Source of the DNA: Albidovulum sp.
GTDB lineage: Bacteria; Pseudomonadota; Alphaproteobacteria; Rhodobacterales; Rhodobacteraceae
Assembly (NCBI GenBank): GCA_026989275.1
Contig: JALSJQ010000024.1
Span: 1 to 64,000 of the forward strand
DNA: 64,000 nt
Direction: 5' to 3'
Part shown: positions 1 to 64,000 of the stretch, one piece after another
Layout of the letters: each line of letters opens with the position of its first letter
How positions within the stretch are numbered: the stretch's first letter is position 1
Notes under the pieces: model-generated
Databases searched by the model: none
What the model was told of the DNA's origin: nothing
What the model saw: the letters and a program-made list of their open reading frames with translations, nothing else
Translations under genes and position numbers: made by a program

Positions 1-1047
1 GGCGATGCGGCGCCCGCCGCTGCCGAGGCGCCGGCTCCGACGACACCGGCCGCGCCGGCCCGGCCCGCCGCGTCACCGGCCGCGCCGGCCGAGGGGGGCG
101 GAGCGGCCGGGCGCATCTTCGCTTCGCCCCTGGCCCGGCGGCTCGCGAAGGAGCTCGGTGTCGATCTGGGCAGGGTAACGGGCTCGGGGCCGCGGGGGCG
201 CATCGTCAAGGCCGATGTGCTGGCGGCCGCCGAGGCGCAGAAGGCCGCGCCGGCCGAAACGCCGGTCGCCGGGGCCGCCGTTGCCGCGCCGCCCGCCGCC
301 GCCTCGCCCGCTTCGGGCGAGGATGCCGCCCGCGTCGAGGCGCTCTATGCCGACCGCCCGTTCGAGGAAGTGCCGCTCGACAACATGCGCCGCACCATTG
401 CCCGCCGCCTCGTCGAGGCCAAGCAGACCATTCCCCATTTCTATCTGAGACGCGACATCCGTCTCGATACGCTGCTGGCGCTGCGCCGGCAGATGAACGA
501 GGCGCTGATGCCGCGCGGGGTCAGGCTCTCGGTCAACGATTTCATCATCAAGGCCGCGGCGCTGGCCTTGCAGGATGTTCCCGATTGCAACGCCGTGTGG
601 GCCGGTGACCGGATCCTGCGGCTCGCCCCTTCCGATGTGGCGGTGGCGGTGGCGGTCGAGGGCGGGCTCTTCACCCCCGTGATCCGCGACGCCGAGAAGA
701 AGAGCCTGTCGCAGATCTCGGCCGAGATGAAGGATCTTGCCGAAAGGGCACGGGCCCGCCGGCTCAGGCCCGAGGAATACCAGGGCGGCAGCTTCGCGAT
801 CTCCAATCTCGGCATGTTCGGCATCGACAGTTTCGATGCCGTCATCAACCCGCCTCACGGTTCGATCCTCGCCGTCGGCGCCGGGGTGCGGAAGCCGGTG
901 GTGAACGAGGCGGGCGAGATCGGGGTCGCGACGGTGATGTCGGTCACCCTTTCGGTGGATCATCGGGTGATCGACGGGGCGCTCGGCGCGCGCTTTCTCG
1001 CGGCGATCAAGGCGCATCTGGAGAACCCCCTCGCCATGCTCGCCTGA
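1..1047 (+). CDS. pdhC: Pyruvate dehydrogenase complex E2 (dihydrolipoamide acetyltransferase), 5'-truncated by window edge
   Basis: Reading frame 1 is open from the first base to a TGA at 1045-1047 (348 residues seen). Residues 1-34 are an Ala/Pro linker, residues about 38-75 match the peripheral subunit-binding domain ([15 protein letters not shown], then [13 protein letters not shown]), a second Ala/Pro linker follows, and about 115-348 is the chloramphenicol-acetyltransferase-like catalytic core. The active-site motif DHRVIDG is present (His321, Asp325). The end ENPLAMLA is typical of pyruvate-type E2 rather than succinyl-type. The lipoyl domain(s) lie before the window. It transfers acetyl groups from E1 to CoA in the cytoplasmic PDH complex. 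The next gene is not lpd, so E3 is either elsewhere or the lpd at 47.4 kb is shared (inference). Confidence 0.93.
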
Positions 1048-1355
1048 GGGCGGCCGTCTGCCGGGGGCGATGCGGAGCTTCCCGCAAGGGCGGAGGACCG
1101 GGAGCGCGGCGGGCGCCGCGCGCCGCGCGCCGCGCGGAGCGGGCAGCCCCTTTCGTGCGCTCCGGGAACCGCCTTCTCCTCGGGGAGTAAGGGGAGCGAG
1201 GCGCTCCGTCCAGCCGTCCCCTCCTGCGGGCTGCGAGGGGCCGAAGCGGGTGCCGCCGCCCGACCGGCGCCGGCCCCGTCCTCCGCCGCCATGCCTGCAC
1301 CGGCTCTCACCCCGATGTGAGGACGGCAGCGGCGCGGATGCGGTAGAATGACGCC
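1048..1355. other. 308-bp intergenic region, no gene seen
   Basis: Very G+C-rich spacer between pdhC and the DUF255 gene. It contains a low-complexity run of CGCGC/GCCGC units around 1105-1140. Frames that stay open here on either strand are Arg/Pro-rich and look like composition artefacts. No terminator with a T-run is visible. Confidence 0.5.
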
Positions 1356-3818
1356 ATGACGGGTCCGCGCCTTCTCCTTGCCACCTTGTTCCTGCCGCCG
1401 TGGCTGGCCCTCGCGGGGGCGGCAAGCGGCGGGGAGGCGGCAGCGGACCGGCCGGCGCGGCTGGCGGCGGCGCCTTCGCCCTATCTTGCGAGCCATGCCG
1501 ACAATGCCGTGCGCTGGCGCCTTCCCGGCCCCCGTGCCATCGCCGAGGCCCGGGCGCGCGACGTGCCGCTCTTCCTCTCTCTCGGCTATGCCGCCTGCGC
1601 CTGGTGCCATGTGCTCGAACGCGAGAGCTTCATGGACCCCGGGATCGGCGCCTTCGTCGAGCGACATTTCGTGCCGGTGCTCGTAGATCGCGAGGTGGAA
1701 CCCGATCTCGACCAGCGCCTACAGGAGGCGGCGCGGCGCCTCGGTGCACCGGGGGGTTGGCCGAACAACGTCCTGCTCACGCCCGAAGGGGCGCCCTTCG
1801 CCGCCGCCGGCTATCTGCCGAAGAAGGCGTTTCGCGCCTTTCTCGACGAGGGAGCGCGCGCATGGGGCGCCGACCGCCGCGCCGTCGAGGCGCGGGCCCG
1901 GCAGGTTCTTGCCGCTCTCGACGAGGCACCCCGAACGATGCCGGGCGCCGCGGAGCCTCCTTCGCTCGATGCGATCGCCCGGCGGGCCGCTCCCCTGCTC
2001 GGCGAGATCGACGATTTTCACGGCGGCTTCGGCACTGCGCCCAAGTTCCCCCGCGAGAGCCGGCTTCTTCTTCTCGAGACGCTTGCCCTGACGCCCCGGC
2101 TCGATCCCGCCCCTTGGGCCGAGGCGCTGGCCCTCACCCGGGCCGGCATGGCAGCCGGCGCGATCCACGATCATGTCGGCGGCGGCTTTCACCGCTACGC
2201 CACCGAACCCGACTGGTCGGCGCCGCATTTCGAGAAGATGCTCTACGATCAGGCGCTGCTCGGCCGTCTCTACGCCACTTCCTGCCGCATCGGTGGCAGC
2301 GCGGACGATTGCCGCACGCTGCGCCGGCTCGTCGCCTTCGTTCTGCGGGAGATGGTCGATCCGGCAACGGGGCTCTTTCTCGGGGCACTCGATGCCGAAA
2401 GTCCCGATCCGGTGACGGGAGCGCCGAGCGATGGGGTCTTCTATCTCTGGAGCCGGGACGAGATCGCCGCCGCACTCGGTGGAGCCGGGCCTGCCGCCCG
2501 CATGGCCACGCTCTTCGGGCTGCCGGAAAACGGCCGGCAGGCCCTGCACCTCGAGGCACCACCCCTCTTCGCCGTGGCCGAGGCCGGGTTCGACGCCGCC
2601 GCATTCGACGCCCTCCTTGCCCGCATGGCGGCGTGGCGCGCCCGCCGCCCCCTGCCGCAAGCCGACGGCAAGAGCATCGTCGCCTGGAACGCCGCCATGC
2701 TCGAGACGCTGTTCGCCGCCGGCTGGCTCTTCGAGGACGAGGGGCTCCTGCGTGCCACCGCCGCCCGGCTCGACCGGTTGCGCCTCCGTGCCCGCCTCCC
2801 GGGGGGCCGTCTCGCGCGTTTCGTCTATCGCGGGCGGCCGCGGGGCGAGGCGCTGCTCCTCGATCATGCGGCGCTCGGTCTGGCGCTGCTGGCGGCCCAT
2901 GATTACGGCCCGGCCGGGGCGCGGAAGGCGCGGCTCGAGCAGGCGCTACGGCTGGCCGGGGAGATGATCGCGGCCTTCCGCCGTCCGGGGCAGCCCTGGC
3001 GGGGGCAGGCGCAGCACGCCCTCTCCCCGCTTCAGGGCGGAGCGTCGTCCGCCATCCCGCCGCTTCTCGACCGCAACCTGCCGGCGGCCAATGCCCTGGC
3101 CCTGCTCTTTCTCGACCGGCTCGCGCGGCGCCTGCCCGAGGAAGCGCCGCCGCACGAGGGGGTGCGCGATCGTGATCGCATCCGCGCCATTGCCGACGAT
3201 CTTGCACGGGCGCTGGCCCCCCGGGCGCGCGATCCGCACCGTCATGCGGGGCTGCTGCGCGCGCTGGCCGAACGGGCGGGCGGGGAGACCGGTCCGGTGC
3301 GCAGCGCGGCCCGCGGCCATGTCCGGGCGAGTTTCCGGCCCCATCCGTCGGCCATGCTCTACCCGCGACCGGCACTCGCTCCGCCGGCCCGGCGCGGCCC
3401 GGGCGAAGCGGGCGGTGCCGCCGCTTCTGCCGCTTCTGCTGCCCCTCCAGCCGCTCCCACCGTCAGCACCGCGGCGGCGGCAGGAAGCCCGGCCCGCCGC
3501 GCGCTCCGCCTCGTCCTCGAGATCGCGCCCGGCTGGCATGTCAACGCTGCCGTGCCGACCGATGAGTGGCTGATCGCGACGCAGATCCGCATCGACGGGG
3601 TTCCCGTCACCCCCGAAGGCGGCTGGCCGCGGCCGGAGACGGTCGAGATCGGCCTTGCCGCCGCCCCGCTCGATGTGTTCACGGGGCGGCTCGATCTGTC
3701 GCTGCCCCGTCCCGTGCGGCCGGGTTGGCACATGATCGAGATCGATCTTCAGGCCTGCTCGGACCGTCTCTGCCTGCCGCCCGAGACCCTCGCCTGGCGC
3801 TGGCGCGAGGAGGGATGA
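1356..3818 (+). CDS. Exported thioredoxin-fold DUF255 / YyaL-type protein
   Basis: 820 residues. A hydrophobic signal sequence (residues about 4-25, ending ALAGAASG) is followed by the DUF255 thioredoxin-like domain with a C-x-x-C-H site (CAWCH, Cys81 and Cys84) and the flanking ERESF motif of this family. Residues about 215-560 match the (alpha/alpha)6 barrel of YyaL/SPATA20 proteins (GGFGTAPKFP, GGGFHRYATEPDW, HFEKMLYDQALLG). The last ~120 residues resemble the DsbD N-terminal-like fold (LEIAPGWHVNAAVP). Family members are usually cytoplasmic and of unsettled function, so the signal peptide here suggests periplasmic thiol/redox work (inference). A 36-bp gap after another possible upstream codon leaves the ATG at 1356 as the first that gives a complete signal sequence. 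Confidence 0.85.
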   Translation: MTGPRLLLATLFLPPWLALAGAASGGEAAADRPARLAAAPSPYLASHADNAVRWRLPGPRAIAEARARDVPLFLSLGYAACAWCHVLERESFMDPGIGAFVERHFVPVLVDREVEPDLDQRLQEAARRLGAPGGWPNNVLLTPEGAPFAAAGYLPKKAFRAFLDEGARAWGADRRAVEARARQVLAALDEAPRTMPGAAEPPSLDAIARRAAPLLGEIDDFHGGFGTAPKFPRESRLLLLETLALTPRLDPAPWAEALALTRAGMAAGAIHDHVGGGFHRYATEPDWSAPHFEKMLYDQALLGRLYATSCRIGGSADDCRTLRRLVAFVLREMVDPATGLFLGALDAESPDPVTGAPSDGVFYLWSRDEIAAALGGAGPAARMATLFGLPENGRQALHLEAPPLFAVAEAGFDAAAFDALLARMAAWRARRPLPQADGKSIVAWNAAMLETLFAAGWLFEDEGLLRATAARLDRLRLRARLPGGRLARFVYRGRPRGEALLLDHAALGLALLAAHDYGPAGARKARLEQALRLAGEMIAAFRRPGQPWRGQAQHALSPLQGGASSAIPPLLDRNLPAANALALLFLDRLARRLPEEAPPHEGVRDRDRIRAIADDLARALAPRARDPHRHAGLLRALAERAGGETGPVRSAARGHVRASFRPHPSAMLYPRPALAPPARRGPGEAGGAAASAASAAPPAAPTVSTAAAAGSPARRALRLVLEIAPGWHVNAAVPTDEWLIATQIRIDGVPVTPEGGWPRPETVEIGLAAAPLDVFTGRLDLSLPRPVRPGWHMIEIDLQACSDRLCLPPETLAWRWREEG

Positions 3819-4011
3819 TGTCCGACGGCCCGTTCAGGCCGCGGGGAAATCCGGTGTCGTGAAACCTTCGGCCGTTCGACCTTTTCCCTGGGGCGGCCGT
3901 TCAGGAGCGAAGAACCCGGCCGGCGAACCGCCGGCAGATGAGGCCCGACGGGGCGTTCGGAGCTTCGGAGAAACCCGGCGGTTTTCGCCCTTGCCGCGGC
4001 CGGGGCGAGCG

Positions 4012-4842
4012 TCACCCCTTGCCCTCGTGGGCGGCCTCGATGTCGCGCAGGAGCTGGTTCATGGAACGCGAGGGCTGGTCGCAGCCGGCCTCGCCCACCA
4101 CCCGCGCCGGCACGCCGGCCACGGTCTTGCGGGCCGGCACGTCGGTCAGCACCACCGAGCCCGCGGCGATGCGGGCGCAGTCGCCGATGCGGATATTGCC
4201 GAGGATGGTCGCCCCGGCGCCGATCAGCACGCCGTTGCCGACCTTGGGGTGGCGGTCGCCATGTTCCTTGCCGGTGCCGCCGAGCGTGACCCCGTGCAGC
4301 ATCGACACGTTGTCCCCCACCACCGCCGTTTCGCCGATGACGATGGCATGGGCATGGTCGAGCATGCAGCCGCGGCCGATGCGGGCGGCGGGGTGAATGT
4401 CGATGGCGAATTCCTCGGACATGCGCATCTGGAGGAAATAGGCCAGATCCTTGCGCCCGTCGCGCCACAGCCAGTGGGCGACGCGGTAGGTCTGGAGCGC
4501 CAGATAGCCCTTGAAGAAGATGAGCGGCATCAGGAAACGGTCGCAGGCCGGGTCCCGATCATAGACGGCCACGAGGTCGGCCCGGGCTGCGAGGCCGATC
4601 TCGGGATCGGCGGCGAAGGCGGTATCGCAGAATTCGCGGATGAACTCGCCCGGCATCTCCCCGGAAGCGAGCTTGAGGGCCATGCGATAGCCGAGGGCCT
4701 GTTCGAGCGTGTCGTGATGCAGGATCCCGGTCTGCACCAGACCCCACAGGAGCGGTTCCGACCGGGCCACGTCCTCGGCCTCGTGGCGGATCCGGCTCCA
4801 GACCGGATCGAGGTCGCGAATCGATGCCTGTTCGACGGCCAT
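4012..4842 (-). CDS. cysE: Serine O-acetyltransferase
   Basis: 276 residues. The N-terminal helical domain (SRIRHEAEDVARSEPLL) characteristic of CysE is followed by a left-handed beta-helix of hexapeptide repeats (IGRGCMLDHAHAIVIGETA, VGNGVLIGAGATILGNIRIG), with the catalytic DHAHA and GGTGKEHGDRHP segments intact. It makes O-acetylserine from serine and acetyl-CoA for cysteine synthesis in the cytoplasm. The start at 4842 is chosen because GGGGAGA lies just upstream; longer extensions are Arg-rich and unlike the family. Its C-terminal tail carries no Ile end, which in enteric CysE binds cysteine synthase. The gene stands alone, 189 bp from its upstream neighbour on the same strand. Confidence 0.95.
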   Translation of the reverse strand: MAVEQASIRDLDPVWSRIRHEAEDVARSEPLLWGLVQTGILHHDTLEQALGYRMALKLASGEMPGEFIREFCDTAFAADPEIGLAARADLVAVYDRDPACDRFLMPLIFFKGYLALQTYRVAHWLWRDGRKDLAYFLQMRMSEEFAIDIHPAARIGRGCMLDHAHAIVIGETAVVGDNVSMLHGVTLGGTGKEHGDRHPKVGNGVLIGAGATILGNIRIGDCARIAAGSVVLTDVPARKTVAGVPARVVGEAGCDQPSRSMNQLLRDIEAAHEGKG

Positions 4843-5031
4843 GCGCGTCTCCCCGTTGCTCCGTCCTTCCTGTCCTGCGGGCAGGATAGCCCGGCCGGGG
4901 CCGATGTGCCAGCGCGGCGGGCCGGGCTCGGCGGATCGTGAACGCCGGGTCGCGAAGCCGCGGCGCTTCCCGTCGCGCCGGAGAGAGCCGGGCAGGTGCA
5001 CGGCCGCGCGCCGCGCGGGTCTTCCCATTCG

Positions 5032-5583
5032 TCAGAGCACCGAATGGCTGAGGATGTAGGCCATGCCCCAGAAGGTCGTCACCAGGATCGACAGGGCCGC
5101 CAGAAGCTGCAGCGCGAGGCGATGGCGGGCGAGCAGCCGCCAGAGCTCGAACCCTTCGGGCAGCGCCCCCTCTTCCATCAGCGCGTGGAGGCGATAGGCC
5201 AGCCGCACCGACATCAGCCGGCCGACGGCGATCGGGAACAGGATGAGAAAGGCGGCCTGGGGAAACTCGAAACCGTAGCCGAAGCCGAGCATCGCCAGCA
5301 CCGTCAGCCCGAAGAAGGCGCCGCCGACGGCGAAGGGTCCGGCAATGTCCATGATGGTCTTGAGACGGCGCACATGGATGCGGACGAGGGCGGCGATGTC
5401 GCCAGCGGTCCGCATGCCTTCGGCGCTCTGCCAGTTGGCCCGGCGGATCATGTCCCACGGCACGCCCATGATCCGGTGGGTCATGGCCGACCAGGCCGCC
5501 GCCAGCACGATCCAGTACCAGATCGAGGCGTAGGAGGTGAAATCGATCGTCTCGCGCAGAAAGGCCAGCCAGTTGTAGTGCAT
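5032..5583 (-). CDS. Small integral membrane protein, of a type annotated 'component of SufBCD complex' in Rhodobacterales
   Basis: 183 residues with four likely membrane helices: residues about 18-38 (SIWYWIVLAAAWSAM), 85-105, 108-128 and 158-178. The first half has the conserved-looking GVPWDMIRRA and RIHVRRL segments. From memory it resembles short membrane proteins of Rhodobacterales that carry the unproven label 'component of SufBCD complex'; nothing in the sequence shows an Fe-S role and no suf gene is nearby. It lies between cysE and deoB on the same strand. Function unknown. Confidence 0.7.
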   Translation of the reverse strand: MHYNWLAFLRETIDFTSYASIWYWIVLAAAWSAMTHRIMGVPWDMIRRANWQSAEGMRTAGDIAALVRIHVRRLKTIMDIAGPFAVGGAFFGLTVLAMLGFGYGFEFPQAAFLILFPIAVGRLMSVRLAYRLHALMEEGALPEGFELWRLLARHRLALQLLAALSILVTTFWGMAYILSHSVL

Positions 5584-5648
5584 CGCCGCTCTCCCTCGCC
5601 CCTATCAATCACCCTGCGCGGATCGGCGCAAGCGTGCGGCGGGCGGAG

Positions 5649-6872
5649 TCAGCCGAGAAGATCGGTGCCATGCGGCCCCGGGGGCACGGCGAGCCAGCGG
5701 GCGACGGTGGCATCGACATCGACGAAACGGCACAGGCCGAGATCGGCCCTGCCGGCGCCGTGAATCAGCACCGGAGTGCGTTCGCGGGTGTGGTCGCTGC
5801 CGCGCCATGTCGGGTCGTTGCCGTGATCGGCGGTGATGACGAGAAGATCGCCCGGCCCGAGCCGCGCGAGCAGCGCCGGCAGGGCCGCATCGAACCATTC
5901 GAGATGGCGGGCGTAGCCGGCCACGTCGCGCCGGTGGCCGTATTCGCTGTCGAACTCCACCAGATTGGCGAAGACGAGGCTGCCGGGCGCCGCCCTTTCG
6001 GCGAGATCGAGCAGGATGGCGAAGAGCCCGGCATCGCCCCTGCCGGGGGCCTTGTGCTCGTGGGTGATGCCGCGATGGGCGAAGATGTCGCCGATCTTGC
6101 CCACGGCATGGGTCGTCCGACCGGCGGCAAGAGCCCGGTCGAGCAGGGTCGGCTCCGGCGGGGCGATGGCGAAGTCGCGCCGGTTGCCGGTGCGGCGGAA
6201 GCCGCTTTCGGGGGTGCCGGTGAAGGGGCGGGCGATGACGCGGCCGACCCGCATCGCATGGGCCTGCGGCGCCAGCCCGGCACAAAGCTCGAGGAGCCGC
6301 GCCAGCCCGAAGCTTTCCTCATGGGCGGCGATCTGGATGACGCTGTCGGCCGAGGTATAGACGATCGGCCGCCCGGTCTTCACATGCTCGGCCCCGAGGC
6401 GGCGGATGATCTCGGTGCCCGAGGCGTGGCAGTTGCCGAGAACGCCGTCGCTGCCCGCAAGCTCGGCGATGCGGCGGCTGATCTCCGCGGGCAGGGCCGG
6501 CACCTCGTCGGGAAAGACGTGCCAGCGCCAGGGAACGGGCACGCCGGCCAGCTCCCAATGGCCGGTCGGCGTGTCCTTGCCGGCGGAGTGTTCGGTGGCG
6601 GCGGCCCAGCTGCCCCGTTGCGGCATGTCGGGCAGGGGGCCCGGGTGGTCGCTGGCCGCCGCGAGGGCGCGGCCGAGGCCGAGCGCCGCCATGTTCGGCA
6701 GATGAAGGGGGCCGTCGCGCCCCGCCCCGGCCGTGCCCCGGGCGCAGGTTTCGGCGACATGGCCGATGGTGTTGGCGCCCTCGTCGCCGAAGAGCGCGGC
6801 ATCGGGAGCGCCGCCGATGCCGACGCTGTCGAGCACGACGAGAAAGGCGCGCCGGTCAGCGGCGGGTTTCAT
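5649..6872 (-). CDS. deoB: Phosphopentomutase
   Basis: 407 residues, the usual length. Alkaline-phosphatase-superfamily metal motifs are present: DSVGIGGAPDA near the N-terminus, TADHGNDPTW and the later SDHTRERTPVL. The family hallmark GHWELAGVP is also there. It interconverts (deoxy)ribose-1-phosphate and -5-phosphate so that deoA products enter the pentose phosphate pathway. It follows deoA at 131 bp, and that gap holds three copies of a TGTGATCAC-type palindrome, so deoB may have its own regulated promoter in addition to cdd-deoA readthrough (inference). A G-rich AGGAG sits at a fair distance before the ATG (CAGGAGCACGCC). Confidence 0.96.
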   Translation of the reverse strand: MKPAADRRAFLVVLDSVGIGGAPDAALFGDEGANTIGHVAETCARGTAGAGRDGPLHLPNMAALGLGRALAAASDHPGPLPDMPQRGSWAAATEHSAGKDTPTGHWELAGVPVPWRWHVFPDEVPALPAEISRRIAELAGSDGVLGNCHASGTEIIRRLGAEHVKTGRPIVYTSADSVIQIAAHEESFGLARLLELCAGLAPQAHAMRVGRVIARPFTGTPESGFRRTGNRRDFAIAPPEPTLLDRALAAGRTTHAVGKIGDIFAHRGITHEHKAPGRGDAGLFAILLDLAERAAPGSLVFANLVEFDSEYGHRRDVAGYARHLEWFDAALPALLARLGPGDLLVITADHGNDPTWRGSDHTRERTPVLIHGAGRADLGLCRFVDVDATVARWLAVPPGPHGTDLLG

Positions 6873-6907
6873 GGCGTGCTCCTGCGGACCGGCCGGCCCG
6901 GCGGTTC

Positions 6908-6919
6908 ATGTGATCACGA
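6908..6919. promoter_or_regulatory. Predicted GntR operator, deoB-proximal copy
   Basis: Palindrome read toward deoB as TCGTGATCACAT, beginning 36 bp before the deoB start codon. It shares the GTGATCAC core with the sites upstream of gntR, sucC and sdhC. Placement this close to the gene suggests repression (inference). Confidence 0.55.
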
Positions 6920-6970
6920 ATTTCGGGGCTGGCGCCGCGATGGCGGTCGCGGCCATCGCTTCGTCGGCAT

Positions 6971-6982
6971 TTGTTGTCACAA
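6971..6982. promoter_or_regulatory. Predicted GntR operator, degenerate middle copy upstream of deoB
   Basis: TTGTTGTCACAA on the plus strand. The outer TTGT/ACAA half-sites are intact and the centre is altered (TGTC instead of GATC). Its centre lies 63 bp from the proximal copy, which is three times the 21-bp spacing seen at sucC and sdhC. Confidence 0.45.
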
Positions 6983-6997
6983 ATCATCGCTCGCCTT

Positions 6998-7009
6998 TCG
7001 TGATCACAA
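6998..7009. promoter_or_regulatory. Predicted GntR operator overlapping the deoA stop codon
   Basis: TCGTGATCACAA on the plus strand (TTGTGATCACGA toward deoB). The TGA stop of deoA occupies 7004-7006 inside the site, so the two functions share bases. Its centre is 27 bp from the middle copy. Confidence 0.5.
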
Positions 7010-8317
7010 TTCGGCAAGGATCAGCGGCGGTGCGGGCAGGGGGCGCGGGCCGACGACACAGGCCTGCCGCAGCGCTTCGGCCGCAGCCATGAAGGCCGCC
7101 TCCGAGGCGGCGTGAATGGTGGCGAGCGGGGTTTCGGGGCCGACATGCTGGCCGATGCCAGCGATGTCCGACAGCCCCACCGCCGGGTCGATCCGCTCGC
7201 CTTGGCGTCGCCGCCCGCCGCCGAGCATCACCACGATCTCCCCGAGCCGGCGGGTGTCGATGGCGGTGACGAAGCCGGGTGTCGCGGGCGGCACGGGGCG
7301 GATGACGGGGGCGCGCGGCAGGATCTCGCGATAGCGTTCGAGAAGGTCCTTCGGCCCGCCCTGGGCGGCGATCATGGCGGCGAAGCGTTCGGCGGCGCGC
7401 CCCTCCTCGATCACCCTCTCGAGCCGCGCCGCGCCCGCCTTGCGGTCGGCGACCATGCCGGCCCTGGCGAGAAGGGCGCCGCCGAGGGCGAGGCTCAGAT
7501 CCCACAGCCGGTTGTCGATGTCGGTCATGGTCAGCAGATCGAGCGCCCGGGCCACCTCGAGCGCGTTGCCCGCCGCCGAGGCCAGAGGTTCGTTCATGTC
7601 GGTGACGAGGGCGGCGGTCGGGCAGCCGGCCCCTTCGGCGGTCGTCTTCAGCATCCGGGCGAGCGCGCGGGCGTCCGCCTCTTTCCGCATGAAGGCTCCC
7701 GATCCGGTCTTGATGTCGAGCACGAGGGCGTCGAGTCCCTCGGCGAGTTTCTTCGAGAGGATCGAGGCGGTGATGAGGTCGGGGCTCTCGATGGTGGCGC
7801 TTTCCTCGCGCAGCGCGTAGAGCCGCCGGTCGGCCGGGGCGATGTCGGGGCCGGCGGCGGCGATCACGCAGCCGATCTCGCCGACGATCGCACCGATCCG
7901 CTCGGCCGGCAGCGCGGTCGTCACCCCCGGGATCGCCTCGAGCTTGTCGAGCGTGCCGCCGGTATGGCCGAGGCCGCGGCCCGAGATCATCGGCACCCGG
8001 ACGCCGAGCGCGGCGAGGGCCGGGGCGAGGACGAGCGAGGTGCAGTCGCCCACTCCGCCGGTCGAGTGCTTGTCGAGCACCGGTGCGCCCCCGGGCCAGG
8101 CGAGGGTGCGGCCGCTTTCCTGCATGGCCCGGGTGAGGGCGACGCGTTCCTCCTCCGCAAGGCCGCGCAGGAAGACCGCCATGGCGAAGGCGGCGCCCTG
8201 GGCGTCGGTGACCGTGGCGTCGGCCAGCCCGGCGGCGAAGGCCGCGAGATCGGCTTCCTCGAGAGCGTGGCCGTCGCGCTTCCTCGCGATCACGCGCCGC
8301 GGATCGAAATCGCTCAT
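7004..8317 (-). CDS. deoA: Thymidine phosphorylase
   Basis: 437 residues, close to the usual ~440. It has the signature DKHSTGGVGD, the phosphate-binding SGRGLGHTGGTLDK segment and DIKTGSGAFM, which together define the pyrimidine nucleoside phosphorylase family. It splits thymidine or deoxyuridine with phosphate to give the base and deoxyribose-1-phosphate. The ATG at 8317 overlaps the cdd stop codon (ATGA), indicating translational coupling with cdd. deoB follows and handles the sugar phosphate. A longer reading frame upstream runs through cdd in another frame and was not used. Confidence 0.96.
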   Translation of the reverse strand: MSDFDPRRVIARKRDGHALEEADLAAFAAGLADATVTDAQGAAFAMAVFLRGLAEEERVALTRAMQESGRTLAWPGGAPVLDKHSTGGVGDCTSLVLAPALAALGVRVPMISGRGLGHTGGTLDKLEAIPGVTTALPAERIGAIVGEIGCVIAAAGPDIAPADRRLYALREESATIESPDLITASILSKKLAEGLDALVLDIKTGSGAFMRKEADARALARMLKTTAEGAGCPTAALVTDMNEPLASAAGNALEVARALDLLTMTDIDNRLWDLSLALGGALLARAGMVADRKAGAARLERVIEEGRAAERFAAMIAAQGGPKDLLERYREILPRAPVIRPVPPATPGFVTAIDTRRLGEIVVMLGGGRRRQGERIDPAVGLSDIAGIGQHVGPETPLATIHAASEAAFMAAAEALRQACVVGPRPLPAPPLILAEL

Positions 8318-8784
8318 GCGCCGCTCTCCCCGCCTTCTTCCCCGAGGTCGAGATGACGGGCCGAGGAAAAGGCCGACGGCAGCAGCGCGCCGATGGTGGT
8401 GCGCCGCCGCACCCCTTCGGGGCCGGCCATGAGAACGAGGGTGTCGGCGGTGGCGAATTCGGCGATCCGCTGGCGACAGCCGCCGCAGGGCGGCACCGGC
8501 GCCGGTGCATCCGCCAGGACCAGAATGTGGGTGATGCGTCGGCCGCCCGCGGCAACCATGGCGGCGATGGCTCCGGTCTCGGCGCAGCTGCCTTCGGGAT
8601 AGGAGGCGTTCTCGACATTGCACCCCGCATGAAGCGCGCCGCTCTCGTCCCGCAGCGCCGCACCGACCGCAAAGCCCGAATAGGGCGCATGGGCGTGGAG
8701 GCGGGCCGCGGCGGCCGCGGCGAGGAGCGCCGCCTCGATGTCGGGATCTGCGGGTGGTGCGGCGGGCGCTTCGGTTCCGGTCAT
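8314..8784 (-). CDS. cdd: Cytidine deaminase
   Basis: 156 residues. The zinc-site motifs are complete: CAETGAI (catalytic Glu) and PPCGGCRQ, with the substrate loop HAPYSGFAVGAAL and NVENASYPEG. It converts (deoxy)cytidine to (deoxy)uridine, feeding deoA. It is the first gene of the cdd-deoA-deoB operon, ending in a 4-bp ATGA overlap with deoA. The last ~20 residues (SARHLDLGEEGGESGA) extend past the core domain. GGGAGAACGCC precedes the ATG. Confidence 0.95.
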   Translation of the reverse strand: MTGTEAPAAPPADPDIEAALLAAAAAARLHAHAPYSGFAVGAALRDESGALHAGCNVENASYPEGSCAETGAIAAMVAAGGRRITHILVLADAPAPVPPCGGCRQRIAEFATADTLVLMAGPEGVRRRTTIGALLPSAFSSARHLDLGEEGGESGA

Positions 8785-8883
8785 GGCGTTCTCCCGAAAT
8801 TTGTCCGATTGGTGCGCCGAGGCGCGGGCGAGGTCAAGCCGTCCCCGCGAAGCGGCTCCGAAGGCATCCGTGCAGCGCCCTTC

Positions 8884-10221
8884 TCAGCCTGCCCCCTTCT
8901 TCCAGTTCTCGCGCTTGCGATAGATGGTGGAAGGGGAGATGCCGAGCACCCGCGCGGCCCGCGGGATCGAGCCGCCCTCGCGGGCGATGGTGGTCTCGAT
9001 CACGATCCGCTCGATCTCGGTCAGCGGTCGGCCGACCAGATCCTCCACCAGAAGCGGCATCTCGCCCTTCTCCACCTCCTCGACGATCTCGGCCCGCACG
9101 GCCTCCTCCTCGAGATGCAGGATCTCGACCGGCAGCATGGTGCGGGTGACGCTTGCGCCGCCATGGAGCACGACGACATTGCGCAGGACGTTGAAGAGCT
9201 GGCGGACATTTCCGGGCCAGGGCAGCGAACGGAAAAGGGCCTTCACCTCGTCGTCGATGCGGGAGAAGCGCTTGCCTTCCTCGCGGGCGAGCTCGGCCAG
9301 CTTGACCTCGGCGATCTCCACCACGTCGTCCCCCCGTTCCCTGAGGGGGGGCATGCGCAGGGGAATGACGTGGAGCCGATAGAAGAGGTTTTCGAGCAGC
9401 CGGCCCGTGCGCACCGCCTCGTATGGATCGTGCCGGGAGGTGCAGACGAGGCGGATGTCGAGCTTTCGTGCCGATCCGCCATCGGGCCCCGGCAGGGCGC
9501 CGTCCTGGATGAGCTGGAGAAGACGCTGCTGGAAGGCGTGATCGGCCTCGCAGATCTCGTCGAGAAGGAGCGTGCCGCCGTCGGCCCTGGCGATCTGGTC
9601 GAGGCGCGGATCCTGCCGGGTCGCGGCCGCCTCTCCGGCGGGGCCGGCGCAGTTCAGCACGACGAAGGCTCCCCCGGCACGGGGCGAGGCGCGGTGCAGC
9701 GCCCGTGCCGCCATTTCCTTGCCCGTGCCGCTTTCGCCGGTGATGAAGACCGTGGCCATCGACGGGGCGGCGCGGCGGATCCGGCGGACGACCTTCTCCA
9801 TCGCCTTGGAGGAGCCGATATGGACATCGAAGAGCGGGCCGTTCTCCACCGGGGACGGGGCGAGGGCACGGGCGGCGTTCTCGACGGCGGTCAGGAGCCG
9901 CGCCTCGTCGAAGGGCTTGACGAGGAACTCGAAGGCGCCCGAGCGGATGGCCTCGACCGCCTTGTGGATCGAGGCGTTGGCGGTGATGATGATGACCCGG
10001 GTTGCGGGCGCTGTGGCCAGCATCTCCCGCAGAAGGTCCATGCCGTCTCCGTCGGGCAGCATCAGATCGAGAAGCACGATCCCCGGCCGCTCGCGGGCGA
10101 AGATCTCCCGCCCCTCGGCCATGCTGGTCGCCCCGATCGGCACATGGCCGGCGCGGGCGAGGATGCGTTCGTAGACGAGACGCATCGAGGGGGTGTCTTC
10201 GACGACAAGAACCTGATGCAT
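8884..10221 (-). CDS. NtrC-like response regulator lacking the GAFTGA sigma-54 loop
   Basis: 445 residues from the ATG at 10221; an ATG at 10233 is an alternative and neither has a clear ribosome site. Receiver domain residues 1-120 with acidic pocket Glu8/Asp9, phospho-acceptor Asp52, Thr80 and Lys102. AAA+ domain with Walker A GESGTGKE (162-169) and Walker B LLLDEI (about 218-223). C-terminal Fis-type helix-turn-helix (SIPRAARVLGISPSTIYRK). The stretch between NCA (190) and DGGT (214) is about a dozen residues shorter than in canonical NtrC proteins and contains no GAFTGA, the loop that touches sigma-54. By analogy with TyrR or Rhodobacter-type NtrC it may act with sigma-70 or purely as a DNA-bound ATPase (inference). 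No histidine kinase is adjacent. Confidence 0.85.
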   Translation of the reverse strand: MHQVLVVEDTPSMRLVYERILARAGHVPIGATSMAEGREIFARERPGIVLLDLMLPDGDGMDLLREMLATAPATRVIIITANASIHKAVEAIRSGAFEFLVKPFDEARLLTAVENAARALAPSPVENGPLFDVHIGSSKAMEKVVRRIRRAAPSMATVFITGESGTGKEMAARALHRASPRAGGAFVVLNCAGPAGEAAATRQDPRLDQIARADGGTLLLDEICEADHAFQQRLLQLIQDGALPGPDGGSARKLDIRLVCTSRHDPYEAVRTGRLLENLFYRLHVIPLRMPPLRERGDDVVEIAEVKLAELAREEGKRFSRIDDEVKALFRSLPWPGNVRQLFNVLRNVVVLHGGASVTRTMLPVEILHLEEEAVRAEIVEEVEKGEMPLLVEDLVGRPLTEIERIVIETTIAREGGSIPRAARVLGISPSTIYRKRENWKKGAG

Positions 10222-10605
10222 GGGTCCGAACATTTCGCGAAGGGGCGGGGGTGTCAATCGCGCCCGGCCCCGTCGGCGGCGGGCGGCCTGAAGACGGCGG
10301 CAGGGGCGGCGCCGGGGAAGGGTGCCGCAGTGCGGTGCCGGGGCGATGCGGGCGGGCAGGAAGACGCCGGGGGAGGCCGCCGGAGCCGGTGTGCGATTCG
10401 CGCCGCCTGCAGGGCTGCCAGGCCGGTTCGGTCGGGAAGGAGGTGTTTGCCGTTCGCGGAGGGGGCCGCGCGCATGGACAGGCCGTTTCGAGCCGCCTGC
10501 CCATCGCGGGCCGTCCGTCCACGCAGCCGACACCGCCCTTGCCCGGAGCGCCCGCGTCGCGCCGGAAGCGGCCCTTGTCCGCCTGTCACGCCCGGACGGC
10601 CGCGC
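10222..10605. other. 384-bp intergenic region, no gene seen
   Basis: Spacer between proS and the response regulator, both on the minus strand. Frames that remain open are Arg/Ala/Pro-rich. No obvious promoter, terminator or repeat. Confidence 0.45.
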
Positions 10606-11949
10606 TCATCCCGTTTCGGCGTAGATCCGCGCCAGCCGATCGACGGCGGCCTCGATGCTCAGCTCCTCGCTCTCGCCCGTGCGCCGCTCGGTGAGCTCGA
10701 CCCTGCCCCGGGCGAGGCCCCGCGGCCCGACGGTGATGCGCCAGGGCAGGCCGATGAGATCCATCGTCGCGAACTTGGCACCGGCCCGCTCGTCGCGGTC
10801 GTCATAGAGCGGTTCGAGCCCGCGGGCGCGCAGGGCGGCGTAGATCTCCTCGGCCGCGGCGTCGGTGGCGGCGTCGCCCTGCTTGAGATTGACGATCCCG
10901 GCATGGAAGGGCGTCACCCCTTCGGGCCAGACGATGCCCGCCTCGTCGTGGCTGGCCTCGATGATGGCGCCGACGAGCCGGCTCACCCCGATGCCGTGGG
11001 AGCCCATGTGCACCGGCACGCGCTCGCCCTTCTCGTTGACGACGAGAGCCTTCATCGGCTCGGAATACTTCGTGCCGAAATAGAAGATCTGGCCGACCTC
11101 GATCGCGCGGCTGCTGCGGCGCCGCTCGGCGGGCACCTCGGCCTCGAACAGGGCCGGGTCGTGGGTCTCGTCGGTGCGCGCGTAGGGGGTGGTCCATTCC
11201 TCGCGGATGGCGGCGCACTGGGCGCGGTCGTCATAATCGATGGTGCGTTCGCCCAGTTTCAGATCGAGGATGGCGCTGTCGAAGAAGACCTCCGATTCAC
11301 CGGTATCGGCCAGCACGAGGAATTCGTGGCTGTCGTCGCCGCCGATCGGCCCCGAATCGGCACGCATCGGGATGGCCTTGAGCCCCATGCGTTCGTAGGT
11401 GCGCAGGTAGCTCACCATGTGGCGGTTGTAGGCGTGGATGGCGCTTTCGCGGTCGATGTCGAAATTGTAGCCGTCCTTCATCAGGAACTCGCGGCCGCGC
11501 ATCACGCCGAAACGGGGGCGGATCTCGTCGCGGAACTTCCACTGGATGTGGTAGAGGGTGAGCGGCAGATCCTTGTAGGAGCTGACGTTCCTGCGGAAGA
11601 TGTCGGTGATGAGCTCCTCGTTGGTCGGCCCGTAGAGCATGTCGCGCTCATGCCGGTCGCGGATGCGGAGCATTTCGGGGCCGTAGGCGTCGTAACGGCC
11701 CGATTCGCGCCACAGCTCCGCCGGCTGGAGCGTGGGCATCAGCATCGGGATGTGACCGGCGCGCTGCTGCTCCTCGTGGATGATCTCCTCGAGCCGCCGG
11801 AGCACCTTGTAGCCGAGGGGCAGCCAGGCATAGATGCCGGCCGCGACCTGCCGGATCATGCCGGCGCGCAGCATCAGCCGGTGGGAGGCGATCGTCGCCT
11901 CGGCCGGGTTTTCCTTGAGAACGGGCAGGAAGTAGCGGGTCAGTCGCAT
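10606..11949 (-). CDS. proS: Prolyl-tRNA synthetase, short alphaproteobacterial form
   Basis: 447 residues, which fits the alphaproteobacterial ProRS that lacks the ~180-residue editing insertion of the enterobacterial enzyme. Class II motif 2 ([22 protein letters not shown]) and motif 3 ([10 protein letters not shown]) are visible, followed by the anticodon-binding domain (about 355-447). It charges tRNA-Pro in the cytoplasm. The start at 11949 (MRLTRYFLP) is preferred because AGGGA stands five bases before it; an ATG four codons earlier has no good site. Loss of cis-editing is known for this subtype. Confidence 0.95.
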
Positions 11950-12261
11950 CGGGTCCCTCATGGCTCGAATGGGTGTGTTGCGGCCTGATTAGGCCAAAGC
12001 CGCGCCTGGGGCAACGCATCGACAGGGCCGGCGGGGGCCGAGAGTTGCGCCGCGCGCTTCGTAGGGGCGGCGACGGGGGAGACGGGGCTGCGGCAGGACG
12101 ACGGCGGTGCCGAAGGGCGCAACGGGGCGGGGCCGGGGCCATGACGGGGCGGTGATGAAGCATCGGTGACGCGGTCGGGCATGCGGCGGAGTGCGCCGGG
12201 GCGCGTGATGCCGCGGAGCGATGACGGCGTGACGACGGGCTGCGCCGGGGCGGCCGGCGCG
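11950..12261. other. 312-bp intergenic region, no gene seen
   Basis: Between ppx and proS, both minus strand. G+C-rich with imperfect GCGCCGGGGCG repeats around 12190-12250. It must carry the proS promoter, but no confident -35/-10 pair can be named. Confidence 0.4.
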
Positions 12262-13956
12262 TCAGCGGTCGAGGAATTCCACCTTCGGGGTGACGCCCAG
12301 GGCCTTGGCGAAGCTGCGGAAGCGCTGCTCGACGACTTCGCCCATGAGATCGGCCGCGTCCTGCGGCAGCTTGAGCTTGAGCGTGCCCCGCGTCGGCTTG
12401 AAGGAAAGCGCGCCCATATGGGCGACGACCGAGCCCGAGAGCATCGCCCCGAAGCGCATGCCCTTGCCGAGGGTCTCGGCGATCGCGAGCCGCTTTTCGT
12501 CGAGCAGGGCGAAGAGCGGGTCGAACCCGGTGCCCTTGCGCGAGGTCTTGTAGCGATGGAGGAGGGCGGTGCCGAGGAAGATCCGGCCCGGGTGATCGAC
12601 CCCTCCGAGGTTGGCCCGGGTGATGGTCTCGAAACAGACCTCGGCGCGATAGTCCGGATGCGCCCGCCAGGAGACGTCATGCAACAGGCAGGCGGCCTTG
12701 ACGAGGCGCTTCTCCTCGGGGGCGACGATCTTGAAGACCGGCTTGAGGAACCGGTAGAGCGCCTTGCCGAAACCGGGGAAGCGGGCCTGGGTGTATTCCA
12801 TGTAGCTGCAGGCCTCGATCAGCGGGTCGCGGCGGCGCAGATCGGCGGGCATCCGCTCGAAAAGGAGCCCTTCGCGGATGCCGTAGCTCGAGACGGCGAA
12901 CTCTTCGGGGCGGAAGATCGAGACGAGCTCCTCGAGCACCTCCCCCGCGAGAGGCACGAGGGAAAGCCGCTCGAGAGAGGTGCCCGTCAGCTGCCGGAGC
13001 CGCTTCGGATCCTCCGTTATCGTCCAGCGAATGGTGGCGATCGCTTCGGCCGGGTCCATGCGGTATTCGTGCAGCACCTTGAGCGGATAGTCGCGCCGGA
13101 GCATGTCGAGCCGGGCGATGGCCCGCCAGGAGCCCCCGACGAGGAAGATCCGCCTGTGCTCGCCCGCAAGCCGTGCCTTCATCGCCTTCAGCGTCGCCCG
13201 CACATGCTTGCGCCGGGCCTTGGGGTCGGTGATGGTGGCGAGGTTGAGCGGCCCGAGGGGCGAGCTCTGGCAGAGGCCGATCCGCCCGCTGCCGAGCTCG
13301 GCGAGCTCCATCGAGGCGCCGCCGATGTCGCAGACGAGGCCGCGGGCGTCCGGCCAGCCGACGAGCACTCCCTCGGCCGCGAGCCGCGCCTCCTGTTCCC
13401 CGCTCGCGAGGCGGATCTTCAGTCCGGTGGTCTTCTTCACCTCCCGCAGGAAGGTCTTGCCGTCCTTCGCCTCACGCACGGCGGCGGTCGCCACCCCGGT
13501 GACGGGCGCGCCCATCGCTTCGGCGAGGCGTGCGAAGCGCCTCAGCGCCCTGAGCGCCCGCTCCCGCCCTTCGGGGCTGAGCCGTCCGGTCTCGGCCACG
13601 CCCCGGCCGAGCCCCGCCATCACCTTCTCGTTGAAGAAGTAGGCCGGGGAGCGGGCGGCGCCGTCGAAGACCACGAGGCGGACCGAGTTCGAGCCGACGT
13701 CGATCACCCCGACCCGCGAGAGCGAGCGGCGCTTGGGGTCGTAGTCGAAAGGCAGATCCTTGAAGACCGCCTTGGGCAGCGGGTTCCGCGCCGCTTCTCC
13801 GGCTCCGGCATCGGGCGCGGCCCCGGGCACGGCCGAGGCGGCGCCGCTTCCGTCGGGAGGGGCAGGCGTCTGTCCGGGCTTTCGAGGCGCAAGGGGCGTT
13901 GCCGCCTCGCCTGTCGTGTCGGTGCCTTTCGCCGTCGGAGCTTCCGTCTTCGTCAT
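12262..13956 (-). CDS. ppx: Exopolyphosphatase / guanosine pentaphosphatase (Ppx/GppA)
   Basis: 564 residues. An Ala/Pro-rich N-terminal extension of ~70 residues precedes the actin-like fold: phosphate-1 motif GVIDVGSNSVRLVVFD, then LVCDIGGASMELAEL and LVGGSWRA. A C-terminal HD-like helical region (about 420-564, LLHDVSWRAHPDYRAEV) follows. It removes terminal phosphates from polyphosphate, opposing the ppk product encoded 32 bp upstream in the same operon. ATG at 13956 is preceded by AAGGACG. The disordered extension is longer than usual in the family. Confidence 0.93.
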   Translation of the reverse strand: MTKTEAPTAKGTDTTGEAATPLAPRKPGQTPAPPDGSGAASAVPGAAPDAGAGEAARNPLPKAVFKDLPFDYDPKRRSLSRVGVIDVGSNSVRLVVFDGAARSPAYFFNEKVMAGLGRGVAETGRLSPEGRERALRALRRFARLAEAMGAPVTGVATAAVREAKDGKTFLREVKKTTGLKIRLASGEQEARLAAEGVLVGWPDARGLVCDIGGASMELAELGSGRIGLCQSSPLGPLNLATITDPKARRKHVRATLKAMKARLAGEHRRIFLVGGSWRAIARLDMLRRDYPLKVLHEYRMDPAEAIATIRWTITEDPKRLRQLTGTSLERLSLVPLAGEVLEELVSIFRPEEFAVSSYGIREGLLFERMPADLRRRDPLIEACSYMEYTQARFPGFGKALYRFLKPVFKIVAPEEKRLVKAACLLHDVSWRAHPDYRAEVCFETITRANLGGVDHPGRIFLGTALLHRYKTSRKGTGFDPLFALLDEKRLAIAETLGKGMRFGAMLSGSVVAHMGALSFKPTRGTLKLKLPQDAADLMGEVVEQRFRSFAKALGVTPKVEFLDR

Positions 13957-13988
13957 CGTCCTTTTCTCCCGGTTCTCGCGAGGAGGCC

Positions 13989-16271
13989 TCATCCCTTCGT
14001 CGAGCGTTCGCCGGCCATCGGCCCGCCGGCACGCGGGCGGCGCGGCACGATCAGTCGCGGCACCTCGCTCGTGCCGGCCGAGCCGCGGCCCGAGAGCGAC
14101 GGCGTCTTGAGGAAGTAGTCGTGGCAGGAGAACAGCGCCGCCCCTTCCGGGCGCGGGTGGCGCAGATAGCGTCCGTCGGGGCCGAGCACCCAGGACTGGG
14201 CCTCGTCGCGCAGATTGGCGGCCATGATCTGGTCGAGGATCTGGGCGTGGACGGTCTCGTTCCCGATCTCGACCAGGGTTTCCACGCGCCGGTCGAGATT
14301 GCGCTGCATCCAGTCGGCCGAGGAGATGAAGACCCGGGCCTTCGGCGAGGGCAGGCCGTGGCCGGCACCGAAGCAGACGATGCGCGAATGCTCGAGGAAG
14401 CGTCCGACGATCGACTTGACGCGGATGCGTTCCGACAGCCCCGCCACGCCGGGGCGCAGGCAGCAGATGCCGCGCACGACGAGCGAGATCTCCACCCCGG
14501 CGGCCGAGGCACGGTAGAGGGCGTCGATCACCTCGGGATCGACGAGCGCGTTCATCTTCGCCCAGATCGCCGCCGGGCGGCCGGCGCGGGCATGGTCGGC
14601 CTCGGCCTCGATCATCTCGAGCAGCCGCCGCCGCAGATCGAGCGGCGAGACGGCGAGGTTCTCCAGCCGGTCGGGCCGGGCATAGCCGGAGACGTAGTTG
14701 AACAGCCGCACCGCGTCGCGCCCGAGGGCCGGATCGCGGGTGAACAGCGAAAGGTCGGTATAGATCCGGGCCGTGTCCGGGTGGTAGTTGCCGGTGCCGA
14801 AATGGGAATAGGTGACGAGCCGTCCTCCTTCGCGGCGCACCACCACCGACACCTTGGCATGGGTCTTCAGGTCGAGGAAACCATAGACGACGTGGGCGCC
14901 GGCCCGCTCGAGCCGCCGCGCCTGGCGGATGTTGGCCGCTTCGTCGAAGCGGGCCTTGAGCTCGATCAGCGCCGTGACCGACTTGCCTTCCTCCGCCGCC
15001 TCGCACAGCGCCCGCACGATCGGGCTGTCGCGCGAGGTGCGGTAGAGCGTCTGCTTGATGGCGACCACGTCCGGATCGCGCGCGGCCTGCTCGAGGAACC
15101 GCACCACGAGATCGAAACTCTCGTAGGGGTGATGGAGCAGCATGTCCTTCTGACGGATGGCGGCGAACATGTCGCCGTCATGGTCCTGCACCCTCTCGGG
15201 CACGCGCGGGGTGAAGGGCGGCCAGAGGAGATCGGGCCGGTCGTCGAGCACCAGCTCCTTGAGATCGGCGACACCGACGAAGCCGGAAATGTCGAAGATC
15301 TCGTCCTCGCCGACGCCGAGTGCCTCCATGATCATCTGCCGGAGGGTGGCCGGCGCCCCTTTCGACATGGTGAGCCGGATCACCTCGCCGCGGCGGCGGC
15401 GCTTGAGGGCGACCTCGAATTCGCGCACGAGGTCTTCCGCCTCTTCCTCGATCTCGAGATCGCTGTCGCGCAGCACCCGGAAGATACAGCTCCCGAGCAG
15501 CCTGTGGCCGGGAAAGAGCGCATCGACCTTGAGAAGCAGGAGTTCCTCGAGGGCCAGGAAGCGGTGGACGCGCCGCCGCCCTTTCGCCCTGCCGGCATTC
15601 GCGGTCGGCAGCTCGATGAAGCGGTCGAGCCGAGAGGGGATCGGCACCAGCGCCTCGAGCCTGCGCCCGCCGGGACCTTCGAGAGCGAGGGCGAGGGAAA
15701 GCCCGGCATTGGGGATGAAGGGGAAGGGATGGGCGGGGTCGATCGCCAGGGGCGTGATGGCGGGGAAGACCTTGTCGAGAAACACCTCGTCGAGATGGGC
15801 CCGGTCCTCGGCCGAGAGGCTGTCGTGCCGAAGAAGGACGATTCCCTCCTCTGCCAGCGCGGCCCGCAATGTCTCCCAGGTGGCCTGCTGGGCCTTCTGC
15901 AGCCGCTTGGCCTCGGCGTCGATCGCCTCGAGCTGCTCGGCCGGGGTCAGCCCGTCGGGGGAAGGGGTGCGGTTGCCGGCCCGTGCCAGCTCCCGGAGCC
16001 CGGCGACGCGGACGGTGTAGAACTCGTCGAGATTGGTGGCCGAGATCGACAGGAATCGCACCCGCTCGAGAAGCGGCACCTCGGCATTGCAGGCTTCCTC
16101 GACCACCCGCCAGTTGAAGGCGAGCCAGCTGAGTTCGCGGTTGAAGAAGCGATGGGGAGAGCCGTCCGTCACGTCGGACAGGGAAACGGGGGCGGGCAGG
16201 GGCGCGTCGAGGAAATCGGCATCGACCGGGGCGTCGGTCGGCGGTGCGGGGCAGGGGGCGGCGTCCATCAT
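13989..16271 (-). CDS. ppk: Polyphosphate kinase (PPK1)
   Basis: 760 residues. PPK1 landmarks are present: [13 protein letters not shown] near the N-terminus, [49 protein letters not shown], the catalytic His region ([11 protein letters not shown], and [19 protein letters not shown]) and the C-terminal phospholipase-D-like repeats. It reversibly transfers the ATP gamma-phosphate to polyphosphate. Its ATGATG start overlaps the hdaA stop, so hdaA-ppk-ppx is probably one transcript; GAGGAG lies upstream of the start. The order hda-ppk-ppx is common in Rhodobacterales. Confidence 0.95.
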
Positions 16272-17029
16272 CGGTTCTTCTCCTCGGCGGGCGGGTCCGA
16301 TTGTGACGCGACGGCGTTCAGCTTGTCCAGAGCCCGGGCGGCCACGGCCCGCCCCACCGGCCGGCCCTCGGAAAGGGCGATGCGGTCGATCTCGGCGACG
16401 AGGGCCCGGGCGGCGGCGAAGCTGCGCTCCATGCGCGGCAAGAGCCAGCGGATGAGCCCGGGCGGCGGCGCGATCTGCCGCTCGGCGAAGAGCTTGATGA
16501 GCACGGCGGCCAGAAGGGTGTCGTCGGGCGGCGCCAGCTTGACGAGCTGGCAGGCGGCAAGCCGGCTTGCAAGGTCGGGCAGGGTGAAGGGCAGTCGTGC
16601 CGGCGGGCGGCGGGTGGTCATCAGCAGTGGCGTGCCGGCGCCGACCGCGGCGTTGAAGAGGTGGAACAGTGCCTCCTCGGCGGCGCGGTCGCCGGGGAGG
16701 CGGTCGATGTCCTCGATCACGAGTCCCGGCGCCTCGGCCGCGGCGAGCATGTCGCTTCCGGTTGCGCTCCGGGAACGGGCCTCCGGGGGGCGGGCGAGGG
16801 TTTCGGCGGCGATCACCCGGCTGCCGCGCCGCGTGGCCCAGAGTGCGGCGAGATGGCTCTTGCCCGCCCCTTCCGGGCCGCAGAGCACGAGCCGCCCTCC
16901 GGGCCACAGATGGTCGGCCTCGATCAGCGTCACCGCCTCGGCATTGGCCGGGGAGACGTGAAACTCCCCCTGCCCGGGGAGGCGGATGCCGCTGATGTCG
17001 AGCGTGAACTGTTCGCGTCTCGCGACCAT
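16268..17029 (-). CDS. hdaA: DnaA-like AAA+ protein, regulatory inactivator of DnaA (HdaA)
   Basis: 253 residues, only the DnaA AAA+ core and no DNA-binding domain. Residues 1-40 hold a clamp-binding-like start (QFTLDISG) followed by a P-loop-like [14 protein letters not shown], Walker B-like [11 protein letters not shown] and sensor LMTTRRPP. Hda proteins stimulate ATP hydrolysis by DnaA on the sliding clamp after initiation. GGAGAGACGCTTC precedes the ATG. Its stop overlaps the ppk start (ATGATGA), giving translational coupling. The neighbouring PerM gene ends 164 bp upstream. Confidence 0.9.
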
Positions 17030-17193
17030 GAAGCGTCTCTCCTGCCTCTCCCTGTCTCTTCGTCCGCCTGCCCTGCGCCGTGTCCGGTCCGCCGGCTGCG
17101 GGCCCGTGGTGGAGGTGAAGTGCGGCCGCGGGCTTGTCAATCCCGGCCCGGCGCGGGTGGCGGCTTCGGAGGTGGCGCCGGTCGCGCCGCCGC

Positions 17194-18291
17194 TCAGCCG
17201 GCCCCATCCTTGCCTGTGGGGGGCGGGGCGTCGTCCGGGGGCGGTGTGCCGTCGCCGAGATAGAGCCGGCCCGTGCGATACTGCTCGACGAGGAAGGCGA
17301 TCAGCACCTTGAGGATCGCCGCCACCGGCACCGCCACCAGCATGCCGAGAAACCCGAAGAAGCGCCCGAAGGCCGAAAGGGCGAGGAGAAGCCAGACCGG
17401 GTGCAGCCCGACCGAGCGGCCGACGAGCTTCGGCGTCAGCACGTTGCCCTCGAGGAACTGGCCGGAGACGAACACCGCCGCCACCGCCGCCACCATCGCC
17501 CAGTCGCCCCAGAACTGGTTGAGCGCAAGACCGATGGCCAGAAGCCCTCCCACCGTCGCCCCGATATAGGGGATGAAGGTGATGAGCCCGGCGATCGCGC
17601 CGACGGCGATGCCGTAATCGAGCCCCAGAAGGGCCAGAAGCACCGCGTAATAGGTGCCGAGAATGGCGCAGACCGAGAGCTGGCCGCGCACGAAGGAGGC
17701 CAGCACCTGGTCGATCTCGCGGGCGAGGCGTCGGATGGTGGGGGCGTGCTGGCGTGGCAGCAGCCGGTCGATGGCGGCGGTCATGCGGTCCCAGTCGAGG
17801 AGCATGTAGAAGGCCACGACCGGCACCACCACGAGGAAGACGAAGAAGTCGATCACCGTCACCGCCGAGGAAAGCAGCCGCGCCAGAAGGGCCGTGCCCC
17901 CGGAGGTGACGGTGGCGCCGGCGCCGTTCAGCGTGGTGGCGATGAAGGGCACCTCCTTCATCAGGGTCGGCAGCCGTTCGTGCAGGAAGGCCTGCAGATG
18001 GGTGACGAGCCCGGGCAGGACCTCGATCAGTGCCATGAGCTGGCCGACGAGAAGCGGCATCACCATCAGGAGGAGAAGGAGGATGACGGCGAAGCTGAAG
18101 ATCGTCACGAGAACGACCGAGAGGGTGCGGCCGAGCCCGCGGGCCTCGAGACGGTCGGCCAGGGGGTCGAGGAAATAGGCGATCGCTCCGCCCATGACGA
18201 AGGGCAGCAGCACATCGCCCAGAAGCCACAGCATCAGCACGAAGAGCGCGGCGATGCCGGCCCACCAGCGCAACTGTTCCCGAACGCTCAT
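17194..18291 (-). CDS. AI-2E / PerM family membrane permease
   Basis: 365 residues. About eight membrane helices in the PerM arrangement: two N-terminal (residues 10-60), one at about 65-95, then a soluble region (about 100-165), and a C-terminal cluster at about 200-330. The family segments [37 protein letters not shown] and [19 protein letters not shown] are clear. Substrate is unknown; the autoinducer-2 export label applies to one family member only. Lies directly upstream of hdaA on the same strand, as in many Rhodobacterales genomes. The C-terminal tail is Pro/Asp-rich. Confidence 0.9.
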
Positions 18292-18434
18292 CCCGCCCCC
18301 TTCCGCTCCGTTTCGCCTGACGGCCCGATGATGCCGGGGCCTCTCTCCTCTCTAGACGGGGCCACTTCCCATCACAATGCGCAGGATGTCCGCAGTGCGG
18401 AGCGGCAGGGTGTCACCCGCCGCGCCCGCATGGG

Positions 18435-18905
18435 TCAGGACGCCGCGCCGTTTTCTCCCTCTTGCGCTGCGGTCCTTCCGGAGGCGGTGCCGGGCGTCTC
18501 GAGGGCCTCGAGAATGGCGCAGCCGGCGGTCGCTCCGCTCTCCTGCGCCGCTTCGCAGCGCTCCAGCGTGTCGGCGAGGCGCCGGGCGATGCGTTCGAGA
18601 TCGCGGATCTTGCCGCGGACCGTCTCGAGATGGCGGCGGGTGATGGCGGCGACCTCGCGGCAGGGCCGGCCCCTCTCGCGCAGCGAGAGCAGTTCGCGGA
18701 TCTCCTCGAGAGTGAAGCCGAGGGCCCGGGCGCGCATGATGAAGCGCAGCTGCCGCAGATGGCGCTCGTCATAGATGCGGTAGCCGTTGGCGGCCCGCGG
18801 CGGTGCGTCGAGAAGACCGATCCGCTCGTAATAGCGGATGGTCTCGCTGTTGCATCCGGTCCGACGCGCCAGCTCCTTGCGCAGGAGCCCTGCCATGGCT
18901 GCCAT
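18435..18905 (-). CDS. MerR family transcriptional regulator, probable soft-metal sensor type
   Basis: 156 residues. N-terminal winged helix (KELARRTGCNSETIRYYERI, residues about 9-28) with the YRIYDERHLRQLRFI MerR signature, then a long dimerisation helix. Three cysteines occur where metal-sensing MerR proteins carry them: in RGRPC near the end of the DNA-binding domain, in LERCEAAQ, and in GCAILEALE, the last resembling the metal-binding loop of Pb/Cd/Zn sensors. The spacing between the last two (12) is wider than in MerR itself (9), so the metal cannot be assigned. No efflux pump is adjacent; the divergent gene is a 97-residue unknown. Confidence 0.8.
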   Translation of the reverse strand: MAAMAGLLRKELARRTGCNSETIRYYERIGLLDAPPRAANGYRIYDERHLRQLRFIMRARALGFTLEEIRELLSLRERGRPCREVAAITRRHLETVRGKIRDLERIARRLADTLERCEAAQESGATAGCAILEALETPGTASGRTAAQEGENGAAS

Positions 18906-19022
18906 CGCCACGCCCTTTCCCTCTGGCGCCTCCTTCTCCCCTGCGCTCGTGCCGGGCTTGCCGCCGCGGCAATGGCGGGCCATTCTGGCAGCGGCCAGGG
19001 GGTGGCCACGGGGAGGAGCGCC

Positions 19023-19316
19023 ATGTTCACCATCGAACACGATTTCGACGCGACCGTCATCACCCTTCTCGACGAGGGCCGCCAGCCGCTCGAGGAAGAT
19101 GTCGTCATCACCATCTTCACCGATTGCGCTACCATCGAACAGTATGATCCGCGGCGCGACGAGATGTGCAAGATCACGCTGAGCCTGACGCAGATGCGCG
19201 ATCTTTCGGCCGCGCTCGATCTGCCCGAAGGGATCTATCGCACCCGGATCACGCGCACGGAACCGGGAGAGGGCGGGTCCGAAGCGCCCGGGGCGGATGA
19301 CGAGGGGCGGGGCTGA
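19023..19316 (+). CDS. Conserved-looking small protein of unknown function
   Basis: 97 residues, acidic, no signal or membrane segment. Residues 1-75 look folded (FTIEHDFDATVITLLDEG, EEDVVITIFTDC, QYDPRRDEMCKITLSL) and the last ~20 are a Gly/Glu tail. A strong GGGAGGAGCGCC precedes the ATG and codon third positions are G+C-rich, supporting that it is real. It is transcribed away from the MerR gene across a 117-bp gap, so they could share a control region. I do not recognise the family. Confidence 0.65.
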   Translation: MFTIEHDFDATVITLLDEGRQPLEEDVVITIFTDCATIEQYDPRRDEMCKITLSLTQMRDLSAALDLPEGIYRTRITRTEPGEGGSEAPGADDEGRG

Positions 19317-19504
19317 GGGCGCTTCCTGCGGGCACTCCCACGGGGCGGCGGTGCGGAGGTGTTCCGGAGAGCCACGGTCGGCATGATCGCGCGTCTCCCT
19401 CGGGTGACGGCCGGGATGAGGCACGGATCCATCCGCTTGTGCGGCCCGAGCGGGCTTCCCTGCGGGGCGGAGGGCGCGGGGAAAGGGCCGGTCGGTGGAA
19501 AGCC

Positions 19505-20137
19505 CTATTCGAGTTTCGAGAGCTTGTCCTTGAGCTCGGCCAGCTGCCGGCGGATCTCGGCGAGTTCCTCGGCGCTCGGATCGCCGCCCTGCGGCGCGTC
19601 CCCGCCGCTCCGGGCGGGGGCCTCTTCCGCCGCGCCCCGTTCGCTGCTGCCGAGTCCCATCATGCCGGCAAGGAATTCCTGTTGCTTGCGCTGCAATTCG
19701 CTCATCATGGCCAGGGGAGCCGTCAGCGGCGCGGTGAAGGGGTTGGCCGTGCCGCCGGTCATGGTCTTCATCAGCTGCTCCTGGCTCTGGCGCAGCATCT
19801 CGAAGCTCCGGGCGAGGAAATCCGGCATCACGCCCTGCAGCTGCGAGGTGTAGGCGCGGACGAGATCGGTCAGCACCGAGATCGGCAGCACGTTCTCGCC
19901 GCGTGCCTCGTGTTCGGCGATGATCTGCAGGAGATACTGCCGGGTCACGTCCTCGCCGCTCTTGAGATCGACGATCTGCACCTCCCGCCCTTCGCGGATG
20001 ATGCGTGCGATGTCCTCGAGGGTGACGTAATCGGAGGTTTCGGTGTTGTAGAGCCGCCGCGAGGCATAACGCTTGATGAGGAGCGGCGGCTTGCCGTCGC
20101 GTGCCTCCTCCGCGCGGTTCGTGCCCGATCCGGTCAT
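19505..20137 (-). CDS. phaR: Polyhydroxyalkanoate synthesis repressor PhaR
   Basis: 210 residues. The N-terminal PHB/PHA accumulation regulator DNA-binding domain (IKRYASRRLYNTETSDYVTL) and the following accumulation domain (QYLLQIIAEHEARGE, ISVLTDLVRAYTSQLQGVMP) are unmistakable; the C-terminal third is helical and ends in a coiled coil (LAEIRRQLAELKDKLSKLE). PhaR binds both PHA granules and the promoters of phasin and its own gene, so it derepresses phasin when polymer appears. Two predicted PhaR operators lie in the phasin promoter just upstream. It follows the phasin gene at 142 bp but beyond a terminator, so it probably has its own promoter. Confidence 0.95.
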   Translation of the reverse strand: MTGSGTNRAEEARDGKPPLLIKRYASRRLYNTETSDYVTLEDIARIIREGREVQIVDLKSGEDVTRQYLLQIIAEHEARGENVLPISVLTDLVRAYTSQLQGVMPDFLARSFEMLRQSQEQLMKTMTGGTANPFTAPLTAPLAMMSELQRKQQEFLAGMMGLGSSERGAAEEAPARSGGDAPQGGDPSAEELAEIRRQLAELKDKLSKLE

Positions 20138-20182
20138 GCTGGTCCTCCCGATGGATGCACCCGCAGCTTAGCGCGCGCAGCG

Positions 20183-20214
20183 AAAAAGAAAAGGGGCGAG
20201 CCGAAGCCCGCCCC
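20183..20214 (-). terminator. Rho-independent terminator after the phasin gene
   Basis: On the minus strand GGGGCGGGC, a TTCG tetraloop, then GCTCGCCCC (one mismatch), followed by TTTTCTTTTT. Lies 66 bp after the phasin stop, separating it from phaR. Confidence 0.8.
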
Positions 20215-20279
20215 ACACCAACAGGGAGGAACCGGTGTTCTTCGTGTCCGCCGCGCGGCGGGTCGGCCGCCCTTGCGGT

Positions 20280-20759
20280 TCAGGCGGCTTTCGAAGCGGT
20301 CTTCGCGGGCTTCGCGGTCCGTGCCGCCTTGCTGGCGACCTCGGTCACCTCGGCCGCGGCCTTCTCGGTGGCCTTGACGGCCTCCTCGCGCACCGCCTTG
20401 CCGGCTTCGAGCATCACCTCGACCGCTTCCATCTGCGCCTTGCGGGCCTGTTCGGCCAGAAGGGCGACGTTCTCGGAGGCGATGTCCACCTCTTCGGAGA
20501 TCACCTCGTTGACCAGCTTGACATATTCGACCGGCTTCTCCGGGACGGTGGCGAGCTTGCCGGCCAGGCGGATGTTGGCCCTGGCCCATTTCGCCGTCAC
20601 GTCCACCGTCTCCTCGGCGGCCTTGAGGCCGATCCGGGCGAAGCGTTCGTTGATCTCGCCGAAGGTGCGGAAGAATTCCCTGCCGGTCGCCGGCTCGAAG
20701 GCCGCGAACTTCTCGTAGGCTTCGTTCATGAATTTGGTCATGTCCCTGATGTCGAACAT
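20280..20759 (-). CDS. phaP: Phasin (PHA granule-associated protein)
   Basis: 159 residues, almost all amphipathic helix (FMNEAYEKFAAFEPATGREF, then EYVKLVNEVISEEVDIASEN) with an Ala/Lys-rich C-terminus (AARTAKPAKTASKAA), as in phasin_2 family proteins. It coats PHA granules and limits their size. The ATG at 20759 is chosen because CAGGAGAGAG precedes it; upstream codons are in a leader without helical character. Flanked by phaC upstream and phaR downstream on the same strand, with a promoter carrying two CTGC-N3-GCAG sites at 20886-20928. Confidence 0.9.
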   Translation of the reverse strand: MFDIRDMTKFMNEAYEKFAAFEPATGREFFRTFGEINERFARIGLKAAEETVDVTAKWARANIRLAGKLATVPEKPVEYVKLVNEVISEEVDIASENVALLAEQARKAQMEAVEVMLEAGKAVREEAVKATEKAAAEVTEVASKAARTAKPAKTASKAA

Positions 20760-20878
20760 CGCTCTCTCCTGCGCGTCTGAATTTCGTGGATCCCGTCTTT
20801 TCGGGGGCATCCGCATCGAGGTGCCGGGCGCTTCCGGGCCGAAAAGCCGAAACCCGGCACCGCGCCATCCTTGCCTCC

Positions 20879-20907
20879 TCAATATATGCTGCGATGCAGC
20901 ATTTCAA
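20879..20907 (-). promoter_or_regulatory. Predicted phasin promoter
   Basis: On the minus strand TTGAAA (20907-20902), a 17-base spacer, then TATTGA (20884-20879); TATATT at 15 bases is an alternative -10. The first PhaR operator fills the spacer, the position expected for a repressor. Confidence 0.55.
20886..20902. promoter_or_regulatory. Predicted PhaR operator 1
   Basis: ATGCTGC-GAT-GCAGCAT, a perfect 7-bp inverted repeat containing CTGC-N3-GCAG. Rhodobacter and Paracoccus PhaR are known to bind TGC/GCA-type inverted repeats of this kind. Confidence 0.65.
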
Positions 20908-20917
20908 GAGGGAATTT

Positions 20918-20928
20918 CTGCAATGCAG
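20918..20928. promoter_or_regulatory. Predicted PhaR operator 2
   Basis: CTGC-AAT-GCAG, centre 29 bp from operator 1 and upstream of the predicted -35 element of the phasin promoter. Confidence 0.6.
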
Positions 20929-20961
20929 CAAAAAAATTCCGCGAGACGGAGCGAGCGAACC

Positions 20962-20988
20962 GAAAACGGGGTGCCCGCCCCCGTTTTC
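20962..20988 (-). terminator. Hairpin downstream of phaC
   Basis: Perfect 10-bp inverted repeat GAAAACGGGG / CCCCGTTTTC with a 7-base loop, 104 bp after the phaC stop. The T-run is part of the stem's 3' arm, so it could work in both directions. Confidence 0.5.
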
Positions 20989-21092
20989 CGCATGCGGCAC
21001 AGAGCCGTTTCCCCGCCGCAGCGTGCCGGAGGGGCGGATGCGGCAGGGCACCTGCGAGATGATTCGCCGCGGTGCAGCGGGCGTCCGGCCGC

Positions 21093-23096
21093 TCAGCCGC
21101 AATCGGGGCTCATGCGCACGTAGCGGCCCGGGGCGGGTTCGAGCACCGGGTGATCGGGGCCGCCGAGAGGGCGGGCCGGGATCTTCGCGCCGGCGCGGCG
21201 TGCCAGCCAGCGCCCCCAGTCGGGCCACCAGCTGCCCTCGATTCGGGTGGCGCCGGCGCGCCATTCTTCGGGATCGCGCAGCGGGGCGCCGTCGTTGAGC
21301 CAGTGGCCGTATTTCATCCGTCCCGGCGGGTTGACGATGCCGGCGACATGGCCGCTTTCGGACAGGATGAAGCGCCGCGAGCGCGAACCGAACAGGCCGA
21401 AGCCGCGGAACACGCTCTTCCACGGGGCGATGTGATCGGCTTCGCAGGCGACGGAGCAGAGCGGCACCTTCACGTCCCCGAGCGATATCCGCCGCCCCAG
21501 AAGCTCGTATTCGCCGCGGGCAAGCCTGTTGGCCACGCACCATTCGCGCAGATACTCGTGGGCCATGCGCGCCGGCAGGTTGGTCGAATCGCCGTTCCAG
21601 TAGAGCAGGTCGAAGGCCGGGGGCTTCTCGCCGAGAAGATAGGCCCGCACCGCCGGCCCGTAGACCAGATCGCGCGGCCGCAGGAAGGAGAAGGTCCGCT
21701 GCATGAAGAACTTGTCGAGGCAGCCCTTCTCCGCCATCTCCCGGTCGAGGGCGTCGAGGAAGTCGTCCTCGAGAAACACGCCGACCTCGCCCGGCTCGGT
21801 GAAATCGGTCAGGGTGGTGAAAAAGCTCGCCGAACGCACCCAGTCGAGCTTTTCGGCGGCCATCCAGGCCAGCGTCGCCGAAAGGGTGGTGCCGGCGATG
21901 CAGTAGCCGACGAGGTTGATCCTGTCCTCGCCGGTGATGGCCCGCACCTCGCGCATGGCGGTGAGGAAGCCTTCCTCGACATAGGTGTCGATGCCGACAT
22001 CGCGCCAGGAGGCGTCGGGGTTGACCCAGGAGACCATGAAGACGGTGAAGCCCCGATCGACCGCCCATTTCACGAAGCTGTTCTGCGGGCGCAGGTCGAG
22101 GATGTAGTACTTGTTGATCCAGGGGGGGAAGACGAGAAGCGGCGTCCTGTGAACCTTCCCGGTGGTCGGGGCATACTGGATGAGTTCGAACATGCGGTTG
22201 CGAAAGACGACGCCGCCGGGCGTCGCGGCCAGGTCGCGCCCGATCTCGAAGGCGTCCGGGTCCGCCAGCGTGACCACGAGTTCGCCGCGGTTGCGCTCGA
22301 GATCGCGCACGAGGTTCTCGAGCCCCTCGATCAGCGATTCGCCGTCGGTCTCGAGGGCGCGTTCCAGGGCGTCGGGGTTGGTGGCGAGGAAATTGGTCGG
22401 GCTCATGAGTTCGACGATCTGCCGCGCGAAGAAGCGCAGGCGCTGGCGCTCGGCCGCGTCGAGCCCTTCGGCCGCATCGACCGCCGCCTCGATCAGCCGG
22501 GCATTGGCCAGATACTGGTCGCGCACGAGGCGGAACCAGGGGTGGGTTTCCCACAGCGGGTTGGCAAAGCGCCGGTCGCGCGCGCCCTCGTTCGACGGCA
22601 TCCGCTTTTCGCCTTCGAAAAGCGCCTCCTGAAAGGCGGCCCAGTTGCGCAGCGTCTCGCCCCAGTAGCTCATCTGGGTTTCCAGCACCTTCTCGGGACG
22701 GGTGAACATTTCGGACCAGAGCGCCAGCGCGGCCCTGGTGGTGAATTCGGAGCCGGGAGCCTGAAGGCCGGGGCGGATGATGCGCTTGCCGGCCAGCGCA
22801 TCGACGAGCCGCCGGGTCAGCGCCTCGATGCGCTCGATATTGGCCTTGAGCCGCGGATCGAGCGGCGGCAGCGCCGACGCCTCCGGCCGACCCGGCGGGG
22901 AGGCGCCTCCGGCCGCCCCCCCCCCGGGGGAGGTGGGTGCCGTGCCGCTTGTCTCGCCCTGCCCCTCAGCATGCGGGCCGTGCTGCGCCTGCGCCAGCTT
23001 CTTCGACGGCGCTTCTGGCTGCGCCTGCGCCGGGGCGCGTGTTGCGGGAGCGGAAGCGCCTGCCGCGCCTGTCCTCTTCTTCCGGTCGCTCATCAT
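21093..23096 (-). CDS. phaC: Class I polyhydroxyalkanoate synthase
   Basis: 667 residues. A ~75-residue Ala/Pro/Gly-rich leader is followed by the PhaC N-terminal domain (MSYWGETLRNWAAFQEALF) and the alpha/beta-hydrolase core with the lipase-like box GYCIAG (Cys399), the acid region CEADHIAPW and the His region SGHVAGIVNPP. It polymerises hydroxyacyl-CoA on granules. GGAGGGG sits immediately before an ATGATG pair, so the second ATG (23093) is an equally good start. Codons 58-61 contain a run of ten G in the leader, a likely slippage site. No phaA/phaB genes are in the window. A hairpin at 20962-20988 ends the transcript. Confidence 0.95.
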   Translation of the reverse strand: MMSDRKKRTGAAGASAPATRAPAQAQPEAPSKKLAQAQHGPHAEGQGETSGTAPTSPGGGAAGGASPPGRPEASALPPLDPRLKANIERIEALTRRLVDALAGKRIIRPGLQAPGSEFTTRAALALWSEMFTRPEKVLETQMSYWGETLRNWAAFQEALFEGEKRMPSNEGARDRRFANPLWETHPWFRLVRDQYLANARLIEAAVDAAEGLDAAERQRLRFFARQIVELMSPTNFLATNPDALERALETDGESLIEGLENLVRDLERNRGELVVTLADPDAFEIGRDLAATPGGVVFRNRMFELIQYAPTTGKVHRTPLLVFPPWINKYYILDLRPQNSFVKWAVDRGFTVFMVSWVNPDASWRDVGIDTYVEEGFLTAMREVRAITGEDRINLVGYCIAGTTLSATLAWMAAEKLDWVRSASFFTTLTDFTEPGEVGVFLEDDFLDALDREMAEKGCLDKFFMQRTFSFLRPRDLVYGPAVRAYLLGEKPPAFDLLYWNGDSTNLPARMAHEYLREWCVANRLARGEYELLGRRISLGDVKVPLCSVACEADHIAPWKSVFRGFGLFGSRSRRFILSESGHVAGIVNPPGRMKYGHWLNDGAPLRDPEEWRAGATRIEGSWWPDWGRWLARRAGAKIPARPLGGPDHPVLEPAPGRYVRMSPDCG

Positions 23097-23181
23097 CCCC
23101 TCCGATCCGGCAGCTCGTCTGTCGGTTCCCCTGCTTCGATCATAGGTGATCGTGCCGCGGGGTCGAGTCCCCGGCGGGCGG

Positions 23182-24162
23182 TCATTCGCGGCAGATGTTC
23201 TGGAGGATGAGCCAGTCGCGATCGTCGATCGTGACGGGAAGCGGGGGAGGAGAGACGGAGCCGGGCGCTGCGGCCGGTTCCCCCGGTTCTTCGGCGGAGA
23301 TCAGCTCGAGGGCATGGATGCGGATCGCGTCGGGAGGGAGATGGCCGTCGAGGAAGAGGCGCAGCGTGGCAAGCGGCCCGGCCGCTGCGAGCAGCCGATG
23401 GAAGGGGGAAGGGCGGGTCGCCGCCTCGGCCGCGGCGAGAGCGGCGGCGAGGGCGGCGGGGCCGTCCGCCTCCTCGATGAGCCGGCGATGGACGAGGAAG
23501 ATCCGCCCGGGCAGCGCCAGCGCCGCCACCGGCAGATCGGGCATGATCTCGATCCGCAGCGGCGGTGGCGCCTCGACCGTTTCCTCCGCCGCGTCCTCGC
23601 GGGGCGCCGGTGTGTTCCATACCGTGGCCAGCGTGCGGGTGAGCGCCGCGAGTACCGGTCGGCTTTCGATCCCGTCGCAAGGGGGGCCGAGCCGCGCCGC
23701 GATCACCCGCAGCATGGCCTCACCGGTCTGTCGCCTGCTCACGGCCGGAACGATGCGCGCGGCCTGATCGACGAGAAGCGGCGGGCCGAGGGCCGGCCCG
23801 GCAGCGAGCAGCGCGAGCAGCGCGAACGCAGCGAGCAGGCGCCGCAGCCGACCGCGCCGCCGCCGCGCCCGGCCGAGGCGCCGCTGAAGCTCCTCGATGG
23901 CCGCGATCATCAGCGGCTCGTCGATCTCGAGCGTCTCGGTCTCGAACCCCCGCGGCCCGTAGATCGCCGGCACCGCCCCCGCCGGGCTCAGACGGGCGAC
24001 ATCGGCCAGCGCCCAGTGCACGAGGGGCGTGTCGGTCATGTCCGCCAGGATGAGGCTTTCATGGCCGAGCCGCACCAGCACCTCGCGCCGCTGGCCCTCG
24101 CCTGCCGGGCGCCAGAGGCCGGAACATTCGAGCCTTTCGAAATTTTCGAGTGCCGTTGTCAT
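23182..24162 (-). CDS. Membrane-anchored protein of unknown function, resembling a degenerate M48-type protease
   Basis: 326 residues. A soluble N-terminal part (1-100), a basic stretch RRRRGRLRRLL, one membrane helix (about 106-130, LLAAFALLALLAAGPALGP), then an outer domain. In that domain ALPGRIFLVHRRLIEEADGP resembles the strand-plus-helix before the zinc helix of M48 metallopeptidases, but the next helix reads LAAALAAAEAAT instead of HExxH, so it would not bind zinc. The resemblance is my reading and unproven. It lies upstream of phaC on the same strand, 85 bp away, and may be co-transcribed. Confidence 0.6.
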   Translation of the reverse strand: MTTALENFERLECSGLWRPAGEGQRREVLVRLGHESLILADMTDTPLVHWALADVARLSPAGAVPAIYGPRGFETETLEIDEPLMIAAIEELQRRLGRARRRRGRLRRLLAAFALLALLAAGPALGPPLLVDQAARIVPAVSRRQTGEAMLRVIAARLGPPCDGIESRPVLAALTRTLATVWNTPAPREDAAEETVEAPPPLRIEIMPDLPVAALALPGRIFLVHRRLIEEADGPAALAAALAAAEAATRPSPFHRLLAAAGPLATLRLFLDGHLPPDAIRIHALELISAEEPGEPAAAPGSVSPPPLPVTIDDRDWLILQNICRE

Positions 24163-24191
24163 CCGGTAGCCGTCATCCGGTCGGGATCACC

Positions 24192-24239
24192 CCTTTCACG
24201 CCACCTTTCATGTCACCTTTCACGCCGCCTTGCACGCCC
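24192..24239. repeat. Four tandem 12-bp repeats
   Basis: Units CCTTTCACGCCA, CCTTTCATGTCA, CCTTTCACGCCG and CCTTGCACGCCC stand head to tail just upstream of the 24162 start codon. The period is a multiple of three, but the 88-codon frame across it (Pro/Thr-rich) lacks other support. The rest of the 443-bp gap (24163-24605) holds an A+T-richer block around 24350-24430 with a CGATTTC / GAAATCG inverted repeat (24352-24379) and no gene. Confidence 0.7.
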
Positions 24240-24529
24240 GGGGTTACAGAACCGGGGAACGCGACCCCCGTCGCCCCCCGTGTCCGCACGGGCAACGCGA
24301 GGCGCGGCGATCTTCCCGGCATTTTCGTCCGCATCGGGAGGTTTATCGCCGATTTCGCCCGAATGAACCTGAAATCGCCCCAATTGTGCCCTGTGGTCGC
24401 GCCAATTACACGCTAGGGATATGTGCATCAGAAAACAATGTGTGGTGTCGGGCGGAGCGTTCCTGTGGGTTGAGTGACGAGTGGCGGTCGTGTCCTCCGC
24501 CCTGGCTTCGGCCAGGATACACCGTTCGC

Positions 24530-24557
24530 ATGCCCCGGGGAATCGCCCCCGGGGCAT
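24530..24557. terminator. Strong hairpin downstream of the acyl-CoA ligase gene
   Basis: Perfect 11-bp inverted repeat ATGCCCCGGGG / CCCCGGGGCAT with loop AATCGC, 48 bp past the ligase stop. A second smaller hairpin (CCTGGC, TTCG, GCCAGG) lies at 24501-24516. Neither has a T-run, so they may stabilise the RNA end or aid Rho-dependent termination. Confidence 0.4.
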
Positions 24558-24605
24558 GTTCGCCATCCGCGTTCCCGTTGCCGCAACCGGGCCGATCGGC
24601 CCCGC

Positions 24606-26249
24606 TCAGAGGGTCTTCGCCGCTTCCCGCAGCACGAATTTCTGGATCTTGCCGGTCGATGTCTTGGGCAGCTCCCGGAACACGACCTTCTTGGGCGTCT
24701 TGAAGCCCGCCAGCCGCTGGCGGCAGAAGGCGATCAGATCCTCCTCGGTGGCCTCCTGCCCTTCCTTGAGCTCGACGAAGGCGCAGGGCACCTCGCCCCA
24801 TTTCTCGTCGGGCCTGGCGACCACCGCGGCCAGCAGCACCGCCGGGTGCTTCATCAGCACGCCCTCGACCTCGATCGAGGAGATGTTCTCGCCGCCCGAG
24901 ATGATGATGTCCTTCGAGCGGTCGGTGATCTTGATGTAGCCGTCGGGGTGACGGAAGGCAACATCGCCCGAATGGAACCAGCCGCCGCGGAAGGCTTCCT
25001 CGGTGGCTTCCGGGTTCTTGTAATACCCCTTCATCACCGTGTTGCCCCGCATCATCACCTCGCCGAGGCTCGCCCCGTCGGCCGGCACCTCCTCGAGGGT
25101 CTTCGGGTCGAGCACGGTCACTTCCTCGATCATCGGCATGGCGACGCCGGTGCGCGCCTTGATCTCGGCCCGTTCCTCCTGGGGCAGATCGCCCCAGAGC
25201 TCCTCCTTCCAGACACATTCGACCACATGGCCGTATGTCTCGGTCAGGCCGTAGACCTGGGTGACGTTGAAGCCGAGCGGCTCGATCGCGGCCAGCACCG
25301 CGGCCGGGGGCGGCGCCCCGGCGGTGAAGACCTCGACGACATGGTCGAAGGGCCGCCGCTCCTCCTCCCTGGCGTTGATGATGGTCTGCAGCACGATCGG
25401 CGCACCGCCGAAATGGGTCACCTTGTGATCGGCGATGGCATCGTAGATCGCCCCTGCCCGGATCTCGCGAATGCCGATGGCCGTGCCGCCGTTGACGGTG
25501 ACGGCCCAGGCATGGCCCCAGCCGTTGCAGTGAAAGAGCGGCACGATCTGCAGGAGCCGCGGCCAGTGCCCCAGCGGCCAGGCGGCAGCGGTGCCGAGGG
25601 CGATCAGATGGGCGCCCCGGTGCGAATAGACCACCCCCTTCGGCCGGCCGGTGGTGCCGGAAGTGTAGTTGAGGGCGAGGCTCTCCCACTCGTCCTCTGG
25701 CAGGACGAAGGGCGCTTCCGGGTCGCCGCCCGCGAGGAATTCCTCGTAGGTCGTGTGCCGGCCGGTGGGGGTGAAGCCGGCGGCCTCGTCCACCACCTCG
25801 ATGATCTCGGGGCCCTCTCCCTTCCCCTCGGCGGCCATCAGCTTCTTCGCCGCCTCGGCCAGCGGCACGAACTGGGTGTCGGCCAGCACCAGCCTCGATT
25901 CGCCGTGGCCGAGGATGTAGGCGACGGTATCGACATTGAGCCGGGTGTTGATGGTGTTGAGCACCGCCCCGGCGCCGGGCACGCCCCAGCTGGCCTCGAA
26001 ATGGGCGGGAATGTTGGGCAGAAGGGTCGAGACCACGTCGCCCGGCGCCACCCCGCGCGCCGCGAGCGCCGAGGCAAGCTGGCGGATCCGGCCGACATAG
26101 TCGGCATAGCTGAAGCGCTGGTCGCCATAGATGAGCGCCTCGCGCTCGGGCCAGATCTTCCCGGCCCGCTCGAGAAAGGTCAGCGGCGTGAGCGGAGCGT
26201 GATTGGCCTTGCGCTTCCCGAGCCCGGTTTCGTCCTTCATCCACCCCAT
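24606..26249 (-). CDS. Fatty-acyl-CoA synthetase (AMP-binding, medium/long-chain type)
   Basis: 547 residues. ANL-family motifs: P-loop NYTSGTTGRPKGVVYSHRG, A5 YGLTETYG, A7 GGWFHSGDVAF, A8 ITDRSKDIIISGGENISS, and the C-terminal catalytic Lys in KTSTGKIQKF. The pattern VPLFHCNGWGHAW is typical of AlkK/LcfB-like acyl-CoA ligases. It activates fatty acids to acyl-CoA in the cytoplasm and could supply monomers for PHA made by nearby phaC (inference). ATG at 26249 follows GGGAGGACGCC; a longer frame upstream crosses tandem repeats and was not used. Confidence 0.9.
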   Translation of the reverse strand: MGWMKDETGLGKRKANHAPLTPLTFLERAGKIWPEREALIYGDQRFSYADYVGRIRQLASALAARGVAPGDVVSTLLPNIPAHFEASWGVPGAGAVLNTINTRLNVDTVAYILGHGESRLVLADTQFVPLAEAAKKLMAAEGKGEGPEIIEVVDEAAGFTPTGRHTTYEEFLAGGDPEAPFVLPEDEWESLALNYTSGTTGRPKGVVYSHRGAHLIALGTAAAWPLGHWPRLLQIVPLFHCNGWGHAWAVTVNGGTAIGIREIRAGAIYDAIADHKVTHFGGAPIVLQTIINAREEERRPFDHVVEVFTAGAPPPAAVLAAIEPLGFNVTQVYGLTETYGHVVECVWKEELWGDLPQEERAEIKARTGVAMPMIEEVTVLDPKTLEEVPADGASLGEVMMRGNTVMKGYYKNPEATEEAFRGGWFHSGDVAFRHPDGYIKITDRSKDIIISGGENISSIEVEGVLMKHPAVLLAAVVARPDEKWGEVPCAFVELKEGQEATEEDLIAFCRQRLAGFKTPKKVVFRELPKTSTGKIQKFVLREAAKTL

Positions 26250-26348
26250 GGCGTCCTCCCTCGCGATTGCCCCTCTCGGGGGCAGGGCGTGCTTGCCGTT
26301 CGCGCCCGTTTCTGAAAAAGCCCGATTCGGGGCGGGGTGCAAGATGCG

Positions 26349-26396
26349 GCATGACGGCGACCGGGCATGACGGCGACCGGGCATGACGGCGACCGG
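26349..26396. repeat. Three exact tandem 16-bp repeats between divergent genes
   Basis: GCATGACGGCGACCGG occurs three times head to tail with no differences. It lies in the 185-bp gap between the divergently transcribed acyl-CoA ligase and transporter genes, 38 bp before the transporter start. Confidence 0.9.
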
Positions 26397-26434
26397 GCAG
26401 CGAAGATGAACGCGCGGCTGAGGGAGTGGCAGGC

Positions 26435-27334
26435 ATGAAGCGGGTGGTGGTGCTGGTGATCCTGGCGATGGCGGCTCTCGCCCTCGGCGACAATTTCCTC
26501 CGCGCCCGTTCGGGGAGCTTCGGCGTCTGGCAGTTCATGGCGCTGAGGGCGCTGTTCACCGTGCCGCTGGTGCTGCTCCTCGCGCGGCTGGCCGGCCGGC
26601 CGACGCGGCCCCGTTCGCTCTTCTGGGTGGCGCTGCGCTCCTTCCTTCTGGCGCTGGCTCTGGCGCTCTACTTCGCCGCGCTCGGGGTGATGACGGTGCC
26701 GATGGTGGTCGCCGGCTTCTACACCGCCCCGCTCTTCGTGCTCCTTTTCGGTCGCCTGTCCGGTTTCGAACGGATCGACGGTCTGCGGGCCTTCGCCGCG
26801 GTCATCGGCTTTGCCGGGGTGTTGATCGCCCTCCGGCCCGGTGGCGCGGGCGGCGCCGCGGCGCTTCTGCCGGTGGGGGGCGGGCTGTTCTACGGTCTTG
26901 CCAACCTTCTTGCGCGCCATCGCTGTGCCCGCGAAGGGGTCGAGGTGCTGCTGGCGGGCTTCTTCCTCGCCCTTGCCCTCATCGGGCTTGCGGGGCTCGG
27001 CGTGATCGCGGCACTCGGTATCGAGGCCCCGGCGGGGCAGGCCGGCTTCGCGCTGCGCGGCTGGGTGCCGGTGACGGGTGAGATCCTCGGCGTGACCTTC
27101 GTGCACGGCCTCGTTGCCATCTTCGCCATGATCCTCCTGACGCGGGCCTATCTCGCGGCGCCGACGACGCTGGTCGCCCCGCTCGAATACGCCATGCTGC
27201 CCCTCTCGGCGCTCTTCGGCCTCGTCTTCGGCGATCCCCCGCCCGACGGGCTCGCGCTCCTCGGCATGGCGATGATCGTCGTGGCCGGCATCCTCGTCGT
27301 GCGCGGCGGTGACAGGGGCGGGGCGAAGCGATAG
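26435..27334 (+). CDS. EamA/DMT-superfamily transporter
   Basis: 299 residues from the ATG at 26435, with AGGGAG upstream; a GTG three codons earlier is possible. About ten hydrophobic helices in two five-helix repeats, with the first EamA repeat over residues 1-135 and the second over 140-290 (GIRAAL-like ends GFAGVLIALRPGG and GMAMIVVAGILVVRGG). DMT transporters export or import small metabolites such as amino acids; the substrate cannot be read from sequence. Followed 10 bp later by the sulfotransferase gene on the same strand. Confidence 0.88.
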   Translation: MKRVVVLVILAMAALALGDNFLRARSGSFGVWQFMALRALFTVPLVLLLARLAGRPTRPRSLFWVALRSFLLALALALYFAALGVMTVPMVVAGFYTAPLFVLLFGRLSGFERIDGLRAFAAVIGFAGVLIALRPGGAGGAAALLPVGGGLFYGLANLLARHRCAREGVEVLLAGFFLALALIGLAGLGVIAALGIEAPAGQAGFALRGWVPVTGEILGVTFVHGLVAIFAMILLTRAYLAAPTTLVAPLEYAMLPLSALFGLVFGDPPPDGLALLGMAMIVVAGILVVRGGDRGGAKR

Positions 27335-27343
27335 GCTCGTGCC

Positions 27344-28000
27344 ATGATCATCTCGCCGGGCCGCCGCTACGTCTTCGTCCACATCCCCAAGACCGGGGGG
27401 ACGGCCCTGGCGCTCGCGCTCGAGGCGCGGGCGATGAAGGACGACATCCTCATCGGCGACACGCCGAAGGCGAAACGCCGCCGCCGCCGGCTGCGGGCGC
27501 TGGCGCCGAAGGCGCGGGGGCGATTGTGGAAGCATGCCACCCTCGCCGACATCGACGGGCTCGTCAGCGAGGCGGAACTGGCCCGGATGCGGGTTTTCAC
27601 CATCGTTCGCAATCCCTGGGAGCGGATGGCGAGCTACTGGTTCTGGCTGCGGGCGCAGCGCTTCGAACACGAGGCCGTCCGTCTCGCGAAGACGCTTCCG
27701 TTCCATGCCTTCATCCGTCATCCGGCGATCGCGGGCCCGTTCGCCGCCTGGCCGGCCGCGGCGCATGTGACGACGGCGGCAGGCGAGGAGAGATGCGATC
27801 TCTTCCTGCGTCACGAGCGGCTCGCGGCCGATGCCGAGCGGCTGGGGGAGCTCCTGGGGCTGCGCCTGCCGCCCTTGCCGGTGGTCAACCGTTCCGACCG
27901 GCCCGCGGACTGGCGCCGCCTCTACCGGGCGGAGGATGTCGATCACCTTGCGCGACTCGCCGCGGCCGACATCGCCCGTTTCGGCCATGTCTTCGAGTAG
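27344..28000 (+). CDS. Sulfotransferase-family protein
   Basis: 218 residues. The 5'-phosphosulfate loop VHIPKTGGTAL (residues about 11-21) and the 3'-phosphate segment FTIVRNPWERMASYWFW mark the PAPS-dependent sulfotransferase fold (sulfotransfer_2 type). A basic run KAKRRRRRLRALAPKARGR lies between them. Such bacterial proteins sulfate surface polysaccharides or lipids; the acceptor here is unknown. The start follows the transporter stop by only 9 bp, suggesting one transcript. Confidence 0.85.
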   Translation: MIISPGRRYVFVHIPKTGGTALALALEARAMKDDILIGDTPKAKRRRRRLRALAPKARGRLWKHATLADIDGLVSEAELARMRVFTIVRNPWERMASYWFWLRAQRFEHEAVRLAKTLPFHAFIRHPAIAGPFAAWPAAAHVTTAAGEERCDLFLRHERLAADAERLGELLGLRLPPLPVVNRSDRPADWRRLYRAEDVDHLARLAAADIARFGHVFE

Positions 28001-28185
28001 CGGCCGGGGCGGGGCCCGCCGCCGTCTTCGCCCTCGTTTCCGGTCACGCGCGTTCACGTTGCCGGGAGACGACAGAAAAGTAGTATCCAATATGTTTCTT
28101 TTCGGGCCGTGCTGGTGCATGTCCCCTTCGCCGACCGGGCGGCAGAACGGCGCTGCCCGGAACGAAAACTAAGGAGAGTTGAAGA

Positions 28186-28620
28186 ATGAGAAGATCTTTC
28201 GGGGCCCTTGCCCTTGTCACGACGCTGACCCCCGCCGCCCTGTGGGCCGGAGACATGCCGGGGAGGCATTTCATCGAGAACTGGGATCTGAACGGGGATG
28301 GTGCCGTCACCCTCGAGGAGCTGGTCGAGCGCCGCGGCGACGTGTTCGCCGCCTTCGATGCCAATGATGACGGCCGGCTCGATGCCGAGGATTACGCTAC
28401 CTTCGACGAGGCGCGGGCCAATGACATGGCCGACAACGCCGGCGCCGGTGGCAAAGGCGAGGGGCGGGTCCAGAAGGGCATGACCCTCGCCTTCAACGAC
28501 ATCGACGGGGACGGGGTGGTGACGCGGGAGGAGTTCCTTTCGCGGGCCGCTGCCTGGATGGCGATGATCGACCGCAATGGCGACGGCCGGATCACCCCGG
28601 CAGATTTCGGCAGGAAGTGA
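28186..28620 (+). CDS. Exported EF-hand calcium-binding protein
   Basis: 144 residues. A signal peptide (residues 1-21, LVTTLTPAALWA) is followed by four EF-hand loops: DLNGDGAVTLEE (34-45), DANDDGRLDAED (58-69), DIDGDGVVTREE (105-116) and DRNGDGRITPAD (129-140), each with the expected Asp/Asn positions. Probably a periplasmic calcium buffer or sensor. AAGGAGAGTTGAAGA precedes the ATG. The 185-bp gap upstream contains an A+T-rich patch (AGTAGTATCCAATATG) that may hold its promoter, so it is likely transcribed apart from the sulfotransferase. Confidence 0.9.
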   Translation: MRRSFGALALVTTLTPAALWAGDMPGRHFIENWDLNGDGAVTLEELVERRGDVFAAFDANDDGRLDAEDYATFDEARANDMADNAGAGGKGEGRVQKGMTLAFNDIDGDGVVTREEFLSRAAAWMAMIDRNGDGRITPADFGRK

Positions 28621-28661
28621 ACGGGCGCCGCGCGCGCCGTTGCGTGCGCCTGTCCGAGCCT

Positions 28662-28690
28662 GGAAGGGCGGTGCCGGGCACCGCCCTTCC
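28662..28690. terminator. Hairpin between convergent EF-hand and cytochrome genes
   Basis: Perfect 14-bp inverted repeat GGAAGGGCGGTGCC / GGCACCGCCCTTCC around a single G. It lacks a T-run but sits between convergent genes, fitting a bidirectional terminator. Confidence 0.5.
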
Positions 28691-28755
28691 CGCATGCATG
28701 TGCCTTTCTGCCGAACGCGGCGGCCCCCGGCTTCCGGGCGGGCGCGGCGGCGGGG

Positions 28756-29697
28756 TCAGCGCTGCCCGGCCGTCCCCTCTGCGGAGCGGATCGGCGGGAT
28801 TTCCTTGAGGTAGGTGGCGATTGCCTGCAGGTCGGCCTCGGGCAGCTTCGAGAGGTTTTCCACCACCTCGGCCATGTCGCCGCCGACCGTGTCGAAATCG
28901 GGAGTGAAGCCGGTCCTGAGATAGGCGACGATATCGGCCTTCGACCATTTCAGCGCCGCCGGGGTGATGTTGGGGATGCGGCCGCGGCCGGTCGGGTTCG
29001 GGGCACCGGAAAGCCAGCGGTCGTAGAGCGGCTGGCCGAGCCGGCCGCGCGGCGTGTGGCATTCGCCGCAATGGCCGAGCCCCTCGACGATGGCCCTGCC
29101 GCGTCGTCCTTCCTCGGACAGCGCCTCGTTCGGCACCACCCAGCCGTCGCGCACGAAGAGCCGCTTCCACAACCCGATCGGCCGGCGCCAGGAAAAAGGG
29201 AAGGGCACGTCGTGGCCGGGGGGGGCCGCGGCCACGGGCGGCAGGGTCTTCAGATAGGCGAAAAGATCGACCATGTCGTCGATCTTTGCGCGGGTGTAGG
29301 AGGTCCAGGGAAAGGCCGGGTAGTAATGGGTTCCGGTGGGCGAAGTGCCGAGCTTCATCGCGTTGACGAGATCGGACGCGCGCCAGGCGCCGATGCCGGC
29401 CACCGGGTCGGGAGAGATGTTGGGGGCGACGAAGGTGCCGAAGGGCGTGGAAAAGCGTCTTCCGCCCGCCAGTTTCAGCCGCGCCGCCCCCTCGGCGCCG
29501 GGGGCGGCATGGCAGGAAGCGCACCCGCCCATGGCGAAGAGCCGTTCGCCGCGGGCCGCATTGCCCGCCTGCGCGTCGATCCTCTCGGCGATTTCGGGCG
29601 GCAGGGCGACCGGTCTGGTGAAATACCAGAACAGGAGCGCGGCCACGAGCAGGATGCCCGGCAGGCGGCGAAGAAGGTTTCGGACGATGCGGCGCAT
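28756..29697 (-). CDS. Diheme class I cytochrome c, membrane-anchored
   Basis: 313 residues. An N-terminal uncleaved-looking signal anchor (residues 11-27, LPGILLVAALLFWYF) is followed by two cytochrome c domains with heme sites CASCH (59-63) and CGECH (210-214) and candidate axial Met in MKLGTSP and in the C-terminal GGDMAEVV. The architecture resembles cytochrome subunits of periplasmic alcohol or gluconate dehydrogenases, but no dehydrogenase gene is adjacent, so the electron donor is unknown. The cytochrome c' gene lies 848 bp upstream on the same strand. Confidence 0.9.
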   Translation of the reverse strand: MRRIVRNLLRRLPGILLVAALLFWYFTRPVALPPEIAERIDAQAGNAARGERLFAMGGCASCHAAPGAEGAARLKLAGGRRFSTPFGTFVAPNISPDPVAGIGAWRASDLVNAMKLGTSPTGTHYYPAFPWTSYTRAKIDDMVDLFAYLKTLPPVAAAPPGHDVPFPFSWRRPIGLWKRLFVRDGWVVPNEALSEEGRRGRAIVEGLGHCGECHTPRGRLGQPLYDRWLSGAPNPTGRGRIPNITPAALKWSKADIVAYLRTGFTPDFDTVGGDMAEVVENLSKLPEADLQAIATYLKEIPPIRSAEGTAGQR

Positions 29698-30545
29698 GGA
29701 TACCTCAGGGCAGGGATTCGGGAACCGGGATCGGAACGGTGCGGGCGATCCGGGGCCGCTTCGGGCGCGGCGGGGGCCCGCTTGTCACCCGGCCGCTTGT
29801 CGTTCAGCCGGAAGACCGGAGGCTTGCCGGAGCGGCGGGACCCCGGAGCGGTGACGGGCGACTTCGGGGCGCTGCTGCCGGCCCGGAGGGCGGGCAGGCC
29901 ATTCCCCTGCTGCCGCTTCGGATGCCGCCTGTCAACCGGGATGGGACGGCCACGGGGCTGTCCGCCGCGTTTCCACCGGGTGGGGCATGCGAGAGCGGCC
30001 TGTCGGCCGAGACGCGGCGGCCGGGGGGGCGATGCCGGTCGTCGCGTTTTAGCGGGCTGCGGGGAAATCGCGTCCTGCATGTCGGGGCCACATGCCTTCT
30101 GCCGCGCCTCGTGCAAGCCTTCCTGCCCGGTGAAGGGGGCGGTTCGCGGCCGGGGACGCCCAAGGGCGAAGGACGGTTCGGCCTGCCTGCGCGCTTTCGC
30201 CACGAGGGCGTCGGCAAACGCCCCCTGAGTGCGCTGCGGGCTGACGCGCCGCTCGGGATTCCCGCCCCGGCGGGCGACTGCGCCGCCGTGCGTCCCCCCA
30301 TCTCGGGTGCGTCAGGCACGCGGCCCTCCCGCACAAGGGCCGGCTTCGACGAGGATCTTTCGCCCCGCTGCCGGGTTCATCGGAACGGGGCGGAGCGATG
30401 TTCGCCGAGGCCGGACGGGCATTTTCCGGGGCGTTCCCGGCCCGGATTCCCCTGACGGCGGCCAGCGCGTCCGCACCCTGTCTTCTGCGGATGCCGCATC
30501 GCCCCGGCCGCGGCGCCGGAAAGGGCGCGGGCCGACGCCCGCTCC
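29698..30545. other. 848-bp stretch between two cytochrome genes, no gene recognised
   Basis: No frame on either strand shows a recognisable domain, signal peptide, membrane segment or consistent third-position G+C bias. The open frames are Arg/Pro/Gly-rich. It could be a decayed gene or a long leader. No tRNA-like structure seen. Confidence 0.5.
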
Positions 30546-31022
30546 CTATTGCTCCGGTTCGCGATACTGCTTGTGGCAGGCCGAGCAGGTCTGTCCGACC
30601 TTGCCGACGGCCGGGCGCAGCGCGTCGAGCCCCTGCCCGGCGACGGCCGCAAGTTCCATGATCGCCGCGCCGTTCGCCTTGCCCTTGGCGACGAAGTCGG
30701 GAAGGTTGTCCCAGATCTCGGGCTTGGCACGGGTGCCGTCGATCGAGAAGCTGTCCGAGCCCCGGGGCCACATGCGCGAGCGGTCGAGCGCGAGCATGGC
30801 CTTGAGGCTGTCGGCTGCCTTCTGCGCCTTTCCGGCGTCATAGGGAATGGCCCCCTTGGCCATGCCGCCCAGAAGGGCGAGGTAGTGCACGCGCAGCCGC
30901 ATGTCGGCCTGACGGGCCTTGACCGCATCCTCGGCCGACTGGGCGAGTGCCGGTGCGCCCGCCGCCCCCAGCACCGCAGCCGCGAACAATGCCGCGAGGG
31001 TTCCTTTCGTCATCGTCTTCAT
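30546..31022 (-). CDS. Cytochrome c' (class II)
   Basis: 158 residues. Signal peptide (about 1-27, LFAAAVLGAAGAPALAQS), a four-helix-bundle body and the heme site CSACH at the C-terminus (Cys146, Cys149, His150, followed by KQYRE), which is the class II arrangement. Cytochromes c' bind NO or CO in the periplasm and help with nitrosative stress. ATG at 31022 is preceded by CGGAGACGAC; an upstream in-frame ATG would put a charged, non-signal sequence first. An NnrU-like gene at 59.5 kb is the only other hint of nitrogen-oxide handling in the window. Confidence 0.9.
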   Translation of the reverse strand: MKTMTKGTLAALFAAAVLGAAGAPALAQSAEDAVKARQADMRLRVHYLALLGGMAKGAIPYDAGKAQKAADSLKAMLALDRSRMWPRGSDSFSIDGTRAKPEIWDNLPDFVAKGKANGAAIMELAAVAGQGLDALRPAVGKVGQTCSACHKQYREPEQ

Positions 31023-31320
31023 GTCGTCTCCGTTCCCAGGTCCGTTCCGGTTCGCCAATCCGCACGATCGGCTCGTGCGGGGCATCTTATCGTCGCTTGG
31101 CTGCGCGGGAAGCAGACAATGAATGCCCCTCCCTCACAATGACGTGAAAATGGGCCGAGGAGAGAGGAACCGGCGGCCCTCCGGGGCAGCGGATGGCCGC
31201 CCGAGCGGGCACGCCGAAGAAACCGGAGGAAGGAAGGCCGAAGGAAGGGCGTGCGGCTCTCGGGTCGGCCCCCTCGCTGGCTGCATCGCCGGGGGACGCG
31301 CCACCTCGGCGCCGTGCGAC

Positions 31321-31587
31321 CTATTCCGCCTGTTCTTGCTGTTTGCCCCGTTCGCCTGGTGCGGCATCGCGCGTGGCGGGAGCGGCTTCCTCCTTCTGCC
31401 GGATCAGCCGGCCGATCTTGCCGGGGCGGATGCGCTCGGCCGTCATCCATTCGGGCCAGCCGACCCATTTTTCGATCGCGGCAACGGCCAGAAGCGCGGT
31501 CAGAAGGGCGAGGACGAATTTCACCATCCGCCAGGAAGGGGGGCGATGGGCCCATCGGGCCATGCGGATGAGGAGCCGCTCGATCAT
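31321..31587 (-). CDS. Small single-pass membrane protein, unknown
   Basis: 88 residues: a basic, amphipathic start ([16 protein letters not shown]), one membrane helix (about 22-40, [17 protein letters not shown]), then a charged C-terminal tail rich in Glu/Gln. Its ATG overlaps the hpt stop codon (ATGA, 31587-31584), so it is probably translated with hpt. No family recognised. Confidence 0.6.
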
Positions 31588-32219
31588 GGCCCCGCCCCGT
31601 CGCCTGCCGTGTCCGTTCCCCGCTCGCGGAAGACGACCTTGCCGATATGGGGCAGGTTGCGGTTGCGCTGGGCGTAGTCGATGCCGTAGCCGACGACGAA
31701 TTCGTCCGGGATCTCGAAGCCGATCCAGTCGGCCCGGATCTCCACCTCGCGTCGCGAGGGCTTGTCGAGCAGGGCAATGGTCGCAAGTCGCCGCGGCTTG
31801 CGGGCGCGCAGCATCTTCACCACCTGCGAAAGCGTGTGTCCGGTATCGACGATATCCTCCACGAGGAGCACGTCGCGCCCCTCGATCGGGGCCCTGAGAT
31901 CCTTGAGGATCCGCACCTCGCGCGTGCTTTCCATCGCGTTGCCGTAGGACGACGCCTCGATGAAATCGACCTCGACCGGCAACCGCAGCTCGCGCACGAG
32001 ATCGGCGATGAAGATGAAGGACCCCCTCAGAAGCCCGACCACCACCAGAAGCTCGGTATCGGCGAAGGTGCGTTCGATCTCCTTGGCCAGCGCCTCGACG
32101 CGCGCGGCGATCGCCTTGGCCGAGATCATCGGCTCGACGATGTAGGCGCCGTGATCGGGCTGATCGGCGTCCGCCGCCCCGTTTGTCTGCGCCTGCCCGG
32201 TTTCGTCCTCTTGCGTCAT
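31584..32219 (-). CDS. hpt: Hypoxanthine phosphoribosyltransferase
   Basis: 211 residues. The PRPP-binding loop [15 protein letters not shown], the [15 protein letters not shown] loop I region and the C-terminal [19 protein letters not shown] segment define Hpt. It salvages hypoxanthine and guanine to IMP/GMP in the cytoplasm. A ~28-residue Gln/Ala/Asp-rich leader ([20 protein letters not shown]) precedes the conserved start. It overlaps the 88-residue membrane protein downstream and is divergent from the COQ10-like gene across 174 bp. Confidence 0.94.
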
Positions 32220-32393
32220 GGTGTCGCCTCGCTGCGCTCGTGGTGCCCGGTCTTCACACTGCATACCGCGCCGCCCCTTGCCGGGGCCAGCCCGAAGATG
32301 CGCCGGCGGCCCGGGGAGCCCTTCCTTGTGGCGGCCGACTTGCAATTTCACGCCGGGGGCGGCATGAGGCGGCGACCTCTCAACGAAGATGCC

Positions 32394-32855
32394 ATGCCGA
32401 CTCACAGCGAAAAACGCCAGCTTCCCTGGAGCGCACGCCAGATCTACGATCTCGTCGCCGATGTCGCCGCCTATCCCGAGTTCCTGCCCTGGGTGGCGGC
32501 GGCGCGGATCCGCCGCCGGGTGCCGCTCGAGGAGGGGGGCGAGCTGATGGAGGCCGATCTCGTCGTCTCCTTCAAGGTGTTCCGCGAGCGCTTCGGCTCC
32601 CGCGTCCGGCTCGACCCGGACAGGCTGACGATCGACGTCGAATACATCGACGGCCCCTTTCGCCATCTCGACAACCACTGGCGTTTCACCGACCTGCCCG
32701 AAGGGGCCTGCGAGGTCGATTTCTTCGTCGATTTCGAGTTTCGTTCGCCGCTCCTGCAGAAGGTGATCGGTCTCGTGTTCAACGAGGCCATGCAGCGCAT
32801 CGTCCGCGCCTTCGAGGCCCGGGCCGAGCAGGTCCACGGCCGGCCGACGGGCTGA
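32394..32855 (+). CDS. COQ10/RatA-like START-domain protein (ubiquinone-binding)
   Basis: 153 residues covering one polyketide-cyclase/START domain: [40 protein letters not shown] and a C-terminal helix ([18 protein letters not shown]). Alphaproteobacterial members are the bacterial relatives of mitochondrial Coq10, a quinone chaperone; the alternate name RatA toxin is used for the E. coli homologue. The ATG at 32394 ([10 protein letters not shown]) matches the family length; an in-frame ATG ten codons earlier ([10 protein letters not shown]) is possible. Confidence 0.9.
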
Positions 32856-32973
32856 GGCGGGGGCGCCGCTCTCCCGCCACCCGTGAGCGGGTTCCTTGGC
32901 GCGGCACCCGCTTCATGGCAGCCTTTCCCGTGCCCCGCCGCTGCCGTGGGCGGGGCTGGTGGTGCGATACGCG

Positions 32974-33203
32974 ATGAAGATGCTCCCGCTCCTCGTCCTT
33001 CTCGCCCTCGCAGCCACGCCCTTCGCCCCTTCACCGCTTTCCACCATCTGCGCCTGGTCCTCACCCTCCCCGAGGAAATGCGCGCCGGGGCAGGGCCGTT
33101 CGCGACCGGATATGTTGCCGGTTGGCTGGCGCTGGTGCTGCTGCTGCTGACGATGGTGACGGCGCTCTGCGCCCCCAGCGGCGCCGAGGCCCCGGCGGCC
33201 TGA
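32974..33203 (+). pseudogene. Possible frameshifted small membrane protein
   Basis: Two pieces in different frames look coding. The first, from the ATG at 32974, is a hydrophobic helix (MKMLPLLVLLALAATPFAP). The second reads FTAFHHLRLVLTLPEEM, then a second helix (YVAGWLALVLLLLTMVTAL), ending at the TGA 33201-33203. Joining them needs a single-base shift near 33022-33030 (GCCCCTTCACC). Both parts keep high third-position G+C. It may be a real mutation, a sequencing error, or chance; a GTG-initiated frame from 32883 covers only the second part. Confidence 0.4.
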
Positions 33204-33362
33204 CCGTTCTTTCCGCCGCGCAGCGGGGCGGGTTCCCTCGGGAGGGATTTTCCTTGTTTGCGGCGCTCTGCTTCGTCATGGTTGATTGGCTCCATGCTCC
33301 TCAATCAGGGGATGCGGAGCATGGTGCGACGATGAACGAGAACAATCGACACGGAGAGGGAC

Positions 33363-34190
33363 ATGACGACCGGCTGGAAACTGCTGATGCATGCGCTGCG
33401 GATGATATTTGCCAACCTGCCTGCGGCGCTGCGCATCTCATGGCTGCCGTTCCTGCTGACAGTGGCAGTGAACTGGTATCTTGCGCAATACATGCAGGGG
33501 GTGCGCGTGGCGACACCCCAGGGCCCGCGCATAGACCCGTCGCGCCTCGGTGAATATAGCGCGGTCATGCTCGGTTATGTCATCCTGACGGGGGTGCTCT
33601 TCGCCTAGATCGCCGTCGGCTGGCATCGCTACATCCTGCTCGGGGAACGGCCCGGTGTCGTCGCCAAGCCACCTGCCGGCCGGGTGCTGTCCTATTTCGG
33701 GCGCAGCATCCTGCTGGCCCTCCTCACGGCCATTCCGTCCATACTTGTCGGGAGCGTTCTCGGCGCCGTGATCGGCATGCTGCTGGTGGCGACGGGCTCC
33801 GTGTTCTCTCCGGCGGCGGGACAGGCTCTCGGCGTGTTCGTCGGCCTTGCGACCTTGTTTGTCGGCATGCTTTTCTTCTACCGTTTCGGCATCGTCCTGC
33901 CGGCCACGGCCCTCGGCCGGCCGTTCGGCTTCGGCGAGGCGTGGCGGGCCACGCGCGGCACGCTCGGGGCGGTCCTGCTTCTGACGCTGATCACGACCGT
34001 GGCCGAAACGCTGGGCTCCTTCCTCATCACCGGGCAGGCCGGGTTCGGCGCGCCGCCCCTGGTGCGCTCGCCGCTTTCCTTCGCGTTCGCGTTCGTGCAG
34101 CTCTGGGCCTGGTTCGTGACCATGATCGGCGTGAGTCTCCTCACGGCGCTTTACGGCCATTACGTCGAGAAACGCGAACTGGCTGTCTGA
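33363..34190 (+). pseudogene. Multi-pass membrane protein gene interrupted by an in-frame TAG
   Basis: From the ATG at 33363 (GGAGAGGGAC upstream) one frame runs to the TGA at 34188-34190, broken only by a TAG at 33606-33608 (codon 82). Before the stop: SWLPFLLTVAVNWYLAQYM and VMLGYVILTGVLFA; directly after it: IAVGWHRYILLGERPG, then several membrane helices (ILLALLTAIPSILVGSVLG, FVGLATLFVGMLFFYRFG). Coding bias and helix pattern continue on both sides, so this is one ~275-codon gene; a TGG to TAG change of a Trp codon is the simplest cause. A restart at 33684 could still make the C-terminal part. Confidence 0.75.
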
Positions 34191-34632
34191 GCCACCGACC
34201 CGCGCGGGGCGACTGCTCGCGCGACGGAACCGGTCGGGCGAAATCGGGGCGGTGGCCCCGGTTTCGCCCCTGCCGATTCGCCGGAACGGGGCGACAATGC
34301 CCGATTCCGGCCTTGCTTCCGCCCGGATTCCGGCAACCGCAGCGTGAATCACCGGTTCGACACCGGAAAAAATGCTTCCCGACTGTTTCTGCGGCTGTGC
34401 GGGAAAGGCCGGAGTATCGTTTCCACCTGGTTGACAATCGTGCCGGGGAGATCGCCGGACGGGGCGGCGGAGTTGCGGGGGCGAAACAGGACATCCGCAA
34501 GAAGTCATTGATATGTCGGGAAGACTCTCAGCTCCTCCGCCTGTTCCCCTCAGCGTTGTTTTGCTTTGCCTTAAATGACCGGTTGCCCGTTTTCGGGCAT
34601 CAACCATTGTGGTGGAAATGTGGCGGAGAAAC

Positions 34633-34662
34633 GATATTCTTGGGAATATCCATTTGCAAATG
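34633..34662. promoter_or_regulatory. Two abutting palindromes upstream of the Hint/RTX gene
   Basis: GATATTC-TTGG-GAATATC (34633-34650) is followed without a gap by the perfect palindrome CATTTGCAAATG (34651-34662). They lie 160 bp before the Hint-protein start in a 631-bp gap that is distinctly A+T-richer than the rest of the window. A further small hairpin (TGCCCG, TTTT, CGGGCA) is at 34584-34599. No other gene is seen in 34191-34821. Confidence 0.55.
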
Positions 34663-34821
34663 CTATCAATGACAGGTGGCGCCGTGCGCGCCGACCGCAT
34701 ATGCGGGTTGCGCATGGCCGGGTGGGGGACCCGGGCCGCTTTTCGGGACGGGGTGGAGTCCGACTGATTGCCGGACGAACAGGTTGCCGGACCGGCGGCA
34801 CGCTGCATGAGGAGTTGTGGA

Positions 34822-36852
34822 ATGAGTGATTTCAATCTGGACTGGACGGCGATCGGCGCCGACGGGGCGATCACGCTCGATTCGGGGGGCAGGTCCGTCG
34901 GAGTGACAGTGACGACGACGACCAATGCGGAAGGCAAGTCCTTTGGCTATACCGGGCTGGAGGACGGCGTGCTGACGGCGGGAGGAGTCCACGAGCCGGT
35001 GTCGGCGGACGTAACCTTCGACACGCCGGTTTCCAATCTCACCTTCGAACTTCTCGACGTGGACTCGCTGCCGGGGGCCTGGGACGACAAGGTCACCGTT
35101 CTGGCCCATGATCCCGACGGCAACCTCCTTCCGGTCACCTTCTCGAACACCAGCGGCCATCACGCCGTTTCCGGCAATACCGTCGAGGCCGAGGGCAATG
35201 CCTCGCCGGGCGTCGAGGGTTACGGCGCGCCCGACAGCGTGACGGTTTCGGTGGACGGGCCGGTGGCTTCGCTCTCGATCATTCTCGACAACGGTGCCGA
35301 CGCGGCCAGCTCCGGCACCGTGCGCATCGGCGATCTGTCCTTCGATGCCTATCATGGCGACGAAACCGATACGGATGCGGATCATTCGGGTGGTGATGCC
35401 GGGGATGCCGGCATGGTCGATTCGGGGTCGGGCCATGCGGGCACGGAAGATGGGGGCGAGCCGGACCATTCGGACGGTGACGGCGGCGCGGCCGCGGCGG
35501 TGCCGGCCGGCAGCGGCGGTCCGGCCTCCGGTGGCGGAGGCAGCGCCTCGGGCTCCGGTGGTGGCGGCGGTTCGCTCGATTACATCGTCGAGGGCACGGC
35601 GGGCAACGACGTGATCGACTACGACTACACCGGCGACCCGGAGGGCGACCGGGTCGATCACAACGACAATGCCGCCGGCAACAATGACGACGTGATCGAG
35701 GCCTATGGCGGCGACGACCGGATCCGCGCCGGCGACGGCAACGACACGGTCTATGCCGGCGACGGCGACGACTACGCCTCGGGCGGCAAGGGCGACGACA
35801 CGCTCTTCCTCGGCGACGGGGACGACAAGGGTTCCGGCGACGACGGCGACGACACCATCTATGCCGGTGCGGGAGACGACCTCCTTTACGGCGGCAAGGG
35901 CGACGACACGCTCTGGGGTGGTGCCGGCAACGATAGGCTCAGGGGCGGTTCGGGCGACGACACGCTCAACACCTGCGGCGACGGCGAGGCCGACAAGGCG
36001 GATGGCGGCAAGGATGCCGACACGTTCCATGCCGGTGCGGGCGATGTCGTCAATGGCGGTCATTCGGGCCACGATTTCGACACGCTCATGGTCGAGGGAC
36101 CGATCACCGTCACCCTCGACGGTGGCGGTGTCTACAACCTGAATGTCGGCGATACGCTCGATTTCGGATCCGGTGCCAATGTCAGCGGCACGGTCACCGG
36201 CCCCGGCCTTTCGGCCCCGGTGCGGTTCAGGGAGATCGAACGGATCGAGGCCACCAATACCTGCCCCGTGCCCTGCTTCACGAACGGCACGCTGATCGCC
36301 ACCCCCTATGGCGAGGTGCCGATCGAGACCCTGGAAGTGGGGGACCGTGTCATCACCCGCGACAACGGGGTGCAGCGCATTCGCTGGATCGGGGAGCGCG
36401 TGGTCGGTGGCGACGAGCTCGGACGCATGCCTTCGCTGCGGCCGATCCTGATCGAGGCCGGCGCCCTCGGAAACGGGCTGCCCGAGCGCGACCTTCTCGT
36501 TTCGCCCAACCACCGGATGCTGGTGACCGGCCAGGCCGATCTTCTCTATGGCGAAGCGGAAGTGCTGGTGGCGGCCAAGCATCTGACCCATCTGCCGGGG
36601 GTGCGGCAGGTCGATGTCGAGAATGTTACCTATTTCCATATCCTCTTCGACCGTCACGAGATCGTGCTCTCGAACGGCACCTGGTCCGAAAGCTTCCGCC
36701 CCGGCGATGTCGGCATGGATGCGCTCGAGGACGATCAGCGCCGCGAGATCCTTGCGCTCTTCCCCGAGCTCGCGCAGGAGACGGCGCGGGTGATCGACTT
36801 CCCGGCCGCGCGGCGCATCCTCAAGCGTCACGAGGCCGAGGCGCTCGGCTGA
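34822..36852 (+). CDS. RTX-repeat protein with C-terminal Hint (hedgehog/intein-like) domain
   Basis: 676 residues, acidic, no Sec signal. Residues 1-175 are a beta-rich N-terminal domain; about 175-260 is an Asp/Gly/Ser linker; about 260-430 holds RTX nonapeptides (GGDDRIRAGDGNDTVYAGDG and many GGxGDDxL units), which fold on calcium outside the cell; about 485-640 is a Hint domain beginning with Cys485 (CFTNGTLIATPYGEVPIETL) and carrying the SPNHRML block with its conserved His. Proteins of this plan in Rhodobacterales are type I secretion substrates. Whether the Hint domain self-cleaves is unknown; its catalytic Cys and His are kept. GAGGAGTTGTGGA precedes the ATG. No ABC transporter or membrane fusion gene is in the window. 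Confidence 0.9.
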   Translation: MSDFNLDWTAIGADGAITLDSGGRSVGVTVTTTTNAEGKSFGYTGLEDGVLTAGGVHEPVSADVTFDTPVSNLTFELLDVDSLPGAWDDKVTVLAHDPDGNLLPVTFSNTSGHHAVSGNTVEAEGNASPGVEGYGAPDSVTVSVDGPVASLSIILDNGADAASSGTVRIGDLSFDAYHGDETDTDADHSGGDAGDAGMVDSGSGHAGTEDGGEPDHSDGDGGAAAAVPAGSGGPASGGGGSASGSGGGGGSLDYIVEGTAGNDVIDYDYTGDPEGDRVDHNDNAAGNNDDVIEAYGGDDRIRAGDGNDTVYAGDGDDYASGGKGDDTLFLGDGDDKGSGDDGDDTIYAGAGDDLLYGGKGDDTLWGGAGNDRLRGGSGDDTLNTCGDGEADKADGGKDADTFHAGAGDVVNGGHSGHDFDTLMVEGPITVTLDGGGVYNLNVGDTLDFGSGANVSGTVTGPGLSAPVRFREIERIEATNTCPVPCFTNGTLIATPYGEVPIETLEVGDRVITRDNGVQRIRWIGERVVGGDELGRMPSLRPILIEAGALGNGLPERDLLVSPNHRMLVTGQADLLYGEAEVLVAAKHLTHLPGVRQVDVENVTYFHILFDRHEIVLSNGTWSESFRPGDVGMDALEDDQRREILALFPELAQETARVIDFPAARRILKRHEAEALG

Positions 36853-37385
36853 GGGGAGGCCGAACGGGGGCGGTTCGCAGCGGTCGTCTCCGGCCCCGGG
36901 CCGCGGCCGTGCTCCTCGGGATCGGGTCGGGCCGCCCGTGACGGGGGTGCGGGGTGCAGGGTGTGTTCCCGAGGGCCGGCAAGGCCGCGCATGATCGGGA
37001 GCCGCCGGGGGCGGGCGGCGCCGCGGGATCTTCCGCCCGGGATGTGTGGCACAAGGCGGGCTCCGTGTTCCTCCGGGTTCGTTCGGGGCTCGTGCCGCCA
37101 TGTTTTCGTGTCCGCACCCCGTTTCGTCATGCCCTCCTGCCGCCGGACCGTGAAGCGGATCGGTCTTTGCCGAGTCGTGCCGGGTTTCCTCCGGGTGGCG
37201 GCGGTTCGGCGGCTTCGAGCGCCCGCATGCACCCGGGATGGCGCCGACGCATTTCCGCATGCCCGGCGCTTCCGGACTCTCGCATCGACCGCATGACGGC
37301 CCGTCCTGCCCGCCGTCTTTTCGCCCGCTCGTCGCCTTGTCCGCCGCCGCCGGGGCGGCTAGTCAGGCGGGGAGGGTGCGAGGGG
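36853..37385. other. 533-bp intergenic region, no gene seen
   Basis: Between the Hint/RTX gene and priA. Frames open here are low-complexity and lack domain or composition support. Direct start signals for priA lie at its right end. Confidence 0.45.
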
Positions 37386-39596
37386 GTGGTGGTGCAGGCA
37401 ACGGAGCCGAGGCGATACGCGGAGGGGGAGGTGGTCGGCGTGCTGCCGCTGCGCCAGCCGGCCGTGCCCTTCGACTATCTCGTGCCTGCGGGCGGCGTGA
37501 CCGAGGGCGCCTTCGTCGAGGTGCCGCTGGGTCGGGCCGCCGCCTTCGGCGTGGTCTGGGGGCCGGGCGGCGGCGACGTGCCGCGGGAGCGGCTGAGGCC
37601 CGTCACCCGCATCCTCGATCTGCCGCCGCTGACGCCGGTCCTGCGTCGTTTCGTGATGCGGATGGCCGATTACGTCATGGCTTCCGACGGGGCGGTGCTG
37701 CGGCTCACGACCCGTGCTCCGGGCCTTTTCGACGGGCCCGGCACGCGCAGGCTGTGGCGCTGGAGCGGCGCGGAACCCCCCCGGCTGACCCCGGCGCGCC
37801 GTCGCGTGCTCGCGCTGTTCGCCGCGGCCGGCCCCGAGGCGGCGATGACCGCCGCCGACATCGCCCGTGCCGCGGGCGTTTCCTCCGCCGTCGTGCAGGG
37901 GTTGGCCAGGCTCGGCGTGCTCGTCCCCGTCGAGATGCCGCGCGACATGCCTTTCGAGCGGCTCGATCATGCCCGCCCCGGCAGGACGCTTTCGCCCGAT
38001 CAGGCCCGGGCCGCGGCGCGGCTGCGCGAGAAGGTCGCGACGGGCGGCTACGGCGCCACGCTGCTTTTCGGGGTGACCGGGTCGGGCAAGACCGAGGTCT
38101 ATCTCGAGGCGGTGGCCGAATGCCTCGCTCGCGGGCGGCAGGCTCTCGTCCTTCTGCCCGAAATCGCCCTGACCTCTGCCTTCGTCGCCCGGGTCGAAGC
38201 CCGTTTCGGGGCCCGGCCGGCCGAGTGGCATTCCGGGGTGAGCGGCGCGGCGCGGCGCCGGGTCTGGCGCATGGTCGCCGAAGGGGGCGCGGAACTCGTC
38301 GTCGGTGCGCGTTCGGCACTGTTCCTGCCCTTCCGCGATCTCGGGCTGATCGTCGTCGACGAGGAGCACGACCCCTCCTACAAGCAGGAGGAGGGGGTGA
38401 TCTATCACGCCCGCGACATGGCGGTGTTGCGGGCTTCGCTCGAGGGGGCGCAGATCGTGCTGGCCTCGGCAACGCCGTCGCTCGAAAGCTGGGTCAATGC
38501 CGAGGCGGGGAAATACGAACGGCTGGATCTGCCCCGTCGCTTCGGGGCGGCGGTGCTGCCGCGGATGCAGGTCGTGGACATGCGACGCGAGGCGCTGCCG
38601 GCCACGCGCTGGATCTCGCCGACGCTGGCAGGGGCGGTGGAAGAGCGGCTCGCGGCCGGCGAACAGGCGCTGCTCTTTCTCAACCGGCGCGGCTATGCCC
38701 CCCTCACCCTGTGTCGCGCCTGCGGTCACCAGATCGGCTGCCCCCATTGTGACGCGCGCATGGTCGCGCACCGGCTGCGCGGCGAGATGATGTGTCACCA
38801 GTGCGGCTACACCCTGCCCCTGCCCACCGCCTGCCCCGCCTGCGGGGAGGAAGACCGGCTCGCCCCGATCGGCCCCGGCATCGAGCGGCTCGCCGAGGAG
38901 GCCGCCGCGCTCTTTCCCGAGGCGCGGATCGCGCTCCTCTCCTCCGACATGGCGCTCTCGCCCACGGCGCTCGAGGCCGAGATCGAGCGGATCGCCCGCG
39001 GCGAGGCCGACATCGTCATCGGCACGCAGATGGTCGCCAAGGGGCACAATTTCCCGCTGCTCACGCTGATCGGGATCATCGACGTCGATCTCGGGCTCGA
39101 AGGGGGCGACCTTCGGGCCGCCGAACGCAGCTTCCAGCTGGTGCGGCAGGTGGCAGGGCGTGCCGGGCGGGCCGAGCGGCCGGGGCTGGCGCTGATCCAG
39201 ACCCATCAGCCGGCCCATCCGGTGGTGCGGGCCATGCTGGCCGACGACCCGGAGACCTTCTGGCGCGCCGAGGCCGATCAGCGCCGCGCGGCGGGGATGC
39301 CCCCTTTCGGCCGGCTCGCCGGCATCATCCTCTCGGGGCCGGATGCCGGGGAGGTGATGGCGGCGGGGCGGGCGCTGGCCGCCGCCGCCGGGCCCCTGCG
39401 CGCTGCCGGGATCGCACTTTACGGCCCCGCCCCGGCGCCGATCGCCCGGATCCGCGGTCGCCACCGGGTGCGGCTTCTCGTGCAGGCTCCGCGCAAGGTG
39501 CGGCTCCAGCCCCATCTGCGCCGCTGGCTTGCCGGCGTGCGCCGCCCGGCCTCGGTGCGCCTCGTGGTCGATATCGACCCCCAGAGCTTTCTCTGA
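37386..39596 (+). CDS. priA: Primosomal protein N', replication restart helicase
   Basis: 736 residues from the first of three consecutive GTG codons (37386), after GGGAGGG. N-terminal DNA-binding part (FDYLVPAGGVTEGAFVEVPL), helicase Walker A FGVTGSGKTEVYLEAV, DEEHDPSYKQ, motif III ASATPSLESW, the eight-cysteine zinc region (CRACGHQIGCPHC, CHQCGYTL, CPAC) and C-terminal helicase motifs (IGTQMVAKGHNFP, RQVAGRAGRAERPG). It reloads the replicative helicase at stalled forks. Length matches E. coli PriA. There is no ATG in the plausible start region, so the GTG start is an inference. Confidence 0.94.
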   Translation: MVVQATEPRRYAEGEVVGVLPLRQPAVPFDYLVPAGGVTEGAFVEVPLGRAAAFGVVWGPGGGDVPRERLRPVTRILDLPPLTPVLRRFVMRMADYVMASDGAVLRLTTRAPGLFDGPGTRRLWRWSGAEPPRLTPARRRVLALFAAAGPEAAMTAADIARAAGVSSAVVQGLARLGVLVPVEMPRDMPFERLDHARPGRTLSPDQARAAARLREKVATGGYGATLLFGVTGSGKTEVYLEAVAECLARGRQALVLLPEIALTSAFVARVEARFGARPAEWHSGVSGAARRRVWRMVAEGGAELVVGARSALFLPFRDLGLIVVDEEHDPSYKQEEGVIYHARDMAVLRASLEGAQIVLASATPSLESWVNAEAGKYERLDLPRRFGAAVLPRMQVVDMRREALPATRWISPTLAGAVEERLAAGEQALLFLNRRGYAPLTLCRACGHQIGCPHCDARMVAHRLRGEMMCHQCGYTLPLPTACPACGEEDRLAPIGPGIERLAEEAAALFPEARIALLSSDMALSPTALEAEIERIARGEADIVIGTQMVAKGHNFPLLTLIGIIDVDLGLEGGDLRAAERSFQLVRQVAGRAGRAERPGLALIQTHQPAHPVVRAMLADDPETFWRAEADQRRAAGMPPFGRLAGIILSGPDAGEVMAAGRALAAAAGPLRAAGIALYGPAPAPIARIRGRHRVRLLVQAPRKVRLQPHLRRWLAGVRRPASVRLVVDIDPQSFL

Positions 39597-39693
39597 GGGC
39601 GCGGCGCTCCTCTGGAGGCGCGATCGGCGTCTGGCAAAGCGGGGACGGGAGGGCTAAGAGAGACGGCGAAAGGCGCAGGAGCGAGGCGAAGGG

Positions 39694-40821
39694 ATGGACC
39701 AGCGGAAGCGGCGGCCGATCATGCCGAAGGCGGGGATCCTCGACATCACCCCCTATGAGGGCGGCGAGAGCGGCCTCGGGGCGGGGCGCGAGGTCATCAA
39801 GCTTTCCTCGAACGAAAGCCCCTGGGGCCCCTCGGAAGCGGCCCTGGCCGCCTATCGCGCCGCCGGGGAACGGCTGGCCCTCTATCCCGACGGCAGCCAC
39901 CGCGCGCTACGCCGGGCGATCGCCGAGGTGCACGGGCTCGACGCCGGCCGCATCGTCTGCGGCGCGGGTTCCGACGAGCTTCTAGGGCTTCTCTGCCATG
40001 CCTATGCCGGGCCGGGCGACGAGGTGATCCGCACCGAACACGGTTTCGCCATGTACGAGATCTACGCCCGGGGCGCCGGGGCGACGCCGGTGGTGGCGCC
40101 GGAGCGCGCGCGCATGGTCGATGTCGATGCCATTCTCGACAAGGTCACCGCCCGCACGCGGCTGGTCTTCATCGCCAACCCGGCCAACCCGACCGGAACC
40201 ATGATTTCCGAGGAAGAGGTGGTGCGTCTTGCCGGCAGCCTGCCCGGGCATGTGCTGCTCGTGCTCGACGGGGCCTATGCCGAATTCGTCGAGGGGTTCG
40301 ACGGCGGTGCCTCCCTTGTCGATGCCCGTGACAACGTGGTGATGACGCGCACCTTCTCGAAGATTCACGGCCTCGGCGGGCTTCGCGTCGGCTGGGCCTA
40401 CGGCCCCGATCATGTGATCGACGTTCTCGATCGGCTGCGCAGCCCGTTCAATGTCAGTGCGCCGGCACTGGCGGCGGCGGCCGCGGCGGTGCGCGACACC
40501 AACCGCGTCGCCTGGCTCCGGGCCGAGAATGCCCGCCTGCGGGCATGGATGACCGAGCGTCTCGTCGCGCTCGGCATCGCCATCGACCCGTCCTTCGCCA
40601 ATTTCATCCTCGCCCGCTTCGACAGCCCGCAGACGGCCGCGGCCGCCGATGCGGCGCTGAGGGAACGGGGGATCATCGTTCGCAAGGTCGCGGGCTACGG
40701 CCTGCCCGAAGGGCTGAGGATCACCGTCGGCACCGAGGAGCAATGCCGCAAGGTGGTGGCGGCGCTCGAGGATTTCATGGCCGGCCGGGCCGCTCCCGGC
40801 GGGGAGGGCGCCGATGGCTGA
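39694..40821 (+). CDS. hisC: Histidinol-phosphate aminotransferase
   Basis: 375 residues, fold-type I aminotransferase: KLSSNESPWGPSEAA, GAGSDELLGLLCHAY, NPANPTGTMIS, and the PLP lysine motif TFSKIHGLGGLRVGW. HisC enzymes in alphaproteobacteria usually also act on aromatic amino acids, and the stop codon here overlaps the prephenate dehydrogenase start, pointing to a role in tyrosine/phenylalanine synthesis as well as histidine. GAAGGG precedes the ATG; an internal ATG at 39721 is an alternative. Confidence 0.93.
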   Translation: MDQRKRRPIMPKAGILDITPYEGGESGLGAGREVIKLSSNESPWGPSEAALAAYRAAGERLALYPDGSHRALRRAIAEVHGLDAGRIVCGAGSDELLGLLCHAYAGPGDEVIRTEHGFAMYEIYARGAGATPVVAPERARMVDVDAILDKVTARTRLVFIANPANPTGTMISEEEVVRLAGSLPGHVLLVLDGAYAEFVEGFDGGASLVDARDNVVMTRTFSKIHGLGGLRVGWAYGPDHVIDVLDRLRSPFNVSAPALAAAAAAVRDTNRVAWLRAENARLRAWMTERLVALGIAIDPSFANFILARFDSPQTAAAADAALRERGIIVRKVAGYGLPEGLRITVGTEEQCRKVVAALEDFMAGRAAPGGEGADG

Positions 40822-42022
40822 GCAGAGGCGCCCGTCCACTTCCGCTTCCGCGCGGGGCGCCGCGGAGGCGCTGCCGCGTGCGGAGGGCGACCGTGCCGCC
40901 GCCGCATCTGCATCCGCAACACCGGCGCCGGGAGAGACGGGCGGCGCGGGCGGACCGCTCTACCGCCATGTCGCCTTCATCGGGCTCGGGCTCATCGCCT
41001 CCTCGCTGGGGCAGGCGATGAAGGCCCTCGGTCTTGCGGAACGCATCACCGGCCATGCGCGCTCGGAGCGAACCCGGGCCGAGGCGCGCGAGGTCGGTTT
41101 CGTGGACGAGGTTTTCGCTTCGCCCGAAGAGGCGGTGGCGGGGGCCGATCTCGTCATTCTCGCGACCCCCGTGCGGGCCATGGGCGAGATTGCCCGCCGC
41201 ATCGGCCCCCGTCTCGCGCCGGGGGCGACGGTGAGCGATGTCGGCTCGGTCAAGGGCTTCGTCGTCGAGACGGTGCGGCCCCATCTGCCCGAAGGGGTGC
41301 ACTTCATCCCGGCCCATCCGATCGCCGGCACCGAGCATTCGGGGCCGAAGGCGGGTTTCCCAGAGCTCTTTCGCGGACGCTGGTGCATCTTCACGCCGCT
41401 CGAGGGCACGGACGGGGCGGCGCTTGCGCGCTACCGGCGGCTGTGGGAGGCGGTCGGCTCCAGGGTGGACGAGATGGACCCGGAGCACCACGATCTGGTG
41501 CTTGCGGTCACCTCGCATGCGCCCCATCTCATCGCCTATACCATGGTCGGGGTGGCCGACGATCTCGGTCGGGTCACCGATTCGGAGGTGATCCAGTATT
41601 CGGCCGCCGGGTTTCGCGACTTCACCCGCATCGCCGCTTCCGATCCGACCATGTGGCGCGACGTGTTCCTGACCAACAAGGATGCGACGCTCGAGATCCT
41701 CGGTCGCTTCACCGAGGAGCTGTTCGCGCTCCAGCGGGCGATCCGCATGGGCGACGGGGATTTCCTCCATGCCTATTTTACCCGGACAAGGACGATCCGC
41801 CGTGGTATTCTCGAAGCGGGGCAGGATGTGCCGCTGCCCGATTTCGGCCGTGCCGTCCTGCCGAAGGTGATCGGGGCCGAAACGGGCGCGGGCAGGGCCG
41901 CCGAGGCGGGAGAGAGCCCGTCCGGAAAGACCGGAGGAGATGCGGGAGGCGGAAGCGATGCCGCAGCCGGGCCGGGAGGCGGAGCAGGCGAGAGCGGGCA
42001 GGCGGCAGCGCCGAAGGGGTGA
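40814..42022 (+). CDS. tyrC: Prephenate/arogenate dehydrogenase
   Basis: 402 residues. A ~45-residue Ala/Ser-rich leader precedes the NAD-binding fold (HVAFIGLGLIASSLGQAM), and the family motifs SDVGSVKGFVVE, HPIAGTEHSGP and FRDFTRIAASDPTMW follow. It makes the 4-hydroxyphenylpyruvate or tyrosine precursor by oxidative decarboxylation. The C-terminal ~55 residues are Gly/Ala-rich and unlike the core. Its ATG lies inside the end of hisC (8-bp overlap), so the two are translationally coupled. Confidence 0.92.
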   Translation: MAEQRRPSTSASARGAAEALPRAEGDRAAAASASATPAPGETGGAGGPLYRHVAFIGLGLIASSLGQAMKALGLAERITGHARSERTRAEAREVGFVDEVFASPEEAVAGADLVILATPVRAMGEIARRIGPRLAPGATVSDVGSVKGFVVETVRPHLPEGVHFIPAHPIAGTEHSGPKAGFPELFRGRWCIFTPLEGTDGAALARYRRLWEAVGSRVDEMDPEHHDLVLAVTSHAPHLIAYTMVGVADDLGRVTDSEVIQYSAAGFRDFTRIAASDPTMWRDVFLTNKDATLEILGRFTEELFALQRAIRMGDGDFLHAYFTRTRTIRRGILEAGQDVPLPDFGRAVLPKVIGAETGAGRAAEAGESPSGKTGGDAGGGSDAAAGPGGGAGESGQAAAPKG

Positions 42023-42086
42023 GGCGGCCGGTGCATGCGCATGTGCGGCCCGGCCGGCCGGGTGGGGGCAACGCCCCCGTCCGGGA

Positions 42087-43232
42087 GTGGCTTCCCGCGG
42101 TGGAGGGGGGCGTGCGGCCGCGCTCCCGGCAGACCGGGCGTCGGGGAGGCCGGGGCTCCTGCTGGCCGCCCCGCTCTGCCGTCTGGCGGCGTTTTTCTGG
42201 ATCGGCCTTGTCCTTGCGGCCTTTCTGGCCCTGATTGCCGACGGGGCTGGGGCGGGGGAGCTGCGCCCGCGCCCGCGGCCCTGGCCCGCTCCGCCCGCAC
42301 CCTCGTCCGATCTGCGCCTTGCCCCGATCCTCTACCCGCCGGCCCCTGCGCCCACGGCCCCGCCACCGGTCCGTTTCCATCCCGATCTGCGTCCGCGCCC
42401 GCGGCCTGCCCGCGCCGCCTTCCTTCCCGTTCGCCCCGTGCCGCTGGCCCTCGCGCGGGTGCCGGTCTTCTTCCGATGGGATCTGCGGCCGGCGCCTCGC
42501 CCCGTTCTGCGTCCGGGTGGGGGGGGCGTCGGGTCGATCGCCCTCGCGGCGCCTGCGCCGGTCAAGGTGGTGTTCCTGCCCGAGGAGCTGAAGAAAGTCG
42601 CCACACGCTCCGCCGCGGCTGCGCCGCCGCTCGCGGCCATGACGCTTGCGGCACGGCCGGCGCTGCGCCCTGGACCTCTCCCCGCCCCCGCCGCCTTCGA
42701 CCCGGCCGAGAGGGCGGTGTGCGGCGACCCGGCGATCCGCGGCGTGCCCGTTCCGCCCCTGACCGGCCGCTTGCGCGGCTGCGGCATCGCGCGCCCCGTC
42801 AAGGTGACCCGGATCGACGGGCTGCGCCTCACCGCGCCCGCCACTGTCAACTGCGCCACGGCAAGGGCGCTCAAGCGCTGGATCCGCGGCGGGGTGAAAC
42901 CGGCGGTCGGGCGCATGGGCGGGGGACCGGTGGCCCTCCGGGTGATCGCCAGCTATTCGTGCCGCACCCGCAATTCCCGCCCCGGGGCGAAGCTTTCGGA
43001 ACATGCGAAGGGCAATGCGGTCGATGTGGCGGCGATCATCCTCGCCGACGGTCGCGCGATCTCCGTGCGGGAGGACTGGGGCCGCGGGCGCAAGGGGCGG
43101 CTGCTCGCCCGTCTGCACCGGGCCGCCTGCGGGCCGTTCGGAACCGTGCTCGGCCCCCGTTCGGACCGCTACCATCGCGATCATTTCCACCTCGACGTCG
43201 CCCGCTATCGCTCCGGCCCCTACTGCCGTTGA
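42087..43232 (+). CDS. Extensin-like family protein, membrane-anchored
   Basis: The C-terminal ~180 residues match the bacterial extensin-like domain (cysteines in AVCGDPAIRG, LRGCGIARPV, TVNCATARALKRW, SYSCRTRN and GPYCR; SEHAKGNAVDVAAI and HRDHFHLDVA, which resemble zinc-peptidase-like sites). Before it are a membrane helix (FFWIGLVLAAFLALIAD) and a Pro/Arg-rich linker. Exported cell-envelope role likely. The start is uncertain: no in-frame ATG lies near, and the GTG at 42087 was picked as the last before the membrane helix; the frame is open further upstream into tyrC. Confidence 0.75.
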   Translation: MASRGGGGRAAALPADRASGRPGLLLAAPLCRLAAFFWIGLVLAAFLALIADGAGAGELRPRPRPWPAPPAPSSDLRLAPILYPPAPAPTAPPPVRFHPDLRPRPRPARAAFLPVRPVPLALARVPVFFRWDLRPAPRPVLRPGGGGVGSIALAAPAPVKVVFLPEELKKVATRSAAAAPPLAAMTLAARPALRPGPLPAPAAFDPAERAVCGDPAIRGVPVPPLTGRLRGCGIARPVKVTRIDGLRLTAPATVNCATARALKRWIRGGVKPAVGRMGGGPVALRVIASYSCRTRNSRPGAKLSEHAKGNAVDVAAIILADGRAISVREDWGRGRKGRLLARLHRAACGPFGTVLGPRSDRYHRDHFHLDVARYRSGPYCR

Positions 43233-43298
43233 AGGACCGAGGGCGGAGGCGGAGGGGCGGTCGCTCTCCCGAACCGGCGGGCAGGAAAGGAGGGCCGA

Positions 43299-44393
43299 TC
43301 AGAACGGCACGCTGAGCCCGACGACGAATCCCCTGGGCGGCGTGCGCCCCTTGCCGAGCCGGCCGGACTTGTAATCGGAGACGATCTTCGCCTTCACGCG
43401 CCCGATCTCCCGGCTGGCGATGCGTTGCAGCTTCCGGCGATCTTCCTTCAGCTGCCTGCCGATCCGCTTCATTTCCTTTCTCAGACGGATTATTTCTTTC
43501 AAGTTTTTGTTCATTTCCTCGATCAATTTTCTGTAACGTCGGCCGTATTCCTTGACGCTCTTTATGAGTTGGTTCTTGTATTCGATCTCATCTTCATAGA
43601 ATTCGCGCATTTTCTTGGGAAGCTTCCGATTCCCGAAGATATGTTCATCGAGGAAGCTCCTGCCTCCCAGATCCGACCACGCTCTTTCAGCGTTATAGAG
43701 AATGTCATCTTCTTCCTGTTCTAGGCGTGACAATTTGCGCTTCAGCTGGTCGAGCCTGTCCCGGATCTCCTTCAGCCGCTTGCGGTTGCGCTCGATCCGG
43801 CTGCGGATCCGTTCGGCCTGGTTGCGCGGGCCGCGGCTGACGCTTTCCGCCTTGCGCTGTGCGGCGGCGAGGGCTTTCGCCACTTCCGCCTTCGGTTTGC
43901 CGGCGTTCTCCCTGCGATAGGAGGCCGTGAGCAAGGCGGCCTGCTTCTTCGCTGTCTGACCCACCCGGCGATAGACCTGTGCGTCCCGGAGGAGTTCCGC
44001 CGGGGCGGGGGCCGGGATTTCGCCGGGCGCGGGAATGTCGAGCTGCTCCGACGGGACGGGAGGCGGCACTAGCATGTTGGTGAAGGGCGTGGGGATGGAC
44101 CGCATGGCGGCGCGGGTGGCGATCAATTCCTTCGTGCCGGGAATCAGGCTGGCACGGGTGATCTTGAACAACAGGTCCATGAGAAGGAAGAGACCGATCA
44201 ACAAGGCAAGATCGTCCATCAGGGCAGTAGTGGAACGGCCCCTGCGGTATTTCCGTTTCGCTACGAGTGGCGTGGTGTAGCCGCCGCTCTCGCAGGCTTC
44301 GCCGCAGGCCGTTGCCGGTCGGGGCATCAGGCCCACGGCTGCGGCGCCGGCAAGGGCGGTTGTCGTCAACAGGAATGCGCGCCTTTCCATCAT
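43299..44393 (-). CDS. Tat-exported coiled-coil protein, unknown function
   Basis: 364 residues. A twin-arginine signal (MMERRAFLLTTTALAGAAAV, RRxFL then a hydrophobic core and ATA cleavage region) is followed by CGEACESGGY, one membrane helix (about 63-80, LALLIGLFLLMDLLF), a Pro-rich linker (about 115-135) and a long highly charged coiled coil (about 165-345, RIRSRIERNRKRLKEIRDRL and EMNKNLKEIIRLRKEMKRI). It ends RGFVVGLSVPF. Bases 43440-43740 are markedly A+T-richer than the neighbours, with many AAA/AAT/TTG codons. GAGAGGCG precedes an ATGATG start. It may be a recent arrival (inference). Confidence 0.75.
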   Translation of the reverse strand: MMERRAFLLTTTALAGAAAVGLMPRPATACGEACESGGYTTPLVAKRKYRRGRSTTALMDDLALLIGLFLLMDLLFKITRASLIPGTKELIATRAAMRSIPTPFTNMLVPPPVPSEQLDIPAPGEIPAPAPAELLRDAQVYRRVGQTAKKQAALLTASYRRENAGKPKAEVAKALAAAQRKAESVSRGPRNQAERIRSRIERNRKRLKEIRDRLDQLKRKLSRLEQEEDDILYNAERAWSDLGGRSFLDEHIFGNRKLPKKMREFYEDEIEYKNQLIKSVKEYGRRYRKLIEEMNKNLKEIIRLRKEMKRIGRQLKEDRRKLQRIASREIGRVKAKIVSDYKSGRLGKGRTPPRGFVVGLSVPF

Positions 44394-44559
44394 CGCCTCT
44401 CCCTCCCGTGTCGTGTCCTCGATGTTCCTGTTCTTCGCACGGTGCCGGACACGCCATGCGTTGCGCCTCGCGGGGCGAACGGAGACGACTTCGGGACGGG
44501 CCAGCCGGCAGGACCGATGCCATTCCCGATCGCACGCCCTTGACGCAACGTCACATTGA

Positions 44560-44587
44560 AACATAGCACATTCCCTCGATTTCTCAA
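44560..44587 (-). promoter_or_regulatory. Possible promoter of the coiled-coil protein gene
   Basis: On the minus strand TTGAGA (44587-44582), a 16-base spacer, then TATGTT (44565-44560), about 165 bp before the coding start. The surrounding 300-bp gap to nadK (44394-44693) shows no gene. Confidence 0.35.
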
Positions 44588-44693
44588 CTTTCGGCATGCC
44601 GGGCCCGCCCATCCGCTCCCTTGCCTTTGCCGGGCGGCTCGGGCACCTTGCGGGCGGCGGTCGGGAGCGGTGGAGGGAGCGGGAGAAAGGCGG

Positions 44694-45488
44694 ATGGCAG
44701 GGCAGGCGGTGAGGAAACACGGAGGGCGCCGACGGCGGATCCATTTCGCCGCCTCGAACGCGCCCGAGGCGCAGGCGGCGCTCGACGAGCTCGTTCGCCG
44801 CTACGGCCAGACGCCGCTCGAGGAGGCCGAGGTGATCGTCGCTCTCGGTGGCGACGGTTTCATGCTCGACACGCTCCACGCCACCCGCGATCTGGAGATC
44901 CCCGTCTACGGGATGAACCGCGGTTCGGTCGGCTTCCTGATGAACGAATATCACCCCGACGATCTGCTCGCGCGGCTCGCGGCGGCGGAGGAGACCGTCA
45001 TCAACCCCTTGCGGATGCGGGCGGAGGATATCGAGGGGCGGATCCGCGAGGCGCTGGCGATCAACGAGGTGTCGCTGCTCAGGGCCGGTCCCCAGGCCGC
45101 CAAGCTCCGCATCTCCGTCGATGGCAAGGTGCGGATGCCCGAGCTCGTGGCCGACGGGGTGCTGGTCGCCACCCCGGCCGGATCGACCGCCTACAACTAT
45201 TCCGCCCACGGGCCGATCCTGCCGATCGCCTCGGATGTCCTGGCCCTGACGGCCATGGCCCCCTTCCGTCCGCGGCGCTGGCGCGGCGCGATCCTGCCCA
45301 AGAGCGCGAAGGTGCGGATCGACATTCTCGAGCCGGGGAAGCGGCCGGTGATGGTCGATGCCGACGGCAGGGGCGCCTGGCGGGTGAAGTGGGTCGAGGT
45401 CGAGAGCGACCCGTCGATCCGGCATCATCTGCTGTTCGATCCGGGCCACGGCCTCGAGGAACGACTGATCCGGGAACAGTTCGTCTGA
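44694..45488 (+). CDS. nadK: NAD kinase
   Basis: 264 residues. The ATP/NAD kinase motifs [30 protein letters not shown] and [19 protein letters not shown] are all present. It phosphorylates NAD to NADP in the cytoplasm. The ATG at 44694 follows AAAGGCG; an in-frame frame upstream is low complexity. An imperfect 9-bp hairpin (GCGCGTCCC / GGGATGCGC) 20 bp past the stop may end the transcript before gntR. Confidence 0.93.
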
Positions 45489-45636
45489 AGGCTGTTGCGG
45501 CGGCAGGGCGCGTCCCGCAGGGATGCGCGACAGGGGGCGGCCCGCAGATCGGGGGGCAGGAGCGGGCCCGTGCCGTTCTTGCATCCGTGGCTGCTCTGTT
45601 CCGCGGATCGGGAGCGGCCCTTGCCAGCGGCCGTGC

Positions 45637-45648
45637 TTGTGATCACAA
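45637..45648. promoter_or_regulatory. Predicted GntR operator at its own gene
   Basis: TTGTGATCACAA, a perfect 12-bp palindrome and the best match to the consensus in the window. It ends 7 bases before the gntR start codon, in the place where a ribosome site would be. A regulator bound here would block its own promoter (autoregulation, inference). Confidence 0.7.
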
Positions 45649-45655
45649 TGGCGCC

Positions 45656-46351
45656 ATGCAGGATCGACGCTCCAACCCGCCCGTCGCCACGCCTTCCTCC
45701 GCCCGTGGCGCCGACGGTCCGCCGGCCCATGAGAGGATCTATCGCGACCTGCGCTCGCGCATCATGCATGGCGAGCTGATGCCGGGCGAGCATCTCACCT
45801 TGCGCGGCCTTGCCGAGGAATACGGCCTGTCGATGACGCCGGTGCGCGAGGCGGTCCGCCGGCTCTCCACCGAGGGAGCCCTCGCGCTCACGGCCACCGG
45901 CCGCATCACCACGCCCGAGCTCGACGCCGCCCGAATCGAGGAGCTGGCGGTGCTGCGTTCGCTGATCGAACCGGAGCTGGCGGCCCGGGCGTTGCCACGG
46001 GCCCATTTCGCCCTTATCGACCGGATGAACGCCATCAACTCCTCGATCGCCGAGGCGGCGGTGAAGGGCGACGCCTGCCGCTACATCCGCCACAACCTCG
46101 AATTCCATCGCGCGCTCTATCTGCGGGCGCAGGCGCCGGCGATGCTGGCGGTGATCGAGACCGTGTGGCTGCAGCTCGGTCCGACCATGCGGCGGCTTTA
46201 CGAGGATCTCCCGCGCCAGGTGCCGCCCCGGGCCCATCGGGTGATGCTGGCGGCGCTGAAGGCGGGCGACGAGCCGGCGCTGCGCCTCGCGGTGAAGACC
46301 GACGTGACCCGCGGGCTGCGCCACCTTCTTGGGCAGGAGGGGGGCGGGTGA
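45656..46351 (+). CDS. GntR/FCD-family transcriptional regulator, probable TCA-cycle regulator
   Basis: 231 residues. Residues 25-88 form the winged helix (IYRDLRSRIMHGELMPGEHL, then SMTPVREAVRRLSTEG), and 95-225 an FCD ligand domain with the expected FHRALY and AHRVMLAALKAGDEPAL helices that hold the metal/ligand histidines. FCD regulators usually sense carboxylic acids. A perfect TTGTGATCACAA lies just before the ATG; the same site stands before sucC, sdhC and deoB. No Shine-Dalgarno is visible upstream of the ATG, so the mRNA may be leaderless. The TGA overlaps the next gene's GTG (GTGA, 46348-46351). Confidence 0.88.
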   Translation: MQDRRSNPPVATPSSARGADGPPAHERIYRDLRSRIMHGELMPGEHLTLRGLAEEYGLSMTPVREAVRRLSTEGALALTATGRITTPELDAARIEELAVLRSLIEPELAARALPRAHFALIDRMNAINSSIAEAAVKGDACRYIRHNLEFHRALYLRAQAPAMLAVIETVWLQLGPTMRRLYEDLPRQVPPRAHRVMLAALKAGDEPALRLAVKTDVTRGLRHLLGQEGGG

Positions 46352-47196
46352 ACCTCGCCGCCCGGCTCGAGGCGGTGCTGGGGGCGCGGGTGACGGCGAC
46401 GGTGCCGCTCTCCTCCGGCTACGGGCTCGAGGTGATGCGGGTCGATCTGGCCGATGGCCGGCGGCTCGTCGTCAAGCACGGGCCGGGTCCGCGGCCGGGG
46501 CATCTGCCGCTCGAAGGGTGGATGCTGGAGCGGCTCGAGGGCGTGTTGCCCGCGCCGCGGGTCCATCACGCCGCCGAGGATCTCCTGGTGATGGACCATG
46601 TCGCGGGCGGGCCGCCGGGGCCGGCCTGCGAGGTGGACATGGCGCGTCACCTCGCCCGGCTTCACGGCCGGAAGCAACCCTTCTTCGGCCTCGAGCGCGA
46701 CACTTCGATCGGCCCCCTGCCGCAACCGAACCCGCCGACCGGGCGATGGCTCGACTTCTTCCGCGACCATCGGCTCCTGTTCATGGCCCGTCTGGCGGCA
46801 GCCGAAGGGCGGATCGGGCCGCGGCTTCTCGAGCGGCTCGAGCGGCTGGCGGCGGATCTGGTCCGCCATGTCGCGGAACCGGCCTGGCCGGCCCTTCTTC
46901 ACGGCGATGTCTGGGGCGGCAACGTGCTCTGCCGCGCCGGTCGGGTGACCGGGTTCATCGACCCGGCGCTGCAATACGGCCATCCCGAGCTCGAACTGGC
47001 GTTCATGACCATGTTCGGCACGGCCGGCGATCGTTTCTTCGCCGCCTATGGCGAGATGCGCCCCGAATTCGATCCGCAGGGGTTTGCCGAGCGGCGCGAG
47101 ATCTGGCTGATCTGGCCCCATCTCACCCATGTGCTGATCGAAGGGCCGTCCTATGCCGGTTTCATCGACCGGGTGCTGGCAGAGCGCGGCTATTGA
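46348..47196 (+). CDS. Fructosamine-kinase / aminoglycoside-phosphotransferase-like kinase
   Basis: 282 residues. APH-fold kinase: GYGLEVMRVDLADGRRLVVK (ATP region with Lys), LVMDHVAG hinge, ARHLARLHGRKQPFFGL, and the catalytic loop LLHGDVWGGNVL followed by GFIDPALQYGHPELELA. The HGDVWGGN motif and the GLERDTSIGPLPQ-type segment are those of fructosamine kinase family proteins, which repair glycated proteins or amino acids. It starts with GTG inside the gntR stop codon, so it is co-translated with the regulator. Convergent to lpdA. Confidence 0.85.
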   Translation: MNLAARLEAVLGARVTATVPLSSGYGLEVMRVDLADGRRLVVKHGPGPRPGHLPLEGWMLERLEGVLPAPRVHHAAEDLLVMDHVAGGPPGPACEVDMARHLARLHGRKQPFFGLERDTSIGPLPQPNPPTGRWLDFFRDHRLLFMARLAAAEGRIGPRLLERLERLAADLVRHVAEPAWPALLHGDVWGGNVLCRAGRVTGFIDPALQYGHPELELAFMTMFGTAGDRFFAAYGEMRPEFDPQGFAERREIWLIWPHLTHVLIEGPSYAGFIDRVLAERGY

Positions 47197-47429
47197 GCCG
47201 CGGCGACGCGGCAGGGCAGCATGCTCCGGGTCCGGTGCGGGGCGGCAGGCCCCGGAAGGCGGACCGGTCGCCACGACCCCGCGTGGCGGAACGCCGCGGA
47301 AAGGAAACACGCAAGCTCACCGATGCCGACCGGGGCGCCGCCTGCGCCGCGGAACGCCGCACCGCCGCCTCGGGCGAGGGCCGGGCCGGCGCACGCCCCG
47401 TGGCGGATGGGTCCCGAGGGGCGCCCGCC

Positions 47430-48845
47430 TCAGGCGTGGATCGGGCCCTGGCCGCAGGCGAGCGCCGCCTCGCGCACCGCCTCCGAGAAGGTCGGATGCG
47501 CGTGGCAGGTCAGGGCGATGTCCTCGGCCGCGGCGCCGAATTCCATCGCCACCGCGATCTCGTGGATCATCTCGCCGGCCACGGGGCCGAGGATGTGGGC
47601 GCCGAGCAGCCGGTCGGTCTCGGCGTCTGCGAGGATCTTCACGAAGCCCTCGGCCGCGAGCGAGGCCTTGGCGCGGCCGTTGCCCATGAAGTTGAACTTC
47701 CCGACCTTGTAGGCCCGGCCGCTCTCCTTCAGCGCTTCCTCGGTCGCCCCGATGCCGGCAGCTTCGGGGGCGGTATAGACCACCGAGGGGATGAGATCGT
47801 GATCGACATGGGCCGCGCGACCGGCGAGAAGGTCCGCCACGGCCACGCCCTCCTCCTCGGCCTTGTGGGCGAGCATCGGCCCCGGCACCACATCGCCGAT
47901 GGCATGGATGCCGGGCACCGAGGTCTGCCAGCGGTCATCGACCTCGATCTGGCCGCGGCCGGTCATCCGGACCCCCAGCTCCTCGAGGCCGAGCCCTTCG
48001 GTGAAGGGCTTGCGGCCGGTGGCGACCAGCACCACATCGGCCGCGACAGCGCCGCTCTTGCCGTTCTTGCGCTGGGTGTAGGCGACCGAAAGCCCCCCCT
48101 TCTCCTGTGCGACGCTCTCGACCGCGGCGCCGAGCACGAATTTCATCCCCTGTTTCCTGAGCGCCCGCACGAGGCCCCGGGCGAGCTCCCCGTCGAGGGC
48201 GGGAGCGGCCCGGTCGAGATATTCGATCACCGTCACTTCGGTGCCGAGACGGGCATAGACCGAGCCGAGTTCGAGACCGATCACCCCGGCCCCGATCACC
48301 ACCATTCTTCCGGGCACCCTGGCGAGGGAGAGGGCGCCGGTGGAGGAGACGATCTTCTTCTCGTCGATCTCGACCCCCGGCAGCGACGCCGGCACCGAGC
48401 CGGTGGCGATGACGATGTTCTTCGCCCGGATCTCGCGCCCCTCGACCGCCACCGTCCCCGGCGCGACGATGCGGCCCCAGCCGGTGATGCGCTCGATGCC
48501 GTTCTTGCGGAAGAGGAAGTCGATCCCCTTGACGTTCTGGGCCACCACCTCGTCCTTGAATGCCTGCATCGCCTTCCAGTCCACCTTCGGCTTGTTCACC
48601 TTGATGCCGAGGGTGGCGAAGTCGTGGCTCGCGACATGGAATTCGTGGGAGGCGTGCAGGAGGGCCTTCGAGGGGATGCAGCCGACATTGAGGCAGGTGC
48701 CCCCCAGCGTCTCGCGCCCCTCGATCACCACCACCTTGAGGCCGTTCTGGGCGGCGCGGATGGCACAGACATAGCCGCCCGGCCCGGCGCCGATGACGGC
48801 AAGGTCGTAGAGGGCTTCTTCGTTCTTTCCGGTGTTCTCGGTCAT
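47430..48845 (-). CDS. lpdA: Dihydrolipoamide dehydrogenase (E3)
   Basis: 471 residues. FAD-binding [14 protein letters not shown], redox disulfide CLNVGC (Cys51, Cys56), NAD-binding [18 protein letters not shown] and the C-terminal [16 protein letters not shown] with the catalytic His/Glu pair. Last gene of the sucD-sucA-sucB-lpdA group, so it is the E3 for the 2-oxoglutarate dehydrogenase complex and possibly pyruvate dehydrogenase too. ATG at 48845 fits the family start; the 115-bp gap to sucB has no T-run terminator. Confidence 0.96.
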
Positions 48846-48960
48846 GGAGCTGTCTCCGATGGGCCCCGGAGCCGCCGGGGCGTGTCGTTCTCGGGCCTGC
48901 GGGGCGGTGGAGTGCGGCGGGGGCGGGGCGGCGCGGTGCACCGCCCCGCTCTGCGGCATC

Positions 48961-50562
48961 TCAGAGATCGAGCACGAGACGGCTCGGATCCTCGATCAGC
49001 TCCTTCACCCGCACGAGGAAGGTGACGGCGCCCTTGCCGTCGACGATGCGGTGATCGTAGCTCAGCGCGAGATACATCATCGGCCGGATCACCACCTCGC
49101 CGTCGATGGCCACGGGGCGTTCCTGGATCTTGTGCATGCCGAGAATGCCCGACTGGGGCGGATTGAGGATCGGCGTCGAGAACAGCGAGCCGTAGACGCC
49201 GCCATTGGAGATGGTGAAGGTGCCGCCCTGCATCTCCGCGAGCGAGAGCCTGCCCTCGCGTGCCCGCTTCGAGAGATCGGCCAGGCGCTTCTCGATCTCG
49301 GCGAAGGACAGATCCTGCACGTCGCGGATCACCGGCACCACCAGCCCCTGGGGCGTGCCCACGGCGATGCCCATGTGGACATAGTGCTTGTAGATGATCG
49401 TGTCGCCGTCGATCTCGGCGTTGATCTCGGGAATTTCCATCAGCGCCTGGGCGCAGGCCCTGGCGAAGAAGGACATGAAGCCGAGCTTCACGCCGTGCTT
49501 CTTGAGGAACAGCTCCTTGTAGCGGTTGCGCAGCGCCATCACGGCCGACATGTCCACCTCGTTGAAGGTGGTGAGCATGGCGGCGGTGTTCTGGGCGTCC
49601 TTGAGCCGGCGGGCGATGGTCTGTCGCAGCCGCGTCATCCGCACGCGCTCCTCGCGGGCCGCGTCCTCGGCCGGCACCGGCGCGCGCTTCGTGGCGGGCG
49701 GGGTGGCGGGGCCGGGGGCCGGCTGCGGGGCGGCAGGTGCCGCGTCCGCCGGGGCCGCTTCCCGGTCGGCAACGGCCCTGAGCACGTCCTCCTTCAGCAC
49801 CCGGCCGCCCTTGCCCGTGGGGGTGACGGCGGTGCGGTCGATGCCCTGCTCCTCCATCAGCCGCCGGGCCGACGGGGCGTCCTTCGCTCCGCTCTGCGAA
49901 GAGCCGGCTGCCACCGTTCTTGCGGGGGCGGCGGGCGCGGCCGCGGCGCCCTCTCCGGTCACGATCTCGGCGAGCGGCGCGCCGACCTCGACCGTCGTTC
50001 CCTCGGGGGCGAGGATGCGCGCGAGCGTGCCCGCGGCCGGTGCCGGCACCTCGAGCGACACCTTGTCGGTCTCGAGCTCGCACAGCACCTCGTCGCGGCC
50101 CACGGTCTCGCCCTCCTTGCGGAACCAGCCGGCGACGGTGGCCTCGGTGACGCTTTCGCCCAGGGTGGGGACGGTGACCGTCACCACTTCGCCTTCACCG
50201 GCGGCGCCCTGCCCGGCCGGGGCGGCCGTTTCCGCCGCCTCGGCTGCGGGTGCGGGCGCGGCCTCGTCCGCCGGTGCGGCTGCGGCGGGCGCCGGAGAAT
50301 GCGCCGGTGCCTCGCCCGCCGCCTCGGCCTCCTCGATCAGCGCCAGCGGGGCGCCGACCTGCACCGTCGTTCCCTCGGGGGCGAGGATCTCCTTCAGCAC
50401 CCCCGCCGCCGGCGCCGGCACCTCGACCGTCACCTTGTCGGTCTCGAGCTCGCACAGCATCTCGTCCGCCGCGACCCTGTCGCCCGGCTTCCTGAACCAG
50501 GTGGCGACGGTGGCCTCGGTGACGCTCTCGCCCAGCGCGGGAACGGTTACCTCGATGGTCAT
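48961..50562 (-). CDS. sucB: 2-oxoglutarate dehydrogenase E2 (dihydrolipoamide succinyltransferase) with two lipoyl domains
   Basis: 533 residues. Two lipoyl domains with lipoyl lysines in [11 protein letters not shown] (Lys43) and [11 protein letters not shown] (Lys167), joined by Ala/Pro linkers; E3-binding domain (about 235-270, [20 protein letters not shown]); catalytic domain with DHRIVDG (His504, Asp508). E. coli SucB has only one lipoyl domain, while some alphaproteobacterial relatives carry two. It starts 4 bp after sucA ends. The two lipoyl regions are near-duplicates at DNA level and could recombine. Confidence 0.96.
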
Positions 50563-50566
50563 CGTG

Positions 50567-53530
50567 TCATTCCTTCTCGATGGTCAGCGCCTCGTTGACG
50601 AGGGCCTGCTGTTGCTTGAGATGTTCCTTCATCAGCCCGGTGGCCGGGGAGGCGGAGGCCGGCCGGCCGACATAGCGCGGCCGCGTGTGTTCGGCCCCGA
50701 TCCGGGTCAGGACCCATTCGAGATTGGGTTCCATGAAGAACCACGCCCCCTGGTTCTTCGGTTCTTCCTGGCACCAGACGATCTCCGCATGTCCGAAGCG
50801 TTCGAGCTCCTTCATCAGGCTCATGGCCGGGAAGGGATAGAACTGCTCGACGCGCAGCAGATAGACGTCGTCGATACCGCGCTTCTCGCGCTCCTCGAGC
50901 AGGTCGTAATAGACCTTGCCCGAACACAGCACCACCCGGCGGATCCTCTCGTCGGGTTGCAGCTTCGTGGTGGAGCGGCCGCGCTCGGCATCGTCCCACA
51001 GCACCCGGTGGAAGGAGGAACCGGCCATGAATTCCCCCTTGTCCGACAGGGCCCGCTTGTGCCGCAGGAGCGATTTCGGCGTCATCATGATGAGCGGCTT
51101 GCGGAAGTCGCGGTGCAGCTGCCGGCGCAGGATGTGGAAATAGTTGGCCGGCGTGGTGCAGTTGGCGACGATCCAGTTGTCTTCGGCCGAGAGCTGCAGG
51201 AAGCGCTCGAGCCGGGCCGAGCTGTGCTCGGGGCCCTGCCCCTCGAAGCCGTGGGGCAGCAGGCAGACGAGGCCCGACATGCGGAGCCATTTGCGCTCGC
51301 CCGAGGAGATGAACTGGTCGAACATGATCTGCGCCCCGTTGGCGAAGTCGCCGAACTGGGCCTCCCAGGCGACGAGCGCGTTCGGCTCGGCCAGCGAATA
51401 GCCGTATTCGAAGCCGCAGACGGCGTATTCGGACAGGGGCGAGTCGATCACCTCGAAGCGCGGCTGGCCGGGCCGGATGTGCTGGAGCGGGAACCAGCGC
51501 TCTTCCGTCTCCTGATCGACGAAGGCGGCATGGCGCTGGGAGAAGGTGCCGCGGACCGAATCCTGACCGGCGAGGCGGATCGGATAGCCCTCGACGATCA
51601 GCGAACCGAAGGCGAGCTGCTCGGCCGTCGCCCAGTCCACCCCCTCGCCGGTCTCGATCATCCTGCGCCGGTTGGCGATCACCCGCTCGAGGGTGCGGTG
51701 CAGCCTGAAGCCGTCGGGAATGGTGACGAGGGCGCGGCCGACCTCCTCCCACACCTCCTCTGTAATGGCCGTGTCGCCGCGCTGATATTCGCTGTCGGGG
51801 CGGCGCAGATGCTTCCAGCGGCCGTCCAGCCAGTCGGCCTTTTCGGGGCGATAGGCCTTGCCGGCCTCGAATTCGGCGTTGAGGAAGGCCTGGAACTCGG
51901 CCTTCATCGCCTCGACCTCCTCGGGCGAGATCAACCCCTGCCGCACCAGCCGCTCTGCATAGAGCTGCACCACCGTCGGATGCTGGCGGATGAGCTTGTA
52001 CATCCGCGGCTGGGTGAACATCGGCTCGTCGCCCTCGTTGTGCCCGAAGCGGCGATAGCACCACATGTCGATCACCACGTCCTTTCCGAACTTCTGGCGG
52101 AACTCGGTGGCGACCTTGGCGGCATGGACCACCGCTTCGGGATCGTCGCCGTTGACGTGGAAGATCGGCGCCTCGACGGTCAGGGCCAGATCGGTCGGGT
52201 AGGGCGAGGAGCGCGAATGATGGGGCGCGGTGGTGAAGCCGATCTGGTTGTTGACGACGAAATGCACCGTGCCGCCGGTGCGGTAGCCCTGGGTGCCGGA
52301 GATGGCGAAGCACTCGGCCACCACGCCCTGGCCGGCGAAGGCCGCGTCGCCGTGGAGCAACAGCGGGATCACCCGGCGCCTCTCCCTGTCCTCGTGCTGG
52401 TCCTGCTTGGCGCGGGACTTGCCGAGCACCACCGGATCGACCGCCTCGAGATGGGACGGGTTGGCGGTGAGCGAGAGATGGACCCTGTTGCCGTCGAATT
52501 CGCGGTCGGAGGAGGCGCCGAGATGGTATTTCACGTCGCCCGAACCCTCGACGTCGTCGGGCTTGAACGAACCGCCCTGGAACTCGTGAAAGATCGCCCG
52601 GAAGGGCTTGCCCATCACGTTCGCAAGCACGTTGAGCCGGCCGCGATGGGGCATGCCGATGACGATCTCCTTCGTGCCGAGATGGCCGCCGCGCTTGATG
52701 ACCTGTTCCATCGCCGGCACGAGGCTCTCGGCGCCGTCGAGGCCGAAGCGCTTGGTGCCGGTATACTTGACATGGAGGAACTTCTCGAACCCCTCGGCCT
52801 CGATCAGCTTGCGCAGGATGGCGAGGCGCCCTTCGCGGGTGAAGTGGATCTCCTTGCCGTAGCCCTCGATCCGCTCCTTGAGCCATTGCGACTGTTCGGG
52901 GTCGGAGATGTGCATGAACTGGAGGGCGAAGGTGCCGCAATAGGTGCGCTTGAGGATGGCGAGGATCTCGCGCAGCGTGGCGATCTCGAGCCCGAGCACG
53001 TTGTCGATGAAGATCGGCCGGTCCATGTCGGCCTCGGTGAAGCCGTAGGTGGCCGGGTCGAGCTCGGGGAGCGGCCCCGGATCGCGCATGCCGAGCGGGT
53101 CGAGATCGGCGGCAAGGTGGCCGCGGATGCGATAGGCCCGGATCAGCATCAGCGCCCGGACCGAATCGAGCACCGCCTGCCGCACCTCGGGGTCGGAGAT
53201 CGAGATGCCGCGCCGCTCGGCCTCGCCGCGCAGCTTCTCCTCGATCGCCTCGGGCCGCGGCGTGTCCTCGGGCCATTCACCGGTCAGCGCCGCGGTGGTC
53301 TCGTCCTGCGGGATCGGCGGCCAGTCGGGGCGGCCCCAGGCGGCGCCGCGGGCCTCCTGCTTCACGTCGAGCGGCGCGTCGCCGAGCCGGCGGAAGTATT
53401 CCCGCCAGCTCTCGTCGACCGAGGAAGGATCCTCGGCGTAGCGGGCATAGAGCTGCTCGACATATTCGGCATTCGTCCCCTGAAGGAAGGAGGACTGGTG
53501 GAAGAGATCGTTCGAGGGCTGCTTGGTCAT
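50567..53530 (-). CDS. sucA: 2-oxoglutarate dehydrogenase E1
   Basis: 987 residues. The N-terminal [17 protein letters not shown] segment that anchors E1 to the complex, then the thiamine diphosphate core: [43 protein letters not shown], and C-terminal [20 protein letters not shown]. It decarboxylates 2-oxoglutarate and loads succinyl groups on SucB. The ATG at 53530 ([10 protein letters not shown]) gives the family length. It follows sucD by 82 bp, a gap with a GC-rich hairpin but no operator copy. Confidence 0.96.
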
Positions 53531-53612
53531 CGCTCTGTCGGTGCGCACACCGCTCCCTGGGGGTGAGGATACGGGGCGGCGCCGGCCGTCGCCCCGCCCT
53601 GGTCGTCGCGTG

Positions 53613-54509
53613 TCAGGCCGGCACCTTGCGGCCCATGGCCTCGAGCACAGCCTCGCCCATGCGGGCCGGGCTCTCGGCCATGACGATGCCGGCATCCTGC
53701 ATCGCCCGGATCTTCGATTCGGCGTCGCCCTTGCCGCCCGAAACGATGGCGCCGGCATGGCCCATGCGCCGGCCCGGCGGGGCGGTGCGCCCGGCGATGA
53801 AGCCGGCCACGGGCTTCGCGCGGCCCTTCTTCGCCTCGGCCCGGAGGAATTCGGCCGCCTCCTCCTCGGCGGTGCCGCCGATCTCGCCGATCATGATGAT
53901 CGCTTCGGTCTCCGGGTCGTCGAGGAACATGTCGAGCACCTCGATGAATTCGGTGCCCTTGATCGGGTCGCCGCCGATGCCGACGGCGGTGGACTGGCCG
54001 AGGCCGACATCGGAAGTCTGCTTGACGGCCTCGTAGGTCAGCGTGCCGGAGCGCGAGACGACGCCGACCGAGCCGCGCTTGAAGATGTTGCCGGGCATGA
54101 TGCCGATCTTGCATTCGTCAGGGGTCATCACCCCGGGGCAGTTGGGGCCGATGAGCCGCGAGGCCGAGCCCTCGAGCGCCCGCTTGACGCGCATCATGTC
54201 GAGCACCGGAATCCCCTCGGTGATGGTGACGATCAGGGGCATTTCGGCGTCGATGGCCTCGAGAATGGCATCGGCGGCGAAGGGCGGCGGCACGTAGATG
54301 ACGGTGGCGTTGGCCTCGGTGGCGGCCTTCGCCTCGGCCACCGTGTCGAAGACCGGCAGGCCGAGATGGGTGCTGCCCCCCTTGCCCGGCGTCACCCCGC
54401 CGACCATCTGCGTGCCGTAGGCGATGGCCTGTTCGGTGTGGAAGGTGCCCTGGGCGCCGGTGATCCCCTGGCAGATGACGCGGGTGTTCCTGTCAACGAG
54501 AATGCTCAT
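53613..54509 (-). CDS. sucD: Succinyl-CoA synthetase, ADP-forming, alpha subunit
   Basis: 298 residues, full length. CoA-binding Rossmann fold ([20 protein letters not shown]), [22 protein letters not shown], and the phosphohistidine region [16 protein letters not shown] (His about 251). It pairs with SucC. In most alphaproteobacteria sucC and sucD are adjacent; here an unknown exported protein, a short frame and a terminator separate them, so sucD probably heads a transcript with sucA-sucB-lpdA (inference). Confidence 0.96.
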
Positions 54510-54539
54510 CTGGGTTCCTGTTCGTGGTTGATGCTGTGG

Positions 54540-54725
54540 TCATGAAAGCGGTCGGCGGGCGCTGCCCTTCTCCCCCGCACGAGGGAAGAGCAGCGCGTTG
54601 ATGTTGTCGTCGAAGGGCAGCCGGATCGGCCGGTCGGCCGCGCAGGCGGGGCAGGGGCGCCGCACGGCGGGGGAGCCGGGGCCGCCTGCATCGACGGCTG
54701 GTTCGTGTTGCGGCGCCGTCTGCAT
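54540..54725 (-). CDS. Possible 61-residue protein with a CPAC motif
   Basis: Starts 3 bp after the end of the exported-protein gene, with GGAGAT 9 bp upstream of its ATG (inside the end of that gene). The sequence VRRPCPACAADRPIRLPF contains one CxxC, half of a zinc ribbon, then DDNINALLFPRAGEK. An overlapping 61-codon frame in another phase is low complexity. It is weakly supported and may be non-coding, but its position between sucC and sucD makes it worth noting. Confidence 0.35.
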   Translation of the reverse strand: MQTAPQHEPAVDAGGPGSPAVRRPCPACAADRPIRLPFDDNINALLFPRAGEKGSARRPLS

Positions 54726-54728
54726 CTT

Positions 54729-55271
54729 TCAGTAATCTCCGAACGGGTTGCGGACCACGATCACCTCGACGGCGGCGGAGCGGCCGAGATAATCGACGCC
54801 GCTGTCGGAATAGGCCTTCACATGGGCCGAGCGCCCCCGGTAGCGGCCGCGCCAGTGGGCGATGGTATGGCCGGCGTTGCGGGCGCGCCGCCCGAGGCCG
54901 AGAGCGCCCGCCACCGACCGGGCCATGGCGGTTGCCTCGCGCCGGCCGAGATTGCGGATGCCGACGATGCAGCCGCTCGACCGGATGCCGAGCACGATCG
55001 CCTTGTCGTCACGGGCATAGAGCAGATAGCCCTCCTCCTGCCCCGAGGGGCGCAGCCCGCGCTTCTCCAGCCAGCGCTTTGTCGGCCGCAGGCGCGGCGC
55101 GTTGCGGGCGCAGATCACCAGCGCCTGGCGCCCGGTCGCCTTGAGAGCCGCCGGCGCCGCCGCGACGGGGCGGGGCGCCACGACGAGCCCGGCGCCGAGC
55201 GCAAGTACCAGCACGGCAGCGGGAAAGAGGCCGGGGCGCATCCTGTCCTTCATGCTCTTCATGTCCTGCAT
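54729..55271 (-). CDS. Exported protein of unknown function between sucC and sucD
   Basis: 180 residues. Signal peptide (residues about 14-38, [17 protein letters not shown] then PVAAA) and a basic mature part with [38 protein letters not shown] and [23 protein letters not shown]. No family recognised; the pattern of short beta strands suggests a small globular periplasmic domain. AAGGGGGGATGCC precedes the ATG at 55271. It lies beyond a predicted terminator for sucC and upstream of sucD on the same strand. Confidence 0.7.
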
Positions 55272-55337
55272 GGCATCCCCCCTTCAATGAGGCATGATGA
55301 AATGACGAGTGGGACGAATGATGACGGGAAAGACATT

Positions 55338-55363
55338 GCCGGTGAATGAAGCCGGTGAATGAA
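55338..55363. repeat. Tandem 13-bp duplication
   Basis: GCCGGTGAATGAA occurs twice in direct succession just upstream of the exported-protein gene and beside the sucC terminator. The remaining part of the 352-bp gap (55272-55623) shows no gene. Confidence 0.85.
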
Positions 55364-55370
55364 TCGTTCG

Positions 55371-55396
55371 AAAAAACGCCCCGCGCGCGACGGGGC
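55371..55396 (-). terminator. Rho-independent terminator after sucC
   Basis: On the minus strand GCCCCG, loop TCGCGCG, CGGGGC, then G and six T. It lies 228 bp past the sucC stop, before the exported-protein gene and sucD. Confidence 0.7.
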
Positions 55397-55623
55397 ACAC
55401 CCCCGACCGGGCGCCCCGTTCCCCCGGAACGCGGGGAGGGCGGGACATCCGGGGCGCGGGCGGGCAGATGCGGCGGCGACGACGGAGACGGGGCGCCACG
55501 ACAGGGCGGCCCGCCCGGCCCGTTCCCCGCTCCGGGCCGCGCCCTGTCGCCATCCGTCCTTCCGCCGCACACCGCATGCCCGTGCCTTTCGCCTTCGCCC
55601 CGCCGCTCTGGGGGGGCGGGTTC

Positions 55624-56829
<1,206 letters not shown>

Positions 56830-56992
56830 GGTGGCTGTCCGTCCTCGTTGGTCATTGCGATCGATCCGGCCGCCGGATCCACGGCCCGGCCTGCGACAAC
56901 TTTACGCAGTCGGGCGGACTATGAGCCAGGGGGCGGGGCATGGGAAGGCACGGATGCGTGAAAAGGGCGGGGATCGTCGAATTGCCCGGTGT

Positions 56993-57004
56993 TTGTGATC
57001 ACAG
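56993..57004. promoter_or_regulatory. Predicted GntR operator, sucC-proximal
   Basis: TTGTGATCACAG on the plus strand (CTGTGATCACAA toward sucC). Its centre is exactly 21 bp from the next copy, two turns of the helix. Confidence 0.65.
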
Positions 57005-57013
57005 TCAGAAAAT

Positions 57014-57025
57014 GTGTGATCACAA
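57014..57025. promoter_or_regulatory. Predicted GntR operator, sucC-distal
   Basis: GTGTGATCACAA on the plus strand (TTGTGATCACAC toward sucC). With the proximal copy it forms a module with the same orientation and length as that upstream of sdhC. Confidence 0.65.
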
Positions 57026-57189
57026 AACCGGTGTCAGGCATTTTCCCCTGTCGCAGCGGATGATCGCCGGCCGCCGCCGGGCGATTCCGTTCCCGGGACG
57101 GGCGGGGGCGGAAGGCGCGGGAGAGGGCTCCTTCGGCCCTAGGGAAAGGGGGCCGCGAGGGCGACGCGAAGGCGCCCTTCCCGGCACGG

Positions 57190-57221
57190 AAAAGGCGGCC
57201 CGCCCTGCGGCGCGCCGCCTT
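57190..57221 (-). terminator. Probable terminator after mdh
   Basis: Inverted repeat AAGGCGGC / GCCGCCTT around a 14-base G+C-rich loop, followed on the minus strand by TTTTCC. Lies 46 bp past the mdh stop. Confidence 0.5.
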
Positions 57222-57266
57222 CCGTCTTTTCCGAAACCGGCTCCCGAGGCGGCCCGGCCCGGTGGC

Positions 57267-58265
<999 letters not shown>

Positions 58266-58339
58266 CTAGCGTTTCGGGGCTGCCGACGCAAGGCAAGGAG
58301 CGGCAGCCTGTCGCACCCGACCGGCTTTCGGCGCGGCGC

Positions 58340-58358
58340 CGCGCAACTTTCTTGCGCG
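58340..58358. promoter_or_regulatory. Palindrome in the mdh / malyl-CoA gene divergent region
   Basis: CGCGCAA-CTTTC-TTGCGCG, a perfect 7-bp inverted repeat midway between the two start codons. A CACTTGCAAAA element follows at 58372-58382. Possible regulator site; the regulator is unknown. Confidence 0.4.
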
Positions 58359-58443
58359 AAGGGCGATGCTGCACTTGCAAAATGGCGCGACCCGTGCTCA
58401 TTTCCCGGCAGACCGGTCTGGCGTGGCAAGGAGGGAGGGCATC

Positions 58444-59349
58444 ATGGCCGCCGACGATCTTCATGCAGGGCGCCCGTTCCGCAGCGTCCTCTACATTCCG
58501 GGTTCGAAGGGGCGGGCGCTCGAGAAGGCGCGCAGCCTCGCGGCCGACGCCATCATATTCGATCTCGAGGATGCCGTCGCGCCGGCAGAGAAGGACAATG
58601 CCCGGGCGGCGGTGGCCGCGGCGCTCGCCGAGGGCGGCTACGGGCGGCGCACGCTGATCGTGCGCGTGAACGGGCTCGAGACTCCCTGGGGGGCGGCGGA
58701 CCTTGCGGCCGCGGCCGCCATGAAGGCCGATGCGGTGCTGCTGCCCAAGGTCGATGCTCCCGACGACGTGCACGCCGCCGAGGCCCTGCTCGAGCGCGCC
58801 GGGGCGCCGGCCGATCTGGCGCTCTGGGCGATGATGGAGACGCCGGCGGGCATTCTGCGGGCGCCGCAGATCGCCGCCGCCTCACCGCGCCTTGCCGGTT
58901 TCGTCATGGGCACGAACGATCTCCTGAAGGAAATCGGCGGGCGCTTCCGACCCGACCGACTGCCGCTTTCGGCCGCGCTGGCCCTGGCGATCCTCGCCGC
59001 CCGCGCCGAGGGGCTGGTCTGCGTCGATGGCGTCTACAATGCCTTCCGCGACACCGAGGGGCTGCGCCGCGAATGCGAGGACGGGCGCGACCGCGGCTTC
59101 GACGGCAAGACGCTGATCCACCCCGTGCAGATTCCGATCGCCAACGAGGTCTTCGGCCCTTCCGAGGAGGAGATCGCGGAAGCCCGGCGCATCATCGCCG
59201 CCTTCGAGGAAGCGGAACGGGCAGGGCAGGGGGTGGCCGTGCTCGACGGGCGGATCATCGAGAACCTGCATGTCGAGAGCGCCCGACGGCTTCTGGCGCG
59301 CGCAGAAGCGATCGCCGCGATGGCGGCGGCGGAAGGCAAGGACGGCTGA
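58444..59349 (+). CDS. CitE-type malyl-CoA thioesterase/lyase (Mcl2-like)
   Basis: 301 residues. HpcH/HpaI-CitE barrel: RSVLYIPGSKGRALEKAR, DAIIFDLEDAVAP (metal/acid residues), LIVRVNGLETPWG, AMMETPAGILRAP and FDGKTLIHPVQI. Rhodobacter sphaeroides has a relative next to mdh that acts as (3S)-malyl-CoA thioesterase in the ethylmalonyl-CoA pathway; beta-methylmalyl-CoA lyase activity cannot be excluded from sequence. GGAGGGAGGGCATC precedes the ATG at 58444. It heads the plus-strand run toward nnrU-like and mch. Confidence 0.82.
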   Translation: MAADDLHAGRPFRSVLYIPGSKGRALEKARSLAADAIIFDLEDAVAPAEKDNARAAVAAALAEGGYGRRTLIVRVNGLETPWGAADLAAAAAMKADAVLLPKVDAPDDVHAAEALLERAGAPADLALWAMMETPAGILRAPQIAAASPRLAGFVMGTNDLLKEIGGRFRPDRLPLSAALALAILAARAEGLVCVDGVYNAFRDTEGLRRECEDGRDRGFDGKTLIHPVQIPIANEVFGPSEEEIAEARRIIAAFEEAERAGQGVAVLDGRIIENLHVESARRLLARAEAIAAMAAAEGKDG

Positions 59350-59503
59350 GGGGGGCGAGGCCGCCTTCCTTGCGGCATCGGCGGCCCATGCGTGGCTGCG
59401 CAGCCGCGCTCGCGGTGCCGGGTCGGGAAGACGAGGGCGGACAGGGGAGGAGACCGGCGCCGGAAATGGCGCGGTGTCGCCGGAGAGTTGCGGAGGAAAC
59501 GGG

Positions 59504-60043
59504 ATGGCGGAGCTGGCTGCGGGCGTGATCTTCTGGTGGGTCGGGCATCTGTGGGGGCGTCTTGCGCCCCGGGCCCGGCTGCGGGCCGGCGCGGCGGCGC
59601 GGGGCATTTCGGCGGCGATCATCGCCCTGGGGCTGGTTCTGATGATCCTGGGGTACCGGAGCGCGGAAAGCGTGCTTTTGTGGCAGCCGCCCGTCTGGGG
59701 GCAGCATGTCAACAACGGCTTGATGCTGCTGGCGATGATCGCCCTGGCGCTCGCCCACTCCAGGGGGGCGGTGGCGGCCCGGCTCGCCCATCCGATGCTG
59801 CTGGCCACCATGCTGTGGTCCCTCGCCCACCTTCTGGTGCGGGGAGACGGTGCGGCGCTGGTCCTGTTCGGCGGAATCGGCCTGTGGGCCGTGGTCGAAC
59901 GGGTGCTGCTGCGCGGGCGGGGGATCACGGCTAGGGGCGGGATGCGCCGCGACGCGATCGGTTTCGTTGTCGGTCTCATCCTTTACGGGATTGTCGGATA
60001 TGTGCATGGAATCGTCGGCCCGACCCCGTTTCCCGGCGGGTGA
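59504..60043 (+). CDS. nnrU: NnrU family membrane protein
   Basis: 179 residues, about five hydrophobic helices (AELAAGVIFWWVGHLWGRL, ISAAIIALGLVLMILGY, NGLMLLAMIALALAHSRG, MLLATMLWSLAHLL, FGGIGLWAVVERVLL) and a last one near the C-terminus (GFVVGLILYGIVGYVHGI). NnrU proteins were first seen in nitric-oxide-reduction loci but also occur, as here, beside TCA genes. GGAGGAAACGGG precedes the ATG. Role in this place unknown. Confidence 0.85.
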   Translation: MAELAAGVIFWWVGHLWGRLAPRARLRAGAAARGISAAIIALGLVLMILGYRSAESVLLWQPPVWGQHVNNGLMLLAMIALALAHSRGAVAARLAHPMLLATMLWSLAHLLVRGDGAALVLFGGIGLWAVVERVLLRGRGITARGGMRRDAIGFVVGLILYGIVGYVHGIVGPTPFPGG

Positions 60044-60113
60044 TCGATTCATGAGTGCAACATATTCGCGAGAGAAGAAACCGGGGACAACGCAGGAGGA
60101 CAGGAGGGAAGGC

Positions 60114-61148
60114 ATGGCCAAGACCAATCCGGGCCGCTTCTTCGAGGATTACCGCGTCGGCGAGATCATTCGCCATGCGGTTCCGCGCACGCTGTCGGGC
60201 GGCGAGCGGGCGCTCTATCATGCGCTCTATCCCGAACGGCATGCGCTCTTCTCCTCCGACGAGTTCGCCCGTGCCCATGGTCTGCCGGCCGCGCCTTTCC
60301 ATGACCTGATCGTCTTTCACACCGTCTTCGGCAAGAGCGTGCCCGACATCTCGCTCAATGCCGTCGCCAATCTCGGCTATGCCGAGGGTCGTTTCCGCGC
60401 TCCGGTCTTCCCCGGCGACACGCTGCGGGCCGAGAGCGAGATCATCGGGCTGCGGCAGACATCGAGCGGCAAGGCCGGGATCGTCTGGGTCCGCACCCGC
60501 GGCTTCAATCAGGACGATGCGCTCGTGCTCGACTATGTGCGCTGGGTTCTGGTGCGAAAGAAGGATCGCGAGGCGCCGGCGCCGGTTCCGGTCGTGCCCG
60601 AGCTCGATGCCGTCGTGCCGCCCGAAAGCCTCGTCGTGCCGGCCGGGCTCGATTACGCCGATTACGATTTCGCACTCGCGGGCGAGCCCCATCGCTGGGG
60701 CGATTACGCGATCGGGGAGCGGATCGACCATGTGGACGGGGTGACGGTGGAAGAGGCCGAGCACATGCTGGCCACGCGGCTGTGGCAGAACACCGCGAAG
60801 GTCCATTTCGACGCGGACAGCCGCCCCGACCGAAGGCGGCTGATCTATGGCGGCCACGTGATCTCGCTGGCCCGGGCGCTCAGTTTCAACGGTCTGGCCA
60901 ACGCTCAGCCGATCCTGGCGATCAACGGCGGCACCCATGCCAACCCCTGCTTCGCCGGCGACACGATCCATGCCTGGTCGGAAGTGCTCGACAAGGCGCC
61001 GCTCGCTGCGCCGGGCATGGGGGCGCTGCGGCTGCGGCTCGTGGCAGTGAAGGGGCCTGCCGCGGAGTTTCCCCTCGAGGATGGGGCCGGCAGATACCGC
61101 CCCGAAGTGCTGCTCGATCTCGATTACTGGGCGGCGATGCCGTTGTGA
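60114..61148 (+). CDS. mch: Mesaconyl-CoA hydratase (two-domain MaoC type)
   Basis: 344 residues, matching the ~343 of Rhodobacter sphaeroides Mch. Two hot-dog/MaoC-like halves: RFFEDYRVGEIIRHAVPRTL in the first and RWGDYAIGERIDHVDGVTVE in the second, with YGGHVISLARALSFNGLANA near the active region. It hydrates mesaconyl-CoA to beta-methylmalyl-CoA in the ethylmalonyl-CoA pathway. Strong GGAGGACAGGAGGGAAGGC upstream of the ATG. The stop codon is followed by a 485-bp gap with three predicted GntR operators before sdhC. Confidence 0.85.
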   Translation: MAKTNPGRFFEDYRVGEIIRHAVPRTLSGGERALYHALYPERHALFSSDEFARAHGLPAAPFHDLIVFHTVFGKSVPDISLNAVANLGYAEGRFRAPVFPGDTLRAESEIIGLRQTSSGKAGIVWVRTRGFNQDDALVLDYVRWVLVRKKDREAPAPVPVVPELDAVVPPESLVVPAGLDYADYDFALAGEPHRWGDYAIGERIDHVDGVTVEEAEHMLATRLWQNTAKVHFDADSRPDRRRLIYGGHVISLARALSFNGLANAQPILAINGGTHANPCFAGDTIHAWSEVLDKAPLAAPGMGALRLRLVAVKGPAAEFPLEDGAGRYRPEVLLDLDYWAAMPL

Positions 61149-61172
61149 TCGTCGGGCGGTGCGCGCCGGGAA

Positions 61173-61184
61173 TTGTGATCACAG
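61173..61184. promoter_or_regulatory. Predicted GntR operator, just past mch
   Basis: TTGTGATCACAG, 24 bp after the mch stop and ~450 bp before sdhC. A half-site TTGTGATC also spans the mch stop codon (61143-61150). Confidence 0.55.
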
Positions 61185-61351
61185 ACGTGCCCTCGGGGCG
61201 GCGCCGTGGCCCGCCCACGTTCCCGCGCCCGTGCGTTGCCGCCATCCCGCTGATTTCGTGTCGCCTTCCGCTTGCGTGATTGCAGGGCAGGGGATGCTTT
61301 CGGTCGACTCGGGTCAGGTCGCGTCTCCGCCGTCCGAAGACGCAGCGTTTT

Positions 61352-61363
61352 TTGTGATCACTA
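61352..61363. promoter_or_regulatory. Predicted GntR operator, sdhC-distal of the pair
   Basis: TTGTGATCACTA; centre 21 bp from the next copy, the same spacing and orientation as at sucC. Confidence 0.65.
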
Positions 61364-61372
61364 TTTCCCCTT

Positions 61373-61384
61373 GTGTGATCACAA
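61373..61384. promoter_or_regulatory. Predicted GntR operator, sdhC-proximal of the pair
   Basis: GTGTGATCACAA, 249 bp upstream of the sdhC ATG. The rest of the 61149-61633 gap shows no gene. Confidence 0.65.
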
Positions 61385-61633
61385 TGCCCCGGCCAGGCGG
61401 TTTTCTCTCCGCCCCGCGGCAAAAAGGACTGGAAACGGTTCGTCTCTCCTGCAATGGATGAGATGCATGCCGGCCGCCGGCCCGAGCGGCGGCGTGCCGA
61501 CCCGAGCGCAGCCCCGCCCCCTGTGTGCCGCAGGCGCCGGGCGGGGCAGCACGGCCCTGCGGCCGTTGTCGGCAACCAACCCAAGAGGCCGCCCTCCGCC
61601 GTCGGCCGGAGGGCGCAGGAAGCGAGGTGTTCG

Positions 61634-62023
61634 ATGGTCACCAGCGAAGAACGCGAGCCCCGGCGGCCGCTTTCTCCCCATCTCCAGATCTATCGCCTGC
61701 CGCTCACGGCGAAGCTGTCCATCACCCACCGGCTGACCGGCGTTGCTCTCGGCGGCGGTCTGCTGCTGGTGCTGTGGTGGTTCACCGCGCTGGCGATCTC
61801 GCCGCGCTATTTCGCCTTGGTGGACGGGATCCTGAGCTCCACCTTCGGCGGGCTCGTGCTGCTCGCGGCGGTGTGGGCCTTCTGGTTCCACTTCCTCAAC
61901 GGGCTGCGTCATCTCGTCTGGGATACGGGCCGCGGCATCGAGAACCGGGCCGCCGAGCGCAGCGCCTGGGCGGTGATCGCCCTGTCGCTGCTCCTGACCC
62001 TCGTCACCGCCCTTGTCGCCTGA
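61634..62023 (+). CDS. sdhC: Succinate dehydrogenase cytochrome b556 subunit
   Basis: 129 residues. The N-terminal RPLSPHLQIYRLPLTAKLSI and THRLTG motif (quinone site Ser/Arg), three membrane helices (about 35-57, 67-89, 105-127) and the heme-ligand His in FHFLNGLRHLVWD. Anchors complex II and passes electrons to ubiquinone. First gene of sdhC-sdhD-sdhA; a GntR operator pair lies upstream. No strong ribosome site is seen before ATG 61634 (GAAGCGAGGTGTTCG). Confidence 0.94.
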   Translation: MVTSEEREPRRPLSPHLQIYRLPLTAKLSITHRLTGVALGGGLLLVLWWFTALAISPRYFALVDGILSSTFGGLVLLAAVWAFWFHFLNGLRHLVWDTGRGIENRAAERSAWAVIALSLLLTLVTALVA

Positions 62024-62033
62024 GGAGAGCGCC

Positions 62034-62399
62034 ATGCCCCGTTTCGTCACCGATCGCAAGAAGGTTCACGGTCTCGGCTCGGCCCGCTCGGGCACGTCGC
62101 ACTGGTGGCAGCAGCGGCTGACGGCGCTGGCGCTCGCCGTTCTCGGGCCGATCTTCATCCTGCTCTTCGCCCGGGCCCTCGGCGCCGGCCCCGATGCGGC
62201 GCTGGCCACCTTCCGCCACAGCGCCTTCGGAGCCTTCGTCGCCTTCGTGACCCTGCCGGTGGTCATCTGGCATCTCAAGCTCGGCCTGCAGGTGGTGATC
62301 GAGGACTATGTGCATGCGCCGGTTCTGCGCACCACGCTGCTCGTCCTCAACACGCTGGGCAGCGTCGGGCTGATCTTCTACGCCATTCTCATCGTCTGA
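62034..62399 (+). CDS. sdhD: Succinate dehydrogenase hydrophobic anchor subunit
   Basis: 121 residues. [21 protein letters not shown] start of the family, three membrane helices, and the [15 protein letters not shown] segment with the heme His and quinone-site Tyr. TGAGGAGAGCGCC precedes the ATG at 62034, 10 bp after sdhC. Membrane anchor of complex II. Confidence 0.93.
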
Positions 62400-62457
62400 A
62401 GCGCCTTGCGGAAAGGGGCCCGGCCCCGTTCCCTTCGCTCCATCGACCGGAGGTTCC

Positions 62458-64000
62458 ATGTCGGACTATCAGATCCATCATCACCATCACGACGTGGTCG
62501 TGGTCGGCGCGGGTGGCGCCGGGCTCAGGGCCACGCTCGGCATGGCCGAGCAGGGGCTGAGAACCGCCTGCGTCACCAAGGTCTTCCCGACCCGCTCCCA
62601 CACCGTCGCCGCCCAGGGCGGCGCCGCGGCGGCGCTCGGGAACATGGGGCCCGACAACTGGCAGTGGCACATGTATGACACCGTCAAGGGTTCCGACTGG
62701 CTCGGCGACATCGACACGATCGAATACGTCACCCGGCACGCGCCCGAGGCCATCGTCGAGCTCGAACATTACGGCGTGCCCTTCTCGCGCACCGAGGACG
62801 GCAAGATCTACCAGCGGCCCTTCGGCGGCATGACCTCCGAATTCGGCAAGGGGCCGCCCGTTGCCCGCACCTGCGCCGCGGCCGACCGCACCGGTCATGC
62901 CATGCTGCACACGCTCTATGGCCAGGCGCTGAAGCAGAAGGCCGAATTCTTCATCGAGTATTTCGCCATCGACCTGCTGATGGACGAGGACGGCGCCTGC
63001 CGCGGCATCCTCGCCTGGAAGCTCGACGACGGCACCATGCACGCCTTCCATGCCAAGATGACCGTCCTGGCCACGGGGGGCTACGGCCGGGTCTATTTCT
63101 CGGCCACCTCGGCCCATACCTGCACCGGCGACGGCAACGGCATGGTCGCACGGGCCGGGCTGCCGCTGCAGGACATGGAATTCGTCCAGTTCCACCCGAC
63201 GGGGATCTACGGCGCCGGCGTGCTCATCACCGAGGGGGTGCGCGGCGAGGGCGGCTATCTCACCAACTCCGAGGGCGAGCGCTTCATGGAGCGCTATGCC
63301 CCGACCTACAAGGACCTCGCCTCCCGCGACGTGGTGTCGCGCTGCATGACGATCGAGATCCGCGAAGGCCGCGGTGTCGGCCCCAACAAGGATCACATCC
63401 ATCTCAATCTCAGCCATCTGCCGCCCGAGGTGATCCACGAGCGCCTGCCGGGGATCGCCGAGAGCGCGCGCATCTTCGCCGGCGTCGATGTCACCAGGGA
63501 GCCGATCCCGGTCATCCCGACGGCCCATTACAACATGGGCGGCATCCCGACCAATTATCACGGCGAGGTCATCAACCCGACCGCGGACGATCCCGATCGC
63601 GTGGTGCCCGGTCTGATGGCGGTGGGCGAGGCGGCCTGTGCCTCGTTGCACGGGGCGAACCGGCTCGGCTCGAACTCGCTGACCGACCTCGTGGTGCTGG
63701 GGCGGGCCGCGTCACTGCGCGCGGCCGAGGTGGTCGAGAGGGGCGCCGTGCCCGAAGCGCCGCAGGGGGAGATCGACAAGGCGCTGGCCCGCTTCGACAA
63801 GCTGCGCCATGCCGATGGCGGGACGCGCACGGCCGCGCTGCGGCTCGAGATGCAGAAGACCATGCAGAACCATGCGGCGGTCTTCCGCGACGAGGAGACG
63901 CTGCAGGAAGGCTGCCGGAAGATCTCGGAGCTCTGGAACGGGCTCGAGGATCTCTCCGTCTCGGACCGGTCGCTGGTGTGGAACTCCGATCTGATGGAGA
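62458..64000 (+). CDS. sdhA: Succinate dehydrogenase flavoprotein subunit, 3'-truncated by window edge
   Basis: 514 complete codons are visible of an expected ~600. FAD-binding GAGGAG (residues about 17-22), covalent-FAD region [11 protein letters not shown], substrate-site [10 protein letters not shown] and RGEGGYL, and [11 protein letters not shown]. It oxidises succinate to fumarate. The N-terminus has five consecutive His (7-11) before the FAD fold, encoded by CAT/CAC. GGAGGTTCC precedes the ATG. sdhB presumably follows beyond the window. Confidence 0.96.

Follow-up and report, generated by a model that had tools for sequence, protein, structure and literature searches.

A LuxO-like AprX orthologue without the GAFTGA loop, and the repeated loss of this motif alongside the cognate RpoN

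Introduction

The window, the whole stretch of 64,000 nucleotides analysed here from an Albidovulum genome (Rhodobacteraceae), encodes a response regulator with the domain build of a sigma-54 activator, from which the GAFTGA motif required for contact with sigma-54 is missing. This locus raises the question of how such a regulator comes to lose its contact loop, and of what it does thereafter. Accounts of the turn from sigma-54 activator to sigma-70 regulator have so far drawn on single examples (NtrC, TyrR and HupR); HupR of Rhodobacter capsulatus, for example, is a GAFTGA-less bEBP that works with sigma-70.

A response regulator with a shortened L1 loop

The frame at 8884-10221 on the minus strand encodes 445 residues and a stop, with the following features:

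8884..10221, minus strand: aprX-like gene for a 445-aa REC-AAA+-Fis HTH response regulator without GAFTGA (frame, Pfam, alignment)
9880..10212, minus strand: receiver domain, residues 4-114, acceptor Asp52 (Pfam PF00072; Asp52 invariant in the alignment)
9718..9738, minus strand: Walker A GESGTGK, residues 162-168 (translation and alignment)
9583..9648, minus strand: shortened L1 loop, residues 192-213, with 12 residues and GAFTGA absent (alignment, comparison table)
9556..9570, minus strand: Walker B LLLDE, residues 218-222 (translation and alignment)
9376..9399, minus strand: arginine-finger region LLENLFYR, residues 275-282, with Leu in place of the first Arg and the second retained
8899..9027, minus strand: Fis-type HTH, residues 399-441 (Pfam PF02954)

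Pfam places Response_reg at residues 4-114, Sigma54_activat at 135-288, the AAA lid at 294-374 and HTH_8 at 400-438; together with the alignment, these domains bear out a sequence-only reading of the locus, which had described an Asp52 receiver, Walker A and B motifs and a Fis-type HTH. That reading had also described an L1 loop about a dozen residues short and devoid of GAFTGA. In a 19-sequence alignment of the window protein and 18 relatives, with the deficit counted against the GSFTGA-bearing ones, exactly 12 columns are missing relative to C. sphaeroides-type AprX between NCA (190-192) and ADGGT (213-217), and the L1 stretch of the window protein contains no GAFTGA-like string. A detail absent from the earlier description is the arginine-finger region, which reads FREDL in relatives and LLENL here, the first Arg being replaced by Leu. 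The recognition helix SPSTIYRK is conserved with motif-keeping AprX.

The AprX of a sister species (G149) is 87% identical to the window protein, and in it the motif is likewise absent, with a slightly different remnant. Between the two species, the gene as a whole has a dN/dS of approximately 0.21, with values of 0.13 for the HTH, 0.08 for the lid and 0.80 for the linker. The shared absence of the motif and the whole-gene ratio together argue that the loop loss is not an assembly or sequencing error, and the ratio indicates that the gene is maintained; judged by this pair of sequences, the window AprX is under purifying selection.

An orthologue of the LuxO-like regulator AprX

AprX of Cereibacter sphaeroides (RSWS8N_13400) is described, in the available text of PMC11999139 (2025), as a REC-AAA+-HTH protein with GAFTGA/GSFTGA that works with RpoN3 for expression of xrpA, the gene for a repressor of ctrA and chpT in that species. 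The G051 copy is the best match of that genome to the window protein, at 53% identity, whereas the window genome's own NtrX, NtrC-like protein and third bEBP reach at most 37%. G051 is presumably C. sphaeroides: it holds four rpoN copies, one adjoining nifW and a homocitrate-synthase-like gene and another adjoining flhB, and upstream of its xrpA a C falls at -46 from the start, in the GC of a sigma-54 promoter, while the spacing from xrpA to hisN is 89 bp, both features matching the available text of PMC11999139. The best NCBIfam model for the window protein is LuxO (378 bits against a cut-off of 800), and the nearest outside matches, among the matches listed, are those of a Rhodospirillales MAG (43%) and a Vibrio (35%), in each of which GAFTGA is present. 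Vibrio LuxO keeps GAFTGA and acts with sigma-54 at the qrr genes, whereas the window protein lies far below the LuxO cut-off; besides the best model, the two systems share the LuxO operator consensus TTGCA-W3-TGCAA, found at the AprX target.

By these comparisons, with orthology and RpoN partner types both taken from single-gene trees, the window protein is an orthologue of LuxO-like AprX. It shares with C. sphaeroides AprX the REC-AAA+-HTH build (Pfam, with the HTH of Fis type), a conserved HTH and an xrpA in the same genome, and C. sphaeroides-type AprX is its best match; unlike that protein, which has GAFTGA/GSFTGA and needs RpoN3, it carries the 12-residue L1 deletion in a genome where rpoN was not found. 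Because both the motif and the RpoN3 dependence are wanting, the window protein is an orthologue by descent that falls outside the sigma-54-dependent AprX as published; in the available text of PMC11999139, only AprX proteins with an intact box are counted.

The sequence-only reading had likened the protein to TyrR and Rhodobacter NtrC. The Rhodobacter NtrC analogy fits as a mode of working, but by score the protein belongs to neither family. The NtrC model TIGR01818 gives 281 bits against a cut-off of 558.6, and a separate NtrC-like gene lies on contig C45; the TyrR model NF008085 gives 149 bits against 576, and the N-terminus is a receiver rather than TyrR's own.

Sigma-54 in the window genome

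A PF04552 profile search of the window genome (2.57 Mb, 50 contigs, 99.12% complete) returned no match, and neither did that of the sister species; PF04552 is present in 127 of 394 genomes of the bacterial family. The window genome encodes four bEBPs, all without GAFTGA. Since neither an rpoN match nor a GAFTGA-bearing bEBP was found in this genome, sigma-54 activation is excluded in practice. The other three bEBPs (L001, L003 and L004, contig C45) are NtrX, a PgtA/NtrX-like protein and an NtrC-like protein containing a long Pro/Ala linker; by NCBIfam, NtrX scores over its cut-off and the other two score under theirs.

The earlier inference that the regulator does not activate sigma-54 promoters is supported by the PF04552 result and by the way in which the loop and the cognate RpoN disappear together across the family, and hence more strongly than by the state of the loop itself. 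Relatives keep GAFTGA, and the loop was lost many times independently rather than on a single occasion in one clade. The loss takes the form of a 12-residue deletion in the window genus, and of other deletions or a Thr-to-Pro change elsewhere.

The motif and its RpoN partner across the family

AprX matches at 1e-60 or better were found in 105 of the 394 genomes, and the 105 rows analysed count G054 twice, for its two copies. Genomes with rpoN keep an intact motif in 72 of their 81 rows, and those without rpoN in 3 of 24 (Fisher 3e-12); two of these three motif-keeping genomes are only 76% complete. An AprX tree from which the loop columns were left out requires no fewer than 12 changes in the motif and no fewer than 15 in rpoN, and its well supported branches yield 6 independent pairs for rpoN against motif, mostly with 4-5 agreeing and 0-1 against (p approximately 0.06).

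Total absence of rpoN as the sole driver was rejected: nine motif-lost rows come from genomes with rpoN, and eight of them carry only non-cognate RpoN types. RpoN type was tested because of these nine rows. A tree was built of 79 RpoN proteins from 65 genomes, comprising 56 keeper genomes and all 9 losers with rpoN, without some second copies (e.g. that of G299). Three groups of 12, 27 and 17 rows, termed cognate here, contain RpoN of motif-keeper origin in 55 of 56 cases; the 17-row group includes G051c, which would correspond to RpoN3. Where a genome has RpoN of nif-type, fla-type or unassigned kinds only, the motif is lost. Cognate-type RpoN and motif occur together in 55 rows, RpoN alone in 1, the motif alone in 2 and neither in 28, giving 83 of 86 concordant in a count that excludes G068 and G122 (76% complete), G358, the second G054 copy and keeper genomes lacking a fetched RpoN. 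The motif is lost in 28 of 30 genomes without cognate-type RpoN. Overall, the motif tracks a particular RpoN lineage better than the presence of rpoN as such, although only 4 independent pairs on supported branches bear on cognate RpoN (p 0.125).

The discordant genomes are G362 (GSFTGA without rpoN), G125 (motif without cognate-type RpoN) and G054 (GSFSGA with cognate-type RpoN and the promoter). G362 (L103, L199) is 99% complete and gives no PF04552 match; it has kept GSFTGA and a 9/10 operator, and the sigma-54 promoter of its xrpA is absent, possibly following a recent loss of rpoN.

Promoter and operator upstream of xrpA

To follow the AprX target, xrpA was located by its spacing to hisN and was present in all genomes searched (25, 30 and 30); an XRE pattern search for the gene found nothing. 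The upstream sample comprised 22 of 72 keeper rows with rpoN, all 9 losers with rpoN, 20 of 21 losers without, G068 and G362; left out were G306, where the copy runs off the contig end, and G122, with an unusable start. The operator threshold (9/10), the promoter weights and the promoter cut-off (18.5 of 19.7) were chosen once the sequences had been inspected, and 30 AprX-free genomes were scored later with identical settings.

A sigma-54 promoter stands ahead of xrpA in all 22 keepers with rpoN that were examined; in the full sample the tally is 23 of 24 for keepers, 1 of 29 for losers and 0 of 30 for AprX-free genomes. Of the 24 keepers, 21 have the operator TTGCA-N3-TGCAA (9 or 10 of 10) at xrpA, as do 21 of the 29 losers and a single one of the 30 AprX-free genomes (losers against AprX-free, Fisher 1.5e-8). 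By these counts, the operator goes with AprX, independently of GAFTGA. Its position is mostly 140-330 bp upstream of the xrpA start, mononucleotide shuffles yield it in 0.7%, and its three middle bases, which were unscored in the search, are 92-97% A/T over 60 sites. The LuxO consensus is printed as TTGCAW3TGCAA in the available text of PMC11443567, and LuxO ChIP-seq peaks show TTGCA-W3-TGCAA in that of PMC10328515; a word search of the main text of PMC11999139 returned no mention of an AprX operator. A second element, AAACACGCAGA-like, directly follows the operator upstream of xrpA in many genomes, keepers and losers alike. In G007 (L397), a perfect TTGCAAAATGCAA lies upstream of xrpA with no AprX match at 1e-60; this genome may have lost aprX recently or hold a diverged copy.

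Within the window genus, only the sister species has a clear operator (10/10 at -332), the best match upstream of xrpA in the window genome being 8/10. With one mismatch allowed, the window genome contains 18 operator sites against 6 for a control pattern, most without an obvious regulatory role. The sole exact operator (L257, G000:C29:164856) lies in a stretch of odd composition, without a coding-like frame or one showing the codon-position GC usual for the genome, that is perhaps foreign DNA or contamination. A 9/10 operator, TTGCAACTTGCCA (L268), lies approximately 24 bp upstream of a frame that by eye resembles accA.

Protein evolution after loop loss

Domain divergence from the keepers' consensus was compared between 69 keepers and 29 losers, with 7 doubtful or partial rows excluded. 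The ratio of losers to keepers is highest in the AAA+ core (2.17) and lowest in the HTH (1.27). Losers retain the Walker A Lys in 27 of 29 rows and the Walker B Glu in 20, the second Arg of the finger region in 27 and the first in 24. Where the loop remains, the Thr of GAFTGA has become Pro in 12 losers by column count, of which G261 is probably misaligned; the 11 rows are L097, L094, L100, L051, L052, L050, L109, L115, L037, L134 and L135, and the best tree requires at least 10 such changes. Thr-to-Ala, the commoner neutral outcome that one might expect, is rare.

Competing explanations

The account that we consider probable is that loss of rpoN and deletion of the loop were accompanied by retention of AprX as a sigma-54-independent regulator, repeatedly across the family and with the xrpA operator usually kept. 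In the window lineage, rpoN would have been lost and the sigma-54-contact loop of AprX deleted, and purifying selection would have kept the loopless protein as a sigma-54-independent regulator that binds DNA and probably nucleotide. Family-wide, where the cognate RpoN goes missing, the loop would decay and the sigma-54 promoter of xrpA vanish, and the LuxO-type operator would usually stay. A phosphorylated AprX oligomer would then probably bind the operators and regulate a sigma-70 promoter, by analogy with R. capsulatus NtrC. In the window protein, the retention of Asp52 and of Walker A and B together with the loss of the finger Arg is consistent with a phosphorylatable, nucleotide-binding oligomer that does not remodel. 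We infer operator binding by AprX, a sigma-70 partner and xrpA as target in the window species, as we do the sign of the effect and the roles of phosphate and ATP in loopless AprX.

According to the available text of PMC10274813, NtrC of R. capsulatus and Caulobacter are bEBPs with an L1 deletion that removes GAFTGA and are reported to act at sigma-70 promoters, an action that in R. capsulatus involves binding of ATP and not its hydrolysis, and VspR of V. cholerae is a further GAFTGA-less bEBP acting with sigma-70. These NtrC proteins form another orthologous group, in which the loss is order- or genus-wide, whereas in AprX it recurs in separate lineages as the partner is lost (PMC10274813 for NtrC). 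The window genome also encodes a loopless NtrC-like protein of its own.

It is quite possible, if short of probable, that loopless AprX is a repressor, occupying the old enhancer sites and blocking or bending the promoter instead of activating sigma-70 polymerase. The loss of ATP-remodelling residues (the finger Arg here, Walker B in relatives) fits such a static DNA binder, and a scan near the operators found no clear or recurrent sigma-70 promoter, although one at a fixed operator distance is often expected under class I/II activation. However, the operators, mostly approximately 170-330 bp upstream of the xrpA start, sit at the old enhancer positions, which would be unusual for simple repression, and retention of the Walker A Lys in 27 of 29 losers also speaks against repression.

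Somewhat unlikely, in our view, is a move of AprX in the window genus to other targets, such as the adjoining cdd-deoA-deoB genes, with xrpA control lost. The surroundings of the gene are:

10606..11961, minus strand: proS, upstream neighbour on the same strand (NCBIfam NF008979)
10222..10605, minus strand: proS-to-aprX intergenic region, 384 bp
8314..8784, minus strand: cdd, first gene of the downstream cdd-deoA-deoB (NCBIfam)

A gap of 99 bp separates aprX from cdd, which follows it on the same strand; this arrangement would suit such a move, as would an xrpA operator of only 8/10 and the near absence of exact sites elsewhere. Against it, the cdd-deoA-deoB neighbourhood is common to motif-keeping and motif-losing relatives (partial synteny), and tblastn synteny places cdd close to aprX at 11 of the 66 loci of relatives, of which 7 have the motif and 4 lack it; the presence of this neighbourhood in motif-keeping relatives points to an arrangement that is old and does not reflect a new function. 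The HTH has altered little, its identity to the keepers' consensus being 0.72 where keepers themselves average 0.77, and the operator search of the window found nothing above 8/10. The 384-bp proS-aprX region holds no LuxO-type operator (best match 6/10), and an Rfam scan of the window gave 0 matches. The description of the regulator as an orphan in the sequence-only reading holds as far as its immediate neighbours go (proS upstream; cdd, deoA and deoB downstream).

Passive decay, in which AprX and its operators erode after rpoN loss and loopless proteins do nothing specific, strikes us as improbable. It would account for the 2.17-fold divergence of the losers' AAA+ core, for the 9 of 29 losers without the Walker B Glu and the 2 without the REC acceptor Asp, and for the weak xrpA operator of the window species, but not for dN/dS values of 0.21 (gene), 0.13 (HTH) and 0.08 (lid), for operators kept in 21 of 29 losers against 1 of 30 AprX-free genomes, or for HTH residues Ser431, Thr432 and Arg435, which are invariant in all 29 losers. 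A diverged rpoN, contacted by a non-canonical loop and missed in a 50-contig assembly searched with PF04552 alone among sigma-54 domains, is very improbable, given that the family's divergent RpoN with a full-length domain score approximately 1e-31 or better, that the sister species has no match either, that all four bEBPs are GAFTGA-less and that the xrpA sigma-54 promoter is gone.

Implications

Loss of the partner would thus, on what we regard as the best reading of these sequences, have repeatedly made AprX a sigma-54-independent regulator of its old target. On balance, we lean towards the view that in at least ten lineages, following loss of the cognate RpoN, AprX regulates the same xrpA via an unchanged operator, often with the Thr-to-Pro change. 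Keepers, losers and intermediates occur here in one orthologous group with a known target and a candidate operator, so that the order of steps and the roles of residues become testable; the intermediates are GSFSGA with the promoter in G054 and GSFTGA without rpoN in G362. These data also lend comparative support to the AprX-RpoN3 partner specificity, so far shown in a single species, and suggest an AprX operator that is unnamed in the main text of the 2025 paper (PMC11999139). Surveys filtered on GAFTGA miss the loopless AprX orthologues. If our reading is true, the passage from sigma-54 activator to ordinary regulator would follow regularly and predictably once the partner is lost.
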